Positions 1 to 64,000 of a DNA stretch of 64,000 nt are shown here, in pieces. The notes below the pieces were generated by a model, which saw nothing but the letters and a program-made list of their open reading frames with translations, searched no databases and was not told the DNA's origin. The translations under genes were made by a program, and so were the position numbers. The stretch's first letter is position 1, and each line of letters opens with the position of its first letter. Source of the stretch: Exiguobacterium profundum (GTDB lineage: Bacteria > Bacillota > Bacilli > Exiguobacteriales > Exiguobacteriaceae). The stretch covers positions 294,684 through 358,683 of the forward strand of contig NZ_MRSV01000001.1 in NCBI RefSeq assembly GCF_001909285.1, read 5' to 3'.

Positions 1-2
1 AC

Positions 3-335
3 GGGCAATCTCTCCCTGAACTCGCAGAAGAAAAAGGCATTTCAATTGAAGCGTTCATCGACGCCATCATGACGTCGCATGAAGAAAAACTCGCAACCGC
101 TGTGGAAGAAGGGAACTTGACGCAAGAAGAAGCCGATCAAATTCTTGCGGATCACGAAGAACGGTTTGCCGATGTGACAAGTTACGATGACTTGGAAGAT
201 ATTCGTGGTATGCGAGGTGGACGTGAAGGTGGTCGTCATGGACACGGTCCACACCATGATGATACTTCTTCTTCAGATGACGATGCTTCAACAGAGAGCG
301 ACAGCAACGTAGAAAATCAAAGCAACAGCTTATAA
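3..335 (+). CDS. YckD/DUF2680-like small protein, 5' end outside window
   Basis: The reading frame is open from base 3, so the start lies upstream and only the last 110 codons are seen. A repeat-like segment (SLPELAEEKGISIEAFIDAI followed by KLATAVEEGNLTQEEADQIL) matches the helical pattern of YckD/DUF2680 proteins of Bacillales, which are usually secreted and of unknown function. The tail is unusual: a Gly/Arg/His-rich stretch (around codons 75-88) is followed by an Asp/Ser-rich low-complexity end. That tail could bind metal or be disordered; this is speculation. A hairpin follows the stop codon. Confidence 0.6.
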   Translation, partial: GQSLPELAEEKGISIEAFIDAIMTSHEEKLATAVEEGNLTQEEADQILADHEERFADVTSYDDLEDIRGMRGGREGGRHGHGPHHDDTSSSDDDASTESDSNVENQSNSL

Positions 336-339
336 GTCA

Positions 340-370
340 AAAGGGCAGTCACTCGCGGTGGCCGCCCTTT
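340..370 (+). terminator. Intrinsic terminator after the YckD-like gene
   Basis: AAAGGGC (340-346) pairs with GCCCTTT (364-370), with inner GTCAC/GGTGGC pairing. The U-run is short. It lies between two convergent genes and may serve both. Confidence 0.55.
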
Positions 371-389
371 CTAAATGAATCTAGACATT

Positions 390-2306
390 TTATTTCCGGT
401 TAGATTGCTCTTGTTTCTTCCTTTCTCGGATCTCTTTCTCTACTCGTCGTAACGCTTTCTTCGATCCCCGGGCAAAGTCGTGAGCCTCCTTACGTTCCTG
501 ATACGTCGTGAACAACGTATCTAAATCATAGTCAGCCGGATAGAGCTCTGTCGCACGTGCCTCAAGACGAACGCGGCGGCTCGGCAACTCTACATATTCC
601 GCATCTACGAACACGCGGACATGTCGACGCGATGCATCAAACGAATAGACAAGACCGACTTGATTCGTCTCTAACAAGCGGACACGGTCACCTTTTTCAA
701 AGTGCTCTGCCTCTTCAAGTGGTACCATTTCCACTTCTCGCGTAATTTTAGAATCATCGACTTTCGTCATATCATACGTTTTCTCGTTCATGTAACGGGA
801 TGCCTGTTTCAGAATCGATTCCGGTAACTTCATCTTACGGGCGATAAAGAGGGCGTTGCTGTCGCCAGACTGTCCCATGAGCAGTCTGTATTTCGGTTCA
901 AGCGTTTCCGGGTCAAACTGCATCGCAGCGTTCATGAAATCCGGGTGCGCTTCAGAATACGATTTGATTTCTCCGTAATGCGTCGACGCCACAACAATCG
1001 CGCCCCGTTTATATGCCGCTTCTAAGATGGCAATTGCAAGAGCCGCCCCTTCGTTCGGTTCCGTCCCGCTTCCGATTTCATCGAATAACAAGAGCGACCG
1101 TTTTCCAGCGGTCTGCATGATATTCGCCACATTGTACATGTGTGCAGAGAACGTACTGAGTGCCGACTCTAAATCCTGATTATCTCCGATATCGACGAAC
1201 ACCTCATCAAATGTCGAAATGACTGTATCGGTGTGAGCCGGGATATGCAGTCCCGTCATCGTCATGAGACTAAGGAGTCCAATCGTTTTCAAGACGACCG
1301 TCTTCCCTCCGGCGTTCGGTCCGGTGATGATCAAGCCGCGATAGTCTGTACCGATGGCAAAGTCGAGTGGAACGGCGCTTTCTAAAAGTGGATGACGTAC
1401 TTGCTTCAATCGGATGCGACCGCTCGCATTGACGTGTGGTGTCACCCCGTCAATCGACTGACTGTACTTCCCTTTGGCGAAGACCATATCGTACTGGGCG
1501 ATGACATCGAGCGTCGATTCGATGTCAGGAAGGACTTCTGTCACCGCTCCCGTCAACGTCGCTAGCACTTGATACACCTCTACCGCTTCTTCTGTACGCT
1601 TGACGACAAGTTCAGCGTTTAACTTCGCGATCGCTTCCGGTTCGATAAAGACCGTCGTCCCACGATTCGATGTATCCACAATCGTCCCTGCCACTTTATG
1701 CTTATAGGAAGCTTTGATTGGGATGGTGAAGCGATCCTGTTTTTTCGTGACGAATCCGTCTTGGATCATCTCGCGATTGGCGGCGCTCTTTAAGAACTTG
1801 TTCAATCGTTCCTCGATTCGTCCTTCTAAAATGTCGACTTGCTTCCGAATCCGCTTCAACTCTTTTGATGCTTCATCGACGACCTGTCCGGCTCGAATCG
1901 ATTGTGTGATGTCTTCTTCTAACGTCCGCCATTCGCCCATTCCTGAAGCATAAGCCGAAAGAAGCGGTGCAAAGAATTCATGCTCGAGCATGAATCGCTT
2001 GAGTTTGCGTGCCCCTCGTAAAAACTCGGCGACCGCTTCAAGCTCTGTTGCCTCGAGTTGGATGCCTCGTTGCAGTTTTCCGATAATGGTCTCCATGTCA
2101 GACACACCGATGAACGGGACGTGTGACGTCGCATCTAAAATCGCTCGGGCTTCGGATGTTTCTTGCAGGCGCTTCTTCACCGTCGTAATGTGGCTCGTTG
2201 GGCGTTGCTGTCTGAGTAATCGTCTCCCGAATCCGCTGATGCAGAAGCGTTCTACTTTCATCATCAATTCGCTGTATTGTAATTTTTCAAATGTTTGTTC
2301 GTTCAT
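390..2306 (-). CDS. MutS2-like DNA mismatch/recombination ATPase lacking the Smr domain
   Basis: 638 residues with the MutS2 layout: lever/clamp helical region (about 1-300), ATPase with Walker A GPNAGGKT (329-336), Walker B LLLFDE (405-410) and the STHYGE motif (441-446), then a KOW-like segment (about 537-580). MutS2 proteins of Bacillales are about 780-790 residues and end in an Smr endonuclease domain. This one stops in a basic, Arg/Lys-rich tail with no Smr motif, so it is probably a paralogue that can use ATP and bind DNA or collided ribosomes but cannot cut. The start is ATG with GAGGAGAGAG upstream. A 220-nt leader with terminator-like hairpins precedes it (see separate entry). A full-length MutS2 is expected elsewhere in the genome. 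Confidence 0.85.
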   Translation of the reverse strand: MNEQTFEKLQYSELMMKVERFCISGFGRRLLRQQRPTSHITTVKKRLQETSEARAILDATSHVPFIGVSDMETIIGKLQRGIQLEATELEAVAEFLRGARKLKRFMLEHEFFAPLLSAYASGMGEWRTLEEDITQSIRAGQVVDEASKELKRIRKQVDILEGRIEERLNKFLKSAANREMIQDGFVTKKQDRFTIPIKASYKHKVAGTIVDTSNRGTTVFIEPEAIAKLNAELVVKRTEEAVEVYQVLATLTGAVTEVLPDIESTLDVIAQYDMVFAKGKYSQSIDGVTPHVNASGRIRLKQVRHPLLESAVPLDFAIGTDYRGLIITGPNAGGKTVVLKTIGLLSLMTMTGLHIPAHTDTVISTFDEVFVDIGDNQDLESALSTFSAHMYNVANIMQTAGKRSLLLFDEIGSGTEPNEGAALAIAILEAAYKRGAIVVASTHYGEIKSYSEAHPDFMNAAMQFDPETLEPKYRLLMGQSGDSNALFIARKMKLPESILKQASRYMNEKTYDMTKVDDSKITREVEMVPLEEAEHFEKGDRVRLLETNQVGLVYSFDASRRHVRVFVDAEYVELPSRRVRLEARATELYPADYDLDTLFTTYQERKEAHDFARGSKKALRRVEKEIRERKKQEQSNRK

Positions 2307-2344
2307 GTTTCTCTCTCCTCAAATGATAGAATCGAGATACCGCG

Positions 2345-2533
2345 CAAACAAAAAAGCGTCGGTCGATGACGACCAACGCAAAAAGACAGACGGGTGTCTG
2401 GCAGTTTTTGATGGGCGGTATCTGTAACGGAACATGACGGCATGACAAAAAGACGTGTCATCCGACATTTTTCAGTTCGTTAGGCAGATACAACCTCACT
2501 CATCAACATGCAACACCTTTCTTACTTAGATTC
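2345..2533 (-). promoter_or_regulatory. Structured RNA leader with tandem terminator hairpins upstream of the MutS2-like gene
   Basis: Read on the minus strand, a long imperfect hairpin is bounded by GTATCTG (2491-2485) and CAGATAC (2424-2418). Next to it TAACG (2482-2478) pairs with CGTTA (2429-2425), and an apical ATGACA/TGTCAT stem sits at 2461-2456 and 2447-2442. Two terminator-like hairpins with U-runs follow: CAGAC-ACCC-GTCTG then TTTTT, and GCGTTGGTCG-TCAT-CGACCGACGC then TTTTTT (about 2355-2378). A distal GGTGT (2517-2513) can pair with ACACC (2397-2393), which would break the first terminator. The order fits an attenuator or riboswitch leader. It does not match any riboswitch class I can recall, and could instead be a short independent RNA. 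Confidence 0.5.
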
Positions 2534-2539
2534 GCCCTT

Positions 2540-2567
2540 ACTATACAATAGATTCGTTCCCTTGTAA
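2540..2567 (-). promoter_or_regulatory. Sigma-A-type promoter for the MutS2-like leader
   Basis: On the minus strand TTACAA (2567-2562) and TATAGT (2545-2540) are separated by 16 nt. Predicted transcription start is near 2533, giving a leader of about 227 nt. It is divergent from the PTS promoter. Confidence 0.55.
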
Positions 2568-2573
2568 AATTTT

Positions 2574-2588
2574 AGAGAACGCTTTCAA
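2574..2588 (-). promoter_or_regulatory. cre (CcpA) site between divergent promoters
   Basis: The minus strand reads TTGAAAGCGTTCTCT, matching all fixed positions of the cre consensus WTGNAANCGNWNNCW. It sits just upstream of the -35 of both the PTS operon and the MutS2-like gene, a location compatible with activation or repression by CcpA. Confidence 0.6.
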
Positions 2589-2596
2589 AAAAAGAC

Positions 2597-2625
2597 TTGT
2601 GTCTCAAACCAACACATGTTATGTT
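2597..2625 (+). promoter_or_regulatory. Promoter of the glcT-type PTS operon
   Basis: TTGTGT (2597-2602) and TATGTT (2620-2625) are spaced by 17 nt. Transcription would start near 2632, just ahead of the antiterminator RNA element. Confidence 0.5.
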
Positions 2626-2649
2626 GAACGTGAAGAAACGAATAGTGAT

Positions 2650-2731
2650 CACATGTGACTGATTCGATCAGGCATGGGGTAAGACGTACGGTGCATGCCA
2701 CCCGTCTATACTCCATGCCTGTTTTGTTTTT
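2650..2731 (+). promoter_or_regulatory. GlcT-type ribonucleic antiterminator (RAT) overlapping a terminator
   Basis: TGTGACTGATTCGATCAGGC (2655-2674 region) closely resembles the RAT sequence bound by GlcT ahead of Bacillus ptsG. Its 3' side overlaps the 5' arm of a terminator: AGGCATGGGG (2670-2679) pairs with CTCCATGCCT (2711-2720), followed by GTTTTGTTTTT. Binding of the antiterminator would hold the RAT and block the terminator, which lets RNA polymerase enter the PTS genes when sugar is being transported. Confidence 0.75.
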
Positions 2732-2764
2732 CGGTGTTTTGTTTCAAGAAAGGATGTAGTAGAC

Positions 2765-3253
2765 ATGCTATGGAATAAGTTAATGAATCGACACAAACCG
2801 ACACTGCACTCACCAATGGAAGGAGACGTCATTCCACTCGAACAAGTTGCGGACCCGGTCTTTAGTGAAAAAATGATGGGCGATGGCATTGCCATCACAC
2901 CAACAGACGGTGCCGTTGTCTCACCGGCTGATGGAGAGATTGTACAAATCGCTCCAACAAAGCACGCCATCGGCATTCGGACCGAGGATGGGGCTGAGAT
3001 TTTGATACACGTCGGACTCGATACCGTTGAACTCGAAGGTCGACCATTTGATCTTCAAGTAGATGTGGGCGACCACGTCAAGACGGGACAGCTGTTACTC
3101 ACAGCAGACTTGGCGCAAATTCATCAAGCTGGTAAGGACACGGTCACGCCAATGGTCGTGACGAATGGTGGCGCACTTGCCCATCATTACGCCTTCACGT
3201 TCACGAAGGAAGCTGTTCCGGGCAAGACGATTGTCGCCCGAGTGGAAGCGTGA
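2765..3253 (+). CDS. PTS glucose-family EIIA component, stand-alone
   Basis: 162-residue protein of the glucose-type EIIA (Crr) family. It takes phosphate from HPr and passes it to EIIB. The active histidine is in ILIHVGLDTVEL (His82) and the second conserved histidine in TKHAIGIR (His67); MMGDGIAITP is also typical. In Bacillus PtsG this domain is fused to the C terminus of EIICB; here it is a separate gene at the head of an operon whose EIICB lacks it, so the two form a split permease. Start is ATG at 2765 with AAAGGATG upstream. Controlled by the RAT/terminator leader and a cre. Confidence 0.9.
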   Translation: MLWNKLMNRHKPTLHSPMEGDVIPLEQVADPVFSEKMMGDGIAITPTDGAVVSPADGEIVQIAPTKHAIGIRTEDGAEILIHVGLDTVELEGRPFDLQVDVGDHVKTGQLLLTADLAQIHQAGKDTVTPMVVTNGGALAHHYAFTFTKEAVPGKTIVARVEA

Positions 3254-3273
3254 CTCCGGAATAAGGAGGACAC

Positions 3274-4122
3274 ATGATTAAAATCAAAAAGATTCTAAAC
3301 AACAATGCGGTCATCGTCTCAGACGAGGGTGAAGAAAAGATTGCGATTGGCCCTGGCGTCGCGTTTAAAAAAGCGAAGAACGACATCGTCAATCCCCATA
3401 AAATCGAAAAGTTGTTCATCATGCCAGAGAATGACAAGTTCCAACAGTTATTGAGCCGGATTCCCGTTGAACACTTCACCGTTTCCGAGGATATTATCTC
3501 TTATGCGGAAAGACGTCTCGAGACATCGTTCAACGAACATATCCACATTGTCTTGACCGACCACATCTCGTTCGCCATCGAGCGGGAAATGGATGGCATC
3601 TCATTACGCAACAAACTGTTGAACGAGATTAAAATCCTCTATCGGAATGAATATGAGATTGGACTATGGGCGATTGAGCATATCGCTGAAAAGCTCAACG
3701 TCCAAATGCCGAAAGACGAAGCTGCGTTCATCGCGCTTCATATTCATACGATGAAAGTGAAAGGAGGTGATTTACGCAAGACGGTCAAACAGACAACAAT
3801 TGTCCGCGACATGATTCAATCGATTTCACGACGACTCGATGTATCCATTGAAGAAGATGACTTATCCTACCAACGATTATTAACTCATTTACGGTTCGTC
3901 ATGGATCGGGTCAACCATTACGATCATCATACGATTGATGAAGACATGCTCCGCATGATTCAGACAAAGTTCACCTCTGCCTATGCGTGTGCATCAGATG
4001 TCGCAAAAGAAATGGAAGAGACCTATGGCATCGTCTTGCCCGAGTCAGAACTTGGTTATATTACGCTTCACATCCAACGTCTACAAGATCAACACCATCA
4101 AAAAGGAGGAAATCAACAATGA
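3274..4122 (+). CDS. glcT: BglG/LicT-family transcriptional antiterminator, GlcT type
   Basis: 282 residues. The N-terminal CAT RNA-binding domain (about 1-58, starting MIKIKKILNNNAVIV) is followed by two PRD domains (about 65-170 and 175-280) that carry conserved histidines, e.g. NEHIHI, EHIAEK, LHIHTMK, NHYDHH and LHIQRL. PRD histidines are phosphorylated by PTS proteins, so RNA binding follows sugar flux. The protein is encoded within the operon whose leader carries the matching RAT, implying autoregulation. The stop TGA overlaps the start of the EIICB gene (ATGA). The GlcT name rests on the RAT sequence; LicT-type specificity is the alternative. Confidence 0.82.
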   Translation: MIKIKKILNNNAVIVSDEGEEKIAIGPGVAFKKAKNDIVNPHKIEKLFIMPENDKFQQLLSRIPVEHFTVSEDIISYAERRLETSFNEHIHIVLTDHISFAIEREMDGISLRNKLLNEIKILYRNEYEIGLWAIEHIAEKLNVQMPKDEAAFIALHIHTMKVKGGDLRKTVKQTTIVRDMIQSISRRLDVSIEEDDLSYQRLLTHLRFVMDRVNHYDHHTIDEDMLRMIQTKFTSAYACASDVAKEMEETYGIVLPESELGYITLHIQRLQDQHHQKGGNQQ

Positions 4123-5609
4123 TGAACTTTTTCCAACGTCTCGGACGTTCCCTCATGTTACCGGTCGCCGTACTACCGGCTGCTGCCATTCTCATGGGGA
4201 TTGGTTATTGGATTGACCCAGTCGGCTGGGGATCTGAAAACATTGCCGCTGCATTCTTAATTAAGGCAGGGGCCGCTATTATTGATAACATCCCAATTCT
4301 GTTCGCAGTCGGGGTCGCGCTCGGAATGGCTAAGAACCGTGACGGTTCAGCAGCACTAAGTGGACTCGTTGCCTTCTTGACGGTCACAACGCTTCTCTCC
4401 GCAGGAACGGTAGCATTGTTCCAAGGAATCGACGTAGAAGCCGTCAACCCGGCATTCGGTAAGATTGGGAATGCTTTTGTCGGGATTCTATCCGGTCTCG
4501 TCGCCGCTTCCATGTATAACCGCTTCAGTCAAGTCAAATTGCCAGATGCTCTCGCCTTCTTTAGTGGGAAGCGTCTCGTACCAATCATGACAGCCTTCTC
4601 GATGATTCTTGTATCGGTCGCACTTTATTTCATCTGGCCGGTCGTCTATACAGGTCTCGTCGGTTTCGGTGAATCGATTTCAAAACTTGGCGCATTCGGT
4701 GCCGGACTTTACGGATTCTTTAACCGCCTCTTGATTCCAACCGGCCTTCACCACGCCCTCAACTCTGTATTCTGGTTCGACGTCGCAGGAATCAACGACA
4801 TCGGAAACTTCTGGTCAGGTCAAGGTGAAAAAGGTGTAACGGGGATGTACCAAGCAGGTTACTTCCCAATCATGATGTTCGGTCTTCCGGCCGCAGCACT
4901 CGCGATGTACCACACAGCGAAAACGAAACGGAAAAAACAAGCCGCTTCACTTCTTCTCGCAGCGGCATTCGCTTCATTCTTCACAGGTGTAACAGAACCG
5001 CTCGAGTTCTCATTCATGTTCCTCGCTCCTGTTCTTTACCTTGTACACGCAGTCCTTACAGGAATTTCGCTCTTCGTTGCAGCAACGTTCCAATGGACAG
5101 CTGGCTTCGGGTTCAGCGCAGGCTTGGTCGACTTTATCTTGAGCTCACGCTTGCCGCTTGCGAACCAACCGTACATGCTCATCGTTCAAGGTCTCGTGTT
5201 CGCAGTCATTTATTACGTCATCTTCCGCTTTATGATTGTGAAGCTCAACTTGGCGACGCCAGGCCGTGAACCAGATGAAGTCGTCGATGCGGTTGCAAGT
5301 GAGACGGCAGACGGTGAAGCGAAAGTCGCTCCGGTCGCATCAGCTTCAGGTAGCGAATACTCAGCAATGGCACATATGATTTATGACGGTCTTGGCGGTG
5401 ACAGCAACGTCACAGGCATCGAGTCGTGCATCACACGCCTACGCGTCGATGTCAAAGACATGGATACGGTCAACCAAGATCAAATCAAAAAAGCCGGTAT
5501 TCCGGGAATCAAAGTCGTCAGTCCAAACCATATTCAAGTCATTGTCGGCACAAACGTTCAGTTCGTCCTCGATGAGATTGAAAAAATCCGTAGCCACCGC
5601 GCCGGATAA
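4119..5609 (+). CDS. PTS EIICB permease, N-acetylglucosamine/glucose family
   Basis: 496 residues. The EIIC membrane domain (about 1-385) has the hallmark GVTEPLEFSFMF sugar-binding motif and a GLHHALN motif. A linker then leads to an EIIB domain whose phospho-acceptor is Cys437 in ESCITRLR. The LLIPTGLHHALNSVFWF segment resembles NagE/NagP (GlcNAc) more than PtsG, while the upstream RAT is of the glucose type, so the substrate is unsettled. No fused EIIA; the separate EIIA two genes upstream supplies it. Start ATG at 4119 (ATGATG) with AAGGAGG 9 nt before it; a longer in-frame start at 3987 lies inside glcT and has no ribosome site. Confidence 0.88.
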   Translation: MMNFFQRLGRSLMLPVAVLPAAAILMGIGYWIDPVGWGSENIAAAFLIKAGAAIIDNIPILFAVGVALGMAKNRDGSAALSGLVAFLTVTTLLSAGTVALFQGIDVEAVNPAFGKIGNAFVGILSGLVAASMYNRFSQVKLPDALAFFSGKRLVPIMTAFSMILVSVALYFIWPVVYTGLVGFGESISKLGAFGAGLYGFFNRLLIPTGLHHALNSVFWFDVAGINDIGNFWSGQGEKGVTGMYQAGYFPIMMFGLPAAALAMYHTAKTKRKKQAASLLLAAAFASFFTGVTEPLEFSFMFLAPVLYLVHAVLTGISLFVAATFQWTAGFGFSAGLVDFILSSRLPLANQPYMLIVQGLVFAVIYYVIFRFMIVKLNLATPGREPDEVVDAVASETADGEAKVAPVASASGSEYSAMAHMIYDGLGGDSNVTGIESCITRLRVDVKDMDTVNQDQIKKAGIPGIKVVSPNHIQVIVGTNVQFVLDEIEKIRSHRAG

Positions 5610-5615
5610 ATGTCG

Positions 5616-5645
5616 AAAGCCACCTCATTCAGGTGGCTTTTCTTG
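5616..5645 (+). terminator. Bidirectional terminator after the PTS operon
   Basis: AAAGCCACCT (5616-5625) pairs with AGGTGGCTTT (5631-5640) and is followed by TCTTG. The last codons of the convergent small membrane protein lie within the hairpin. Confidence 0.75.
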
Positions 5646-5825
5646 TTTGGCTGTATATTGTTTGTAAAATTGAATGAAATAGTAGAGGAAGATCCACGGT
5701 AAGATGTACTGTGTGAGCCACATGAAAACCTTAAGTACTGTATGTACAATATATGGCCCTAGCCCAAATAAAAATAATGCGACTAGTAAAGCGCCGCCTA
5801 AACCTATGTATATCTTTTTATTCAA
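5625..5825 (-). CDS. Small membrane protein of unknown function
   Basis: 66 residues, starting at a TTG codon (5825-5823) chosen because AAGGGGG lies 8 nt upstream; longer in-frame starts lack a ribosome site. Two hydrophobic segments are clear (about residues 6-27, GLGGALLVALFLFGLGPYIV, and 30-50), followed by a short charged tail KQEKPPE. I do not recognise the family. It sits just downstream of htpX but a terminator separates them, so it is probably its own transcript. Confidence 0.55.
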   Translation of the reverse strand: MNKKIYIGLGGALLVALFLFGLGPYIVHTVLKVFMWLTQYILPWIFLYYFIQFYKQYTAKQEKPPE

Positions 5826-5865
5826 CTCATCCACCCCCTTATTTTCCCAGTTCAGTGTAACATAA

Positions 5866-5892
5866 AGAGCCTGCCGCAACCGGACAGGCTCT
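5866..5892 (-). terminator. Terminator of the lemA-htpX operon
   Basis: AGAGCCTG (5866-5873) and CAGGCTCT (5885-5892) form an 8-bp stem; on the minus strand it is followed by TTTATG. Confidence 0.6.
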
Positions 5893-5894
5893 GA

Positions 5895-6788
5895 CTACAT
5901 TTGACGAAGTCGGGAAATGCGTTCGACCGGATCGGGATGTGTTGAGAATAGACCACTCACTTTCTTCTTGAGTGGATCGGAGAAGTAAAGTGGTGCCGAG
6001 GCACTCGACGCTTGCTCGACCGGTGTCTCGACGTTCGCAATCTTCTCAAGCGCTGAGGCGAGAGCATCCGGGTTGCGGGTCAGTTCCGCCCCACTCGCAT
6101 CTGCCAAAAACTCACGATTCCGTGAAATCGCCATATTGATGAGCATCGCGATGAGCGGTGCCAACACCAACAAGACGAGTCCGATGATCAAAAGGATGGG
6201 ATTCTGGTTTTGATCGCGTCTTCCACCGATACTTCTAAAGAACAGCATGCGCGACCCGATATCGCTCATGATAGCGATGACTGAAACGAGTGCGAGCGTG
6301 ACCGTCGAGAGTCGGACATCATAATTTTTAATATGCGCGACCTCGTGCGCAATCACCCCTTCTATTTCTTCGCGCGATAATCGATCCAACAGTCCCGTCG
6401 TGACGGCGACAGCCGCCTTTTCTGGCTTCAACCCCGTCGCAAATGCGTTTGGCGATGGGTCGTTGATGATAAAGATGCGCGGCATCGGCACTCGCGCGAC
6501 CATCGCCATGTTTTCGACCGTATGCCATAAAAAGCGGTGCTCTTCCACCGATGTCACTTCTTGCGCCCGATTCATCTTCATGACGATGTTCGTACTCGAC
6601 ATGATGACGATACCGACATAAAACAACGAGAAAATAGGTGTGAAAATTAAACCTGGAACTGCGTCCCCGTAGTTGACGTAGGAAATCGCCGCCCCAACGA
6701 GAAGGACGAATAGGACAAACCCTGTGACGATGAAGACCGTCTTCACTTTATTCTTTCGAATCTGTTCATAGAGGAGCATACGCGCCAC
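5895..6788 (-). CDS. htpX: HtpX-type membrane zinc metalloprotease
   Basis: 297 residues, M48 family. Two N-terminal membrane helices (about 17-36 and 45-66), the zinc site HEVAH (148-152) with downstream Glu in NREFLADASGAEL, and two further helices (about 160-215). HtpX-type enzymes cut damaged membrane proteins from the cytosolic side. The upstream lemA gene is 9 nt away, a common pairing (lemA-htpX) in many bacteria. The C terminus FSTHPDPVERISRLR is the usual M48 ending. Confidence 0.92.
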   Translation of the reverse strand: MARMLLYEQIRKNKVKTVFIVTGFVLFVLLVGAAISYVNYGDAVPGLIFTPIFSLFYVGIVIMSSTNIVMKMNRAQEVTSVEEHRFLWHTVENMAMVARVPMPRIFIINDPSPNAFATGLKPEKAAVAVTTGLLDRLSREEIEGVIAHEVAHIKNYDVRLSTVTLALVSVIAIMSDIGSRMLFFRSIGGRRDQNQNPILLIIGLVLLVLAPLIAMLINMAISRNREFLADASGAELTRNPDALASALEKIANVETPVEQASSASAPLYFSDPLKKKVSGLFSTHPDPVERISRLRQM

Positions 6789-6797
6789 CTCGATTCA

Positions 6798-7346
6798 TCA
6801 AAACGAAACGCGAACGTTCTCGCGCTCTTCGGCACGTGCCTCGAGCATATCGCGCTTTTCGAAATGATGGACGGAAGCGATGATGTTCGTCGGGACCGAT
6901 TCGATTTTCGTGTTATATTTCATGACCGTATTATTATAGAGCTGGCGCGAATACGCCACTTTGTTTTCTGTCTGCGTCAATTCTTCCTGCAACATCTTGA
7001 AGTTCTCATTCGCCTTCAAATCTGGGTACGCCTCACGAAGCGCGAAGAGATTTTTCAGTGCTCCACTCAATTGATCGTTCACTGCCATCTGGTCTTGACG
7101 ATTCGACTTTTCTCCGAGCTGGTTTCTCAGTTCGACGACCTTTGTAAGCGTTTCTTGTTCATGTTTCGCATAGCCTTTCACCGTTTCGACCAAGTTCGGA
7201 ATCAGATCATACCGCCGCTTCAACTGTACATCGATTTGAGCCCATGCCTCATCGACCCAATTTCGATATTTGACGAGCCCGTTGTACATCGAAAAATAGA
7301 TGAGTACAAGCACGACAACCGCTACAATCGCAATAATCCACCCCAT
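6798..7346 (-). CDS. lemA: LemA family protein
   Basis: 182 residues. One N-terminal membrane helix (about 2-20, IIAIVAVVVLVLIYFSMYN) and a long helical domain with the LemA signatures NWVDEAWAQIDVQLKRRYDLIPNLVETVKGY and AYPDLKANENF (described in part here). LemA proteins are anchored with the helical bundle outside or in the cytosol depending on the model; exact role is unknown. It is first in an operon with htpX, suggesting a joint role in envelope quality control. Confidence 0.9.
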   Translation of the reverse strand: MGWIIAIVAVVVLVLIYFSMYNGLVKYRNWVDEAWAQIDVQLKRRYDLIPNLVETVKGYAKHEQETLTKVVELRNQLGEKSNRQDQMAVNDQLSGALKNLFALREAYPDLKANENFKMLQEELTQTENKVAYSRQLYNNTVMKYNTKIESVPTNIIASVHHFEKRDMLEARAEERENVRVSF

Positions 7347-7474
7347 GTTGGCACCTCATTTCTTCATTTTCTCCTGTATTAATTCCCTTTACTCGTATAA
7401 GATAAGCTTAACTTTCATAACAATTTGTAAATGAATTCATTTCTTGACATGGTAACCACAAAGGAGTGTTCGCA

Positions 7475-8659
7475 ATGATCGTCACGCATGCCGAAGTACG
7501 TTTGACCGAGTTGTTCGAAGAAATGGTGTCCCTAAGACGCCATTTTCACCAATATCCTGAACTGTCTTTTCAAGAAGTCGAAACACCAAAGATGATTGCC
7601 TCGTATCTCCGTGAACTTGGGATTGAAGTACGTGAGCACGTTGGCGGCAATGGGGTCGTCGGTCGAATCAAAGGCGGTGACGGTCCGACCATCGCATTAC
7701 GTGCCGATTTTGACGCCCTTCCCATCCAAGATGTGAAAGATGTCCCGTATCGTTCAAAAGTGAACGGGGTCATGCATGCGTGTGGACACGATGCCCACAC
7801 GGCGACACTTCTCGTTTTAGCGAAAGTATTGACTGAGATGAGCCTTCCAGGAGACGTCGTGTTGATTCACCAGTTCGCCGAAGAATTGGCTCCAGGTGGT
7901 GCCAAACCGATGATTGAAGACGGCTGTCTCGACAACGTGGATTATATATACGGTGCGCACATTTGGACGCCACTTCCGTTCGGAACGATTGGCGTGAAAA
8001 CAGGTCCTGTCATGGCTGCGGCAGATCGCTTTGAATTGACCATTACAGGAAAAGGTGGACATGGCGCGATTCCGCAACATACAGTCGATGCCCTCATGGT
8101 TGCCGTGAACGTGGCGAATCATCTCCAACAGGTCGTCAGTCGGCGAATCGATCCGCTCGAACCTGCCGTGCTGACCATCGGTACGCTCCATTCCGGGCAA
8201 GCGTTCAACGTCATTGCCGAAGAAGCCAAATTATCGGGTACCGTGCGTACATTCACTCGGGAGACGCAAGAAAAAATCATCTCCGATATGGAGCGGATCA
8301 TTCGTTCCGTCTGTGAAGCGAGCGATGCTGATTATGAATTGGAGTATATAAAAGGATATCCTGCTGTCGTGAATCATGTGACCGAAACGGAACTCGTCCG
8401 TGAGAGTGCGGTGGAGGTCGTTGGTGCAGACGGTGTCATTGAGATGGCACCACTTATGGTCGGGGAAGATTTCGCTTATTATGTCGAGCACGTTCCTGGT
8501 AGCTTTTTCTTCACAGGAGCAGGAAATCCCGAGCTCTCCGCAATCTTTCCGCATCATCATCCCCGCTTCGACGTGGATGAACGAGCGATGTTGCACACAG
8601 CCCAAGTCTTGTTAGGAGCTTTACGACGAACGTGGATGACACACGAAAAAGAGGGCTGA
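7475..8659 (+). CDS. M20 family amidohydrolase (N-acyl amino acid or N-acetyl-diaminopimelate deacylase type)
   Basis: 394 residues. Motifs of the M20D amidohydrolase family: HACGHDAHT (101-109), the Glu pair in HQFAEELAPGG (136-137), GAHIW (His162), the dimerisation/lid domain beginning FELTITGKGGHGAIPQ, and the final PHHHPRFDVDERAM metal motif. These enzymes remove acyl groups from amino acids (hippuricase, AmaA, YkuR-like); the exact substrate cannot be told. The start at 7475 has AAGGAG 8 nt upstream; the GTG nine bases earlier overlaps that site. Confidence 0.82.
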   Translation: MIVTHAEVRLTELFEEMVSLRRHFHQYPELSFQEVETPKMIASYLRELGIEVREHVGGNGVVGRIKGGDGPTIALRADFDALPIQDVKDVPYRSKVNGVMHACGHDAHTATLLVLAKVLTEMSLPGDVVLIHQFAEELAPGGAKPMIEDGCLDNVDYIYGAHIWTPLPFGTIGVKTGPVMAAADRFELTITGKGGHGAIPQHTVDALMVAVNVANHLQQVVSRRIDPLEPAVLTIGTLHSGQAFNVIAEEAKLSGTVRTFTRETQEKIISDMERIIRSVCEASDADYELEYIKGYPAVVNHVTETELVRESAVEVVGADGVIEMAPLMVGEDFAYYVEHVPGSFFFTGAGNPELSAIFPHHHPRFDVDERAMLHTAQVLLGALRRTWMTHEKEG

Positions 8660-8677
8660 TGCATCGCATCAGTCCTC
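8651..8677 (-). terminator. Terminator between convergent genes
   Basis: A 12-bp stem, GAGGGCTGATGC (8651-8662) with GCATCAGTCCTC (8666-8677), one G-U pair. AAAAA at 8646-8650 gives the U-run for the minus-strand transcript. Confidence 0.75.
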
Positions 8678-9988
8678 TTCAGTAATTGGTTCTTTTAATT
8701 CTGAAACAAGCACTTGGTCGACACGCTTTCCGTCCATATCCACGACTTCAAAGCGAAGACCATAGGCTTCGACCACATCGCCTCGTTTCGGAAAATCACC
8801 GAGTGCGTAAATGACGAGTCCTGCGAGCGTATGATAGGAGTTGCGCCCTTCATCGAATCGGTCATCCCGAATCTCGAACGTTCGCTTCAAATCCTCGATC
8901 CCGAGTAACCCATCCGCCAAATATGATCCATCTTCACGACGTACCACTTCCGGTGTATCCTCTTCAATCATCACCTCTCCGACGATTTCTTCTAAAATAT
9001 CGAACAAGGTGACCATGCCAAGGAATCCGCCGTATTCATCTAAAACAAAGGCGATTTCGACGCCATTTTTCTGCATCATTTGAAGCACCTGGCTCGCCTC
9101 TCGCTGTTTTGGAACGATGAGCGGCTGTTTGATGCGCTTCAAAATCTGTGACGGCTCACGCAGTGTCGGCAACGTCAAGATGTCACGTACGTCGATGTAC
9201 CCGACAAAATCGTCAAGCGAGTCGCGTCCAACCGGTAACTTGTTATGTTTACTTTCATAGATCGATTTCTTCATATCGTCCATGTCATCTTCTAAGTCGA
9301 CCCATTCGAGCGTCGTCCGTGGTTGCATGAGCTCATAAATCAATTGATCATGAAACGCAAAGACCCGTTCGACTTGTCGAACTTCTTCATGAGCGAACTG
9401 CCCTTGCTGGGCGCCTTCAAACAAGAGTTGTTTGATCTCGAGCTCAGTCTCCCCACTCGTCTGTTCCGCCTTCAACCCTAACAATTTGAACAAAAAGAGT
9501 GTCGATTTCGATAAAATCCAAATGAACGGTTTCATCACTTTACTGAATAAATCGAGCGAAGGAATAATCGCCATCGTGACTTTCTCAGGCGAAACGAGCG
9601 CAATCCGTTTCGGGACCAATTCACCAATGATGAGCGACAGATACGTAATAATCGTAACGACGGCCACATAAGCAACGGTTCCGGCATACTGCGTACTCAT
9701 TCCGGCTTGTTCAAATGCCGATGCGAGCGGTGCCGAGAAGCGTGCGCCCCCGTATGCCCCGTTAATAATCCCAATCAATGTGATTCCGACTTGAACGGTC
9801 GACAACAAATCTGTCGGGTCTTTCGAATAATGAAGCGCAATCTTGGCACTTCGTTTTCCTCGATTTGCTTCAACCTCAAGTTTTGCAGGTTTCGATGAGA
9901 TGAGCGCAATTTCTGTCATCGCAAAAATCCCGTTCAACACAATCAAAAACAAAACAATCAACAAATCAATCACTATGGAAGAATCCAC
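8669..9988 (-). CDS. Hemolysin C/CNNM-type membrane protein with CBS pair
   Basis: 439 residues: DUF21/CNNM membrane domain (about 1-195, several hydrophobic helices), two CBS repeats (about 215-335, including GYIDVRDIL and VEIAFVLDEYGGFLGMVTLFDI) and a C-terminal CorC_HlyC domain (about 350-435). Relatives such as B. subtilis YhdP/YqhB/YugS export or balance magnesium or other divalent cations. The GTG start at 9988 is preferred because GAGGTGAT lies 7 nt before it; the ATG 9 nt upstream falls within that ribosome site. Confidence 0.85.
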   Translation of the reverse strand: MDSSIVIDLLIVLFLIVLNGIFAMTEIALISSKPAKLEVEANRGKRSAKIALHYSKDPTDLLSTVQVGITLIGIINGAYGGARFSAPLASAFEQAGMSTQYAGTVAYVAVVTIITYLSLIIGELVPKRIALVSPEKVTMAIIPSLDLFSKVMKPFIWILSKSTLFLFKLLGLKAEQTSGETELEIKQLLFEGAQQGQFAHEEVRQVERVFAFHDQLIYELMQPRTTLEWVDLEDDMDDMKKSIYESKHNKLPVGRDSLDDFVGYIDVRDILTLPTLREPSQILKRIKQPLIVPKQREASQVLQMMQKNGVEIAFVLDEYGGFLGMVTLFDILEEIVGEVMIEEDTPEVVRREDGSYLADGLLGIEDLKRTFEIRDDRFDEGRNSYHTLAGLVIYALGDFPKRGDVVEAYGLRFEVVDMDGKRVDQVLVSELKEPITEED

Positions 9989-10079
9989 TTTTTTCATCAC
10001 CTCAGCTAATTTTTAAAGCATACTGCTTCATTTTATCAAAAAATCGTTACCAACCTGTACCCGTTTTGCTCAGAAAAAT

Positions 10080-10101
10080 AGCCACTCCTCAAGAAGTGGC
10101 T
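10080..10101 (-). terminator. Terminator of the YdcZ-crp-YdcZ operon
   Basis: AGCCACT (10080-10086) pairs with AGTGGCT (10095-10101); on the minus strand it is followed by ATTTTTC. Confidence 0.6.
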
Positions 10102-10562
10102 TCGTTGACAGCTTGTTTGGCGATAGCCGCCGTCTGAGACTGTTTAAAGAGAATGACCCCGACAAGAAGGATGGTGAGCCCTACAATTTGTCCGGCCGAT
10201 AACGTGATTCGAGGCATCCCGAAGGCTCCGTACAAATCGACAACTAACGCCCAAATGAGTTGTGACACGAGAATGAGTGACACAGACAATGTGGGTCCGA
10301 GTAACTGGATGCTGCGCATGACACAGTACACGACACCGACACCAAATAAACCACCGAGCCAATAGATTGGCGACAAGTCACGTAATCCAGCAAGATTTCC
10401 TCCAAATAATACTAACGGGATGATGGATCCGACCAAACCAACGATAAAGACCAATACGGTGGTGGCCCAAGCCCCTAAATTTGTATTCATTTTCGCGTTG
10501 ACCGCCGCCTGTACGCTAATAAACGCCCCAGCCACAGCCGAACAGATGATACCAAAAATCAT
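10089..10562 (-). CDS. YdcZ/DUF606-family small transporter, second copy of the operon
   Basis: 157 residues, about five hydrophobic helices, beginning MIFGIICSAVAGAFISVQAA. The family is part of the drug/metabolite transporter superfamily; half-size proteins act as dimers. It is related to the 141-residue protein encoded two genes upstream (shared GxFIxxQxxxNAKxxxxxGAW pattern), so the two may form a heterodimer. It follows the Crp-like regulator by 11 nt. Substrate unknown. Confidence 0.8.
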   Translation of the reverse strand: MIFGIICSAVAGAFISVQAAVNAKMNTNLGAWATTVLVFIVGLVGSIIPLVLFGGNLAGLRDLSPIYWLGGLFGVGVVYCVMRSIQLLGPTLSVSLILVSQLIWALVVDLYGAFGMPRITLSAGQIVGLTILLVGVILFKQSQTAAIAKQAVNEATS

Positions 10563-10573
10563 ATAACTCCTCC

Positions 10574-11248
10574 TTACTCATAAAACATGCCGTTCGCACG
10601 TTCTTTCAATCGTTCACTATTTAAAATGATGACTTCTTTTCTCGTTCGTTTGACCAATCCTTCATCCACGAATGCCTGCAACGTTCGGTTCAAGTGACGA
10701 TAACTCGTCCCTAGCCACTCTGCGACTTCTTTCCGTTTCAGTTGACTCATCTCCGCTTGAAACAGTTCATTCCCAGATTCACTGAGTGAGATCAAGTAAC
10801 CGGCCAACCGCTCTTCGAGAGTCGACATGAGATGATTCGACGAGGCGTTTGCCTCGATGAATAATTTTTCGGACACGCCTCGTAACAGATGCTCCGTGAA
10901 TTCGACCGTGCGATTATATCGTCGAAGCGCCTCGAAAGGGATGCGCAGACACGTCACGGGACCGACCGCTTCAACCGTATGCAATACATTGCGTCCGCTC
11001 GCATATTCGATATCTCCAATCAATGTTGGAGCAGCCTTCAGACGCAACAATCGCAATTTCCCTTCTTCACTGAGCGTATAAATTTTGACACGCCCTTCAA
11101 GGACGACGAATAAAGATTCGATGTGCTGATCGTTCGAACATAACATGGTCCCAGACGCATATGTCACTACGGACGAGGACTCAAGCGTTTCATTCGAAAA
11201 CAGATGATTCCACTGCAATCGTTTCAGTGCATCCATAATATCCATCAT
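10574..11248 (-). CDS. Crp/Fnr-family transcriptional regulator
   Basis: 224 residues from ATG at 11248, chosen because AAGGAG lies 10 nt upstream. A longer frame extends to 11419 but overlaps the upstream gene and has no ribosome site. A cyclic-nucleotide-like beta-barrel (about 15-115, e.g. FVVLEGRVKIYTLSEEGKLRLLR), a dimer helix, and a C-terminal HTH (KRKEVAEWLGTSYRHLNRTLQAF, quoted in part) are visible. It lacks the Arg/Ser cAMP pocket signature and has no Cys cluster for iron-sulphur. The resemblance is to YeiL-type regulators. It lies between two YdcZ-like transporter genes, which it probably controls. Confidence 0.82.
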   Translation of the reverse strand: MMDIMDALKRLQWNHLFSNETLESSSVVTYASGTMLCSNDQHIESLFVVLEGRVKIYTLSEEGKLRLLRLKAAPTLIGDIEYASGRNVLHTVEAVGPVTCLRIPFEALRRYNRTVEFTEHLLRGVSEKLFIEANASSNHLMSTLEERLAGYLISLSESGNELFQAEMSQLKRKEVAEWLGTSYRHLNRTLQAFVDEGLVKRTRKEVIILNSERLKERANGMFYE

Positions 11249-11262
11249 GTAAAGTGAACTCC

Positions 11263-11688
11263 TTAAGAAAATGTATAGATTCCGATTCCAACAACCATCA
11301 AGACGAGTCCCATGACCTGTCCCGTGTTCATCGGTTTCCGTTTGACACCAAACCAACCATTCAAATCGATGATGAAGGCTCCTACTAATTGTGCCACAAG
11401 CAATACACAGATTGCCCATGTGACCCCTAGTTGTTGAATCGCCGTCAATTCGCCGAAGACAACGAATACACCGAACAATCCTCCTAAACTATAATACCAA
11501 GGTACGCGCTTGAAGGCTGTCATGTCCGCATCTCGCTTGAAGAAGTAAATCGCAAGTGCCAACAGAAGTCCGACAAAATGAACGATGGTGACGGACATCC
11601 ATGCGCCTACCGCATCTCCTAGTTTTGCATTAAAGATTCCTTGAAGGGCGATGAACGTCCCTGATAAGATGGCAAATAAAATTCCCAT
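11263..11688 (-). CDS. YdcZ/DUF606-family small transporter, first copy of the operon
   Basis: 141 residues with about five membrane helices, starting MGILFAILSGTFIALQGIFN. Same family as the protein at 10089-10562. First gene of a three-gene operon; AAAGGGG lies 8 nt upstream of the ATG. The second half contains WAICVLLVAQLVGAFIIDL, corresponding to SLILVSQLIWALVVDL in the paralogue. Substrate unknown. Confidence 0.8.
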   Translation of the reverse strand: MGILFAILSGTFIALQGIFNAKLGDAVGAWMSVTIVHFVGLLLALAIYFFKRDADMTAFKRVPWYYSLGGLFGVFVVFGELTAIQQLGVTWAICVLLVAQLVGAFIIDLNGWFGVKRKPMNTGQVMGLVLMVVGIGIYTFS

Positions 11689-11760
11689 GTCATTCCCCTT
11701 TCTCTCCGTCTGACTTTACGAAAAGAAAGAAGACTTGAATAGGACATATGTCCAAACACT

Positions 11761-11790
11761 AAAAAGCAACTTCGACATTCGAAGTTGCTT
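11761..11790 (-). terminator. Terminator of the DJ-1 family gene
   Basis: A 12-bp perfect stem, 11764-11775 with 11779-11790 (loop CAT), followed on the minus strand by a U-run. Confidence 0.85.
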
Positions 11791-11797
11791 CACACGA

Positions 11798-12457
11798 TTA
11801 TCCGAGTAGCTTAACAAGTTCTTTCCCGACCGCTTCAGAAGACTGAGGGTTCTGACCAGTGACGAGACGTTCGTCAACTGCCACGTTCACCGCCCAGTTG
11901 TCAGCTCCTTTGAACTGCCCGCCTTGATTGCGTAGTCCCGTTTCAAGTAAGAACGGTACGGCAGAATCGAGTTGCATCTCTTTTTCTTCCGCATCGGTGA
12001 ACCCTGTCACCTGTTTATCTTTAACGAGTGGCTCGTCGTTGCTGAGTTTCACATTGACCAATCCAATTGGTCCGTGACAAACTGCCCCGACAATATTTCC
12101 ACTTTCGTATACGTTACGAATGACACGTTGTAATGTTTCATTCCCTGGGAAATCGACAACTGTCCCGTGACCTCCCGGTAAGAAGATTGCATCGTACGAC
12201 TCGTCTGCGACTTGATCGAGACGGGCTGTGTCTTTAAGCAATTCCCGTGTGTTAAGAATGTCTTCTGACAAACCATCTTCTAAACTATTCGCATCGATTG
12301 GCACGTCTCCACCTTCGATACTCGCGACCGTCACTTTATACCCTTCTTTTTCGAACAATAAATAAGGGACGGCAAACTCTTCAAGCCATAATCCCGTTGC
12401 ATGACCATTTGATAATTGACTTGCTGACGTTGTGACAATCAGTACATGTTTCGACAT
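11798..12457 (-). CDS. DJ-1/PfpI superfamily protein, Hsp31-like
   Basis: 219 residues from the ATG that follows AAGGAGG by 8 nt. Nucleophile Cys127 in GAVCHGP, with His128 and Glu27 (LWLEEF) completing the Hsp31-type site. Members of this class act as glutathione-independent glyoxalases or deglycases and chaperones; methylglyoxal synthase is encoded 9 kb away. The pattern LPGGHGTVVDFPGN is typical of the class I Hsp31 branch. Single-gene transcript, ending in a strong terminator. Confidence 0.85.
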   Translation of the reverse strand: MSKHVLIVTTSASQLSNGHATGLWLEEFAVPYLLFEKEGYKVTVASIEGGDVPIDANSLEDGLSEDILNTRELLKDTARLDQVADESYDAIFLPGGHGTVVDFPGNETLQRVIRNVYESGNIVGAVCHGPIGLVNVKLSNDEPLVKDKQVTGFTDAEEKEMQLDSAVPFLLETGLRNQGGQFKGADNWAVNVAVDERLVTGQNPQSSEAVGKELVKLLG

Positions 12458-12653
12458 ACTCAATTCCTCCTTCAAGAAAATCAACATACGACTCTAGTGT
12501 TCCCGATTCATCATCTGTTAAACCCGATGACCTGTCCGCTCACGACAAGGCGTAACTTTTTTTAACCTGGTTATTTATTCATCCTCCCTTTTTCTTACCA
12601 CCTTCTATACTGAGGAAGAATTGCAATTCCAACCCATGAAGGAGACGTGTGCT

Positions 12654-12746
12654 ATGACGAAACGAATGAACGACTGGGGATTTCTCATTGTCGTCGCCAT
12701 CATCATCCTATTGCTTGTGCTTGGTCAGCTGCCGTTCTTCATGTAA
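12654..12746 (+). CDS. 30-residue single-pass membrane peptide
   Basis: ATG at 12654 with GAAGGAGACG upstream (about 7 nt spacing) opens a 30-codon frame: charged N terminus MTKRMNDW, then a hydrophobic helix GFLIVVAIIILLLVLG, ending QLPFFM. The pattern is like the YjcZ-type small proteins of Bacillales (a glycine-start hydrophobic helix), but without the Gly/Tyr-rich head. Function unknown. Confidence 0.5.
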   Translation: MTKRMNDWGFLIVVAIIILLLVLGQLPFFM

Positions 12747-12831
12747 TCTTCACGTATATTCTTTACCAGTTGTAGTATGATTGCCTTGTAAGCACTTACA
12801 CCAAACCTGATATGAAAGGATGGAGTTCACT

Positions 12832-13935
12832 ATGTCAGAACGCATTTTCATCAGTCCGGCCAAGTATGTGCAAGGGAAGCAAACGATTGATCGCATCGGA
12901 GAGTTTGTCGCTCACTTCGGTTCCAACGCTTTACTCATCGCGGATGACGTCGTATGGGAGTTGATCGGCGAACGGGTGACCCAGTCTCTGCAAGCGAGCC
13001 AGCTCAAGGCGACGAAAGCTGATTTCATCGGAGAAGCGTCGAAGCACGAAATCACTCGAATCGCTACAGACGCTAAGAAGCATGAAACAGCGTTTGTTAT
13101 CGGTCTCGGCGGTGGGAAAACGCTCGATACAGCAAAAGCGGTCGCAGATGAATTGGATGCGCGTATCGTCATTGTACCGACCATCGCCTCTACGGATGCA
13201 CCGACGAGCGCATTGTCGGTCATATATACAGATGAAGGCAATTTCGAAAGCTACCGTTTCTATAAAAAGAATCCGGATCTCGTCCTTGTGGATACGGAAT
13301 TGATTGCACAAGCACCGCCACGCTTCTTAGCGTCAGGTATTGCCGATGCATTGGCCACATGGGTGGAAGTGCGAAGTGTCCTGGCATTCGGAGGCAAGAC
13401 GATGGCTGGCGGTGTCCCGACACTTGCAGCGGAGGCGATTGCCGAACGGTGTGAAGAGGTTCTATTCACATATGGGATTCAAGCGTATGAAGCTGTGAAA
13501 GCAAAAGTCGTCACACCTGCGCTTGAAGCTGTTGTGGAAGCCAACACCTTATTGAGCGGGCTCGGCTTTGAAAGTGGTGGCTTGGCTGCAGCCCATGCCA
13601 TTCACAATGGATTCACCGCACTTGAAGGAGACATCCACCATTTGACGCACGGTGAAAAAGTTGCATTTGGAACACTCGTGCAACTCGCACTCGAAGGACG
13701 CCCTCAAGAAGAGTTCGAGCAGTATGTTGCCTTTTATATGGCACTCGACTTACCGGTCACACTTGAAGATATCAAATTAAAAGATGCATCTCGAGACGAT
13801 ATCTTGAAGGTCGGGAAAGCGGCCACGGCAGATGGCGAAACGATTCATAGCGGTTTCGATGTTACACCTGAAGAAGTTGCTGACGCCATCATCGCTGCGG
13901 ATCGCTATGCACGTCTTTATAAAGAACACCTATAA
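12832..13935 (+). CDS. gldA: Glycerol dehydrogenase, NAD-dependent, zinc type
   Basis: 367 residues, iron-containing alcohol dehydrogenase superfamily. NAD-binding [11 protein letters not shown] (93-103), and zinc ligands at Asp172 (GIADALATW), His255 (AHAIHNG) and His273 (HLTHGEK), the same positions within one residue as the Geobacillus enzyme. It oxidises glycerol to dihydroxyacetone, or the reverse. The ATG at 12832 is favoured over 12820, which sits right beside the ribosome site. Not linked to glycerol kinase genes here. Confidence 0.93.
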
Positions 13936-13936
13936 A

Positions 13937-13979
13937 AACAGCGAGAGGAAGCTCACACGGCTTCGTCTCGCTGTTTTTT
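13937..13979 (+). terminator. Terminator of gldA
   Basis: AACAGCGAGA (13937-13946) pairs with TCTCGCTGTT (13966-13975); inner GAAGC/GCTTC stem; TTTTTT follows. The convergent downstream gene can also use it. Confidence 0.85.
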
Positions 13980-14420
13980 GTTCAGGAAGAATGATGAGAG
14001 AATTCCGACTCCCATACAACTGACCGTCAAAAGGAAGAACGTCAGCTGGTTCATATAGATGATATTCGTGAACTGGTTCCATCCTTCTGCGTACGACTCA
14101 TTGGCTGATAAACGAATTCCTTCTCGAAGAGACGTCGCCTGTGATTGGTTAGTCATCCAAGCTATACCGGCCATGACGAAACTTCCGATCGCTAAACTGA
14201 CCTTTCCAAACGGTCGCACAGAAGAGACGACTCGATATGTCAAACGAATGGTGATCCAAATAAACAATAAAAGAAACGGCCATCCAATCAAGAGAACAAT
14301 CCAGTATAGATTCCCTTCACCCGGTGTTTCCGAGTAAGGGGTCGTCAGCACTTCACCGAGCTTAAAGATTCCAAACGTGATCAACGTCACGATAAACCAT
14401 GCTTTTATCAATTTCTCCAT
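13953..14420 (-). CDS. Membrane protein of unknown function
   Basis: 155 residues with four hydrophobic segments (about 5-24, 38-60, 74-90 and 125-145) and a polar loop (about 92-120) between the third and fourth. The end NKKQRDEAV is charged. GAGGTG lies 5 nt before the ATG. I do not recognise the family. Its 3' end is inside the gldA terminator. Confidence 0.55.
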   Translation of the reverse strand: MEKLIKAWFIVTLITFGIFKLGEVLTTPYSETPGEGNLYWIVLLIGWPFLLLFIWITIRLTYRVVSSVRPFGKVSLAIGSFVMAGIAWMTNQSQATSLREGIRLSANESYAEGWNQFTNIIYMNQLTFFLLTVSCMGVGILSSFFLNKKQRDEAV

Positions 14421-14447
14421 CTCAACACCTCGTCCTCAGTATAGCAA

Positions 14448-14477
14448 AAACACTGTATGCGTCTGCATACAGTGTTT
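14448..14477 (-). terminator. Terminator of the 72-residue membrane protein gene
   Basis: 13-bp perfect stem, AAACACTGTATGC (14448-14460) with GCATACAGTGTTT (14465-14477), U-run on the minus strand. Confidence 0.8.
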
Positions 14478-14694
14478 ATTCTTTCGGTCGGACGACGTAA
14501 TAAATCAAAATGACGAGCCACGTCCACACTCCTGTGAAAATCCCGATAATCCCGACGATGAAAAAACCAAGCGGAATCATCGATTTCGTTCGATTATAGT
14601 CCTTCCACATATTCGATAGCCCTTTGATATTAAAATACAAAAAGGCAAAGAATAGGACGAGCAATAAAAGTGGTAAACCGACTAAAGCTTCCAT
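14476..14694 (-). CDS. Small two-helix membrane protein
   Basis: 72 residues from the ATG at 14694, which has GAGAGGAG 7 nt upstream; longer in-frame starts lack a site. Two hydrophobic helices (about 5-24 and 42-66) separated by a charged loop containing LSNMWKDYNRTKS. Family not recognised. Confidence 0.5.
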   Translation of the reverse strand: MEALVGLPLLLLVLFFAFLYFNIKGLSNMWKDYNRTKSMIPLGFFIVGIIGIFTGVWTWLVILIYYVVRPKE

Positions 14695-14868
14695 TCGCTC
14701 ACTCCTCTCTACGATCTCATTCGTTATTTTAATTGTAATGGATTTCTTGCTCACCTTCATCGGGCCCAAGCCGTATCCTCTTCCGACCTAAAGATGGATA
14801 AAAGATGCACAATCTATCAAGAAAACGGGAAAAGGAACATCATCTAACTCTCGAGGAGGCGTTTTGCC

Positions 14869-15708
14869 ATGAAGTCCTTGCGTATCTTGATCATTTGTTT
14901 GCTGTTGTTTCAAGTGTCGCCGGTGACAGCGGCATCCTCGTCCCCACAACTAGGTTATACGATTAAAACGACGTATTTGTACGGTCGTGCCATGCAATCT
15001 TCTCCAATTCTTAAGACGCTACGAACGAACGTCCCGGTCCGCTACACGACCTGTAACCGGAGCTGGTCGAACGTCTATATCGGAAATACGAAGTACTTCA
15101 CTCCCTCTGCCAACTTGAAAGCCGGCATCCCTAAAATGCCTTCTGCAGACCGTTTACGACTAGTCAACAAGGCGAATGCACTCCCGTCCACTTACCGTTC
15201 CCCACAACTTGTCACATTAACCATTCCAACTGTTTATCAAAAAGGGAGTGAACGGACCTTGATGACAGCGGAAGCAGCATACGCTTTGGCTAAACTATAT
15301 TACGCCGGTCGGAAGCAAGGTCATACGTTATACGCCCTTAGCGCCTACCGATCTTACTCGACACAAAAGTCACTCTATGCCTATTACGTCAACACACGTG
15401 GGGTCGCATATGCTTCAAAATATGTGGCACGTCCCGGTCATAGTGAACATCAAACGGGTCTCGCCGTTGATATGACGAGTCAACGCATGCGTCTAGGGCT
15501 ATATGAATCCTTCGACCGATCGCCTGAAGGGAAATGGATGCTTCAAAACGCCCATCTCTATGGATTTATCGTCCGCTATCCAAAAGGAAAAGAGAAAATC
15601 ACGGGATACAATTACGAACCTTGGCATTTGCGTTATGTCGGTGTCACTGAAGCGACGATGATGAAGCAGAAGAACTGGGCGTTCGAAGAATGGTGGAGCA
15701 AACGTTGA
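14869..15708 (+). CDS. D-alanyl-D-alanine carboxypeptidase, VanY/M15B family, secreted
   Basis: 279 residues: signal peptide (1-22), an SH3-like stretch (about 28-85), and an M15B peptidase domain. The zinc motif SxHxxGxAxD is at 192-201 (SEHQTGLAVD) and the second part is EPWHLRYV (Glu250, His253). YRSYSTQ is the family's entry motif. It trims the terminal D-Ala of peptidoglycan stem peptides outside the cell. Lone gene with AGGAGG before the ATG; not near vancomycin-resistance genes, so a housekeeping cell-wall role is likely. Confidence 0.88.
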   Translation: MKSLRILIICLLLFQVSPVTAASSSPQLGYTIKTTYLYGRAMQSSPILKTLRTNVPVRYTTCNRSWSNVYIGNTKYFTPSANLKAGIPKMPSADRLRLVNKANALPSTYRSPQLVTLTIPTVYQKGSERTLMTAEAAYALAKLYYAGRKQGHTLYALSAYRSYSTQKSLYAYYVNTRGVAYASKYVARPGHSEHQTGLAVDMTSQRMRLGLYESFDRSPEGKWMLQNAHLYGFIVRYPKGKEKITGYNYEPWHLRYVGVTEATMMKQKNWAFEEWWSKR

Positions 15709-15784
15709 GTGAGCATCCTTTTTCAGGCATTTCCCTGTTCACGTTATAATGGAGTCATCTTATTCGTATAGGGGGAAATGTGGG

Positions 15785-16123
15785 ATGTGGATTGTGATGA
15801 ACAAACTAGACGTTGAAAAAGGAAAGGCCGACGCGGTCAAAGCACGCTTCGAAACGACAAAAGGAATCGAAGCGATGGATGGCTTTGTCCGTATGCAAGT
15901 GTTGACGGATACGTCTGATGAGGCGATGGATCATGTCGTCATCATGACCACATGGCGTGATGCAGACAGCTTTGAGAACTGGCGCGACAGCAATGCTTAT
16001 AAGCACGCCCATAAGAAACGTGATGACGGGACTTCAGAAGTGAAACCAATCGTCCTCGGCAACACCGTTACCCAATATGAGGTCGCCATTGAACATCTTG
16101 CCTCAACGGAGCGCGTTCAATAA
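15785..16123 (+). CDS. ABM-domain monooxygenase, IsdG/HmoA-like
   Basis: 112 residues. Antibiotic biosynthesis monooxygenase fold. The residues that mark haem-degrading IsdG-type enzymes are present: Asn6 (MWIVMNKL), a Trp at 57 or 66 (TTWRDADSFENW) and His74/76 (AYKHAHKKR). Such enzymes open haem to free iron. The ATG at 15785 follows AGGGGG by about 9 nt; an earlier start at 15749 has no site. The 3' end overlaps the convergent CBS-domain gene by 21 nt. Confidence 0.75.
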   Translation: MWIVMNKLDVEKGKADAVKARFETTKGIEAMDGFVRMQVLTDTSDEAMDHVVIMTTWRDADSFENWRDSNAYKHAHKKRDDGTSEVKPIVLGNTVTQYEVAIEHLASTERVQ

Positions 16124-16804
16124 ATCTTGAGGACGGATGATGCCGAGTAGCGGTTCATCTGGATTTCCGGTCTCTGTAATCAGAAGGGCGTCATATCGTG
16201 CGCCCTCTTTCATTTGCGTAAAGCAGTGCTGTGCCTCGATTACGGTCGCATCCTTTCGAATGAATCGATACCGGTGCATATGCGGATCGTGGTGGAGCAC
16301 GTGCTTCACGCGAACTCCTTTGAGTGACAAGTTGGGCCCGTCGATTGTTTCGGCTAGCCAACTGGTCACTCCTTTTTTCGTCAACAGTCCGCGCCAAGAC
16401 CCATTGTCATGATATACAGGGAATTGCGAATAATTTTTATCTCGAATCTCCCGGAGTACTTCCGTCAAAAAATCTTCCGACTGAAACGTCACCACCGATT
16501 TCGCAAACAATGGAATGACGAGACGTGGATGAAGGAGCTCTCGCTCTACTTCTAAAATCAATGCAACAAGCGACTCGTGTGGCTCCGCGATAATAAAATC
16601 AGGTTCACGCCGCTCATGGACGATGGCATTTCGTAGTTGACTCATCTGATGTAAATCTTCTTTATACCGGTCGATGATTGGATTTTGTTTCGCTAACCGA
16701 TTCACCATGTTACTAAAACTGAAATGTTGCCCATCTCCCATCTCTCGACTCAAGTAGTCCTCGATTCGATGATAGGATGCCAAAAATTCTTCAGCACGAC
16801 TCAT
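16103..16804 (-). CDS. HEPN-like domain fused to a CBS pair
   Basis: 233 residues. The N-terminal helical part (about 1-95) contains LRNAIVHE (Arg58 to His63), the R-x4-H pattern of HEPN ribonucleases and HEPN-like dimers. Two CBS repeats follow (about 100-165, FAKSVVTFQSEDFLTEVLREI..., and 175-233, ending LLGIIRPQDLLNAL). CBS pairs bind adenine nucleotides, so this may be a nucleotide-sensing protein whose HEPN part is catalytic or only structural. It is alone on its strand, not beside a MNT antitoxin. Function unproven. Confidence 0.6.
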   Translation of the reverse strand: MSRAEEFLASYHRIEDYLSREMGDGQHFSFSNMVNRLAKQNPIIDRYKEDLHQMSQLRNAIVHERREPDFIIAEPHESLVALILEVERELLHPRLVIPLFAKSVVTFQSEDFLTEVLREIRDKNYSQFPVYHDNGSWRGLLTKKGVTSWLAETIDGPNLSLKGVRVKHVLHHDPHMHRYRFIRKDATVIEAQHCFTQMKEGARYDALLITETGNPDEPLLGIIRPQDLLNALR

Positions 16805-16918
16805 GTGATCACCCTCCTTAACGATACATGTATACCCTCTTTTTTATCATTTGAGCAGGAAACCGTTTATTCATCCCGAATGACATAAAAATCATCTTAA
16901 TTATGGAGGAGGGCTATC

Positions 16919-17650
16919 ATGGCGACTTCGATTCATCCCACATCACCAACTTCACCGCAACCCACGTTTCGCGCAGGACTACGCGCCGGCATTCCCGTCG
17001 CCATCGGATATATCCCGATTGCGATTGCCTTCGGTCTTTTGGCACAATCTTTCAACTTGCCGAATGCTATCACATTATCGATGTCCTTTTTGATCTTTGC
17101 CGGGGCAAGTCAGTTCATTACGGTACAACTTCTGATGGCCGGTTCGATGTATTGGGAAATCATTTTGACGACGTTCATTCTAAACTCTCGTCATTTTTTA
17201 ATGTCCGCCTCACTATCCCAACGGATTGAGAGTACATCTCGAAGACTATTGGCTACCATCGCGTTTGGTGTGACCGACGAAACGTTCAGCATCGCCTCTA
17301 CTCGTCAAGAGGCCCGTTCCGGTATGTTCGTGCTCGGGTTGAATACAATCGCATTTCTTGCTTGGAATGTCGGGACGTGGATGGGGGTCTTCCTCGCCTT
17401 CGGTCTTCCAAGCACATTACAGGCGAGTATGGGGATTGCGCTATATGCGATGTTCATCGGGTTACTCGTTCCATCATTAACGACTCGTCCCGTCTTCGTC
17501 GTAGCAAGCTTAGCTATCATTATTCAAGCCATACTCCATTGGGTCATCACCCCGTTCTTCTCAATCTCAGATGGGATTCGAATCATCGTCGCGACCGTTG
17601 TCGCAGCCGGATTCGGTGCTTTTCTATTCAAGGAGGAAGAGGTCACATGA
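16919..17650 (+). CDS. azlC: AzlC-family branched-chain amino acid exporter, large subunit
   Basis: 243 residues, about seven membrane helices. PTFRAGLRAGIPVAIGYIPI and ILNSRHFLMSAS are AzlC signatures. With the small subunit AzlD it exports branched-chain amino acids and their analogues. ATG at 16919 after GGAGG. The stop TGA overlaps the azlD start by four bases (ATGA). No Lrp-type regulator gene (AzlB) is next to it. Confidence 0.9.
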   Translation: MATSIHPTSPTSPQPTFRAGLRAGIPVAIGYIPIAIAFGLLAQSFNLPNAITLSMSFLIFAGASQFITVQLLMAGSMYWEIILTTFILNSRHFLMSASLSQRIESTSRRLLATIAFGVTDETFSIASTRQEARSGMFVLGLNTIAFLAWNVGTWMGVFLAFGLPSTLQASMGIALYAMFIGLLVPSLTTRPVFVVASLAIIIQAILHWVITPFFSISDGIRIIVATVVAAGFGAFLFKEEEVT

Positions 17651-17946
17651 TATCGTTGTTTCTACTCGTTCTAGGATTGGCACTTGTCACGTATCTCCCT
17701 CGCCTCGTCCCGCTACTCTGGCTAAAGGAATTGGCGTTACCGGCATATATGAAACGATTTCTTTCCTTCATCCCGTATGCGGTACTGGCTAGTTTGATTT
17801 TTCCGGGCGTCCTATCCTCCACGACCACCACCTCGTCTGCCTTATTCGGAGGAGTGGTAGCCACTTTCCTGGCGCTACTACGGGTCAACCTCGTCGTTGT
17901 CGTCATTGGAGCTGTATTCGGGGTATATGCCTTTCAAACTATATGA
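17647..17946 (+). CDS. azlD: AzlD-family branched-chain amino acid exporter, small subunit
   Basis: 99 residues, about four membrane helices, with the family feature LVTYLPRLVPLLWL near the N terminus and FLSFIPYAVLASLIFP. Forms the transporter with AzlC; the genes are translationally coupled (ATGA). Confidence 0.9.
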   Translation: MISLFLLVLGLALVTYLPRLVPLLWLKELALPAYMKRFLSFIPYAVLASLIFPGVLSSTTTTSSALFGGVVATFLALLRVNLVVVVIGAVFGVYAFQTI

Positions 17947-17947
17947 C

Positions 17948-17980
17948 AAAGGAGCGGCACACGAGGTGCTGCTCCTTTTC
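17948..17980 (+). terminator. Bidirectional terminator after azlCD
   Basis: AAAGGAGCGGCAC (17948-17960) pairs with GTGCTGCTCCTTT (17966-17978), one G-U pair. The HD-GYP gene ends at 17981 on the other strand. Confidence 0.75.
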
Positions 17981-19459
17981 TTATGCTGATATGGCCTGAC
18001 GACGAAGCTGGACGAACACGTCCACAAATTCCGCGTCCCATTGTGTTCCCCGACCGCTCTCCAATATGGAAAGCGCCTTTTCCACTGGCATCCCTGACCG
18101 ATAGGGTCGATCTGATGTCATGGCATCATAAGCATCGGCAATCGCCATGATTCTTCCGAATAACGGAATGTCGACCGCATGTAAGCGGTCCGGGTATCCT
18201 TTCCCATCGATTCGTTCGTGGTGCGATCGAACTCCGGCTAAAATCGGTTGAAGCGATGCAGGTAAATGAATTTGACTCAAAATATGGATGCCAATGGTCG
18301 GATGTTCTTGAATTTTTGAAAACTCTTCGTCTGTCAGCTTCCCTTCTTTTAGTAGGACGTCATCTCGAATTCCAATTTTCCCGATGTCATGTAGAAGTGC
18401 CGACTTGTTGAGTAAATCGACTTGTGCATGCGGTAAGCCAATGGCGCGAGCAAGCTCAACGGAATACATCGCGACACGCTCAGAATGACCTGCTGTGTAG
18501 GGATCACGTGCATCGAGCGTTGCTGCGAATAAAATGAAGAGGCTGTCTAACAGCTGTGCGTTTTCTTGTTCACGAGCAGTTACCGTCTCAACCATTTGAT
18601 TGAATCCCCCAATCAGTTGGGCGAACTCATCTAAGTACGGATTCTCGATTTTCTGAAGTTGTCCCGACTCCATTTGTTCGATGCCGGACGTCAAAAATCC
18701 AATCGGACGTTTGATGTTGTCATAGAGTAAGAAACTGCATAACACCGCAATTCCAACGATGATGACAAGAATCACGAGCGCCCAATTCCAATACGTATCC
18801 GTTCGAGTCGAAGTCGACAATTGGACACTCGACGCCAACATGAACAACATGATGGGAAAGATACCCGTAATGAGCATACTGATCAATAATTTAGTTCGGA
18901 CACTAAATGATCGATACGTTGCATGAATAGGCAGATGATAAAGTTCGAGATGCCTTTCTTTCATGTATACAAGTAATGGCTCAACCGATCGAACCGTCAA
19001 AAAATATTCAATCAAGGCATGTAGTACCGCAATCATGACGGCCCCGATTGCAGCCAAGCCGATCAAACGATAAGGTAAGTCAATCCACCCCATCTGAATA
19101 AAAACGGCGGTTAAACCAATTGACGGGATGGATAATCCAAACAAATGAGGACCTAAAATCCGTTGCACCGTTAAAATCGGGAATCGACTCGCTTGTTCGA
19201 ATGCCGACGTCAATTCGTCAATCGATGGGGATTCGGTCATAAAAAGCTGTCGTATCGGTCGAATGTGGCGACGGTATAAGAGTAGTTCTGAGAAAATCAT
19301 AACTATCCCTGACCCCAACATGATGCCTAACAGTAGTAAAATCTCTCGAATGGACAGGTCAAGCGTTTGAAAAATAAAGACACCACCTACTCCAAAGACA
19401 GCCAAACCTGAGCCGATGATATAGTTCATCACGAGCGTCCGTTGAAAACGTTCAAACAT
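17981..19459 (-). CDS. Membrane HD-GYP cyclic-di-GMP phosphodiesterase
   Basis: 492 residues from the ATG at 19459 (AGGGG 8 nt upstream). The N-terminal half has about six hydrophobic helices, then a HAMP-like segment near 245-300 and a C-terminal HD-GYP domain (about 310-485). HD signature LLHDIGKIG, then RSHHERIDGKGYP, the HHExxDGxGYP motif of active enzymes that cleave c-di-GMP to GMP. The membrane half has no recognisable sensor domain. Alone between terminators. Confidence 0.85.
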   Translation of the reverse strand: MFERFQRTLVMNYIIGSGLAVFGVGGVFIFQTLDLSIREILLLLGIMLGSGIVMIFSELLLYRRHIRPIRQLFMTESPSIDELTSAFEQASRFPILTVQRILGPHLFGLSIPSIGLTAVFIQMGWIDLPYRLIGLAAIGAVMIAVLHALIEYFLTVRSVEPLLVYMKERHLELYHLPIHATYRSFSVRTKLLISMLITGIFPIMLFMLASSVQLSTSTRTDTYWNWALVILVIIVGIAVLCSFLLYDNIKRPIGFLTSGIEQMESGQLQKIENPYLDEFAQLIGGFNQMVETVTAREQENAQLLDSLFILFAATLDARDPYTAGHSERVAMYSVELARAIGLPHAQVDLLNKSALLHDIGKIGIRDDVLLKEGKLTDEEFSKIQEHPTIGIHILSQIHLPASLQPILAGVRSHHERIDGKGYPDRLHAVDIPLFGRIMAIADAYDAMTSDRPYRSGMPVEKALSILESGRGTQWDAEFVDVFVQLRRQAISA

Positions 19460-19520
19460 TCCCCTCACCCCTACACTCTTTTCTTTTACTATCGACCAGA
19501 TTTATGCTTGAGTTGAACAC

Positions 19521-19552
19521 AAAAAAACGGATCTCCTTGTAGGAGACCCGTT
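19521..19552 (-). terminator. Terminator of the MscS-related gene
   Basis: AACGGATCTCC (19526-19536) pairs with GGAGACCCGTT (19542-19552) with one mismatch; seven A residues upstream give the minus-strand U-run. Confidence 0.75.
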
Positions 19553-19562
19553 CAAGCATCGA

Positions 19563-21314
19563 TTATGGGCGTAACGGACCATCGTTATCATCAAGTGATC
19601 GATTGTCCTGATCCGGAGTGATGTTTTCATGGAACGGATTCGGTTCCGGTCCATCAACATGGTCAACTTTTGGATTTTGAACATCTCGCTTCAACTCGTG
19701 TTTCGATTGTTCCGCTTCATGTTTCGACTGCTCCACGCCTTGCTTCGCTTGTTGTTTTGCAGCTTCCGCTTCGCGGCTCATCTGTTCTTTCTCCTGCTCG
19801 AGACCTTCTTTTGAAACTTCCGTTTCATCAATACGTCGCTCTGCCTTTTTCAAATAACGTGCCGCCGTCTCGCGACCACCAAGACCGAAAGCAAGACCGA
19901 AGGCAAGGGCAACAGCTCCAAGAATAAGAAGGAATGCTGTATTGACAATCATCGGTGCGATGCCGAGCTGACTAATTGCCATGAAGAAGACGAGTCCGAG
20001 AATCGCATACTTCGCTACGTAGCGAAGCGCACTCGGTTGTCCAGCTCCATCAACAAGTACACTTCCAACTAAGCGCTCTGCCATGTTCGCCAACCAAAAT
20101 CCGACTGCCAAGATGATGAGTGCTGCAATGACCATCGGCAAGTAAGCAAAGATGGCTGTTGCGAGGGATGCCATGAACTCAAGATTCGCGACTTGAAGCG
20201 CTTCGGATACGAAGAGCAAGATCACGATTACTTGGACAATGACACCGACCACTTGGGCAATTGACATCGAAGACGCACGTTCCCCGAAGCCCATTTTTTG
20301 AGCCAACGAGTTGACGCCAAGATTTTCAAGAAGTGATACAACGACCCCTTTCAACCATTTTGCAACGAACACCCCGACGAGGACGAGGACGATCGCAACG
20401 AGAATGTCTGGAATCATGACCAGTACATCATTGAGCATCGCAATCGCTGGTTCCGAAATCCCTCGAATATCGAGCGCCTCAAGCGCCGAAATCGTCACCG
20501 GAATCATGATGAAGATGAAGACGATTGTACCGATTGCTTTCGCAAGACTCGATCCCTTCACGTAATCAGATAGATGGAATCGCTCTGCCAAGCGATCTAG
20601 TCCTGCAGCTTCGAGGAATTTCGTCAAAATGTCGCGGACAATCTTCGCAACCACATATCCGATTGCAAAAATGAGCGCTGCTGCGACAAGTTTCGGAATG
20701 AATCCGAGGAAACTGTTCAATAAATCTTCGAATGGTCCGCTGACCCCACGAAGTCCAAGGGCGTCAAGTACAGCCGGTAATGCCAATAAGAGCACGAGAT
20801 AGAAGACGATGTTCGCGACCGTGTCGACCCACTTCGTTTGGTTGACGCTTGTCGATTCTTGCCCCGTTTTTTCCATCAACTTGCTCAAATTCAAACGATG
20901 TCCCGCCATTTGAATCCCTTTTTTCAACAGGGTAGCGATGACCCAGGCAACGAGTAAAATCAAGCCGGCTTTGATGACACCGATAATCAATCCAGAGAAT
21001 CCTTCATAAATCTGACTGAATGGTTCCGTAATGGCTGGAACGTTCATGAATTCAAAGATGATCAGGAATGCGAGGAGTAATACCCCAAAGAACACGACTT
21101 TTCCGATAATGCGTTCAGGGGTCCACTTTTCTCCTTTCTCCTCATTTTTTTTGATACCGGCCCGCTCATCGAGTCGTGCCTTCTTCAATGCTTTACGTGT
21201 CACGTTTTCCAATACTTTTGCCAAGATATAACCGACTACAAGAATAACAATTGCCAGCAAAAGCTCTGGTAGCCATGACATGAACGTATTGAAGTTATAC
21301 GTTGTGTTGTTCAT
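19563..21314 (-). CDS. Multi-repeat 'conserved TM helix' mechanosensitive-channel-related protein
   Basis: 583 residues from the ATG that follows AAGGAGG by 8 nt. Five copies of the 'conserved TM helix' unit (LPxLxxAxxIxxVGxxxAKxxxxxxxxxL) lie at about 11-50, 104-146, 201-243, 297-336 and 388-425. A last hydrophobic segment ends FGLGGRETAARYLKK, like the pore helix 3 region of MscS. There is no MscS beta domain. A coiled-coil, Glu/Lys/Gln-rich tail (about 490-550) follows. Likely a membrane tension or osmotic stress protein; channel activity is unproven. Confidence 0.75.
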   Translation of the reverse strand: MNNTTYNFNTFMSWLPELLLAIVILVVGYILAKVLENVTRKALKKARLDERAGIKKNEEKGEKWTPERIIGKVVFFGVLLLAFLIIFEFMNVPAITEPFSQIYEGFSGLIIGVIKAGLILLVAWVIATLLKKGIQMAGHRLNLSKLMEKTGQESTSVNQTKWVDTVANIVFYLVLLLALPAVLDALGLRGVSGPFEDLLNSFLGFIPKLVAAALIFAIGYVVAKIVRDILTKFLEAAGLDRLAERFHLSDYVKGSSLAKAIGTIVFIFIMIPVTISALEALDIRGISEPAIAMLNDVLVMIPDILVAIVLVLVGVFVAKWLKGVVVSLLENLGVNSLAQKMGFGERASSMSIAQVVGVIVQVIVILLFVSEALQVANLEFMASLATAIFAYLPMVIAALIILAVGFWLANMAERLVGSVLVDGAGQPSALRYVAKYAILGLVFFMAISQLGIAPMIVNTAFLLILGAVALAFGLAFGLGGRETAARYLKKAERRIDETEVSKEGLEQEKEQMSREAEAAKQQAKQGVEQSKHEAEQSKHELKRDVQNPKVDHVDGPEPNPFHENITPDQDNRSLDDNDGPLRP

Positions 21315-21538
21315 CGAATCTTCCTCCTTTTTCACATGAAATGATTGTTTTTATTTAACAGTGCTATTTCATACATACCTATATTTCAAAATCATCAAAC
21401 CTGAACTGTAAGTCAATTCGTTTACATGACTATTACGATTCATTGGAAATGGGTACGTTAGTTTAAGAGAGAAATCGTGCCAAATGAAGTCAAATATGAT
21501 ACGAATAACAAGAGACGTCATGTTAGGAGGAATTTAGG

Positions 21539-21952
21539 ATGAATATCGCTCTAGTGGCTCACGACAAAAAGAAAGACGATTTAATCGTCCTCATTAAAAC
21601 GTACGCGCATATTCTAAAAAAGCATCAGTTGTTTGCGACCGGTACAACGGGTAAACGGATTGCGGAAGCGACTGGCTTACCTGTTCATTGCTTCCGATCA
21701 GGACCGCTTGGTGGGGACCAAGAAATCGGTGCTGCCGTCGCACGCGGGGAGATGGATATGATCATCTTTTTCAGAGATCCATTAACTGCTCAACCTCACG
21801 AACCGGATGTGAGCGCATTGATGCGTCTTTGTGACGTCTACTCCATCCCACTTTCGACGAACATGGGAGGAAGCGAGATTTTGATTCGAAGTATCGAGCA
21901 AGGTGATTTCGAGTCACTTAAACTCTCTCATAATGACGAACCACCCGCTTGA
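21539..21952 (+). CDS. mgsA: Methylglyoxal synthase
   Basis: 137 residues. Converts dihydroxyacetone phosphate to methylglyoxal and phosphate, a bypass of lower glycolysis. Conserved residues: His8 (VAHDKKKDD), phosphate-binding TGTTG (34-38), Asp60 in GGDQEIG, FFRDPL and His87/Asp90 in HEPD, NMGG near residue 118. AGGAGG precedes the ATG by 8 nt. Followed closely by a membrane-protein gene. Confidence 0.95.
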
Positions 21953-21984
21953 CCATGACAAACCAAGAAAGGAGAGGAATCTCC

Positions 21985-22857
21985 CTGGAACCGAATATGA
22001 TTCACGACCCGAACGTCCAACAGTTCTTTAACGAAGTGCGCCAGCGCCTCATCGAACTTCTTGGAAATGAGGCGGAAGCGGACCGACATCTACTCGCACT
22101 CGCTGGCTACATCCGGCATGCTGAGAAAAGTGGTCAGTCGCTCGAAAGCCTTTTAAATCAAGATCCTCAGGAATACGCTCGTTTCCTCATTGAACAACCC
22201 GAAACAAATGAAGAATATCGTCGACGCTATCACGTGTTGATTGATGCCTCGGATGAATTAAAACCTCATGAAAAAGCGCAAGCAAACCGGGAATTCGATT
22301 GGGCCGTCAATCAATTGGACGAAGCCAAGCTTTCGTTAAAAGAAATCGAAGTGCGCGACCTTGCCTTCCTCGCCTACACAAAGATTGAAGCACTCAAATC
22401 GTCTCGTACGATTTGGAACCGCTTCGGCTGGCTACTCGGCATGATTTTGGCATTTGCCTACGCCAACTTACTGCTCGTGATTGACGATGTCTTTAGCGGT
22501 CGACTATTCACCGCCCCCATGTCGACGTATCCAATTGATTATCTGGCCTTCCTGTTACCCGTCCTCGTGACCGGTGCCATCTTCGGCATATTGACCCGCT
22601 TCCGACATCACATCCAGACGCTAGGTCGGCGGATTACGTTCGCCTTACTCATCGTTGTCGTCTACATCACGTCCATTTTCCTGATTCAACCGCTCTTAAT
22701 GACAATTGGTTGGTCATTCGTCATTCAGTTGACCCCACTCTATGCGCTCATTTTAATGGCAATCAGTGGCTTTATGGCCATCTGGACATTAATCGAGTTC
22801 GTCTGGAAGAGTACACGTTGTTCTCTCGGAGACGATACGCTCATGCTTTATTACTAA
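21985..22857 (+). CDS. Membrane protein with N-terminal helical domain, downstream of mgsA; possible CTG start
   Basis: About 290 residues. The N-terminal half (to about residue 130) is a soluble, acidic helical domain (NEVRQRLIELLGNEAEADRH..., EFDWAVNQLDEAKLS). Four hydrophobic segments fill the C-terminal half. I do not recognise the family. The start is uncertain: the strong site AAGGAGAGG (21969-21977) lies 7 nt before an in-frame CTG at 21985. The nearest in-frame ATG codons are at 21955, with no site, and 21997, 19 nt after the site. CTG is rare but best placed. Forms an operon with mgsA. Confidence 0.6.
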   Translation: MEPNMIHDPNVQQFFNEVRQRLIELLGNEAEADRHLLALAGYIRHAEKSGQSLESLLNQDPQEYARFLIEQPETNEEYRRRYHVLIDASDELKPHEKAQANREFDWAVNQLDEAKLSLKEIEVRDLAFLAYTKIEALKSSRTIWNRFGWLLGMILAFAYANLLLVIDDVFSGRLFTAPMSTYPIDYLAFLLPVLVTGAIFGILTRFRHHIQTLGRRITFALLIVVVYITSIFLIQPLLMTIGWSFVIQLTPLYALILMAISGFMAIWTLIEFVWKSTRCSLGDDTLMLYY

Positions 22858-22859
22858 CC

Positions 22860-22890
22860 ACGCCATTCCTCTTAGGAGATGGCGTTTTTT
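22860..22890 (+). terminator. Terminator of the mgsA operon
   Basis: ACGCCAT (22860-22866) pairs with ATGGCGT (22879-22885), inner CCT/AGG, then TTTTTT. Confidence 0.8.
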
Positions 22891-22916
22891 GTTTCAATTA
22901 TGGCGAGAACGGAAAT
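22891..22916 (+). promoter_or_regulatory. Possible sigma-B promoter of the YflT-type genes
   Basis: GTTTCA (22891-22896), 14-nt spacer, GGAAAT (22911-22916), a loose match to GTTT-N14-GGGTAT. YflT relatives are sigma-B dependent in B. subtilis. Weak evidence. Confidence 0.25.
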
Positions 22917-22968
22917 TACTCCTATTGTGACGCTTGTTTTAGATTGAAAATTCTAAAGGGGGTATTCG

Positions 22969-23484
22969 ATGTCAGATCGAAAAATGATTGGCCTGTTCCA
23001 GAGCGAACAGGAAGTCATGCACAAAGTGGAAGAGCTGAAAGCCGCAGGGGAGGCTGAAAAGAATATGCATGTGGTCGCCAAGCGGGACGGGGAAATTTCT
23101 GCGTTACGTGACCACACGGATGTGAATGCCGAGTCCGGTATCCGTGACGTCAATTGGCTTGACCGTGTCAAAGCATTCCTACACGGAAGTGACCGCATTC
23201 GTGATGAGTTACGCAATATGGGGCTCAACGATGCCGAAGCGGAACAGTATTATGATGCCATCGATGAAGGACAAATTTTACTCTACATCGATCGACACTC
23301 GTACGACCGCTATCCGAACATGTATAAAAAAGACAGTGAGCTCGATCATGATAAAGGGGAAAAAGCGGATGGGATCGCCTTTGACGCGAAACCATTTAAC
23401 GATCACGACGAGAAGCCACGTGGTACAAAGGATGATCCGATTGTACGCGGTCATTCTGGATTAGAAGATCATCGCCGATTATAA
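22969..23484 (+). CDS. YflT-domain general stress protein, copy 1
   Basis: 171 residues. The YflT domain (about 1-110) starts KMIGLFQSEQEVMHKVEELKAAG and includes SALRDHTDVNAESG, WLDRVKAFLHGSDRIRDELRNMGL and a Tyr-rich end YYDAIDEGQILLYID (each in part). The tail is acidic and polar. B. subtilis YflT is a heat-inducible, sigma-B-dependent protein of unknown mechanism. Next gene is a paralogue, 12 nt downstream; the two share an operon. Confidence 0.75.
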   Translation: MSDRKMIGLFQSEQEVMHKVEELKAAGEAEKNMHVVAKRDGEISALRDHTDVNAESGIRDVNWLDRVKAFLHGSDRIRDELRNMGLNDAEAEQYYDAIDEGQILLYIDRHSYDRYPNMYKKDSELDHDKGEKADGIAFDAKPFNDHDEKPRGTKDDPIVRGHSGLEDHRRL

Positions 23485-23496
23485 GGAGGAACGACT

Positions 23497-24102
23497 ATGA
23501 ATGAGAAACGATTTATCAGCATGCACGATACGCAGGATGCAGCACTTGGGAAAATCGAGGAGTTGCGAGCGAAAGGTTATGAAGACTCCCACATTTATGT
23601 CGTCACAAAACATGAAGACAACGTTTCGATTTTGAGACGTGATACAGATGTTCATACGGAAGCGACCCATCAAGCGAGCTGGTTCGATAAGGTTCGGGCG
23701 TTCCTCAGCGGTCATGAAGACGTGCACGCCGGTCTACGCAACATGGGACTGAGCGAAGAGGAAGTAAAACGTCACTATGACGATGTAGAAGCCGGGAAAA
23801 TCCTCGTTTATGTGGATGAAGACTTTGAACGTCGTCATCAAGACGGGGTGACAGTCGATTCGAAACCATATCAAGACGCATCATCGACTCATCTTGGTAG
23901 TCATACTGACGATGGATTGGAAATCGACTCAAAACCTTACCGTGAGGCTCAGACCGTCGACCCAAGCCATCCCGTAGACCCGGAGCAAGATAAACTGGAT
24001 AAAGAAACGAAGAATCCAGATCGCGAGGAAAAACTACGTGGTCTCGATGATCGTGCTTATCGAAATGACGTAGAAGATCCGGATAATATCCGACGTTTCT
24101 AA
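23497..24102 (+). CDS. YflT-domain general stress protein, copy 2
   Basis: 201 residues. Same domain as the preceding gene (FISMHDTQDAALGKIEELRAKG, ILRRDTDVHTEATH, WFDKVRAFLSGHEDVHAGLRNMGL). The C-terminal half has a repeated unit, VDSKPYQDA (about 127) and IDSKPYREA (about 147), within an Asp/His-rich low-complexity region; the first copy's FDAKPFND looks like the same unit once. Probably a tandem duplication followed by tail expansion. Confidence 0.75.
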   Translation: MNEKRFISMHDTQDAALGKIEELRAKGYEDSHIYVVTKHEDNVSILRRDTDVHTEATHQASWFDKVRAFLSGHEDVHAGLRNMGLSEEEVKRHYDDVEAGKILVYVDEDFERRHQDGVTVDSKPYQDASSTHLGSHTDDGLEIDSKPYREAQTVDPSHPVDPEQDKLDKETKNPDREEKLRGLDDRAYRNDVEDPDNIRRF

Positions 24103-24112
24103 CATAGTAACA

Positions 24113-24142
24113 AAGAGCCTGACGCACCCGCGTCAGGCTCTT
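24113..24142. terminator. Bidirectional terminator between the stress genes and the dehydrogenase gene
   Basis: AAGAGCCTGACGC (24113-24125) pairs with GCGTCAGGCTCTT (24130-24142), 13 bp. Confidence 0.85.
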
Positions 24143-24143
24143 C

Positions 24144-25106
24144 TTACGTCAAACGATTCTTCGGTTCTTTCCCTTCGAGCACATTTGTGATGGCATCTCG
24201 ATTCAATGCCATCATCGCCAGACGTGTCCGAATCGTCGCACTCCCGATATGCGGTAATGTCGTCACGTTCGGAAGCGTCAATAATGGATGACCGAGGTCG
24301 ATTGGTTCTTTTGTGAATACGTCTAATCCCGCTCCCCAAATCTTCCTCGCTTTAAGTGTTTCATATAGCGCCTGTTCATCGATGATTTCTCCACGAGCCA
24401 CATTGATGAAAATGGATGTTTCCTTCATCTTGGCAAACTCTTTAGCCCCGAGCATTCCCCGTGTCTCGTCCGTGAGCGGTGCGAGAACGACGACGAAATC
24501 GGATTGTGTCAATAGTTCATCGAGTTCCGCATAGGTGAAGCCATACATCGACTCCGACTCATGTCGCCGTGTCCGGTTATGGTATAGAACTTCCATGTCA
24601 AATCCTCTTGCCCGACGTGCGACCGCTTCACCGATTCGCCCCATTCCGATGATACCCAATTTCGCTTGATAAAGGTCCATCCCGACGTAGCCCATCGGCA
24701 GCCAGGACTTCCACTCCCCGGCGCGCAAGTCACGTTCCGCCTCTCCGAGACGTCGTGCCGTCATCATCATGAGACCAAACGTCAAATCTGCTGTCGTTTC
24801 CGTCAAGACATCGGGTGTGTTGGTGACGATGACGCCATTCTCTTTCGCTGCGTTCAAATCGATATTGTTATATCCGACCGCCAAATTGGAGACGACCTCT
24901 AAATCTGTGGCACGCTCAAACACTTCACGGTCAATCGTGTCGCTGAGCATGGTCCAGAGCGCATGCGCAGATGACGCTTCTTCTAAAAGAACCTCTCGCG
25001 GCACACTTTCCCCTTCATGCTTCCACATGCGCACATCGTATTGATCGCGAAGCGGTTCGACTGCCTCTTCTGGCAAGCGACGCGTAATATAGATTCGTTT
25101 TTTCAT
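24144..25106 (-). CDS. D-2-hydroxyacid dehydrogenase, glyoxylate/hydroxypyruvate reductase type
   Basis: 320 residues. NAD-binding GIIGMGRIGEAVARRARGF (about 150-168) and catalytic Arg in NVARGEIID, Glu in FTKEPI and His in LPHIGSAT. The closest branch is GyaR/GhrB, which reduces glyoxylate or hydroxypyruvate, or acts as D-glycerate dehydrogenase. Not next to serine or photorespiratory genes; alone in its transcript with GAGAGGGGG before the ATG. Confidence 0.85.
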   Translation of the reverse strand: MKKRIYITRRLPEEAVEPLRDQYDVRMWKHEGESVPREVLLEEASSAHALWTMLSDTIDREVFERATDLEVVSNLAVGYNNIDLNAAKENGVIVTNTPDVLTETTADLTFGLMMMTARRLGEAERDLRAGEWKSWLPMGYVGMDLYQAKLGIIGMGRIGEAVARRARGFDMEVLYHNRTRRHESESMYGFTYAELDELLTQSDFVVVLAPLTDETRGMLGAKEFAKMKETSIFINVARGEIIDEQALYETLKARKIWGAGLDVFTKEPIDLGHPLLTLPNVTTLPHIGSATIRTRLAMMALNRDAITNVLEGKEPKNRLT

Positions 25107-25154
25107 TTTTCTCCCCCTCTCTACACTTACTTGTAGTCTAACAAATGGGAGGCG

Positions 25155-26297
25155 TTAAGAGGGTTGATCCGCCTTCGGTTTTTGCTTCAAAAACTGTTCA
25201 AATAGCGATCCGAACTCTTGATTTAACAACTGTTCAATCGTTTTCGATGAATCCATAGCATTACGATAAGCGATTTCGTTAATTGCGAGTCCGATGGCCC
25301 ACGTGATCCCTGATGCGACGGTCGCATTGATGACACCGGCCGCTGCGTTCGCTCCCGGGAAAAACTTCATGACGTTCAATAAGATCGTTTTCGATAACGT
25401 GCGACCGATTTGTGGAATGATGGTACTTCCAATGAGCGTCTTTAACAAATCATCACTCGCTTTGACACCCCAATAGCGAAATAGATGGACGCTCATCGTC
25501 ACCTGAATCGGCGTCAATGCCACGGCATCAGCAAACGGGAGCGGAACCGCAGCAGCCGTTCCTGCGCTCGCGACATAGCCAGAGATGATTCGATTCGCCT
25601 TTTTACGCTTTAACTTGAGCATCGCTTCACTCTCTGCATGAATCTCCATCAAGAGCCCTTCCTGCAAGGAAGCATCTAGCTGTTCAACCGACCACGCAAT
25701 CAGTCGTTCCCAATCCACATATTGACGCAACGCTTCATCGTTCAATATTTCCGAAGAAATGCTGACTTGGAAGATCGCTTCTTCCGGAAGGATTCCATTC
25801 AGTTCATTCCGTAATGCCGTCAGTTCCTCTAAATCGACCTGATCGATTTGTGTGAATAAGACAGCGACAGCGGTCGATTCACGTAGACGGCGAATCAAGG
25901 CCTTGTCGAGTGGTGTGACACGCTTTGTCGCAGCGTTGATGGTATACCAGACGAGATGAATTCGTTTGGATGCCTCTTGCCGCTTTGCGTTCTCCACAAA
26001 CCCGATGACTTCCTCTTCGTAATGTTGTTGCCGCGCACTCCCGATCTCATATCCTTCGCTGTCGAACAAGGTGACTGCGATATCATCACTCGTATATTGA
26101 TGAATTCCTCTTGTGACCGGTTCCCCGGCTGCTACTTTCGTCAAATCACGTCCAAACACGTAGTTCACAACAGAACTCTTTCCTGCTCCCGTTGCTCCCG
26201 CGATGAGGATGTTTGGTTTTTTGACATTACCCCGTAGCCGCTCGAGCTCTGCCTTTAAATCATAATCTTTAAAATCAAATCGTTTCGTCGATTCCAT
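25155..26297 (-). CDS. Era-like P-loop GTPase with C-terminal DUF697-type hydrophobic domain
   Basis: 380 residues. G domain: G1 GATGAGKS (34-41), G3 DSEG (79-82), G4 TQID (149-152, replacing NKxD). The C-terminal half (about 235-350) is hydrophobic with Gly/Ala-rich helices, like DUF697, suggesting membrane association. Second gene of a two-gene operon with another GTPase, 13 nt apart. Function unknown; the architecture resembles GTPases that remodel or sense membranes. Partner or substrate cannot be inferred. Confidence 0.75.
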   Translation of the reverse strand: MESTKRFDFKDYDLKAELERLRGNVKKPNILIAGATGAGKSSVVNYVFGRDLTKVAAGEPVTRGIHQYTSDDIAVTLFDSEGYEIGSARQQHYEEEVIGFVENAKRQEASKRIHLVWYTINAATKRVTPLDKALIRRLRESTAVAVLFTQIDQVDLEELTALRNELNGILPEEAIFQVSISSEILNDEALRQYVDWERLIAWSVEQLDASLQEGLLMEIHAESEAMLKLKRKKANRIISGYVASAGTAAAVPLPFADAVALTPIQVTMSVHLFRYWGVKASDDLLKTLIGSTIIPQIGRTLSKTILLNVMKFFPGANAAAGVINATVASGITWAIGLAINEIAYRNAMDSSKTIEQLLNQEFGSLFEQFLKQKPKADQPS

Positions 26298-26310
26298 TTA
26301 CGTTTCCCCC

Positions 26311-27429
26311 TTATGAGTTGAGCGTGCGACCAAGCTGACCCATCTCGCGCTCAAAGCCGCGTCGAATCTCTTCTTCAATCGTTTGTCTTACAGATGCATA
26401 TTGTTGCTCGATGGCCTTTTTAATCCCTCGCTCTGCCGTCCGACGCTTGAATGCCCAGTAGATGAAGTGCACTCCAGGAATCATTCCGAGAACCATCTTT
26501 CGAACTGTTTTTCCGAACGAGTAGTCAAATCCGAGCTCAACTCGTCTCGTTCTAAACAAAAGGTCTGCTTGCTCTCCGACTAGCGGGTATCGTTGCATGA
26601 GTTGGATATAATGACGCACCCCTTCTGCCATCGCCTCTTCCGTCGTCAAAGCTGCCTCTTCAAGCGTCTTTTCTAAATCTTTCTCTATTTTTCTAGCTTT
26701 CCAACTGATCATCGCTTGCGGGGTTAGCATGCGAATCGTCTCTGACGAAGCGATACTACGAATTCGCCAATCCTCTAACTCTTCAAGAAGATGATTCGTC
26801 AGGTTAATGGGAAGTTTTCGCTCGATGTCTTTCCATAGGTTCGTCCGATTCCGATTCCATACCTCTTCGTATCCTCTTACCGGGACGTGTTTTCCTGTGA
26901 GTAACTTCTTTTCGACACTGTTGACACGGATGATGTTCTCTTCTTCAATCGGTAGTGCACGTAACAATACCCGTTCCATCGCCTCTGCCTTTTGTACACT
27001 CATCGGGTCGTCTTCATTGTAGTTAGTCAATATTAGGGCGACGTTGCTCCCCCGCTCATATAAAGGTTTTAAAATCGCCTCGAGCTCATATGCCTCGACA
27101 CGTCCTGACTGCACCGACAACAAGTAGTAAATCGTATGAAACCACTCCGCGATATCGAGCGCGCCTTCACGCTGATGGACGATGGATAAGATCGCTTGAT
27201 GCCACTCTTCAGAGCGGTCTGCTTCGAGCCCCCACGTATCAAAAAAACGAAACAAGATACCCCGCTCTAAATCGTAATACTCATATTCGTGAAGTCCTTC
27301 TGCGGTGACCGGACTTCCAGCACGCGATTCGGCGACGTCATGTCCATATATATAGTTGATAAACGCACTCTTTCCGACACCGGTCTTTCCGGCAATCAAA
27401 ATATTTGAGACGAGCCCTGTCCGATCCAT
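26311..27429 (-). CDS. P-loop GTPase, partner of the downstream GTPase
   Basis: 372 residues. G1 GKTGVGKS (14-21), G3 DTWG (74-77), and a diverged G4 (LILTNYNEDD). A long helical middle (about 210-310) carries many charged residues, then one hydrophobic stretch (MVLGMIPGVHFIYWAF). The ATG is preceded by GAGGGAGG. It precedes the DUF697-type GTPase and resembles it mainly in the G domain. A GTPase heteropair, perhaps septin- or dynamin-like in behaviour, is inference. Confidence 0.7.
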   Translation of the reverse strand: MDRTGLVSNILIAGKTGVGKSAFINYIYGHDVAESRAGSPVTAEGLHEYEYYDLERGILFRFFDTWGLEADRSEEWHQAILSIVHQREGALDIAEWFHTIYYLLSVQSGRVEAYELEAILKPLYERGSNVALILTNYNEDDPMSVQKAEAMERVLLRALPIEEENIIRVNSVEKKLLTGKHVPVRGYEEVWNRNRTNLWKDIERKLPINLTNHLLEELEDWRIRSIASSETIRMLTPQAMISWKARKIEKDLEKTLEEAALTTEEAMAEGVRHYIQLMQRYPLVGEQADLLFRTRRVELGFDYSFGKTVRKMVLGMIPGVHFIYWAFKRRTAERGIKKAIEQQYASVRQTIEEEIRRGFEREMGQLGRTLNS

Positions 27430-27509
27430 ACGTTTCCTCCCTCATTCGTTGTATAGTTCAATTATACCGAACGGACCATTTTCAAACGTCCATCGAAAGG
27501 ATGATTCTC

Positions 27510-27899
27510 ATGCTTCACCATGTTGAGCTTTACGTTTCAAACCTACACGACAGTATACGTGCCTGGGAATGGCTCCTGTGTGAACAACTTGATTACACGC
27601 TCTATCAATCTTGGCCAGAAGGACGGAGCTATCGATACCGTGAAACATATCTCGTGTTCGTTCAAACGGAAGAGGCCCACCTGACGCCACCTTATCACCG
27701 AAAAAAGACTGGTCTTAATCACTTGGCATTTCATGCGTCCTCCCTCGCACAACTAGAAGAAGTTCGGCAACAACTTGCATCCCACGGGTTTCGTGAATTG
27801 TACGCGGACCGCTTCCCCCACGCAGGTGGCCCAAACTATACAGCACTATTTTTTGAAGACCCGGACCGCATCAAAGTTGAACTCGTGGCAGCGATGTGA
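27510..27899 (+). CDS. VOC superfamily (glyoxalase/dioxygenase fold) protein
   Basis: 129 residues. Begins MLHHVELYVSNLHDSIRAW, one VOC module pair, with a metal His at the start (HHVEL), His in NHLAFHAS and Glu in IKVELV. The ATG at 27510 follows GAAAGGA by 8 nt. The ligand set fits a glyoxalase, fosfomycin-resistance or lactoylglutathione-lyase-type enzyme; which one is not clear. Confidence 0.7.
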   Translation: MLHHVELYVSNLHDSIRAWEWLLCEQLDYTLYQSWPEGRSYRYRETYLVFVQTEEAHLTPPYHRKKTGLNHLAFHASSLAQLEEVRQQLASHGFRELYADRFPHAGGPNYTALFFEDPDRIKVELVAAM

Positions 27900-27920
27900 A
27901 CGGTTTCTTGAGAACTTCTT

Positions 27921-27945
27921 GAAAGTTTGTGAAAACAATTGCAAA
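27921..27945 (+). promoter_or_regulatory. Possible Rex-like operator upstream of the formate/nitrite transporter
   Basis: GTTTGTGAA and ATTGCAAAC form an imperfect palindrome; TTGTGAA is a perfect Rex half-site but the second half matches poorly. Rex controls the FNT gene ywcJ in B. subtilis. Weak evidence. Confidence 0.3.
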
Positions 27946-27968
27946 CTTGACGTCGACCTCCTAGACTG
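27939..27968 (+). promoter_or_regulatory. Possible promoter of the formate/nitrite transporter
   Basis: TTGCAA (27940-27945) and TAGACT (about 27962-27967) are about 17 nt apart. Transcription from it would begin inside the hairpin described next, so the mRNA would lack that hairpin's 5' arm. Confidence 0.3.
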
Positions 27969-27992
27969 AAAGGGTCTAAAGGAGGTTTTTTC
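27956..27992 (+). promoter_or_regulatory. Terminator-like hairpin that buries the ribosome site of the FNT gene
   Basis: ACCTCCTAGAC (27956-27966) pairs with GTCTA-AA-GGAGGT (27974-27986), an 11-bp stem with a 2-nt bulge, followed by TTTTTT and then the ATG at 27993. The 3' arm contains the whole AAGGAGG. On read-through RNA from the VOC gene it can stop transcription or block translation; RNA begun inside the hairpin would be free. Confidence 0.7.
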
Positions 27993-28793
27993 ATGGAAAA
28001 GCAAGTCGTCGATTATATGGAAGAAGCCGCATTCAAGAAATCATCATTGCTTCAACATTCATTTCCTAAATACATGTTACGATCGATAATCGCCGGTTTT
28101 TTAATCGGGATTGGAGTCGTCTTCTCATTCACCGTCGGAAACATGTTCATCGATGTCCCCGGTACGATGCTGATTGCAGGCGCCAGTTTCTCGGTGGCCC
28201 TCGTCTTCATTGTCTGGATGGGGGGAGAGTTGTTCACGAGCAACACCATGTATCTCTACACCGGTGCAAAACGAGGACGTGTCGCTTGGTTCGACCTCGC
28301 AAAGATATGGGGACTCAGTTGGGTCGGTAACTTGATTGGTGCCGTCCTGCTATCGCTTCTCGTCATCGGAGCTCACAGCATGGGTGACGTGTCGGGTGAC
28401 CATTTGCTTGCTGTCGTCGCCGCGAAGAAAATCGGTGGAGACGCCCTTGCTATTTTCTTGAAAGGAATCTTATGTAACGTGCTCGTCTGTTTGGCCATCT
28501 TCATGCCACTCAAAACGAACAATGATGTCGCGAAGATTATGCTGACGATGCTTCCGGTCGTCGTATTTTTCGCCGCTGGATTCGAGCACTCGATTGCGAA
28601 CATGGGCGTTTTCGCTCTCGCGCTCCACTATGTACCGTCGGACCTCGTCACCTTTAGCGGTGCCCTTTACAATCTATTCTTCGCCACACTCGGTAATATT
28701 GTCGGTGGTGCGTTGTTCGTTGCCGGAAGTTACTTGTATTTGAACAAATCGGAGACGGAACAAACCGTCAAGCCGATACGTTATCATGCATAA
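27993..28793 (+). CDS. Formate/nitrite transporter (FNT) family channel
   Basis: 266 residues, six membrane helices. FNT signatures: GGELFTSNTM (about 75-84) and GILCNVLVCLA (about 150-160), and the central pore histidine and threonine region SIANMGVFALALHYVP. It moves formate, nitrite, lactate or hydrosulphide anions; the substrate cannot be read from sequence. Gene follows a ribosome-site-burying hairpin and a Rex-like site, consistent with redox control. Confidence 0.85.
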   Translation: MEKQVVDYMEEAAFKKSSLLQHSFPKYMLRSIIAGFLIGIGVVFSFTVGNMFIDVPGTMLIAGASFSVALVFIVWMGGELFTSNTMYLYTGAKRGRVAWFDLAKIWGLSWVGNLIGAVLLSLLVIGAHSMGDVSGDHLLAVVAAKKIGGDALAIFLKGILCNVLVCLAIFMPLKTNNDVAKIMLTMLPVVVFFAAGFEHSIANMGVFALALHYVPSDLVTFSGALYNLFFATLGNIVGGALFVAGSYLYLNKSETEQTVKPIRYHA

Positions 28794-28797
28794 AAAG

Positions 28798-28828
28798 ACA
28801 GGGACCCCGATTAGCAGGGTCCCTGTTT
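28798..28828 (+). terminator. Terminator after the FNT gene
   Basis: ACAGGGACCC (28798-28807) pairs with GGGTCCCTGT (28817-28826), then TTGTT. AAAAA upstream also gives a minus-strand U-run for the convergent symporter gene. Confidence 0.8.
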
Positions 28829-28843
28829 GTTGCATTTCACGAA

Positions 28844-30316
28844 TTATGATTTTGAAGCGTCGGCTGCTGCTGCTTGAACAGTACCTTGTGCCACTTCGTC
28901 TTCTTCCACATCCCAGCACTCTGTATTCTCGATACCGAGTTTACGAGCCGAGAAGCGTGGGTTGAGACCTTGAGCTCGTTGCTCTTCGTAGTCTTTGAGA
29001 ACTTTGAAGGCAACGCCACCGAGCAATGTGATCGCCGCGATGTTGATCAATGTCATCCCTGCCATGAAGAGGTCAGCGAGGCTCCAGACGAATCCGAGGC
29101 TTGCGACCGCTCCGATGAAGACGAATGCCATTGTCGCGAGACGGAATCCGAGGACTGCACCTTTGCTCTTCTTAATGAATTCGATGTTCGTTTCACCGTA
29201 GTAGTAGCTTCCTGCGATCGAGCTGAAGGCGAACAAGAAGACGCTGACAGCGATGAATGCTGGAGCAAGTGCTCCGATTTGCTCAGTCAATGCGTTTTGA
29301 AGAAGGACAATCCCTTCACCGTTTCCAGCAGCGTAGCTGTCTGAGAGAAGGATGATCGCTGCAGTTGCTGTACATACGATCAACGTATCCAAGAATACAC
29401 CGAGTGCTTGAAGGAAACCTTGTTTCGCAGGGTGCGATACTTCAGCAGCTGCTGCTGCGTTTGGTGCAGAACCCATACCTGCTTCGTTCGAGAAGAGTCC
29501 ACGGCGTACACCCATTGAGATTGCAGCACCGATTGAACCACCGACTGCTTCGTTCAAACCAAATGCGCTTTGGAAAATCATAGCGAAGACGCCTGGAAGT
29601 TCAGCGAAGTTCACAACGACAACGTAGAGTGCGATGGCAAGATAGAGAACAGCCATGACAGGTACGACGATTGCCGAGAAGTTCGCGACACGTTGTACAC
29701 CACCAAAGATGACAAGACCAGTAAGAACAACCAAGATTGCTCCACCGATTGCTGCATCGATTCCGAATGCGTTATCGAATGCCGCAGCGATTGTGTTCGA
29801 TTGAACAGAGTTGAAGATGAGTCCGAATGTGACAGCAATGAGAACCGCGAATACGATTCCAAGTGCACGGTTGTTTAAACCTTTTTCGATGTAGTAAGCC
29901 GGACCACCGCGGTACGCGACATCGTCTTTCACTTTGTATACTTGAGCGAGCGTGCTTTCAATCATGGCTGTCGCACCACCTAGAAGGGCGACGATCCACA
30001 TCCAGAAGACCGCTCCCGGTCCACCAAGTGTGACCGCTACCGTGACCCCGGCAAGGTTACCTGTACCGATTCGAGTCGCGGCACCGATAAAGAATGATTT
30101 CATTGAAGAAATACTCTTCCCGTCTTTTGAAAGTGTAACGTCCGATTTATCTGTCACCGTACGTAACATTTCTTTTAAGTAACGGAACTGCATAAAACGT
30201 GTTCTGACCGTGAAGTAGATCCCGGCTCCAACGAGAACGGCGATCAATACGTACGACCATAAGATGTTGTTCAAAAAGTCGACGCTTCCTTGTAACATAC
30301 CTTGAATCGCTTCCAT
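28844..30316 (-). CDS. Sodium:alanine/glycine symporter (AGCS family)
   Basis: 490 residues, about 11 membrane helices. AGCS family hallmarks: GPGAVFWMWIVALLGGATAM, RGGPAYYIEKGL, RRGLFSNEAGMGSAPNAAA (each in part). Imports alanine or glycine with sodium. Codon use looks highly biased to preferred codons, suggesting good expression. GGGAGG precedes the ATG. Its upstream region (30317-30703) is AT-rich and holds a cre-like site. Confidence 0.92.
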   Translation of the reverse strand: MEAIQGMLQGSVDFLNNILWSYVLIAVLVGAGIYFTVRTRFMQFRYLKEMLRTVTDKSDVTLSKDGKSISSMKSFFIGAATRIGTGNLAGVTVAVTLGGPGAVFWMWIVALLGGATAMIESTLAQVYKVKDDVAYRGGPAYYIEKGLNNRALGIVFAVLIAVTFGLIFNSVQSNTIAAAFDNAFGIDAAIGGAILVVLTGLVIFGGVQRVANFSAIVVPVMAVLYLAIALYVVVVNFAELPGVFAMIFQSAFGLNEAVGGSIGAAISMGVRRGLFSNEAGMGSAPNAAAAAEVSHPAKQGFLQALGVFLDTLIVCTATAAIILLSDSYAAGNGEGIVLLQNALTEQIGALAPAFIAVSVFLFAFSSIAGSYYYGETNIEFIKKSKGAVLGFRLATMAFVFIGAVASLGFVWSLADLFMAGMTLINIAAITLLGGVAFKVLKDYEEQRAQGLNPRFSARKLGIENTECWDVEEDEVAQGTVQAAAADASKS

Positions 30317-30703
30317 GAATAAGTTCCTCCCTGTTGTGTGAATCTGAAGTTGAGAATTTTTTATGATGTCTTAGTTCTGAATTATACAAAGATTCTGACA
30401 ATTATCAATAATTTTTTTATAGGTCATTTCACTCTTTTTTCACATCATATAAGCGAGATCCCTTATTTATAAGCACTTAAAGCGCTTACATAAAAATGTT
30501 TAGAAATATTAAATCATGTCTGCGCAGATACTTTTTAAAATTAAATTTCATTATTTCCAAGGATAAATCAATCACTCATCCTTTTTTATCATTTGTTTTT
30601 TCACATTTAATCTATGATTTTTTTGTTTCCCGGGTATTAACTAACTATAGCTGTCACCTTCTGTTCATCACGAAAAGTCATCTAGAAGAAAGAAGGAAGA
30701 ATC
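30317..30703. other. AT-rich intergenic region between divergent genes
   Basis: 387 nt with no gene. It is much more AT-rich than the surroundings, with T-runs that suit divergent promoters, and contains one cre-like site. No clear -35/-10 pair that I would defend. Confidence 0.5.
30477..30491 (-). promoter_or_regulatory. cre-like site upstream of the symporter
   Basis: The minus strand reads ATGTAAGCGCTTTAA, one mismatch from WTGNAANCGNWNNCW. The palindromic core AAGCGCTT is clear. It could serve the symporter gene or the secreted protein. Confidence 0.4.
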
Positions 30704-31684
30704 ATGAAAAGACATCGGAAGTGGTTATCCTGGTTTGTCGTATTGGCCTTCGTGTTGTCATTGTTGCCTATGAAGGGAAATGTGGCGGAAGCGACTAGAG
30801 AGACGCAATGGTGTGTATCTTCGACTTCTGATTCTACTATCTATGCTGGTCAAAACATTCCCATTGGAGCCGTTGATTTTGAGTTTATCGCGGAAGGCTT
30901 AAAGATTGTCATCGATTTAAATGACGGAGTGACGTTAGCCGACGTACCTGAAAACATTAAAATTGATTTTCGATTAACAAGTGAATTGCTTGAGCGCGGT
31001 AGTCCTGGCGCATATGAGTTTAAAACAAAATCCCTCGTTGATCCAACATATCTCTTAATTCCTTACGCCTCGTTAGCAAGTTATCTTGGTGTGGACGAAA
31101 GCGTTCTAAAATCAGACGGTTTCCAATTTAACGTCTTCCTCCACCTAGATACAATCGTTAATGGAGAAACGGAAACTGCTTATCCTGGTGATCCAGGTAC
31201 AGGAAATCCTTGGGTACGATATGTGACACTTACCGTTGAAGACTGTACACCACCGCCACCAGAATTTGATTATGGGGTCTATACAATTGGTTTCTGGAAA
31301 AACATCTTCAATTATGAGAAAGTATCGTTCGAATATGGATCAATCGTTTATATTCAAGGAATTGCTTATGATGTCAGCACGCTTGAAGGACAGCAAGCCT
31401 TGTCCGCACTAATGACAAGCTCGTCGAAATCAATGACTGAAGAAAAACGTTTGATTATGCAATTAACAGCTGCAAAAATCAACGTACTATTGAACGATCC
31501 ATCGCTCTTGAGTCTTGAGCTCATTTATAAAGACAGTGGTGTATCGACTGGCTTGACCGTGGGTGAACTATTGTCAGGTGCAGAAGTCGCTCTTTCCAAC
31601 AAAAATATTGATCAAATGAAATACTATCAAAAACTTCTCGATCAGTTTAACAATGGTTATTTCGTAAACACGTTACACGATTAA
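30704..31684 (+). CDS. Secreted protein with GFWKN motif
   Basis: 326 residues. Signal peptide 1-29 (KRHRKWLSWFVVLAFVLSLL, cut after AEA). The first half (30-182) is beta-rich and bounded by two cysteines (QWCVS and VEDCTPPPP), like a surface-adhesive module. The second half begins YGVYTIGFWKNIFNYE, an instance of the GFWKN/GYWKNH motif found in secreted proteins of varied bacteria and archaea, then a helical region. No LPxTG or transmembrane anchor. Codon use is AT-richer than neighbours, suggesting recent acquisition. Function unknown. Confidence 0.65.
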   Translation: MKRHRKWLSWFVVLAFVLSLLPMKGNVAEATRETQWCVSSTSDSTIYAGQNIPIGAVDFEFIAEGLKIVIDLNDGVTLADVPENIKIDFRLTSELLERGSPGAYEFKTKSLVDPTYLLIPYASLASYLGVDESVLKSDGFQFNVFLHLDTIVNGETETAYPGDPGTGNPWVRYVTLTVEDCTPPPPEFDYGVYTIGFWKNIFNYEKVSFEYGSIVYIQGIAYDVSTLEGQQALSALMTSSSKSMTEEKRLIMQLTAAKINVLLNDPSLLSLELIYKDSGVSTGLTVGELLSGAEVALSNKNIDQMKYYQKLLDQFNNGYFVNTLHD

Positions 31685-31690
31685 CAGATA

Positions 31691-31725
31691 AAAAAGCAGT
31701 CGCTTTTGAGGAGCGACTGCTTTTT
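31691..31725. terminator. Strong bidirectional terminator
   Basis: 14-bp stem AAAAAGCAGTCGCT (31691-31704) with AGCGACTGCTTTTT (31712-31725). Serves the secreted protein gene and the ywbE operon. Confidence 0.85.
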
Positions 31726-31891
31726 ATATACCAGTACGTTTCTTCTGGTTATTTGGTTTTTTCGTCAATTGGCTCGTCAACGGTTTCTGTTTTGTACCAT
31801 GTAAACCCGTGGGAACCTTCGTTTGATTTTGCTTCTTCTCTGCCAGCTTTTGTTTCATCGCCTCTTGAAAAGATAGTTTTTTCTCACTCAT
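31724..31891 (-). CDS. Small basic protein downstream of ywbE
   Basis: 55 residues, start ATG one base after the ywbE stop, with GGAGGTGAG upstream. Lys/Gln-rich: begins MSEKKLSFQEAMKQKLAEKK and ends NNQKKRTGI. No hydrophobic segment. Translationally coupled to ywbE. A basic, helical, RNA-binding-like composition; function unknown. Confidence 0.55.
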   Translation of the reverse strand: MSEKKLSFQEAMKQKLAEKKQNQTKVPTGLHGTKQKPLTSQLTKKPNNQKKRTGI

Positions 31892-31892
31892 C

Positions 31893-32096
31893 TTACTCAC
31901 CTCCAGCTTCGATCACTTTCACACGACCGACCTGCCCATCGCTCAAACGCACTTTGATTCCGTGCGGATGACGTGGCGAGTTCGTCAATATATCTTGAAC
32001 GACGCCTTTCGTCAGCTTTCCGCTTCGTTGATCTTGTTTTAAAACGATTTGGACGTGGAGTCCTGGGCGAATGTCAGCACGTTTCGTTCCATCCAT
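31893..32096 (-). CDS. ywbE: YwbE family protein
   Basis: 67 residues from the ATG that follows AAAGGGGTG. Matches the DUF2196/YwbE pattern (DIRPGLHVQIVLKQDQRSGK, LTNSPRHPHGIKVRL, DGQVGRV), a small beta protein conserved in Bacillales, role unknown. Confidence 0.85.
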   Translation of the reverse strand: MDGTKRADIRPGLHVQIVLKQDQRSGKLTKGVVQDILTNSPRHPHGIKVRLSDGQVGRVKVIEAGGE

Positions 32097-32153
32097 ACCC
32101 GACACCCCTTTCCATTTAGTCAATCTCTATCATATGCTCTTTTCCCTCATTTG

Positions 32154-32492
32154 TCACAGCCTATTCCAGATGCCAATTTGTCGCATCGTTTCTGTCATGT
32201 AACTTTGATCGGTCTGAAGCGTCTTCTTAGGAAACGGATCATGCAATCGAACGCTGACCCCTCGATGCGAAAAGGTCACATCCATGACATACTGTCCTTC
32301 CACATCACGGAGTGCGGCCGTCCCTTTCAACGAATGAAACGCCTTAGCGAACGCCTCTCCAAAATCGAGATACGCTTTCACGTAAATCGTAACGCGTCGC
32401 TCATCAATCATCAATTCCAACCGTTCGCGATCGGCACCACCAATGACCATGCGTACGACCTCGTTGTCATTAGAAAATTCAATCGTATGCAT
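32154..32492 (-). CDS. Conserved-looking protein of unknown function
   Basis: 112 residues from the ATG at 32492 (GGGTGG before it). Soluble, mixed alpha/beta (MHTIEFSNDNEVVRMVIGGA..., ending MRQIGIWNRL). No membrane segment or known motif. Placed between ywbE and the glucosidase gene but its own transcript. Confidence 0.5.
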   Translation of the reverse strand: MHTIEFSNDNEVVRMVIGGADRERLELMIDERRVTIYVKAYLDFGEAFAKAFHSLKGTAALRDVEGQYVMDVTFSHRGVSVRLHDPFPKKTLQTDQSYMTETMRQIGIWNRL

Positions 32493-32517
32493 CCTCGTCC
32501 CACCCTTCATTCAAAAG

Positions 32518-32543
32518 AGGTACCCTCCTAGGAAGGTACCTTT
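32518..32543. terminator. Terminator between the glucosidase gene and the small unknown gene
   Basis: AGGTACC (32518-32524) pairs with GGTACCT (32535-32541), inner TCC/GGA, followed by TTTC. Confidence 0.6.
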
Positions 32544-32546
32544 CTA

Positions 32547-34238
32547 TCATAAACGATATAACCGTGCTGCGAATGGTCGAAGCATAAACGTTTCCGTATC
32601 AATCGTCTCGGGGTCAATCTCATTCGTCATGACAAGCGTGGCGCCTGCAATTTCCGGAACGGTCACTTCTGCCGGATTGGCGGTCAAGTTGACGACCACG
32701 AAGAATCGGTTGTTCTCAAACGTACGCTCATAGACGAAGGCTTGCTTATGTTCAGGCAAGACGTCACGATAACGACCATACGTAAACGTCTCCTCAGCTC
32801 GACGAAGACGGATCATCTCCTTATAGAACGACAGAATGGAGTGCTGGTCGTTTCGCTGTGCTTCGACGTTGAGCGTCTCATACTCTTCGTGAATCGGCAT
32901 CCATGGGGTCGTCGTCGAGAAACCGGCATAAGGTGAGGCATCCCACTGGATCGGTGTCCGGACGTTATCACGAGATGTGCCCCATACTTGTTGCATCGAG
33001 TCGATTTCACTCATCCCGTTCGCGATCCGTTCGAAGTACTCGTTTTTCGTCGCGACATCATCATAGTCATGAATAGATGGGAGCGGCACATTCTTCATCC
33101 CAATCTCTTGTCCTTGATAAATGAATGGTGTCCCGTGCATGAAGAAGTACATCATCCCAAGCGCCGTGGCACTTTCACGCCAATAATGATGCTCATCCCC
33201 GACGAGAGATACCGCTCGCACCATGTCATGGTTTTCAATGTATAATGCGTTCCATCCAGTTTCGCGTAACCCCTGCTGCCATTTATCGAAGATTCGTTTC
33301 AGCTCGACGACATCGAGCGGGGCAAGACGCGACCGTCGCATGATATCGACATGATCAAAGTGAAAGGCCATATTCATCGCACCATTCTCTGGTCCCATCC
33401 ATTGGTCGGCTTCTTCCGGCTCAATGCCATTCGTCTCCCCAACCGTCATAATGTCGTATTTGGAGAACGTTTCTCGCTTCATCTCTTGTAGATATTCATG
33501 GATTCCATCGATATTCGAGTACATCGAAAACGCCGTAACGATCGATTTCCCGTCCGGAGAAGGTAACATCGTCTCCGTCGGCATCTTTTTAATATGACTG
33601 ATCGCATCGACACGGAATCCGTCGACTCCTTTATCGAGCCACCAGTTGATCATGTCATAGACAGCCGTCCGAACTTCACGATTCTCCCAATTCAAATCGG
33701 GTTGTTTCTTCGAGAAGACGTGCAAGTAATATTGATCGGTCTGTTCATTATATTCCCAAGCGGACCCGCCAAAGATACTCGCCCAGTTACTCGGTGGCAT
33801 CCCATCTTTCCCATCTCGCCAAATGTACCAATCCCGTTTCGGATTGTCTTTCGAGCTTTTCGATTCAAGGAACCATGGATGTTCGTCCGACGTATGGTTG
33901 ACAACGAGGTCGAGCAACAGTTTCATCCCTCGTGCATGCACCGCCTCTAGCAAGGCATCAAAATCCTCCATCGTCCCAAACTCGTCCATAATGTCTTGAT
34001 AGTCACTGATATCATATCCGTTATCATCATTTGGCGATTTGTACATCGGACAAATCCAAATGACATCAATTCCAAGGTCTTCTAAGTAATCGAGCTTTTC
34101 AATGATTCCGCGAAGATCACCGATTCCATCCCCGTTCGAATCGTTGAAACTTCGTGGATAAATTTGATAGGCGATGGCCTCTTTCCACCATACACGACTG
34201 ATTTCTGTTTGTTTCGTTTGGCTGAACAACGTCTCCAT
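32547..34238 (-). CDS. GH13 subfamily 31 alpha-glucosidase
   Basis: 563 residues. (beta/alpha)8 barrel motifs: DLVVNHTSDEH (110-120), GFRVDAISH with nucleophile Asp211, acid/base Glu268 in TVGETNG, and ENHDMVR. The residue after the nucleophile is Ala212; oligo-1,6-glucosidases usually have Val there, so alpha-1,4-linked substrates (maltose, maltodextrins) or others are more likely. The N-terminal cytoplasmic signature AIAYQIYPRSFNDSNGDGIGD is classic. A cre overlaps its putative promoter. No transporter or kinase gene lies beside it. Confidence 0.85.
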   Translation of the reverse strand: METLFSQTKQTEISRVWWKEAIAYQIYPRSFNDSNGDGIGDLRGIIEKLDYLEDLGIDVIWICPMYKSPNDDNGYDISDYQDIMDEFGTMEDFDALLEAVHARGMKLLLDLVVNHTSDEHPWFLESKSSKDNPKRDWYIWRDGKDGMPPSNWASIFGGSAWEYNEQTDQYYLHVFSKKQPDLNWENREVRTAVYDMINWWLDKGVDGFRVDAISHIKKMPTETMLPSPDGKSIVTAFSMYSNIDGIHEYLQEMKRETFSKYDIMTVGETNGIEPEEADQWMGPENGAMNMAFHFDHVDIMRRSRLAPLDVVELKRIFDKWQQGLRETGWNALYIENHDMVRAVSLVGDEHHYWRESATALGMMYFFMHGTPFIYQGQEIGMKNVPLPSIHDYDDVATKNEYFERIANGMSEIDSMQQVWGTSRDNVRTPIQWDASPYAGFSTTTPWMPIHEEYETLNVEAQRNDQHSILSFYKEMIRLRRAEETFTYGRYRDVLPEHKQAFVYERTFENNRFFVVVNLTANPAEVTVPEIAGATLVMTNEIDPETIDTETFMLRPFAARLYRL

Positions 34239-34267
34239 ACGGCACCTTGCCTCCTACAATAAGGTAT

Positions 34268-34310
34268 GATTCACATCTACCATAGCACTAGTGCAAGCGT
34301 TTGCAAAGAA
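34268..34310 (-). promoter_or_regulatory. Promoter with overlapping cre upstream of the alpha-glucosidase
   Basis: The minus strand has TTGCAA and TATGGT about 16 nt apart. TGCAAGCGTTTGCA (34292-34305 on the plus strand), a near-perfect cre palindrome, covers the -35, which suits repression by CcpA. Confidence 0.55.
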
Positions 34311-34322
34311 TCAGCCCACAAA

Positions 34323-34348
34323 AAAATGCAGTTTTTACACTGCATTTT
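34323..34348 (-). terminator. Terminator of the esterase gene
   Basis: AAAATGCAGT (34323-34332) pairs with ACTGCATTTT (34339-34348). It overlaps the end of the gene. Confidence 0.7.
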
Positions 34349-35096
34349 GATGGCGCGCCCCAACCTGTTCACAGAAGGTCGTGATCAGCTTCGACAAATG
34401 CTTCCAATCATGGTCCATTGTCGCGACGTGATACGAGTTTGGTAGCACCGCGTATTCTTTTGTTCCTTGTAACTGCTCAAACAACCAGATGGAGTCGGAA
34501 GGCGGCACCACGTTGTCGACAGCAGAATGGATGACATATGTCGGCACATCAACCGCTCCGACGTGCGGTCGCACCTCGTCAATCAGCGAAAGCAATTCCC
34601 GAATCGCTCTTGTAGGCACACGGTCATAGACAATCTCATATACGTCTTTTGCCAAGATGTCGGGCGCATCTTCGTCGATAAATCGACACTCGGTATCCGA
34701 CGCATGACACGCATATCCTGGTACCGATAACGCGGCATTGATTGTCACAATCGCATCCGCCTTTCCTTCAAGGGCAGCCTTGAGTGCCAACGTCCCACCC
34801 ATTGACTGACCGACGACGATGACCGTCTGACACGACTCGCGTAATCGCTCGATTCCTTTCGTCACACTTTTATACCAACATCGATGCGTGGAACATCGAA
34901 AGTCTTCCGGATGTGTCCCATGCCCTTTCAAGCGCGGGGCATACACCGTAAACCCTTGCTTCATCAACTCAATTCCGACGTCCTGTACACTCTGAGGTGT
35001 CCCGTTAAAGCCGTGACAAAGCAAAATACCGATTTCGTTTCCTTCATAATAAAACGCGCCTGCTCCAGGAATGACTGGGTAATTGACTGCTTTCAT
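34335..35096 (-). CDS. Carboxylesterase/alpha-beta hydrolase, Est30-like
   Basis: 253 residues, starting at the ATG preceded by AAAGGAGG. Nucleophile Ser98 in GQSMGG, oxyanion motif HGFNGTP near residue 28, catalytic Asp in HSAVDNVVPP and His in NSYHVAT. Fits the thermostable-esterase Est30 family that hydrolyses short-chain esters and can act as a thioesterase. No nearby lipid genes. Confidence 0.85.
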   Translation of the reverse strand: MKAVNYPVIPGAGAFYYEGNEIGILLCHGFNGTPQSVQDVGIELMKQGFTVYAPRLKGHGTHPEDFRCSTHRCWYKSVTKGIERLRESCQTVIVVGQSMGGTLALKAALEGKADAIVTINAALSVPGYACHASDTECRFIDEDAPDILAKDVYEIVYDRVPTRAIRELLSLIDEVRPHVGAVDVPTYVIHSAVDNVVPPSDSIWLFEQLQGTKEYAVLPNSYHVATMDHDWKHLSKLITTFCEQVGARHQNAV

Positions 35097-35468
35097 TAGT
35101 GCCTCCTTTAATTCCAACTTAACCGATACAATTAATTCGTATTAGAAGAGTGTAAGAGTTCTTAAGCTACTCGTCAAGTTCTTCCGACTACATTTACCTT
35201 GTAATCAAAATGTAATCATAACTTCGTGTTTAGTGGATTGAGTTCTGACGTCTGCTTGGTTATGTTTAACATGTAGTAAAAAACTTGGGAAATGAACGTG
35301 TTATTTTTGACAATACACGAATAATTTTTCAAGGAATTCGTCACAAGAAAAGTAATGTAAGCGCTATCATGTCGTTTTTTTGAAAAAGGAGGATATAAAT
35401 TCACTTATTTATAACGACGCGAGTTGGGGAAATCGGATTAGACCATTACATCTAAGGGAGACTTACAC
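35097..35468. other. Intergenic region upstream of the secreted nuclease
   Basis: 372 nt with no gene, AT-rich. Holds a TTGACA at 35309, a perfect cre at 35355-35369, and a long untranslated leader with an early AAGGAGG at about 35388 not followed by a suitable start. I see no clear riboswitch fold. Confidence 0.5.
35355..35369 (+). promoter_or_regulatory. cre site upstream of the secreted nuclease
   Basis: ATGTAAGCGCTATCA matches every fixed position of WTGNAANCGNWNNCW. It is about 100 bp before the start codon, suggesting carbon control of an extracellular enzyme. Confidence 0.6.
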
Positions 35469-38400
35469 ATGGGGAAACCAACACAATCATTTAAGGCAGT
35501 CACTGGCCTCGCCTTATCAGCAGGACTCATCGTCAGCAGTATGACACCGATTGCGGCAAACGTAAACGCCGAGACGTTGAACGCATCAGACCTCTTCATT
35601 TCAGAGTACGTAGAAGGATCGAGCAACAATAAAGCAATCGAGTTATTCAACGGAACGAACGCGACAATCGACCTTTCCGCTTACAAAATTGAACTGTATT
35701 CAAACGGAGGTACGACTGCCGGAAATACATTGAATTTGACGGGCACACTCGCACCAGGAGCTACATATGTCATTGTGAACGGCAGTGCGTCGGACACATT
35801 GAAAGCAAAATCGGATACGACGAGCGCCGTGACGAACTTCAACGGGGATGACACGATCGTCTTGAAAAAAGGAGACACGGTTCTGGATGTCTTCGGTCAA
35901 CTCGGCTTCGACCCAGGGACAAAATGGGGAACGACCGTTGCGACTGCTGACCAATCACTCATCCGTAAAGACACGGTCGCAAAGGGAGACAGTGATGGCA
36001 GTGATGCCTTCGATCCGGCTGTCGAATGGTCATCGACACCACAAGACACGTTCGACAATCTCGGGTTACATACGTTCCAAGGCGTCGAATACGGAGATGG
36101 CGGCACAACGGAGCCTCCTGCACCAATCACACCAATTTCAATTGCTGATGCACGAACAAAGGCAGAAAATGAGACGGTCACCGTAAAAGGAGTCGTCACG
36201 GCTAAATTAGCGAACACCATCTCCGTTCAAGACGCGACAGGCGGTCTGTCTATCCGTCCGACATCTCTTGCCGTCAACGTCGGAGATGAGATCGTTGTCA
36301 CAGGGGTCGTCGGTTCATATCGTGAGCTTCTTCAATTGAACAATGCCGTCGTCGTCTCGAAACAGGCAGCAACACTTCCTACTGCCCAAGTCTTGACAGG
36401 GGAACAAATCAACGAGGACGTGGAATCAGAACTCGTCACCGTCAAAAATGTCACACTCACAGGTAGCGGTCAGAACTTGACGGCGACGGATGGAACAAAA
36501 GAGTTCATCGTTCGCGACGAGCGAGGCATCCTTGATTTACAGACGGATGTGAACTATTCATCGATCACAGGAATCGTTCAACAGTTTGACGATACGTACC
36601 AAATCATCCCTCGTGACCCGGCGGACACGGTTATCGATACGTCCGTTCTTCGGCCGGCTGTCGCGAAACCAGGTGCCGGTACATTCGTTGGTCCACAAGA
36701 CGTGACGCTCTCGACAACGACAGCAGACGCTGAGATTTTCTATACGCTCGACGGCTCTGATCCAAAAGAGAATGGGCTTCGTTACGAAAACCCAATCCGC
36801 ATTGAAAACTCGACGACATTGAAGACGGTCGTGAAAACGGGAGACACATTCAGCGCCGTCTCAACGTTCTCTTATAAGATCACAGACAAGATTCGCATTC
36901 ACGACATCCAAGGTGCGAACCATACGACTCCGATGAACGGACAGACGGTTGAAGGTGTCGAAGGAATCGTCACGTCTACGTTCGTCTCAAGTGGAACGAC
37001 CTATTACTTCATCCAAACGCCTGATTCGGAAGCCGATGACGATGCACGGACATCTGAAGGGATTGTCCTTTACGGCGGACGTTCGATTGCTGGCATTCAA
37101 GTCGGGGACCTCGTAAAAGTGAACGGAAAAGTGAGCGAGTACGCAATCGAAGGATATAGTGATCGCCAACAGACGGATATGAAGATGACACAAATCGATA
37201 CGCGTAACGGAAAAGTTGAAGTCGTCGCGAGCGGCGTGACACTTCCGACTCCAATTACGATTGATGCCTCAAACCTTCCGACCGAGTTTATCGACAGCGA
37301 TAACCTCGCCGTCTTCAACCCGGAGAAGGATGCCATCGACTTCTGGGAGAGCCTTGAAGGGATGCGCGTTCAAACGAACAACTTGAAATCGGTTGGACCA
37401 CAAGAATATGGTGACTTAGTCACAGTTCTCGAAGATACGCCAACAGAGACATATAATGGCGGTGTCTTATTGAAAAAGAACGACGCGAACCCAGAACGCA
37501 TTCAGTTCCGTCTCGAACCAAATGCAGAAGCTCGTGACTTCGATGTCGCGACGGGCGACCGTTTCAACGGACCGATCGTCGGTGTCGTCGGCTATTCATT
37601 CGGTAACTATAAGATTCAAGCCTCACTTGAAGACATGAAAGCTGCCTTCGTCAAAGGAGATGCGCAGCGTGAGAAGACATTCATCGAGGCAGAAGAAGAT
37701 CAATTAACGATTGCATCGTATAACTTAGAGAACTTCTCGAACAACATCAAAGAAACATCAGATGAAAAGGCACTCAAACTGGCGAAAGCGTTCGTCAACG
37801 AATTGAACAGCCCTGACATCATCGGTGTGACGGAAGTACAGGACAACGATGGACAGGATAAAGGGGCAGGTTCTGCCGCTGACCAGAGCTATCAGCGCTT
37901 AATCGATAACATTGTCGCTGTCGGTGGGAAGACATATAAATACGTCAACATCGACCCAGAGAACAACCAAGACGGTGGTGCACCGGATGCCAACATCCGT
38001 GTCGGCTTCTTGTACGATCCTGAGCGCGTGTCATTGACGGAGGGAATGCCTGCCGGTGACGCGACGACGGCCGTCGGATACGCTGACGGGAAATTGACGC
38101 ACAATCCGGGACGTATCGATCCGACGAACGAAGCGTTCGATCGTTCACGTAAACCATTGGCTGCTCAATTCGACTTCCAAGGCGAGAACGTCATCGTGAT
38201 CGCGAACCACTGGAACTCAAAAGGTGGTGACACCGGCTTCTTCGGGTCACAACAACCGGTCGTACTCGGAAGTGAAGTGCAACGTAAGAAAATCGCACAA
38301 GTCGTCCACAACTTCGTCGCAGACGTGAAGACGAAGAATCCAGAAGCGAATGTTGTAGCACTTGGTGACTTCAACGATTTCGAATTCTCGGATGCGCTCC

Positions 38401-38975
38401 AAATCTTTAAAGGTGACTTGATGACGAACATGGTCGAGAAAGTTCCTGCTGTCGACCGCTACTCGTATGTGTATCAAGGGAACTCACAAGTACTCGATCA
38501 TATCCTCGTCTCGAACCGCTTGGCCGCTTCTACGAAAATTGACATGATTCACGTCAACTCGGACTTCACTGAGATGTCAGGGCGTGCGAGTGACCATGAT
38601 CCAGTACTTGCACAAATCGACTTCACACCGGAACCAGAAGTGGAATTGACGCGTTACACTGTAGAAAACCATAAAGCTGCTCGCCTCGTCCTTCAAGAGG
38701 ATTACATCGGCGTGACAATCGGAAAAGGCACGAACTTTAAAAACGGTATCTTCGTTCGTGGCGTATACACGGAATTGACAGGAGAACCGTTGAAAAATGT
38801 CGTCGTTCAAGTGAAACCGAAAGAAGCCGGTGCCATCATCGACTTCAAAGGCGCGACGGTAAAAGAAGTAATCGTTGACGGGAAAAACCTTGCTGAGATT
38901 CGTGGGGCGAAACATGTCCAACGCATCACATATACGAAAGGTGCTTCTCCTTCATCAATCATCATCAAGAAATAA
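35469..38975 (+). CDS. Large secreted multidomain nuclease (LTD, OB folds, EEP domain)
   Basis: 1168 residues. Signal peptide 1-34; Lamin-tail-like domain (about 36-200, LFISEYVEGSSNNKAIELFN); a YhcR-type OB fold (about 225-395); a chitobiase/FN3-like insert (about 395-475, IFYTLDGSDPKENGLRY); a second OB-like domain (475-740); then an endonuclease/exonuclease/phosphatase domain (about 745-1050). EEP catalytic motifs: ASYNLENF, GVTEVQD, NHWNSKGG, LGDFNDF and the final DHDP (about 1040-1043). A beta-rich C-terminal end (1055-1168) replaces the usual anchor. Likely degrades extracellular DNA for phosphate, as ExeM/YhcR-type enzymes do. Confidence 0.85.
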   Translation: MGKPTQSFKAVTGLALSAGLIVSSMTPIAANVNAETLNASDLFISEYVEGSSNNKAIELFNGTNATIDLSAYKIELYSNGGTTAGNTLNLTGTLAPGATYVIVNGSASDTLKAKSDTTSAVTNFNGDDTIVLKKGDTVLDVFGQLGFDPGTKWGTTVATADQSLIRKDTVAKGDSDGSDAFDPAVEWSSTPQDTFDNLGLHTFQGVEYGDGGTTEPPAPITPISIADARTKAENETVTVKGVVTAKLANTISVQDATGGLSIRPTSLAVNVGDEIVVTGVVGSYRELLQLNNAVVVSKQAATLPTAQVLTGEQINEDVESELVTVKNVTLTGSGQNLTATDGTKEFIVRDERGILDLQTDVNYSSITGIVQQFDDTYQIIPRDPADTVIDTSVLRPAVAKPGAGTFVGPQDVTLSTTTADAEIFYTLDGSDPKENGLRYENPIRIENSTTLKTVVKTGDTFSAVSTFSYKITDKIRIHDIQGANHTTPMNGQTVEGVEGIVTSTFVSSGTTYYFIQTPDSEADDDARTSEGIVLYGGRSIAGIQVGDLVKVNGKVSEYAIEGYSDRQQTDMKMTQIDTRNGKVEVVASGVTLPTPITIDASNLPTEFIDSDNLAVFNPEKDAIDFWESLEGMRVQTNNLKSVGPQEYGDLVTVLEDTPTETYNGGVLLKKNDANPERIQFRLEPNAEARDFDVATGDRFNGPIVGVVGYSFGNYKIQASLEDMKAAFVKGDAQREKTFIEAEEDQLTIASYNLENFSNNIKETSDEKALKLAKAFVNELNSPDIIGVTEVQDNDGQDKGAGSAADQSYQRLIDNIVAVGGKTYKYVNIDPENNQDGGAPDANIRVGFLYDPERVSLTEGMPAGDATTAVGYADGKLTHNPGRIDPTNEAFDRSRKPLAAQFDFQGENVIVIANHWNSKGGDTGFFGSQQPVVLGSEVQRKKIAQVVHNFVADVKTKNPEANVVALGDFNDFEFSDALQIFKGDLMTNMVEKVPAVDRYSYVYQGNSQVLDHILVSNRLAASTKIDMIHVNSDFTEMSGRASDHDPVLAQIDFTPEPEVELTRYTVENHKAARLVLQEDYIGVTIGKGTNFKNGIFVRGVYTELTGEPLKNVVVQVKPKEAGAIIDFKGATVKEVIVDGKNLAEIRGAKHVQRITYTKGASPSSIIIKK

Positions 38976-38982
38976 CATGTTG

Positions 38983-39012
38983 AACCGCAGACACATCGTC
39001 TGCGGTTTTTTG
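38983..39012 (+). terminator. Terminator of the secreted nuclease gene
   Basis: AACCGCAGAC (38983-38992) pairs with GTCTGCGGTT (38998-39007), then TTTTTT. Confidence 0.85.
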
Positions 39013-39075
39013 GTTTCACCTCTCTTGAAGCGGGGATAAAGAGGAAGATACTGAATATCATGGAGGATGAGACCG

Positions 39076-40278
39076 ATGGAATTGTATAACGGAGATTTAT
39101 ATTGGCCAACGACCGAATCAGAGGATGTCGTGTTAGAAAGACCTGACAAAAAAGAGCATTACGACGTACTCGTCATCGGAGCCGGCATGTCTGGAACGTT
39201 GACGGCCTATACGCTTCAGCAGGATGGAGTCGATTTTGCGGTGCTCGATGGGCGAAAAGTCGGTACAGGAAGCACATCAGCAAATACCGGTTTAATTCAA
39301 TATTCAAATGACATCATGTTACATGAACTTGCAGAAAAAATTGGAGAAGCGGCAGCGGTACGCTTCTATCAATTATGTCTCGACGCGGTCGAATCGCTCG
39401 ACCAGGTGGCGAAAGATGTCGATGCATCCGATATATATATTCGACGGGACAGCCTTTGTTTTGCGAGTGAAGAGGACGATGTTGCCAAATTGCAACGTGA
39501 GTATGAGATGCTAGCCAAACACGGTTTTGATGTAGAGTGGTTGGATCGTGAGGCACTACGTGAACGCTTCCCATTTGAAAAACCGGCGGCCCTCATCACA
39601 AAAGGCGATGCCGAGGTCAATCCGCTCACGCTCAGTCGTCAAATCATCCGCCATTTATCAAAACAACACGTCCCGATTTTTGAAGAGACGTCGGTGGATG
39701 AGGTCGTGTCTGATGGTGATGGATGGATTGTGTTCACCTCGAACGGGACATTTAAAGCGAATAAAGTCATCTTTGCGACAGGTTATGGGCCAGCTCCGCT
39801 ACTCGACTCCCATCGGATCGATTTGAATCGCTCATACGCCATCGCAACGAATCCAATCGCCGAATTCAGCGAATGGGAAGGACGCGCGCTCATTTGGGAG
39901 ACGAAACGACCATATCTCTATCTACGCACGACTCCGGACGGGCGAATTATCGCGGGTGGGCTTGACGAAGACCAGGCCGAAACGCCGCACGATGAGGCGC
40001 TCATGAACGATCGGGCGGAACGAGTGAAAGAAAAAATCGCCGAGCTCTTCCCGATGTATGACCTAGAAGTCGATTATGCTTGGGTCGCCTTGTTTGGAGA
40101 GTCGGTGGACCAACTCCCGTTCATCGGGGAGCACCCGAATCGACCGAACTTGTTTTACTTGCTCGGATATGGGGGAAATGGGACCGTGTATAGCATGCTT
40201 GGCTCTCGTATTTTGAGTGCTCTCGTTCGTGGTCAGTCGCATCCCGATGCGGACCTCGTTCGTTTAGATCGAACGTAA
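39076..40278 (+). CDS. FAD-dependent oxidoreductase, DAO/gamma-glutamylputrescine oxidase-like
   Basis: 400 residues from the ATG with GGAGG 9 nt upstream. FAD-binding VLVIGAGMSGTLTAY (about 31-46), GSTSANTGLI, a C-terminal GESVDQLPFIGEHPNRPN and LLGYGGNGTVYSML typical of the DAO family. Oxidises an amine or amino acid; the branch is like OrdL/PuuB or YgaF. No partner genes nearby to narrow the substrate. Confidence 0.82.
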   Translation: MELYNGDLYWPTTESEDVVLERPDKKEHYDVLVIGAGMSGTLTAYTLQQDGVDFAVLDGRKVGTGSTSANTGLIQYSNDIMLHELAEKIGEAAAVRFYQLCLDAVESLDQVAKDVDASDIYIRRDSLCFASEEDDVAKLQREYEMLAKHGFDVEWLDREALRERFPFEKPAALITKGDAEVNPLTLSRQIIRHLSKQHVPIFEETSVDEVVSDGDGWIVFTSNGTFKANKVIFATGYGPAPLLDSHRIDLNRSYAIATNPIAEFSEWEGRALIWETKRPYLYLRTTPDGRIIAGGLDEDQAETPHDEALMNDRAERVKEKIAELFPMYDLEVDYAWVALFGESVDQLPFIGEHPNRPNLFYLLGYGGNGTVYSMLGSRILSALVRGQSHPDADLVRLDRT

Positions 40279-40326
40279 TCCTCGACATTTTGGGGATTGT
40301 TACATAATTGAAGGAGTGTTTTTGGA

Positions 40327-40980
40327 TTGAAGAAAAAAAGAAAATCAAACAGGGTGTACCGACTACGTCGTCTTGCCGTATTCCTTGTCCCTCTCGGTTG
40401 CGCCTTCTGGTTTTGGCCACAGGAATCCGTCCCCACGACGCAGTTAAAGGCTGAACAAGCATCCATTTCCGAGGAAATATATACGATTGAAGAACGTACT
40501 CCCATTGAAGAAGACGGTATCACTCGGTTCGAATATGATATCGTCGTACATGGTGAACCGAGTACGGATGAGCTTCAATCTGTCAGCCATGACGTCATCG
40601 ATGACGTGAAACAGTCTGATCAGTTCCAGGCCGCCTTGTTACGATTTTATGATGATGCTGCCTATATCGGGACGGAACCGCCACTTGGTGAAGCCGTATT
40701 CGCTCCGGAAGGCGACTATGCACTTGCAGACTGGGTGGAACCCGGTCAAACAGACGAGATGATGTTCGGTTGGCAACTTCGAGAAAAAGAATGGGCGACC
40801 AAATTGACCGATGCAGAGATTCAAATTTGGAGGTCATGGCAAAATCAATATACGAAACAAAATCCTGACGACCCCGATGCGAAAGCGAAAGTAACACGCA
40901 TCATTGCCACAAAATACGAACTCGACCCAAAAACGGTACAACAAATCGTATTGAAACAACATGTGTGGGCCGCGTTATAA
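40327..40980 (+). CDS. Membrane-anchored protein of unknown function
   Basis: 217 residues, TTG start with AAGGAG about 10 nt upstream. A basic head (KKKRKSNRVYRLRR), one hydrophobic helix (about 14-31, RLAVFLVPLGCAFWFWP), and an acidic, soluble outer domain. No known motif. Separate terminators on both sides. Confidence 0.5.
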   Translation: MKKKRKSNRVYRLRRLAVFLVPLGCAFWFWPQESVPTTQLKAEQASISEEIYTIEERTPIEEDGITRFEYDIVVHGEPSTDELQSVSHDVIDDVKQSDQFQAALLRFYDDAAYIGTEPPLGEAVFAPEGDYALADWVEPGQTDEMMFGWQLREKEWATKLTDAEIQIWRSWQNQYTKQNPDDPDAKAKVTRIIATKYELDPKTVQQIVLKQHVWAAL

Positions 40981-40991
40981 ATATTTGTGTG

Positions 40992-41025
40992 AAATCTCTC
41001 TTTTTTGAAAAAGAGGGATTTTTTT
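40992..41025 (+). terminator. Terminator upstream of the catalase gene
   Basis: AAATCTCTCTTTTT (40992-41005) pairs with AAAAAGAGGGATTT (41008-41021), then a U-run. Confidence 0.75.
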
Positions 41026-41103
41026 ATTGGCGTTAGGGAACACCGATACAGTAGGTCAAAACGCGACTTACGACGGTCAGTCATACTTAAGGGAGGCAAT
41101 CAC

Positions 41104-43113
41104 ATGGGGAACAAGAAAGAAGAGCAGTTAAAACAACATACGATTGATAACGAACAACAAGCTGGCTTGACGACAAACCAAGGTCTGAAGATGGCGGAAG
41201 ACGAATTCTCGCTGAAAGCAGGACGTCGTGGTCCGACATTGATCGAGGATTTCCATTTCCGCGAAAAGATGACCCACTTCGACCATGAACGGATTCCGGA
41301 ACGAATCGTCCACGCGCGCGGCGTCGGGGCACACGGGGAGTTCCAGGTGTATGAACCGCTCGCCGAGTTCACAAAAGCGAACTTTTTGAATGACCCTTCG
41401 AAGACGACACCGGTATTCGTCCGTTTCTCGACCGTCCAAGGCTCACGCGGGTCCGCGGATACGGTACGTGACGTCCGTGGTTTTGCGACGAAGTTCTATA
41501 CAGACGAAGGGAACTATGATTTAGTCGGAAACAACATTCCGGTCTTCTTTATCCAAGATGCCATCAAGTTCCCTGACCTCGTTCATGCCGTGAAGCCTGA
41601 ACCACATACGGAAGTGCCGCAAGGGGGAAGCGCGCACGATACGTTTTGGGATTTCGTCGGACAAAACCATGAAACAGCCCATATGGTCATGTGGGCAATG
41701 AGTGACCGGGGGATTCCGCGTAGTCTACGCATGATGGAAGGATTCGGGGTGCATACGTTCCGTCTCGTAAATGCGGAAGGAAAAGCGCATTTCGTCAAAT
41801 TCCATTGGAAACCGAAGCTCGGGGTTCATTCACAAGTATGGGACGAAGCCCAAAAGGCAGTCGGGAAAAACGCTGACTTCCACCGTGTCGACTTGTATGA
41901 AGCCATCAATAAAGGCGACTATCCGGAATGGGAGCTCGGCCTGCAGCTGATCCCGGAAGAAGACGAGTTCAACTACGACTTCGACATCTTAGACCCGACC
42001 AAACTGTGGCCGGAAGAAGAGATTCCAGTGAAACTCGTCGGGAAGATGACACTCAACCGGAACGTCGACAACTTTTTCGCGGAAACCGAACAAGTCGCCT
42101 TCCACCCGGGTCATCTCGTCCCAGGAATCGACTTCTCGAACGATCCGCTCTTACAAGGTCGTCTGTTCTCGTATACGGACACGCAGCTTTCACGTCTCGG
42201 TGGACCAAACTTCCACCAGATCCCAATCAACAAGCCCGTCTGTCCTTTCCACAACAACCAGCGGGACGGGATGCATCAAATGGCCGTCCACAAAGGTCAG
42301 ACGAGCTACCATAAAAATGCGCTCAACAATAATCAGCCGGAACCTGTGCCAGCCGATCAAGGTGGATTTGAGCACTATCAAGAGAAAATCGATGGACATA
42401 AGATTCGGGGACGTAGCGACAGCTTCCTTGATTTCTATTCACAGGCGAAACTCTTCTATAACAGCATGACCGATGTCGAAAAACAACACATCCAAGATGC
42501 CTGCAGTTTTGAGCTCGGAAAATGTGAGTCGGACATGGTGAAAGAGAATGCCGTCGATTTATTGAACCGCATCGATCGTCATCTCGCTGAAGTCGTCGCC
42601 GACAACTTAGGAGTACATGTGCCAGAAGAGAACAACGAGGTCAAGTCAGATAAGACGTCCCCTGCCCTCTCGATGGCGAACACAATCAAAAAGCCCGATA
42701 CGAAGAGCGTCGCCCTTCTCCTTGCCGGTGACGTGGATGCGAATCAGGTGAAACAGTGGGTGCAGACGCTCGCCGATCACAACGTCAACTACAGCCTTGT
42801 CGGCAAGAAGGCGTATATGCTTGGTGACTTGAAAGTGAAGGAGACGTACGATACGGTCGACTCGAGCCTCTTCGATGCCGCCTTCTTGGTGAGTGCCGCG
42901 ACGACTGTCGAGGATGATGTGCTCGAATTTATCGAGAACACGTACAAGCACTATAAACCGCTCGCTCTACACGTACACCATAAAGAGGCACTCGCCACAT
43001 GCCGCGTGAAGCAAGATCAACCTGGTGTCTTCACGTTTGACGAGCATAACCTCGATGGATTCAATGCGTTCATCGATGGGATTGCGACTGCCCGCTTCTG
43101 GGACCGTGCCTAA
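41104..43113 (+). CDS. katE: Large-subunit catalase (HPII/KatE type)
   Basis: 669 residues from the ATG with GGGAGG upstream. Catalytic His70 (RIVHARG), Asn in VGNNIPVFF (about 141), haem-ligand Tyr in [13 protein letters not shown]. The C-terminal extension (about 545-669, [18 protein letters not shown]...) is the DJ-1-like flavodoxin domain that marks clade 2 catalases. Small-subunit catalases stop near 500. Breaks down hydrogen peroxide; likely a general stress or stationary-phase gene. Confidence 0.93.
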
Positions 43114-43125
43114 CGATATTACTTG

Positions 43126-43156
43126 ACTCGACTCGATTTCCGAGTCGAGTTTTTTC
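43126..43156 (+). terminator. Terminator of the catalase gene
   Basis: ACTCGACTCG (43126-43135) pairs with CGAGTCGAGT (43141-43150), then TTTTTTC. Confidence 0.85.
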
Positions 43157-43272
43157 ATGTCTGCCATTCACTGCATGTAATGCATCATCTCAGACAATCT
43201 TAATTTGATTTGGTATACTCTTTTAGTTATGTTTATTAACTATTCGAATTTGAAGAAAAGGAGACGTCACGT

Positions 43273-44460
43273 ATGATGCAACAACCTATTCAAAAACTTT
43301 GGACGAGAGACTTTTTAATCATCTCGCTCATCAACTTTTTCCTGACGCTCATCTTTTTCTTATTGATGGTCACCATCGGGGTGCATGCCGTCGAGTCGTA
43401 CGGGGCGACCACGAGTCAAGCGGGACTCGTCACCGGCATCTTCATCATCGGGACGCTGACCGGGCGCTTGTTCATCGGTCGACTGATCGATTCGATTGGT
43501 CGGAAGAAGACACTATATATCGGGCTCGTCTTTTTCACCGCCACGATTTTATTGTACTTCGTCCATTGGGGTGTCGGTTTCTTATTGCTGACACGGTTCG
43601 TACACGGGCTCGGGATGGGATTGTCGAGTACGGCAACTGGAACTATCGTCGCGCAAGTCATTCCTGCAACACGAAAAGGTGAAGGGATCGGTTACTACAG
43701 CATGAGTTCTACTCTGGCGACAGCCATCGGGCCCTTCGTCGGATTACTTCTCAGCCAACACACGAGCTTCACCGTCATCTTCGCTCTTTGCTTTGTGATC
43801 GGGGTCATCAGTTTGGCGAGCACGTTCTTTGTGAATGTGCCTGAGGTCGACGCACCTGAAGTCGTACGTGGATTCTCTTTAAAATCGTTCGTCGAACCAA
43901 AAGCGCTACCGATCGCCTTGATTATCGGGATGGCCGCACTAAGCTACTCGAGTGTCTTGTCCTATATCAACTTCTATGCGAGTGAACTCGACTTGATCGA
44001 GGCGGCGAGCATCTTCTTCCTCGTCTATTCGGTCGCAGTCCTATTATCACGACCGATCACAGGAAAGTTGATGGACGCGCGTGGAGCGAACGTCGTCATG
44101 TATCCGGCAATCGCCATCTTCGCGATTGGACTGCTCGTGCTCAGCCAGGCGAACAGCGGTTGGATGCTTCTACTTGCCGGTGCGTTAATCGGATTAGGCT
44201 TCGGGAATATCCAATCCGGGACTCAAGCAATCGCCGTCAAGGCCTCTCCACCCCACCGAATGGGGATGGCGACATCGACCTTCTTCATCGCACTTGATGC
44301 CGGTCTAGGGTTTGGTCCTTATTTCATCGGGTTGTTGATTCCATTGACGGGCTTCTCGACACTTTATTTGATTCTTTCAGGCGTCGTTCTCTTTACCATT
44401 TTCTTGTATTACGTCATGAATGGACGGAACGAACAAAAACAACTGAACGAAGCTGCTTGA
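43273..44460 (+). CDS. MFS transporter, 12-helix multidrug-type exporter
   Basis: 395 residues, about 12 helices. MFS motif A between helices 2 and 3: GRLFIGRLIDSIGRKKTLY; motif C-like GFGPYFIGLLIP in the second half. Resembles YwoG/YttB-type exporters of Bacillus. Substrate unknown. AAGGAG 9 nt before the ATG. Separated by terminators from both neighbours. Confidence 0.8.
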   Translation: MMQQPIQKLWTRDFLIISLINFFLTLIFFLLMVTIGVHAVESYGATTSQAGLVTGIFIIGTLTGRLFIGRLIDSIGRKKTLYIGLVFFTATILLYFVHWGVGFLLLTRFVHGLGMGLSSTATGTIVAQVIPATRKGEGIGYYSMSSTLATAIGPFVGLLLSQHTSFTVIFALCFVIGVISLASTFFVNVPEVDAPEVVRGFSLKSFVEPKALPIALIIGMAALSYSSVLSYINFYASELDLIEAASIFFLVYSVAVLLSRPITGKLMDARGANVVMYPAIAIFAIGLLVLSQANSGWMLLLAGALIGLGFGNIQSGTQAIAVKASPPHRMGMATSTFFIALDAGLGFGPYFIGLLIPLTGFSTLYLILSGVVLFTIFLYYVMNGRNEQKQLNEAA

Positions 44461-44489
44461 CGGGGTGTACGTACATCCCGTCTTTTTTT
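44459..44489 (+). terminator. Terminator of the MFS gene
   Basis: GACGGGGTGT (44459-44468) pairs with ACATCCCGTC (44473-44482), then TTTTTTT. Confidence 0.85.
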
Positions 44490-44572
44490 GAAAGTTCACA
44501 CATTTGATCGAATGATGCGGTAAGATAAAAATGACGTGTAAAAAATAGAATGAACGAAATGAGGGAGACGAG

Positions 44573-46633
44573 ATGAAAGCTGACCAAACACTTCAATCCA
44601 ACGCATCGATTTTACTACGGACGTTCGATAAAATTTCAGACTATGTGTTCTTTATGGAAGTCGATGGTTCAGCATATCGCTACGTCTTCGTAAATGAGCC
44701 TGGGAAACGGGCCATCAATTGGTCAGATGCGGATGTCGGGAAGACCATCGATGAGTTGGTCCCGATCGAGACCGCTAAACTTATTACGCAGTATTACGAT
44801 GAAGCGATTCGTACAAAAAAGAGTGTCGTCTATGAAGACTACCGTCTTGCTGACTCCTTTTATACGGATACGGTCGAGGCGGATGATGTATTGACGCTCC
44901 CCCTTCATTATTTCGAGTCAGAAGTGACGCCGATTTTCAATGATGAGGGGCGCTGTACCCATATCGTCTCCGTCGTTCGTGAAGTGACGGAACGGAAGCG
45001 TCGCGAACTCGAATTGTCGATCTTAAAAGATCATCACGAGTCGCTACGACGTTATTCTCCACATGGCATCTTTGTACTCGACCATCATTTGAACATCAAA
45101 TCTGTCAACCCGGCCGTCACGGTCATCACCGGTCATACGGAACAAGATATGCTTCATCATCCGTTCCTGCATTGGCTTCCCGAGAGTGAGCGGTCTCGAG
45201 TCAGGAAAGGGTTACAATTCACGCTGTCTGGGATTCCACACAAGTATTCCATTTATGCTGAACATCAATCCGGGGAACGACTCGACTTAACCGTCCTCAA
45301 CATTCCAATCGAGGTCGGCGGTAACATTACCGGCCTGTTTGCGATCATCATCGATTTGACACCAGAGAAAAATGCCGAGCGTGCCACGGTCGAAAGCGAA
45401 CGTCGTTACCGTCAGTTGATTGAAACCATTCCGGAAGGCATCATTGTGCATCAGGAAGGACAGATTATATATGCGAACGCGATGGCACTCGCCACAATCG
45501 GAGAAACCTATCTAGAGAGTGAATCGATTTTTTCATTCATCGCAGAAGAGTATCATCAGTCCACCCGTCAACGACTTGCCTCTCTCGAGCTCGGAGGCCC
45601 CGTCCAAGACACGGAAATGGTCATCATGACTCCGAGTGGAGACAAGCTCCAGATGGATATCAGTAGCCTTCTCATCGATTATGAGGGCGAAACGGCCGTC
45701 TTAACGATTTTGCGTGATGTCACGGAGAAACGTGAAATGGAACAAGCGTTAAGACAGAGTGAGTTACAATATCGATTGATCACAGAAAACATGAGTGACC
45801 TCGTCTGCATACTAGAACGGGATGGTACTGTTCGTTATGCGTCCCCTTCTCACCGTACCGTACTCGGTTTTGCGGCCGGATATTACGAAGGGAAGAATAC
45901 GCTCGACTATATCCATCCGGACGACATCCAGATCGTCCGGGAGCAGTTGAAAGAAATGAAGGAAGAAGACATCTCCTTGACCCTTGAGTTTCGTCATTTC
46001 CATGCTGACCAGCGCTGGATTTGGCTCGAAACGAAAATTCAGGCCATCTATGATGAATCCGGACTTCTCCTACACTATTTGACGGTCAGCCGAGAAATCA
46101 TGCAGCGAAAAGCACTAGAGAAGCAACTGAAGCATTTGGCGTATCACGACACGCTGACCGATTTACCGAACCGTCGTTTCTTCCTCGCTTACCTCGAGGA
46201 AGCGATCGATCGAACCGAATTCGAGCAAGGTGAATTGGCCGTCCTCGCTCTTGACGTTGACCGATTCAAACAAATCAACGACACGTTCGGTCATGATGTG
46301 GGCGATGAGCTCTTGCGACAACTCGCTCGTCGATTGACATCCGTGCTTCGCAAACAAGATATGATTGCCAGACTTGGCGGTGATGAGTTTGCCGTTCTCA
46401 TTCGCTTCAACGATTCCTGTGCCCTACATCGGGTTGCAGAGAAAATCATTCAAGCACTACAGCGCCCATGGGAAATCGACCAACATACGTTCATTACGAC
46501 TTCAAGTGTCGGGGGTGCTCGATTTGTAAAAGGGTTGTCGACCAAACAGTTACTAAAACGTGCCGACCTCGCTCTCTATGAAGCCAAAGCAGGTGGACGA
46601 AATCAATATGCACTCGCAAAGGACCACCAATAA
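44573..46633 (+). CDS. Multi-PAS diguanylate cyclase
   Basis: 686 residues, cytosolic. Four PAS-like modules (about 1-140, 145-270, 275-390, 395-515), each followed by a PAC-type end such as SREIMQRKAL, then a GGDEF domain (about 520-680). Active site GGDEF at 602-606, with an intact inhibitory I-site RKQD (RxxD five residues before it). Makes c-di-GMP from two GTP in response to signals sensed by PAS domains. No membrane helices. Confidence 0.9.
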   Translation: MKADQTLQSNASILLRTFDKISDYVFFMEVDGSAYRYVFVNEPGKRAINWSDADVGKTIDELVPIETAKLITQYYDEAIRTKKSVVYEDYRLADSFYTDTVEADDVLTLPLHYFESEVTPIFNDEGRCTHIVSVVREVTERKRRELELSILKDHHESLRRYSPHGIFVLDHHLNIKSVNPAVTVITGHTEQDMLHHPFLHWLPESERSRVRKGLQFTLSGIPHKYSIYAEHQSGERLDLTVLNIPIEVGGNITGLFAIIIDLTPEKNAERATVESERRYRQLIETIPEGIIVHQEGQIIYANAMALATIGETYLESESIFSFIAEEYHQSTRQRLASLELGGPVQDTEMVIMTPSGDKLQMDISSLLIDYEGETAVLTILRDVTEKREMEQALRQSELQYRLITENMSDLVCILERDGTVRYASPSHRTVLGFAAGYYEGKNTLDYIHPDDIQIVREQLKEMKEEDISLTLEFRHFHADQRWIWLETKIQAIYDESGLLLHYLTVSREIMQRKALEKQLKHLAYHDTLTDLPNRRFFLAYLEEAIDRTEFEQGELAVLALDVDRFKQINDTFGHDVGDELLRQLARRLTSVLRKQDMIARLGGDEFAVLIRFNDSCALHRVAEKIIQALQRPWEIDQHTFITTSSVGGARFVKGLSTKQLLKRADLALYEAKAGGRNQYALAKDHQ

Positions 46634-46646
46634 ATGGTCCTTTTTT
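46618..46646 (+). terminator. Terminator of the diguanylate cyclase gene
   Basis: AAAGGACCA (46618-46626) pairs with TGGTCCTTT (46635-46643), with a U-run. The 5' arm covers the stop region. Confidence 0.7.
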
Positions 46647-46672
46647 CACGTGAAACATTGAAAATAAATCAT

Positions 46673-46685
46673 AAATCCGAACATT
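46673..46685 (+). promoter_or_regulatory. PurR PurBox, exact consensus match
   Basis: AAATCCGAACATT matches AWWWCCGAACWWT at 13 of 13 positions. It is 70 bp upstream of the guaC promoter. Confidence 0.6.
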
Positions 46686-46741
46686 AAACATCAATACATT
46701 CAATTTTATTCATTTTTAAGATAAATTGATTGAGTTATCCT

Positions 46742-46770
46742 TTGACTTTAAACTCTATTCACGTTATATT
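46742..46770 (+). promoter_or_regulatory. guaC promoter
   Basis: TTGACT (46742-46747), 17-nt spacer, TATATT (46765-46770). Confidence 0.65.
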
Positions 46771-46807
46771 ACCGAATGGACGAAGTTTTTTTATTGTTCA
46801 ATACGTT

Positions 46808-46820
46808 AATGTTCGTGAAT
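46808..46820 (-). promoter_or_regulatory. Second PurBox-like site, inverted
   Basis: ATTCACGAACATT on the minus strand matches the PurBox at 11 of 13 positions. It lies in the guaC untranslated leader. Confidence 0.45.
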
Positions 46821-46833
46821 AGGGGTGCGATAT

Positions 46834-47817
46834 ATGGATAAAGTATTTGATTACGAAGATATTCAATTAATTCCTGCAAAATGTATTGTCGACAGTCGTT
46901 CGGAATGTAACCCGACCGTCGAGCTTGGTGGCTTCACGTTCCGATTACCGGTCGTTCCGGCTAACATGCAGACGATTATCGATGAAAAGGTCGCATTGAT
47001 GCTGGCCAAGAACGGATATTTTTACATCATGCATCGCTTCAATCCAGAGACGCGCCTGGCGTTTATCCAAGACATGCATGAGCGTGGTTTGTATGCATCC
47101 ATCAGTGTCGGCGTGAAGGAAGAAGAGTATGGGTTTATCGAAATGCTCAAATCCACCGGTCATACGCCAGAATTTATTACAATCGATATCGCTCACGGTC
47201 ATTCGAATGCGGTCATCCGAATGATTCAGCATATCAAACACCATCTTCCTGGATCATTCGTCATCGCGGGGAACGTCGGGACACCAGAGGCCGTTCGCGA
47301 ATTAGAGCATGCCGGAGCGGATGCGACGAAGGTTGGAATCGGTCCTGGTAAAGTGTGTATCACGAAAATCAAAACAGGTTTTGGTACCGGGGGCTGGCAA
47401 TTGGCTGCACTTCGCTGGTGTGCCAAAGCAGCGACGAAACCGATTATCGCGGATGGGGGCATCCGTACTCACGGTGACATCGCCAAATCGATTCGCTTCG
47501 GCGCTTCGATGGTCATGATTGGTTCATTGTTCGCAGGACACGATGAATCACCGGGGGAAACGTTCGAGCAAGACGGGAAACAATTGAAAGAGTATTTCGG
47601 TTCTGCTTCTGAGTTCCAAAAGGGTGAGCGAAAGAACGTCGAGGGGAAAAAGATGTTTGTCGAACACAAAGGGGCACTACAAGATACATTGACCGAGATG
47701 GAGCAAGACCTCCAATCGGCGATTTCTTACGCGGGTGGTGACAGTCTCGAGGCATTGCGCACCGTAGACTACGTCATGGTGAAAAATTCAATCTTCAATG
47801 GGGATAAAGTGTATTAA
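46834..47817 (+). CDS. guaC: GMP reductase
   Basis: 327 residues of the GuaC2 type. Catalytic Cys175 in [15 protein letters not shown]-binding [14 protein letters not shown] (around residues 210-222: [14 protein letters not shown]), and the flap region FFVNGT-like [12 protein letters not shown]. Deaminates GMP to IMP with NADPH, linking guanine to adenine nucleotide supply. Start ATG at 46834 follows AGGGG by 8 nt; the earlier GTG at 46825 falls within that site. PurBox motifs upstream match PurR control of guaC (yumD) in B. subtilis. Confidence 0.93.
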
Positions 47818-47841
47818 AAAGGCGACCTCGTGTCGCCTTTT
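47817..47841. terminator. Bidirectional terminator between guaC and the acetyltransferase
   Basis: AAAAGGCGAC (47817-47826) pairs with GTCGCCTTTT (47832-47841). Confidence 0.85.
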
Positions 47842-48274
47842 ATAATTGCTTCATCATCATATAGTAATCCGATCCCGGCGGATAGTCCGGTAGCACACCT
47901 ATTACCGTGTAACCGAATCGCTCATAAAACGGTTTCGCTTGAAACGAGAACGTCGTCAATTTCACACGCGTCGCACCGAGCGACTTCGCTAACGCCTCCC
48001 CTTCTCCAAGCAATTGGCTACCGATGCCCTGACCATGAAAGTCTGCATCGACCCAAAGGCGATCCAAATCGAACCATCCCCAATACACACTCCCATATAA
48101 GCCGGCGATCACCCGTCCTTCTTGCTCCACTTTCAACTGAATGGTCGGCACGTGCGCCTCGCGAATGTCACGATGGTAAATCGAACGAACGTTGTTATAC
48201 TCACGTAATTGAGTGGTCAAAAACTGTTGGAACGTCTCGTCTTCCTCGTGAATCCGCGTGATAGTGTAAGTCAT
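47840..48274 (-). CDS. GNAT family N-acetyltransferase
   Basis: 144 residues. Acetyl-CoA loop FHGQGIGSQLLGEGE (about 82-96), and a C-terminal FYERFGY pattern typical of GNAT. Substrate unknown. Last gene of a four-gene minus-strand operon; its start overlaps the upstream stop (ATGA). Confidence 0.82.
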   Translation of the reverse strand: MTYTITRIHEEDETFQQFLTTQLREYNNVRSIYHRDIREAHVPTIQLKVEQEGRVIAGLYGSVYWGWFDLDRLWVDADFHGQGIGSQLLGEGEALAKSLGATRVKLTTFSFQAKPFYERFGYTVIGVLPDYPPGSDYYMMMKQL

Positions 48275-49128
48275 CTTCCCACCGTCCCGTTCACAAAAAA
48301 CGTAATCAACTCGTTCTCTTCCTCGGTGATCTCCCGATTGACGAGTGAAGCATACGACTGCGTGATTTCATCAATATTTCCTGGGAAATTATTCGAAATG
48401 GTGGCGATTCGTCTTAATGCAAGGCAATCTTCTGCGAAGGATTCACGACTCACCATCTCACCGTGTGACCAGACAATCTGTTTAGCATCAAACGATTCCA
48501 ATACATTCAACAACCGCAGGGTTTCTTCCGGAGTCATTCGCCATGTCGGAGAATAGATGTCTGCGTATAACGCGTCTCCTAAAAATAATACCCGTTCTTC
48601 TACGACGTAAAGGACAACCGCATCTTTTGCGTGGTCTCCTCCGACATGTCGTAACACGACGTGAACGCCACCGAGGTCGAGTGTCAGCGATTCTTGAAAC
48701 GTCAGCGTAGGTAATACGATTTTGATGTCGCGCGCGTCTCCATATTCTTCACGGATTGCTTCCGCGCAAAATGCGATTTCAATCCCTTCCGCCACCCGCT
48801 CATCGAGAGAGACATCATCCCAAGCATATGGGACAAGTTTTTCCATTCCCTGTTTGGTCGCTTCACTCGCAATGGAGACTATTCCTTCAAGTGCAGGTAA
48901 ACCGAAGATGTGATCCCAATGCCAATGCGTCAATGCGACCATCGACGGCGCACGTAGGCCTTGTTTTTCTAGCTGTTCTAAAAACAACGAGGCGTGCGAA
49001 ACGGAATTGCCCGCATCGATGAGCAGCGTATGCGTATCGCCGATAACGGCACCGAGAATTGGTCGATCGGTACGGTCAACGGGTGTCATATACCAAAAAC
49101 GTTCCGAATGTTTGATTAAGGTTTGCAT
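48271..49128 (-). CDS. Metallo-beta-lactamase-fold hydrolase
   Basis: 285 residues. Zinc motif HWHWDH (68-73), second-metal Asp in FLGDALYAD and a His in VWSHGE. Other metal site His in RHVGGDHAKD. Branch of unknown substrate. The start overlaps the preceding P-loop gene's end by 13 nt; the downstream GNAT overlaps by 4 nt, so it is tightly co-translated. Confidence 0.8.
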   Translation of the reverse strand: MQTLIKHSERFWYMTPVDRTDRPILGAVIGDTHTLLIDAGNSVSHASLFLEQLEKQGLRAPSMVALTHWHWDHIFGLPALEGIVSIASEATKQGMEKLVPYAWDDVSLDERVAEGIEIAFCAEAIREEYGDARDIKIVLPTLTFQESLTLDLGGVHVVLRHVGGDHAKDAVVLYVVEERVLFLGDALYADIYSPTWRMTPEETLRLLNVLESFDAKQIVWSHGEMVSRESFAEDCLALRRIATISNNFPGNIDEITQSYASLVNREITEEENELITFFVNGTVGR

Positions 49129-49871
49129 GTACGAATCGACTCCTCCTCTAATAAATTCGTTAATTCTTCGAATGAATGCCGATTATCATTTTGAATCCGA
49201 GCGTGGCGAAGAGGTAATTGTTTCAACAGTTCAAGCTCACGTCGTTGGCGTTCCACTAAAATCTCAATCGTTCCGGCCATACCCTTATGCGCATGGTTCA
49301 CACCATAGGTGCCGCTCGTATAATACTCGACAAAACCGCTTTGCCATCCCATCGGTCGTTCATCATATACAATCGGAAAGATGCGTGCAACGTCATCCAA
49401 TGCCAAATAAACGACCATCGGATCAATCGGTTTCAGAATGTCTGCGACCTCTTGAACGTATGCTTCCACGTCCGCTAACGGAACATCTTGGGCAACCATT
49501 CCAATGGTGAAAGGATTTTGGAGCAACGCACATTCAAAGATGACGTCCTCTTCCTCCCTATCTAACTTTTGAACATAACGCCGCCAGCGTTCGCACATGA
49601 TTCGTGTGTGAAGGGCGAAAGGTAACTCGTAGACGTCTGTTCCGATCCGTTCTTCATCACCATCATAACGGACGAGCCACCCTTTTTCGATTTCATCGAG
49701 AATGCGACCGGTTGATGGTTTGTCCTCGACCCAATAGACATCATGCATATCCACGGGGTGTGACGCATCTACTTCCGAATAGAACTTGCCATTCCTTTTA
49801 TCTCGCAGCCTCTCGGCAAATGTAGACTTTCCGCTTCCTGGCAATCCTTCAATCAGCCATAATCTCCCCAT
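49116..49871 (-). CDS. P-loop kinase-like ATPase
   Basis: 251 residues. Walker A GLPGSGKST (9-17) near the N terminus, as in small-molecule kinases. Later motifs: a Walker B-like DVIFECALLQNP and a lid-like Arg cluster. Could be a nucleoside or sugar kinase-like enzyme; substrate unknown. Starts 2 nt after the upstream GGDEF-EAL stop. Confidence 0.65.
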   Translation of the reverse strand: MGRLWLIEGLPGSGKSTFAERLRDKRNGKFYSEVDASHPVDMHDVYWVEDKPSTGRILDEIEKGWLVRYDGDEERIGTDVYELPFALHTRIMCERWRRYVQKLDREEEDVIFECALLQNPFTIGMVAQDVPLADVEAYVQEVADILKPIDPMVVYLALDDVARIFPIVYDERPMGWQSGFVEYYTSGTYGVNHAHKGMAGTIEILVERQRRELELLKQLPLRHARIQNDNRHSFEELTNLLEEESIRTCKP

Positions 49872-49873
49872 AC

Positions 49874-52800
49874 TTAAATCCCCTTGTCATCTGAGTATCC
49901 ACCATATTGGAACCACTGGTCTCCTCCATTGTTCTTTGCAATATACATCGCTGCATCTGCTTGTTGAAGAAGCGAATCGACGGTGTCGGTCGACTTGACT
50001 AGGGTGACGCCAACACTTGCCGTAAGATGAATGACTTCACCATTCGACGCGTCTATTCCCTGGGAAATAACTTCATTGAGCTGTTCAATCCCACTCAGTG
50101 GACCCGTTTGCACCAACATGAATTCATCGTCTGAAAAACGGTACACTTGACCACCAACATGCTGGACGAATTCATTTAATCGTTGTGCGATTTCAATTAA
50201 CACTTCATCCCCTATCATGTGCCCGTACTGATCGTTGATTCTTTTAAAATCGTCTAGATTGACCAGTGTCACTGTAATCGCTGGCGTCCGGTTCATGTTT
50301 TTGTATAAATCGGTCGTGAGCGTATGACGATTATACAGTTTGGTCAGCTGATCTTGTTTTGCGATTCGAATCATCTCGCGTTGTTTCCGTTCCTTTCGAA
50401 TCCCGTTCTCCATCCATCGTGCAAGCAATCGTACCGTCCCAGTCAACTCTTGCAACGTTTCCTCATCAAGATGATCATTCAAATTGCCTTGCTCCGAGAG
50501 AAGAACGACCCAGCCAAACACTTGATGCGCATGCGTCAAAGGAAAACTGACTAGCCTCGTGAATTCGATACCGTCTACAATCAGATCACCTTCCTGAAGC
50601 GTTTGCGCGCCGACCGTTGTCAGTTGATGTAGGGAATGCAGTTCTTCTTCCCCCCAAGTCAAACGAGAGACCCCATGCTCTACTAGAAGACGATGCGAAG
50701 GCTCAATCGAGAAGATGACCCCGTGGGAGTAACCGACCCATTCCAATAAAATTTCTTGAACCCGGGCCAATTGATCTTGGAACGGTACACGCAATGCCGT
50801 CGCTTCGTACAATGCCTCGATTGATTGTTGTCGAGTGATTTGTCTTCTCGAGACTTCCGTGTGCTCGATCTCTGTCATGACCCAATGCGTAAACGATTCG
50901 AGCGCCTTCAAGTTTTCTTCTGAGAACGTTCTCGCCTGCCCATCCACTACGCAAAGTGTGCCGATGACGTGACCTTGCTTCGTCCGCAACGGTACACCTG
51001 CATAAAATCCGATTCGGTCAATCCAAGGACTGTCACTTTCAATCGCTGCTGCCGCAACATCTTCAATCACCAGCGGAGACTCTGATGTGACAACCCGATT
51101 ACATAACGTCCATTCCCGTTTGAGGTGAGCGGATTCGAGCTCGATACCGACACACGATTTGAACCACTGTTGGTCTGTCGTCATGATCGAAATGAATGCG
51201 ATTGGCATCTGAAAGGTTTGTGCGACCAATCGGGAGATCCGGTCAAATCGTTCCTCTTGTGGCGTATTTAAAATTTCCAATCGTAATATCGCTTTGAGTC
51301 GTTGCAATTCACGCTCATCTAGAGAAGGATGCAACAACTGCGCAGGCTGCTCGATCTTCGATAACATCATCTGATGGGAATACAAGATTCCGAGCGCCTC
51401 TTCTAACTCCGCGAGCGGCATCGGACGACTGAAGAAATACCCTTGAATCTCATCGCAGCCGAGCTGACGTAAGATCCGATATTGTTCTTCCGTCTCCACA
51501 CCTTCAGCCGTCACCTCTAACTCTAGCTTTTTGGCCAACGAGACAATCAGTTTGACGATTTCATACTCTTTCATGCCGCTCTCCTGATCGAGTTGCGCGA
51601 CGAACGACCGGTCGATCTTGATTCCATCAATCTCGAACAACTTCAAATAATTCAACGAGGAATAACTGACCCCAAAGTCATCAATCAACAGTCGAAATCC
51701 TTGTTGTTTGAGCGATTCGACCGTTTTGATCGCCGCTACCGGTTCATGCATCAACGTGTGCTCGGTCACCTCAAACTCAAATTGTTCTGGCACAAGACCA
51801 TACGATGCAATGATCGCAACCAGTTCATTCATATGGTGTTCATGAAATAAATTCGGTGAGACATTCACAGCCACGCGGCGCCCTTCAAACTGCTCAGGTT
51901 GTGACGACACATCCTGACATACCCGATTCATGACGAATCGTGTCACGTCTTCGATCAAGAGTGACTGTTCAGCCACACGAATGAACGTTTCAGGTGAAAT
52001 GAATCCGAGAACAGGACTCTCCCAGCGAATGAGTGCCTCAAAATGAATCGCACCGTCCATCGACACTTTCGGTTGATACACCATGTATAACTCATCTAGC
52101 TTCAACGCTTTGACCAGTTCCGTTTCGATCATCATCTCATCGATGTAACGCTGCACGTACTCATCGTGTTCATATAAACGAATCGTTTGATTTCCCGTCT
52201 GACGCGCTTCCAACAGAGCCGTGGAGGCGTTCATGATGACACGGTCGGCATCCGCTGTACCGGCACCAATCCCGATACAACTCGATAACGGGAATTCGGC
52301 CTCCGCCACTTGATACGAATGATCTGCAATCACGTCAAGCAAATGCTCGGCGTACATGTATGCCAACCGGATTGGAGTATGAGGTAACACCGCGATAAAG
52401 TCTTCACCGTCTACTCGACCGATAATTGAACCTTTCGGAAGCGTATTCGCTAATTGACGTGTGATGTCTTTAATCAACTGATTCGAGCGCTCCACACCTT
52501 GAAGCGACATCATCATCTTGAAACGGTTGATGTGAAGGCGCATGACGCTCGTCTCTTCCATATCATGTTGCTCGAACAATTGGTCGAGCTCCAATTTGAC
52601 TTTCATCAGATTTGGCATACCGGTCAAATAGTCCATATGCTCGATACTCTTTAACAACTTGATCTCCGCCTCCTCGGATAAATCAGTTGTCAAACCGAGT
52701 ACATAACGAACGAGTCCATCCTCATCTTCAATCGGTACAAGCATAGAAGAAGCGAATCGGGCCGTATTGGAGTCGATGTTCATTTGCGACATGAAGTAGA

Positions 52801-53044
52801 CCGGCTCCCCTGTCTCAACGACCGCATCATAATGTTCAATCAATTCCTCGACCACTTCCGAGCGATACATCTCATGTAAATACCGCCCTTCTACATCACT
52901 TGGAAGCGAAGAGGCCACCTTCCCCTGTTCGCTCACACTTACGTAACGATAGCCTGCCTCTGTCACTTCCATTAGAAATACCATTCGATACAAGCGTGTG
53001 AACAGCTCGAATAGATAATATGGGTCGCCTTTCATCCGTTGCAT
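49874..53044 (-). CDS. GGDEF-EAL-GAF-GAF-GGDEF signalling protein
   Basis: 1056 residues from the ATG after GGAGGG. Layout: N-terminal PAS-like (about 1-120), GGDEF with degenerate DGEDF (about 135-300), EAL (about 315-555), two GAF domains (about 600-745 and 760-900) and a second GGDEF with SDDEF (about 905-1050). EAL residues are all present: EALIRWE, NVSPN, EVTEH, DDFGVSYSS, KIDRSF, AEGVETEEQ and the end GYFFSRPMP, so c-di-GMP hydrolysis is likely. Neither GGDEF has the canonical motif, so they probably bind GTP or only regulate. No membrane helices; cytosolic. First gene of the operon. Confidence 0.88.
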   Translation of the reverse strand: MQRMKGDPYYLFELFTRLYRMVFLMEVTEAGYRYVSVSEQGKVASSLPSDVEGRYLHEMYRSEVVEELIEHYDAVVETGEPVYFMSQMNIDSNTARFASSMLVPIEDEDGLVRYVLGLTTDLSEEAEIKLLKSIEHMDYLTGMPNLMKVKLELDQLFEQHDMEETSVMRLHINRFKMMMSLQGVERSNQLIKDITRQLANTLPKGSIIGRVDGEDFIAVLPHTPIRLAYMYAEHLLDVIADHSYQVAEAEFPLSSCIGIGAGTADADRVIMNASTALLEARQTGNQTIRLYEHDEYVQRYIDEMMIETELVKALKLDELYMVYQPKVSMDGAIHFEALIRWESPVLGFISPETFIRVAEQSLLIEDVTRFVMNRVCQDVSSQPEQFEGRRVAVNVSPNLFHEHHMNELVAIIASYGLVPEQFEFEVTEHTLMHEPVAAIKTVESLKQQGFRLLIDDFGVSYSSLNYLKLFEIDGIKIDRSFVAQLDQESGMKEYEIVKLIVSLAKKLELEVTAEGVETEEQYRILRQLGCDEIQGYFFSRPMPLAELEEALGILYSHQMMLSKIEQPAQLLHPSLDERELQRLKAILRLEILNTPQEERFDRISRLVAQTFQMPIAFISIMTTDQQWFKSCVGIELESAHLKREWTLCNRVVTSESPLVIEDVAAAAIESDSPWIDRIGFYAGVPLRTKQGHVIGTLCVVDGQARTFSEENLKALESFTHWVMTEIEHTEVSRRQITRQQSIEALYEATALRVPFQDQLARVQEILLEWVGYSHGVIFSIEPSHRLLVEHGVSRLTWGEEELHSLHQLTTVGAQTLQEGDLIVDGIEFTRLVSFPLTHAHQVFGWVVLLSEQGNLNDHLDEETLQELTGTVRLLARWMENGIRKERKQREMIRIAKQDQLTKLYNRHTLTTDLYKNMNRTPAITVTLVNLDDFKRINDQYGHMIGDEVLIEIAQRLNEFVQHVGGQVYRFSDDEFMLVQTGPLSGIEQLNEVISQGIDASNGEVIHLTASVGVTLVKSTDTVDSLLQQADAAMYIAKNNGGDQWFQYGGYSDDKGI

Positions 53045-53142
53045 CGTATCCCTCCACCCGTTCCTTTTTCTTATAGTGTAGTTGGTTTCGCTCAAACTAT
53101 GGAGAAAACCTTTGAAAAAATGGGGAAACGTTTTTCTCTTAT

Positions 53143-53173
53143 AAAAAAACACCCTCTCATACTTGAGAAGGTG
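53143..53173 (-). terminator. Terminator of the LLM oxidoreductase gene
   Basis: CACCTTCTC/GAGAGGGTG stem (53150-53158 with 53165-53173, one mismatch), followed by a U-run on the minus strand. Confidence 0.75.
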
Positions 53174-53182
53174 CTCTTCAGG

Positions 53183-54178
53183 TTAAAGCAATTCATTCGC
53201 CAAGAGACGATAGACGTTCAGGCGATCTTCCTGCTTATGCTGGATGCTACATATCATCGCCTCATCGAAACCGTAACGTTCCGATTCATCCCGTAACTGT
53301 TCCGCAATTTGTTTCGGCGTCCCTACGAGGTGGATGGCTCGGTTGTTGGCGATATGAATTTTATCGACCTCCGTGAGCGGATAATCATGAGCCGCTTCTG
53401 GACTCAACAACTGTCTCAATTGACCACGCATCAAGAAGAGACGCGACAGATCAGAAGGTCGGGCCAAATATTCGGCCTCTTCTTCCGTCTCTGCCGTCGT
53501 GACCAAATACGTGACGCTGATGTCCGGTTTCTCCATGAAATCAGACGGCGTGAAATGGTGACGGTATGTGTCGAGCGTATCGGCACTCAATTGTCCGTTA
53601 AAGAACTGGGCAAACGAATAGCCGAGCCCCATCCGTCCGGCCTGCACGGCGCTGTTCCCACTCGAACCGAGTAACCAGGCTTCTGGAAGGCTGACACCAG
53701 TCGGAGCAGCCGGTGTATTTTTATACCATCTTTCCTCCGGTGCCTCATCTTTAATCAATTGAAGCGTCGTATCGAGTTTCTCGTAAAGTCCATCCATCAT
53801 CGGTTTCTGCCCTTGTGACATCGCATAGATCGCGTTCGCATCACCGCCTGGCGCACGTCCGACACCAAAGTCAATCCGTCCTGGAGCGAGCGCGCTGAGC
53901 GTCTTGAATACCTCTGCCATCTTGAGTGGCGAGTAGTGCATCATCATGATGCCGCCGGACCCGAGACGAATCTTGTTCGTCTTAGCTGCCAGATAAGCCG
54001 TGATGACCTCTGGAGCCGAGCTGGCGAACGACATGCCACCATGATGCTCCGCCATCCACATACGGTAATATCCTAACTCTTCTGCGACTTGTGCGAGCTC
54101 GACCGCGCTGTTCAGCGCATGTTCTCCTGTATGACCCGACGTGACCGGCGCCTGGTCTAATACACTCAATCTCATCAT
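53183..54178 (-). CDS. Luciferase-like (LLM) flavin-dependent oxidoreductase
   Basis: 331 residues. Typical LLM class beginning LSVLDQAPVTSGHT and the AEHHGGMSFASSAPEV motif, with FGVGRAPGGD. Member of the YhbW/YceB branch: FMN-dependent monooxygenases of unknown substrate. ATGATG start; the second ATG (54175) has the better ribosome spacing (AGGAG, 8 nt). Confidence 0.85.
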   Translation of the reverse strand: MMRLSVLDQAPVTSGHTGEHALNSAVELAQVAEELGYYRMWMAEHHGGMSFASSAPEVITAYLAAKTNKIRLGSGGIMMMHYSPLKMAEVFKTLSALAPGRIDFGVGRAPGGDANAIYAMSQGQKPMMDGLYEKLDTTLQLIKDEAPEERWYKNTPAAPTGVSLPEAWLLGSSGNSAVQAGRMGLGYSFAQFFNGQLSADTLDTYRHHFTPSDFMEKPDISVTYLVTTAETEEEAEYLARPSDLSRLFLMRGQLRQLLSPEAAHDYPLTEVDKIHIANNRAIHLVGTPKQIAEQLRDESERYGFDEAMICSIQHKQEDRLNVYRLLANELL

Positions 54179-54319
54179 GCATTCTCCTATCTCTATAATG
54201 AAGTTTCTAAATATCTTGAATTTGTTGGACTCGCCGTCATCATACTAAATGGTTTGATTGAATACGAATGTTTTGCCTAGTATTTAACCTTGTATTTTTC
54301 AGAAAATTTCCGCATGTTG

Positions 54320-54349
54320 TTGATAGCACCTGGTCATATTTTTTATACT
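54320..54349 (+). promoter_or_regulatory. Putative promoter of the YjiH-type gene
   Basis: TTGATA (54320-54325) and TATACT (54344-54349), 18-nt spacing. Confidence 0.45.
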
Positions 54350-54436
54350 AAGAAAGAAATACGTTTCAATAACGGCTGGATGTGTAATGGGGATACATAG
54401 ACAGCACAAACACTTCGGGGAAATGGGGAATGCATC

Positions 54437-55810
54437 ATGAATGGTTCATCAACACCAGACGGAAAGAAACCTTCTTTTTCGAGTCGAGACTTCTTTAAGT
54501 TCTTGATTCCATCACTCATCGGGATCATGTTTTTCATCGTACCAATCTCATCAGAGGAAGGCTTCACGATTCCAGTCGCCTTCTTATCCAATCTGCTGAT
54601 TGACTGGATTGGGGATTTCGTCCCGACACTCGCCGTCATCATGATGGGGATTTCGATTGTCGGCTCATTATTACTCTTTACGGCACGTCCTGCTTTTATG
54701 ATGGAGCGATCATCCATCAACGCACTGTTTAGCGTGACACCGTTTTGGTTCGTCATGCGCGTGATCGGCTTCATCGCCGGGGTCATGACGCTACTCACAC
54801 TCGGACCAGAGATGATCACGTCAGAATTTACAGGGGGCTTATTGCTCTTTGATTTGATTCCAATCTTATTTGCGACATTCTTCTTTGCCGGTATGTTGTT
54901 ACCGCTCTTATTGAACTTTGGACTTCTCGAGTTCGTCGGGACGTTCTTGATGAAGATCATGCGTCCGCTCTTCCGCTTGCCAGGGCGCGCCTCACTTGAC
55001 TCGCTCGCCTCATGGGTCGGGGATGCGACGATCGGGATTCTACTGACGACAAAACAGTACGAGGAAGGCTATTACACGAAACGGGAAGCGTCGATCATTG
55101 CGACGACATTCTCCGTCGTCTCCATCACCTTCACCATCGTCGTCTTACAGTATGTCGAACTCGACCAATACTTCTTGCCTTACTACGGGGCCATCGTCTT
55201 ATCCGGACTAGTCGCCGCTCTCATCATGCCACGGATTTATCCGTTGTCTAAAAAGGCAGACACGGCTTATGAGAAGACGGAGCTCAAACCGGAAGAAGAA
55301 GTACCCGCGAACGTGTCACTCGGTAAGTGGGCGTTAATTCAGGCGTTACAAAAGTCACGTTCGAGTAAAAGTTTCCTAGAGACGCTCAAAGACGGCTTCA
55401 AGAACGTGCTCGATATGTGGATCGGCGTCCTCCCTGTCGTCATGGCAGTCGGGACGATTGCGGTCATCATCGCAGAATATACGCCGTTCTTCACTATCCT
55501 CGGAAAGCCGTTCGAACCGATTTTGATGCTCCTTCAAGTGCCTGAGGCATCGGAAGCCGCTCAAACAATGGTCGTCGGTTTCGCCGACATGTTCTTGCCG
55601 GCCGTTCTCGGAAGCGGCATCGAGAGTGAGTTGACACGGTTTGTCATCGCTACGTTGTCGGTTACCCAGCTCATCTATATGTCAGAAGTCGGGGGCTTGT
55701 TGCTCGGTTCAAAACTACCGATCTCATTCCTCGACCTCGTCTTGATTTTCTTGTTACGTACCTTCATCACCCTTCCGATCATCGTCGGCATCGCACATCT
55801 TGTGTTTTAA
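54437..55810 (+). CDS. YjiH-family nucleoside-recognition (Gate) membrane protein
   Basis: 457 residues, about 10 membrane helices. Begins with a charged N terminus and DFFKFLIPSLIGIMFF; a Gate-like motif LDSLASWVGDATIGILLTTKQYEEGYYT (in part) lies near residue 190. YjiH-family proteins resemble nucleoside transporters with a Gate domain; function unproven. Its promoter region has no recognised operator. Confidence 0.78.
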   Translation: MNGSSTPDGKKPSFSSRDFFKFLIPSLIGIMFFIVPISSEEGFTIPVAFLSNLLIDWIGDFVPTLAVIMMGISIVGSLLLFTARPAFMMERSSINALFSVTPFWFVMRVIGFIAGVMTLLTLGPEMITSEFTGGLLLFDLIPILFATFFFAGMLLPLLLNFGLLEFVGTFLMKIMRPLFRLPGRASLDSLASWVGDATIGILLTTKQYEEGYYTKREASIIATTFSVVSITFTIVVLQYVELDQYFLPYYGAIVLSGLVAALIMPRIYPLSKKADTAYEKTELKPEEEVPANVSLGKWALIQALQKSRSSKSFLETLKDGFKNVLDMWIGVLPVVMAVGTIAVIIAEYTPFFTILGKPFEPILMLLQVPEASEAAQTMVVGFADMFLPAVLGSGIESELTRFVIATLSVTQLIYMSEVGGLLLGSKLPISFLDLVLIFLLRTFITLPIIVGIAHLVF

Positions 55811-55817
55811 CGAAAAC

Positions 55818-55849
55818 GACGCCCTTTCTCTTTTATGAGATGGGGCGTC
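55818..55849 (+). terminator. Terminator of the YjiH-type gene
   Basis: GACGCCC (55818-55824) pairs with GGGCGTC (55843-55849), inner TCTC/GAGA. Confidence 0.7.
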
Positions 55850-55883
55850 CTTTGTATACTAAAAGAAAAGGAGGGAGACCGAG

Positions 55884-56534
55884 ATGGAGCACCCATTTGC
55901 AGGACAACTCGAGGTTGCGAACAACGGCTATGCCGGGATCATCGACCCAGAAGCTTATGTGAACGATCGTTATCACGGACGCTGGACATTAAAGCGCTCT
56001 GTACAGATTGAAGGCGTGCCCGTCTTGCTCCAACGTCAGTTCGAGAACGGCAAGAACAACTGTACGTTGACGTCGATCACCGCCATCTTCCGTTTCTATC
56101 GTGATCATGGGTATGCGAACATCCCAGATGATGTGACACAGATCCAAGAAGATGTGCGCGAGATCGCCTTCAGGCACCATTTCAAAGACGAGAAAGGGAC
56201 ACCGCCGACACAAATCGCCACCATCATCACGAAACTGTGGAAGCGATACGGGTACGACGGTCGAGGCAGTTCCCGCTATCTTTGGAAATGGTCGACGTTT
56301 GAGCGTGAGCTGAAAGCAGGACGCCCGTTTGTGCTGAATATGGCGAACGGCTTTTATAAAAATCATTCCGTCACGGGAGTCGGCTACTTACAGTTTGAAA
56401 AACGGGGGTTCCCGGACGTCATCTTGTTAGCCGTGCTCGATAATCGTTCGAAGGACGTGCGCTACATCGACTTCAACGAATTCAACTTTTGGGGAAGCAT
56501 CACACGCGTCCATCCGCCAGCCACTCGTCCATAA
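55884..56534 (+). CDS. C39-like (papain-fold) cysteine protease
   Basis: 216 residues. Catalytic Cys60 in NNCTLTS, His161 in KNHSVTGVGYLQF and an Asp/Asn nearby in AVLDNRS, the pattern of the peptidase C39 superfamily. No signal peptide, so probably cytosolic. Cleavage target unknown. The 3' end overlaps the convergent gene by 35 nt. Confidence 0.6.
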   Translation: MEHPFAGQLEVANNGYAGIIDPEAYVNDRYHGRWTLKRSVQIEGVPVLLQRQFENGKNNCTLTSITAIFRFYRDHGYANIPDDVTQIQEDVREIAFRHHFKDEKGTPPTQIATIITKLWKRYGYDGRGSSRYLWKWSTFERELKAGRPFVLNMANGFYKNHSVTGVGYLQFEKRGFPDVILLAVLDNRSKDVRYIDFNEFNFWGSITRVHPPATRP

Positions 56535-57324
56535 TCGTGTCAATCGCTTCTCCGATTTTTAAAAGGTGCTCGCGCTTCGCGTATGACCCGTAATGTAGCC
56601 CGTTTGAATCACGGCCATTCCCGAGCCCAACGAACACTTCTGAAGGCTTCATATGGAGGCCAATCATCGGGATACCTGAATCATGGCGTCCGATTTCATA
56701 GGTGACGGCGGGATATGCAGACAGTCTTCCGATTGTTGAAAAACCGTTCAAGGCACGACAGTTATCCCGTCCGAGCACGATGATACGGATTGGTTTGATG
56801 TACGCAATCGTCCGTTCCAACAGTTCGATTGAGGTCGGATGTTCCATCCAGTGGCGCCCGGTCCTCATCTTCCCCATCTGTTCATATGTCGCAAACTTGA
56901 AAAAATCAACGTGGATGACAGCTGCAGGATGATCATAGAACGAACGCCCCATCCCGTTGAGGAGTGCCTCGAGTTTGGCGCCATGCGGTTTCCCGAACCA
57001 GTTCGTCGTCGCGCGACCCGACTCGAAATAGACCGATGCCCGTTCGAGCGTTTGTTGCAGCGCCTCTTCATTTCCGAGGTAATCGTCAAACGAGAGTATG
57101 TTCCGCCAATAGAACTTTTGGTGTTGCCCCGTTCTCGGTGTCCCGTCACGATGTAAAAACTCGCCGCGAGACGGATTCGTCCCGATGGTCAGCCATTGAT
57201 CCGGACCAGGTCGACCGTACCAAAGGACAGGTGATGCCTCTTGAATCAATTCTTTCCCGAACGTTGTGTCGCACAGTGCTTGTTGAAATCGGATTGCGTC
57301 TTGTAACAGTCGTACTGCCTCCAT
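56500..57324 (-). CDS. Uracil-DNA-glycosylase-superfamily-like protein
   Basis: 274 residues, starting at the ATG with GGAGGGATGAC upstream. [12 protein letters not shown] (46-57) and a later [12 protein letters not shown] resemble motifs of the UDG superfamily (GxNP and the leucine-rich loop), and VIHVDFFKF (about 155-163) is a middle strand. It is longer than typical UDGs. Related proteins are annotated as unknown; a DNA glycosylase-like role is inference. Confidence 0.4.
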
Positions 57325-57416
57325 GTCATCCCTCCTCTCCCGTTCGTTTCCCGCTTTCGAGAGTTTATAAAATGCGTTATAGTGAGAGGACGAAGCCAAA
57401 CAAAGGACGTGTACAC

Positions 57417-58127
57417 ATGCGCATCAATAAATTCATCAGTGAATCAGGCAAGGCGTCCCGTCGCCAAGCCGACCGTCTCGTCGAAGAGGGACGCGTCACC
57501 ATCAATGGGAAAAAAGCAAAAATCGGCGACCAAGTCAAACCGGGCGATGAAGTCCTCGTCAACGGTTCTGTCGCACGGGTTGCCCGAAACAACGTCTACA
57601 TCGCCGTCCATAAGCCGGTCGGGATCACGAGTACGACAGAAAAAAAAGTAAAAGGGAACTTGGTCGACATGGTCAACCACCCGCTCCGCATCTTCAACAT
57701 CGGTCGTCTTGATAAAGACTCGGAAGGTCTCATCCTCATGACGAATGACGGCGATATCGTCAACGAGATTCTCCGTGCAGAAGGCGAGCACGAGAAAGAA
57801 TACATCGTCTCGGTTGATAAGCCAATCACACCAGAGTTCGTCGAGCAGATGGAAGCCGGTGTCAAAATCCTTGGCCAGAAGACACTTCCGTGTAAAGTCC
57901 GTCCGCTTTCAAAGTTCGATTTCAACATTACCCTCACGCAAGGACTCAACCGCCAAATCCGTCGTATGTGTGAGGCGCTCGGATACGAAGTATTCCGCCT
58001 CCAACGTGTTCGTGTCATGAACATCACGCTCGGGAAACTGCCGCCTGGACAATGGCGCGATCTTTCGAAAAAAGAGCGTGAGCAACTGTTCCGCGAATTG
58101 AATTACGAACCGAAAGAATGGTACTAA
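57417..58127 (+). CDS. rluF: 23S rRNA pseudouridine synthase, RluF-type
   Basis: 236 residues. N-terminal S4 domain (1-60, [20 protein letters not shown]), catalytic Asp99 in [10 protein letters not shown], plus KPVGITST and [17 protein letters not shown] motifs. Isomerises uridine in the large rRNA. Start ATG at 57417 after AAAGGA (9 nt); the longer frame to 56964 is antisense to the preceding gene and has no site. Confidence 0.88.
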
Positions 58128-58157
58128 AAAGCAGCCTGAGTCGTCTCAGGCTGCTTT
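58128..58157 (+). terminator. Terminator of rluF
   Basis: AAAGCAGCCTGAG (58128-58140) pairs with CTCAGGCTGCTTT (58145-58157), 13 bp. Confidence 0.85.
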
Positions 58158-58596
58158 ATTCTGGTCGAAGTGATGAGACATGGTCGGTCTCACGACGAAT
58201 GAAACGTTTGAGTTGAGCGCTCAAGTCGTCGAGCTGTCCCATCGTCGTCCTCATTCTAAATTTCATATGAACATGGTCAAATGAGTCAAACCGCCATTCA
58301 TCATGAATGAAAATATCGATTTGGATGGTCCCAATCCGGTCAATCAACGTGAAAGTTAGATTGACTTGCAAATCATCCGAACCCTCTTCTTCATCGACTA
58401 GTCTCCATGTGATCGGTTCTTTGCCCCACGCTTGATTGAATTGATCGATCTTTTGATAAAGATCCCCAAGACTCGCATCATCTAAATAAATCAACTGATT
58501 GCTGGCGCAAGTAGAAGACCGAAGTTGAAGCTGAACTTGATAAAACAGCTCCGTTTCATCCATCCAAATCCGTTCTATCTCAAACTGAGTGTCCAT
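58156..58596 (-). CDS. Conserved-looking soluble protein of unknown function
   Basis: 146 residues, no membrane segment. Begins MDTQFEIERIWMDETELFYQVQLQ. Rich in Asp/Leu/Gln with a beta pattern; no motif I recognise. It ends within the rluF terminator. Confidence 0.5.
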   Translation of the reverse strand: MDTQFEIERIWMDETELFYQVQLQLRSSTCASNQLIYLDDASLGDLYQKIDQFNQAWGKEPITWRLVDEEEGSDDLQVNLTFTLIDRIGTIQIDIFIHDEWRFDSFDHVHMKFRMRTTMGQLDDLSAQLKRFIRRETDHVSSLRPE

Positions 58597-58793
58597 CTCA
58601 CTATACCAACTTTCATAGTTAACTAAATAATATCAATTTCCTTTTTCGGCTCATTTGGCACTGTTCTACACTTGTCATCTCACTCTTTCATGTCGACTAT
58701 ATCATGTCAATTTGATGAATCACTTAAACTCTTTACACAAAACGGGAATATAAATAATACAGATGATTTTAAAATGAAAAGAGGTGAATCCTC

Positions 58794-59120
58794 ATGAATG
58801 GTGCAATCTTTCCACATACTTCAATCGGAAAATGGTCTATTCTCTTGATTGCCTTGTTCCTTGCCATGTATGTACCGTTTCTTCTGCTCAATCAATTTGA
58901 TACAATCTTCCACTCGACGCTTTGGAGCGACAATACTGCAAACATGCTTCGACTCAGCTATATGACCACATTCTCTATCCTCGGGCTAGGAGCGTTTGTG
59001 ACCGGATGGTGGGCAATTTTGAAGCAGAAAGAGTATGCTGTGCTCGTCTTTTTTGCAGCTGTGCTTAGTTCAGGTCTAGTCATACTACTCGTGATGGAGT
59101 TAATCGGAATCTTAGAGTAA
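58794..59120 (+). CDS. Small membrane protein of unknown function
   Basis: 108 residues with three hydrophobic helices (about 14-34, 52-76, 83-105). AAGAGGTG lies 8 nt before the ATG. Family not recognised. Between terminators, so an independent transcript. Confidence 0.5.
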   Translation: MNGAIFPHTSIGKWSILLIALFLAMYVPFLLLNQFDTIFHSTLWSDNTANMLRLSYMTTFSILGLGAFVTGWWAILKQKEYAVLVFFAAVLSSGLVILLVMELIGILE

Positions 59121-59125
59121 TTAAA

Positions 59126-59155
59126 AAAGTAGGGCCTCCATAGAGACCCTACTTT
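59126..59155 (+). terminator. Bidirectional terminator before the SDR gene end
   Basis: AAAGTAGGGCCTC (59126-59138) pairs with GAGACCCTACTTT (59143-59155) with one mismatch. Confidence 0.75.
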
Positions 59156-59904
59156 CACTTCGCCGTCACGCCACCATCTACCGGAAGTTCGATCCCGCTG
59201 ATATGATTCGCCTCATCTGACGCAAGGAACAGGACGGCTGCCGCCACCTCATCCGCTTGTCCGAGATTCGGCAAAGCGATTTGATTCAAGAAATGTTGTT
59301 TATAGTCTGGATGCTCCATATGTGGCGCACTCATCGGTGTCACGATGTACCCTGGATGCACCGAGTTGACCCGAATGTTTTGCTTCCCGTAATCGACTGC
59401 CGCTGCTTTCGTGAGAGAACGGACCGCACCTTTCGAGGCCGTATAGGCACCGGCACCCGCCATACCTGTCAATGCAGAGATGGAGGAGATGTTGACGATT
59501 GATCCTCCCCCATTCTCCGTCATGAGCGGAATCGCGTACTGTGTCCCTAACATGACCCCATCGATGTTGATGCGATATGTGCGTGCCCAGTCCTCTTCTG
59601 TCTGTTCCAAGAAAGGTTTTGCAAGTGCGATTCCAGCGTTATTGACGAGAATATCTAATTTGCCACATGTCGCTTCCACTTCTGCAAACACGTCCTCCCA
59701 GCTCGAGCGCGATGTCACGTCATGTTTCACCGCGATGGCTTCCCCACCTTGCGCCCGAATCGACTCGACTACATTGTTTACTCCTTGTTCATTGATGTCT
59801 GTCGCGACGACTGTTGCCCCTTCTTTGGCGAATAGACGTGCCGTTGACTCTCCCATACCGCTTCCTGCCCCTGTGATGACCGCTACTTTCCCCTGTAAAC
59901 GCAT
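59155..59904 (-). CDS. Short-chain dehydrogenase/reductase
   Basis: 249 residues from the ATG with GGAGC 7 nt upstream. TGAGSGMG (11-18) cofactor motif, NNAG (about 87), Ser in NISSISALTG and the YTASK catalytic Tyr/Lys. Classical SDR of the 3-oxoacyl reductase/cyclopentanol dehydrogenase kind; substrate unknown. Divergent from a TetR gene with a 25-bp operator between them, so likely repressed by that regulator. Confidence 0.85.
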   Translation of the reverse strand: MRLQGKVAVITGAGSGMGESTARLFAKEGATVVATDINEQGVNNVVESIRAQGGEAIAVKHDVTSRSSWEDVFAEVEATCGKLDILVNNAGIALAKPFLEQTEEDWARTYRINIDGVMLGTQYAIPLMTENGGGSIVNISSISALTGMAGAGAYTASKGAVRSLTKAAAVDYGKQNIRVNSVHPGYIVTPMSAPHMEHPDYKQHFLNQIALPNLGQADEVAAAVLFLASDEANHISGIELPVDGGVTAK

Positions 59905-59925
59905 TGTCCCAGCTCCATTCATTAA

Positions 59926-59950
59926 ATTATGATAGTCTAACTATCATAAT
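59926..59950. promoter_or_regulatory. Operator palindrome between SDR and TetR genes
   Basis: A perfect inverted repeat, ATTATGATAGT (59926-59936) and ACTATCATAAT (59940-59950), separated by CTA. Lies between the two divergent genes and overlaps possible -10 boxes. Typical of a TetR operator. Confidence 0.8.
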
Positions 59951-60027
59951 CATAATTGGATATGACATTAATCTCAACGAAACTGCTTGAAGACGATATA
60001 CTAAGGACAGACAATGAGGTGATGGAA

Positions 60028-60654
60028 TTGAGTAAACGACAACAAAACAAAGAAGAACGAGTTCAACTGATTATCCAAGAGGCAGAACGCTTATTTATAG
60101 AGAATGGCTTTGAGAAGGTTCAGATGCAGGACATCGCGGATGCGGCAGGGATTGGGGTGGCGACACTGTTTCGCTACTTCCCGAAGAAAGATCAATTGAT
60201 TGTTGCGGCAGCCGTCAAGAATCTACAGCCCACACTCGAGAGATTTGAACAGTTCATGCATGGGGAAGGCAGCGCATATGAGCGGCTCGAGGCCATCTTG
60301 AATCACTTTTTCGAGATGCAGTTGGAGCGGACGAACCACGCCCGTTTCCGAGAGGCGTTCGAGAGCTATGCATCGTTCGTCGCCTCACCGCTTCCTGGGA
60401 TCGAGACATACATCGACGTTCAACGACAGATCATGCAGACACTCGAACCCTTGATCGAAGATGGGAAACGAGACGGTTCATTCCGCTCGGATATCGATGT
60501 GAAGGTGACCGTCGTCACAATCATCAATACGTTCGGGACGTTCGGCAACAACATCATGTTGAAGTCGCACATCAGTTATTTAGAGGACGATATTGAACCG
60601 GCCGTACAATTGCGTGCTTTAAAAGAGATGTTCCTCGCATCCATTCGAGCATAA
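60028..60654 (+). CDS. TetR family transcriptional regulator
   Basis: 208 residues from a TTG start 8 nt after GAGGTG; longer in-frame starts are near or within that site. HTH near residues 25-50 (ENGFEKVQMQDIADAAGIGVATLFRYFPKKDQL, quoted here only in part: IADAAGIGVATLFRYF). The C-terminal domain is the ligand-binding type and not assignable to a ligand. Adjacent palindrome and divergent SDR gene suggest it represses that gene and itself. Confidence 0.82.
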   Translation: MSKRQQNKEERVQLIIQEAERLFIENGFEKVQMQDIADAAGIGVATLFRYFPKKDQLIVAAAVKNLQPTLERFEQFMHGEGSAYERLEAILNHFFEMQLERTNHARFREAFESYASFVASPLPGIETYIDVQRQIMQTLEPLIEDGKRDGSFRSDIDVKVTVVTIINTFGTFGNNIMLKSHISYLEDDIEPAVQLRALKEMFLASIRA

Positions 60655-60658
60655 GAAA

Positions 60659-60684
60659 AGCCTCCCTTCGTTTGAAAGGAGGCT
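60659..60684 (+). terminator. Terminator of the TetR gene
   Basis: AGCCTCCCTT (60659-60668) pairs with AAAGGAGGCT (60675-60684), one mismatch; weak U-run. Confidence 0.55.
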
Positions 60685-60696
60685 AGTTGTATACAT

Positions 60697-60813
60697 AAAA
60701 AATGAGCACCTCTCACTAGAGGTGCTCTCGAAAGTCTACCGCGACGGACCACGCTCCACAACGTGCTCCTCAAGGGAATGTCCGCCGTCTTACATAGACC
60801 AGCTCATCGCATG
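60697..60813 (-). ncRNA. Candidate small RNA, about 117 nt, divergent from htpG
   Basis: The minus strand has a strong promoter (TTGACG 60848-60843, 17 nt, TATAGT 60825-60820) and a terminator, GAGCACCTCT/AGAGGTGCTC (60718-60727 with 60704-60713, loop CACT) followed by TTTTTT (60702-60697). No ORF of note is between them. The body can fold: GTCTA and GACGG near the 5' end pair with CCGTC and TAGAC near the 3' end, with an inner CACG/CGTG stem. Not recognised as a known family. Confidence 0.55.
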
Positions 60814-60866
60814 TACTCAACTATATGCGAAACCTACGTCCTCGTCAATCTTTTCTTCAATCTCGG

Positions 60867-60894
60867 TTGACATCTTCCTAAAAATTAGGATAAT
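60867..60894 (+). promoter_or_regulatory. htpG promoter
   Basis: TTGACA (60867-60872) and GATAAT (60889-60894), 16-nt spacing. Start of transcription near 60901. Confidence 0.65.
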
Positions 60895-60902
60895 CAATAG
60901 TG

Positions 60903-60929
60903 TTAGCACTCCTATATACAGAGTGCCAA
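60903..60929 (+). promoter_or_regulatory. CIRCE element (HrcA operator) upstream of htpG
   Basis: TTAGCACTC, nine bases, GAGTGCCAA, one mismatch from the consensus TTAGCACTC-N9-GAGTGCTAA. Located at or just past the transcription start. Confidence 0.85.
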
Positions 60930-60956
60930 AATATAGACATCAAAAGGAGAACGATC

Positions 60957-62825
60957 ATGACAAAGAAACAGTTTCAAACGGAATCGAAACGAATTTTAGA
61001 GTTGATGGTCCACTCAATTTATACACATAAGGACATCTTCCTGCGTGAGCTCATCTCGAACGCGAGTGATGCCATCGACAAGATGTATTATCGTGCCCTC
61101 TCAGACGAAAGCATCGAGTTCAACAAAGACGATTACTTCATCAAAATTGAACTCGACAAAGAAGCACGGACGATCACGATTCGCGATACAGGGATTGGGA
61201 TGACAGAAGAAGAACTCGAAACAAACCTCGGAATCATCGCCAAGAGCGGTTCACTCGCCATGAAACAGGCGACGAAGATGGAAGAAGACCATAGCCTCAT
61301 CGGTCAATTCGGGGTCGGGTTCTATTCCGCGTTCATGGTCGCTGACCGTGTGACCGTGCGGACTCGCTCGATTGACAGTGATCAAGGATACGTATGGGAG
61401 TCAGAAGGCACAGACGGCTATTCGATCGAGCCGACAGACAAAGCGGACATCGGTACAGAAATCACGCTCCACTTGAAGGCAGACACAGAAGATGATGCGT
61501 ATTCGTCATTCCTCGAAGAATATGAGATCCGTTCACTCATCAAGAAGCATTCGGACTTCATCCGTTACCCAATCAAACTGGATGTGACGAAACATCGTCA
61601 AAAAGAGGACTCAGAAGAGTATGAGGACTACAAGGAAGAAGAGACCGTCAACAGCATGGTTCCGATTTGGCTGAAGCGGAAGAGCGAACTCAAAGACGAG
61701 GATTATAAGGCGTTCTATCACGAGAAGCGCTACGGCTTTGATGAGCCACTCAAGCATCTTCACTTGAACGTCGACGGGACGATTCGTTATCAATCAATCC
61801 TGTATATCCCGTCAACGGTTCCGTTCGACTATTACACGAAAGAATTCGAGAAAGGGCTCGAGCTCTACTCGAACGGCGTGTTGATCATGGAGAAGTCACC
61901 AGACCTCTTGCCGGACTACTTCGGCTTCGTTAAAGGGATGGTCGACTCAGAAGACCTCTCCCTCAACATTTCCCGTGAAATGTTGCAGCAGGACCGCCAG
62001 CTTCGCGTGATCGCGAAGAACGTGAAGTCGAAAATCAAAGGCATGCTCGAGAAGATGCTCCAAAACGAGCGTGAGGACTATGAGAAGTTCTATGAGTCGT
62101 TCGGTCGCCAATTGAAGTTCGGCGTGTATGACCAGTTCGGCGCAGCCAAAGACGAATTGAAAGACTTGATTCTTTTCCATTCTTCTCACGAGAAGAAACT
62201 CGTTTCGCTCAAAGAGTACGTCGAGCGGATGAAAGAAGATCAGAAGTATATTTACTATGCGACAGGCGAATCGATTCATCGCATCGACCTCTTGCCACAA
62301 GCAGAGCGCTTGAAAGAAGAAGGATACGAAATCCTCTACTTTACAGAAGAGATCGACGAGTTCGCCATCAAGATGCTTCAGTCGTATGAAGACAAAGAAT
62401 TCAAATCGATCGCGAGCGGCGATCTCGGTCTCGATGACGCGGAAGCGAAATCGCTCAACGAAGACAACCAAGACTTGTTCGCATTCATGAAAGAAGAGCT
62501 CGGAGACCGCGTCAAAGAAGTGCGTGCCTCGACACGTCTCAAGTCGCATCCGGTTTGCTTGACGGTTGCGGGTGACGTCTCAATCGAGATGGAAAAGATT
62601 TTGAACGCAATGCCAAACGGCGGCGGCATGAAAGCGGAGAAAGTGCTCGAGGTGAATGCCGACCACGCCATCTTCCAGACGCTCCAACGTGTGTATAAAG
62701 AAGATGAAGCGAAAGCGAAACAATATACAGACCTCTTGTATCAACAAGCCCTCCTCATTGAAGGGTTACCGATTGAAGATCCGGTAGCGTATTCGAATGC
62801 GGTGTGTGCGTTGATGGCGGAGTAA
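60957..62825 (+). CDS. htpG: Hsp90-family chaperone HtpG
   Basis: 622 residues; start ATG at 60957 with AAAAGGAG before it (the longer frame from 60900 runs through CIRCE and has no site). N-terminal ATP domain with [15 protein letters not shown] and FGVGFYSAF motifs, a middle domain, and a C-terminal dimerisation domain. HtpG refolds stress-damaged proteins using ATP. CIRCE control would make it part of the HrcA regulon, whereas in B. subtilis htpG is not CIRCE-controlled. Confidence 0.95.
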
Positions 62826-62836
62826 CTCTAAATAGC

Positions 62837-62881
62837 AAATGCCCTCATCTGAATGAAAATGTCATTCAGATGAGGGCATTT
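62837..62881. terminator. 20-bp perfect-stem bidirectional terminator
   Basis: Arms 62837-62856 and 62862-62881 are perfectly complementary, loop AAATG. Used by htpG and the convergent methyltransferase gene. Confidence 0.85.
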
Positions 62882-62884
62882 AAA

Positions 62885-64000
62885 TTATTTAAAGTTATTG
62901 TACGTCCCTAACAATTGCATCTGCTTCACTTCATGCAACAGGCTCTTTTCATCCTCTTGCTCATGAATCTCCGCAATTCGATGGCCCATCCGCTCAATCA
63001 ATCCGACGACGAGGGCATTCCCCATTGTGAAATATCGCTTGCGGTCTGTCATAGTCGCGGTCCATCCGTATGGGAAGCCATTCAATCCCTCGCATTCTTC
63101 CGGACGCAAATAGCGCAATTTTTTCGTATGTGGATCTTCGATGACATGGCTTGAACGGTTGCACGTTCCTTCGCTCGTCAACATCGTTCTACCTGGAAGG
63201 TCTAGCGAATCTGGATAGGACATGCCTCCTTCAGCATAGACATAGACGTGACCGCTCGCAGAAGTACGTTCGATTTTTTTCGGCCCCTTCATGTAAGCCA
63301 ATTCCTCTTTTTCCGTACGTCCAGATTTTTTAACCTTCTCTGTATCCAGATAATAGTGTTCCGGAGCAGGACCAAACTGCTCATAGACCTCTCGAACGAC
63401 TTGACCGAGCGTCTTAGGTGTTTCGCGAACCGGGAGCGTCTCAAGCGTCGTCACTTGATCCCCCGTCATGACACCCGCATTTCGATAAGTCGCAGAGAAT
63501 GTGTCCGAGATTTCAACGATGTCTTTCGGCAACTCGAACGTCGAACCTGGATGCTTCTCGCTCGTCATCTCCATGACCGGGAAAGTCGGTGCAAAGAATC
63601 CGTCTTTCAACAACCACTGCTCAGGGTTCGCTTTCCCCGCTCGGGTTGAATGCTTCAAATCTGCTCGCGTCGCAAAGATGAAGATGCGGCGGCGGCGTTG
63701 CGCAAACCCATAGTCTGCTGCATTGATAACCCGCCACTCGACCGTATATCCTTGATCGGCAAACGCACGAAGCATGACACTGAAGTCACGCCCTCTTTGC
63801 TTCGCAGGTGACTTCATTAGGCGATCGACATTCTCGAGTAAGACGTAAGGCGGCTTTTCCTGTTCGATGATATTCATGATTTCCCAGAACAAGACACCCT
63901 TCTTCCCTTGAATCCCTTGCTCATTCTTCAAGCTACGTGACACGCTATAGTCTTGGCACGGGAAGCCCCCCACAAGTAAATGGTGTGGTCCTGCTTCCAT
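62885..64000 (-). CDS. C5-cytosine DNA methyltransferase, 5' end outside window
   Basis: 371 codons seen; the frame is still open at the window end, so the first part (SAM-binding motif I) is missing and the ATG at 64000 is internal. Motif IV GGFPCQDYSV (catalytic Cys), motif VI ENVDR, motif VIII QRRRRIFIF, and motif X RYFTMGNALVVGLIERMG are present. The target-recognition region between VIII and X is about 190 residues. It methylates cytosine at C5. Whether it belongs to a restriction system depends on genes beyond the window. Confidence 0.9.
   Translation of the reverse strand: MEAGPHHLLVGGFPCQDYSVSRSLKNEQGIQGKKGVLFWEIMNIIEQEKPPYVLLENVDRLMKSPAKQRGRDFSVMLRAFADQGYTVEWRVINAADYGFAQRRRRIFIFATRADLKHSTRAGKANPEQWLLKDGFFAPTFPVMEMTSEKHPGSTFELPKDIVEISDTFSATYRNAGVMTGDQVTTLETLPVRETPKTLGQVVREVYEQFGPAPEHYYLDTEKVKKSGRTEKEELAYMKGPKKIERTSASGHVYVYAEGGMSYPDSLDLPGRTMLTSEGTCNRSSHVIEDPHTKKLRYLRPEECEGLNGFPYGWTATMTDRKRYFTMGNALVVGLIERMGHRIAEIHEQEDEKSLLHEVKQMQLLGTYNNFK

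Follow-up and report, generated by a model that had tools for sequence, protein, structure and literature searches.

A conserved hairpin that buries the ribosome site of a formate/nitrite transporter family gene and overlaps a candidate promoter in Exiguobacterium

Introduction

In the insertion sequences IS10 and IS50, read-through RNA hides the ribosome site of the transposase gene, a protection from outside transcription, and lacZ read-through RNA has been described in similar terms. Bacterial genes stand close together and terminators are leaky, which makes it a practical question, still open, how genes escape expression from a neighbor's RNA. Phage T4 offers several arrangements. For gene e, the pertinent section of one source relates that the long early RNA buries the ribosome site, that late promoters in the DNA of the 5' strand give a well-translated RNA, and names soc and gene 49 alongside it (PMC3014915). 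For the T4 genes I-TevI, I-TevII, I-TevIII and segB and for mobE of Aeh1, the corresponding section of another source describes a promoter whose position keeps its RNA from forming the structure that hides the Shine-Dalgarno sequence (SD); at I-TevI, an operator over the promoter provides a second control, the repressor being the endonuclease itself (PMC2988022). In our literature search, which had most subscription journals outside its scope, we recognized no bacterial chromosomal case of a promoter within an SD-hiding hairpin.

Here we describe a chromosomal locus of Exiguobacterium profundum with a similar anatomy, located in a 64,000-nucleotide stretch of DNA that we analyzed as a whole (the window). 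The locus was compared across 19 genomes of the genus, the source genome included, and the analysis followed up an earlier note made on this DNA.

Results

A VOC/glyoxalase-fold gene, the presumed origin of read-through RNA, precedes FNT1, a gene of the formate/nitrite transporter (FNT) family (Table 1). The FNT1 protein scored under the cut-offs of all five NCBIfam models that it matched, which leaves it without a formate-versus-nitrite assignment. The VOC stop (27899) and the FNT ATG are separated by 93 nt, which contain an imperfect palindrome, a candidate promoter and a hairpin. Between the VOC stop and the hairpin's 5' arm there are 55 nt, so that, to judge from the coordinates, ribosomes ending VOC translation should not melt the structure.

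Table 1. Positions of the features discussed (window coordinates unless a contig or locus is named)
Feature	Position	Strand	Basis or remark
VOC/glyoxalase-fold gene	27510..27899	+	Pfam PF00903, E 3.6e-07
FNT1, formate/nitrite transporter family gene	27993..28793	+	Pfam PF01226, E 1.9e-62
Imperfect 26-bp palindrome AAGTTTGTGAAAACAATTGCAAACTT	27923..27948	.	24/26 positions invariant, 19 orthologs
Candidate -35, TTGCAA	27939..27944	+	Top sigma-A-like pair with TAGACT, spacing 17 nt, 19/19 leaders
Candidate -10, TAGACT, within the 5' arm	27962..27967	+	6/6 positions invariant
Hairpin 5' arm GACCTCCTAGAC, including anti-SD CCTCC (27957-27961)	27955..27966	+	ACCTCC 5/6 invariant
Hairpin 3' arm: GTCTA 27974-27978, AA bulge, GGAGGT 27981-27986	27974..27986	+	Folding and conservation
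Shine-Dalgarno AAGGAGG, in the 3' arm	27979-27985	+	Sequence
T-rich spacer TTTTTTC, SD to ATG	27986..27992	+	Run of 6 T in source genome
AAT-family gene (PF03417), source copy	G000:C1:839969 (L315, upstream of position 1500)		TATAAT inside anti-SD/SD hairpin
Gene for a small membrane protein, immediately following a GNAT gene	L301:1530-1580 (G000:C1 about 2479030)		SD-burying hairpin with TATACT, 19/19

The stem of the hairpin consists of ACCTCC/GGAGGT and TAGAC/GTCTA with an AA bulge, and its local fold has an energy of -16.7 kcal/mol. The GGAGG of the ribosome site is base-paired, its two leading A residues forming the bulge, and a repeat finder also gave the exact arms ACCTCCT/AGGAGGT. The earlier note had described a hairpin with a buried AAGGAGG, followed by a T-run and the ATG; all of these elements are present where it had placed them, and we confirm that the hairpin burying the FNT ribosome site is real. 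The structure was ranked among 505 SD-bearing gene starts of the source genome, chosen by a simple script from the 64-kb window and 40 nonrandom stretches of 20 kb. The FNT start came first when the sample was ordered by local hairpin energy and second when it was ordered by SD-opening energy, behind an OsmC-like gene (OsmC being read from the sequence). The OsmC-like locus, whose 5' arm resembles an SD belonging to a divergent frame, was set aside. The fold of the whole 111 nt has a modest z-score of -1.94, 8 of 200 shuffles folding equally well, so that the case for the hairpin rests on comparison.

Palindrome, hairpin, SD and FNT occur in identical order in all 19 genomes. On the VOC side, a same-strand ORF stops 22-24 nt ahead of the palindrome at each of the 19 orthologous loci; the N-terminal motif of VOC was seen in 17 of these ORFs, the script having placed the start further upstream in the other two. 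Drift within the genus was gauged at several kinds of site: among fourfold degenerate sites, 5/72 are invariant in FNT (mean pairwise identity 0.55) and 2/34 in VOC (0.41), and none of the 20 positions preceding the palindrome and none of the 7 in the spacer between palindrome and hairpin is invariant. Against this yardstick, the invariant positions number 24/26 in the palindrome, 5/6 in ACCTCC, 6/6 in TAGACT, 4/5 in GTCTA and 5/5 in GGAGG, and the distance from the palindrome to the -10 is the same in all 19. From the outermost to the innermost pair, the stem is paired in 16, 13, 17, 19, 19, 19, 19, 19, 18, 19, 19 and 19 of the 19 orthologs. The outer A-T pair is lost in six orthologs and one inner pair is broken in L020, while the bulge ranges from A to AAA (1-3 nt) and both the loop and the SD-ATG spacer are variable. 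An arm mismatch in orthologs L007 and L008 goes with reduced predicted SD pairing (0.81 and 0.91). No compensatory changes were found in the FNT stem among the 19 orthologs; what is conserved is the sequence, so covariation is silent here. The hairpin, its conservation, the order of the parts, the fixed promoter spacing and the upstream gene on the same strand can be read directly from the compared loci.

The sequences point to a strong constraint on the 5' arm. A -10 and an SD would be expected to be kept in any case, and the elements that need explaining are CCTCC, which sits within the promoter spacer, and GTCTA, which sits in the interval between promoter and SD. Each is complementary to the segment opposite. 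We know of no sigma-A contact in the promoter spacer that would fix CCTCC.

The candidate promoter TTGCAA-17-TAGACT (27939-27967) agrees with the consensus at 8 of 12 bases; it is weak by this measure, and a consensus promoter scan with a threshold of 9/12 did not list it. A simple sigma-A matrix, run over the sequence from roughly 60 nt ahead of the palindrome as far as the ATG, ranked it first in all 19 orthologous leaders, so that comparison supports the promoter in the 5' arm that had been suggested from the single sequence. Counting seven bases on from the -10, the predicted start is the G of GTCTA in 17 orthologs and the base preceding it in the other 2. The -10 would thereby place the FNT transcription start at about 27974, where the 3' arm begins, and the leader made from this promoter would be short (19-22 nt in the orthologs).

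Folding predictions agree with the earlier proposal that burial of the SD would be confined to RNA begun upstream. With the 5' end placed anywhere as far as the first base of CCTCC, predicted SD pairing in the 19 orthologs averages 0.98 (minimum, 0.80), and the mean drops to 0.34-0.54 once the 5' end lies at least 3 bases into CCTCC or beyond; residual predicted pairing in the RNA of the candidate promoter is 0.25-0.67. The predicted energy for opening the SD averages 10.7 kcal/mol (5.7-15.1) in read-through RNA versus 1.9 kcal/mol (0.4-4.7) in own-promoter RNA, the values for the source genome being 9.8 and 1.4 kcal/mol, respectively. The 505 sampled genes have a median of 2.8 and a 99th percentile of 9.4 kcal/mol.

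The 26-bp palindrome is probably an operator overlapping the -35, where it appears to be placed as a repressor site would be. Its core is present as a single copy in each of the 19 genomes (18 exact, 1 with one mismatch) and precedes FNT in all of them. A wider palindrome regulon was rejected, the 24-bp core being unique in the source genome at up to 3 mismatches; the same tolerance gives one occurrence per genome throughout the 19. Searches with a degenerate form of the palindrome gave no excess either, with 16 matches per strand versus 22 for the reversed control.

As to the regulator, the earlier note had pointed to Rex. The half-site TTGTGAA that it reported is present, inside the larger palindrome (27923-27948). 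The Rex operator consensus of Firmicutes is TTGTGAAW4TTCACAA in the pertinent part of a published account (PMC2883068). The palindrome shares the left half and the center with Rex operators and differs from them in its right half, which has 3 mismatches, and in its flanks, AAG...CTT, which lengthen the dyad. With these 3 mismatches, it falls outside the TTGTGAANNNNTTCACAA-like Rex operators. A Rex matrix was built from six Rex-like sites of the source genome, located near adhE-, rex-, ldh- and NADH-oxidase-like genes (names read by eye from translations) and FNT2. The palindrome scores 11.1, versus 19.5-24.4 for the six sites, a comparison that favors these training sites, and among 863303 windows of the sampled sequence, 23, the palindrome included, score at least as high. 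The half-site stands and the link to Rex is weak. A Rex-like site, TTGTTAATGATTTCACAT (G000:C1:1985458-1985475, L251), identical in all 19 genomes, is found at FNT2, the genome's second FNT gene; no CCTCC arm is visible by sequence upstream of FNT2. Since the closer site lies at FNT2 and the weak one at FNT1, the paralog is the likelier target of Rex, which we set aside as the regulator of FNT1.

Two other kinds of site were compared with the palindrome. The Crp/Fnr-type sequence TGTGA-N6-TCACA is found in the palindrome with 2 mismatches, and 393 of 863385 windows are as good. HTH_Crp_2 has 6 matches above the cut-off in the source genome, one of which is a Crp/Fnr-type regulator helix-turn-helix (PF13545) at 10601-10813 (-) of the window. 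A catabolite (cre) site was rejected, its 2 mismatches being matched by 611 of 863467 windows.

Outside the genus, a half-site scan of genome contigs gave at least 80 loci; among the matches listed, 6 were from Exiguobacterium and the rest from scattered taxa. Such scatter is what chance would give, and an origin elsewhere was rejected. The nearest FNT protein outside the genus, among 348 genomes of the class, is 43% identical, and inspection by eye of 13 unaligned extra-genus FNT loci revealed no similar block upstream.

There is a fair chance that the FNT locus is one of several such loci. The pattern CCTCC-N8-30-GGAGG-N3-12-ATG gave 278 matches in the 19 genomes versus 79 for the reversed pattern. 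This control takes no account of the SD-ATG bias, and the count is raised by gene pairs that diverge; in genome G018, the reversed control exceeded the pattern (11 versus 10). With permuted pentamers as controls, 11 matches compare with 3, 5, 3 and 2 in the sampled 0.86 Mb, and 3 compare with 1, 0, 0 and 0 at 235 GGAGG-bearing gene starts, numbers too few for a genome-wide claim. Two recurring sets among the matches listed were followed in all 19 genomes, namely, those at an AAT-family gene and at a gene for a small membrane protein. Both share the FNT layout in 19/19, the promoter of the small-protein locus being doubtful.

At the AAT locus, the order of elements is TCAGACA, anti-SD, TATAAT or TATACT, and AAGGGAGG, and the 5' arm is preceded by a same-strand ORF, whose end is 19-20 nt away in 18 genomes and 107 nt away in the remaining one. 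For row L303, in which the script settled on an earlier TCAGACA, spacer and stem energy were left out. The anti-SD reads CCTCC, CCTTC or CCTCT, and the five SD pairs are Watson-Crick or G-U in all 19. The invariance of this block (3/5) is not above that of the 12 nt before the -35 (7/12), although these 12 nt may form the tail of the upstream gene. At the small-protein locus, CGCCTCCCC is 8/9 invariant, TATACT 6/6 and the preceding six bases 0/6, no clear -35 was seen, and the stem is followed by ATTTTT in 17/19. On the sequence, a terminator combined with SD burial is an equally likely reading there; terminator, promoter and ribosome site may all be combined in this one hairpin. Predicted opening energies for read-through and own-start RNA are 13.7 versus 3.3 at the AAT locus and 14.3 versus 4.1 at the small-protein locus, and in some short RNAs the SD is still predicted to be paired, up to 0.97 in the AAT copy of the source genome and up to 0.89 at the small-protein locus.

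Several further hairpins were noticed in passing. The SD of a YitT-family gene (PF02588; L200:2029, -; G000:C1:142027-142064) is buried by CCTCCTCTCCGT..ACGGGGAGG, near-identical in relatives among the matches listed; no -10 was seen in the hairpin, and the locus was set aside. At L202:7894 (G000:C1:247837-247899), apparent divergent frames have mutually complementary SDs, CCTCCAAT/ATTGGAGG, and overlapping -10-like hexamers, an arrangement that recurs in relatives among the matches listed. An unidentified gene in L298, L299 and L300 (positions 1438, 1490 and 1535) has an SD-burying hairpin, CCTCCCC..TTCCTTACGATAAGGAA..GGAGG, with one compensatory change from A-T to C-G across the three genomes; upstream of it lies a TGTGAC..AACACAG palindrome. 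In the window itself, a second hairpin, CCTCCTTTCAAACGAAGGGAGG then CTTTTCTT (60650-60682, -), lies just past a match to the BsrF sRNA (60704-60810, -); hairpins like it, with changed stems, occur in relatives among the matches listed, a similarity that does not imply identity of the locus.

Discussion

We lean toward the reading that the FNT locus is a translation switch which depends on the transcription start site and shields FNT from read-through. RNA reading through from the VOC gene would hold the complete hairpin, in which the anti-SD CCTCC together with TAGAC would pair with GTCTA-AA-GGAGG and block ribosomes from starting FNT. Because the candidate promoter lies across the 5' arm, its own RNA, begun at about 27974, would lack that arm, and the SD would be open. 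Such a switch would leave FNT expression to be set by a regulator bound to the palindrome over the -35, and FNT protein would be made only when its own promoter fires. Promoter activity, read-through, translational silencing, the role of the palindrome as an operator and the regulator acting on it are the steps that we infer here from sequence.

The same hairpin could instead be the intrinsic terminator of the VOC gene, its overlap with the FNT ribosome site being mere compactness. The earlier note had called it a terminator, and the shape is indeed there in the source genome, a stem followed by T6; a terminator scan reported no other terminator-like site from the VOC stop to FNT, and the similarly built hairpin of the small-protein locus runs into its ATTTTT in 17/19 genomes. 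Across the orthologs, the T-run holds up less well than the stem. At least 5 T occur within the 8 nt past GGAGG in 10/19, which leaves room for a terminator, yet an uninterrupted run of at least 5 T is found in only 3/19 and fewer than 5 T of the eight in 9/19, with the stem nonetheless present in all 19. Moreover, the FNT hairpin was not itself listed by the terminator scan, and termination leaves the invariance of TAGACT and its constant distance from the palindrome unexplained. We have therefore set termination aside as the main function, retaining it as an unlikely rival.

There are two further readings. In one, a leader-RNA switch, transcription would start upstream of the palindrome, both hairpins would be part of the mRNA, and the SD hairpin would be opened by a ligand, by temperature or by a protein. 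The palindrome, nearly invariant with its loop included, can fold as an RNA hairpin too, with two G-U pairs. This reading would call for a conserved promoter candidate upstream, whereas 0/20 positions are invariant before the palindrome and the best promoter lies inside the hairpin in 19/19 leaders; in addition, a comparison of 27850-28050 with the covariance models of Rfam 15, which covers described families only, gave no match at E values up to 1. We give it a low probability, much as for termination. In the other, CCTCC would be a promoter element or part of the site of a DNA-bound regulator and its complementarity to the SD incidental. This would fit the invariance of CTCCTAGACT, its constant distance from the palindrome and the fact that the visible conservation is of sequence rather than pairing. 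It would not account for GTCTA, which lies outside the promoter hexamers and is likewise conserved and complementary; a bulge of 1-3 A would be poorly tolerated by a DNA dyad, and the CCTCC of the AAT gene drifts only to forms that pair with the SD. We consider such an incidental complementarity quite improbable.

The cases of a promoter within an SD-hiding hairpin that are cited here concern phage genes, and a conserved chromosomal set of such cases would mean that cells use a phage trick on their own genes. Operon maps drawn from RNA-seq coverage could then overstate which genes are cotranslated, and the layout would offer a compact design for promoters proof against read-through.

Among the described systems, IS10 and IS50 differ from the FNT locus in that their structure arises from a mobile element's terminal inverted repeats. 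By anatomy, the FNT locus resembles T4 gene e and I-TevI, and we read it as a possible cellular, genus-wide variant of the phage device. As at gene e in the part of the account cited above, the SD would be buried in RNA initiated upstream (predicted pairing mean of 0.98 for FNT). At the FNT locus, the best-scoring candidate promoter lies across the 5' arm and a same-strand ORF is found upstream, both in 19/19. Gene e, as presented there, differs in its phage late promoters, its early/late timing and its mapped 5' ends, whereas the FNT locus is chromosomal, has a sigma-A-like promoter under a palindrome, extends through the genus and is known here from sequence alone. The T4 homing endonuclease genes, in the section concerned with them, are mobile phage genes within phage operons and differ from FNT in this respect; the FNT palindrome may be a second control, as the operator is at I-TevI. 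More broadly, Exiguobacterium may repeatedly place an anti-SD in promoter spacers, at no fewer than three unrelated chromosomal genes (those of the FNT channel, the AAT-family amidase and the small membrane protein) with a same-strand neighbor just upstream, so that translation would be set by the transcription start and the promoter would be the only route to protein. We offer this generalization tentatively, at slightly less than an even chance; it would make these hairpins a cellular counterpart, present throughout the genus, of the hairpin of T4 late genes.
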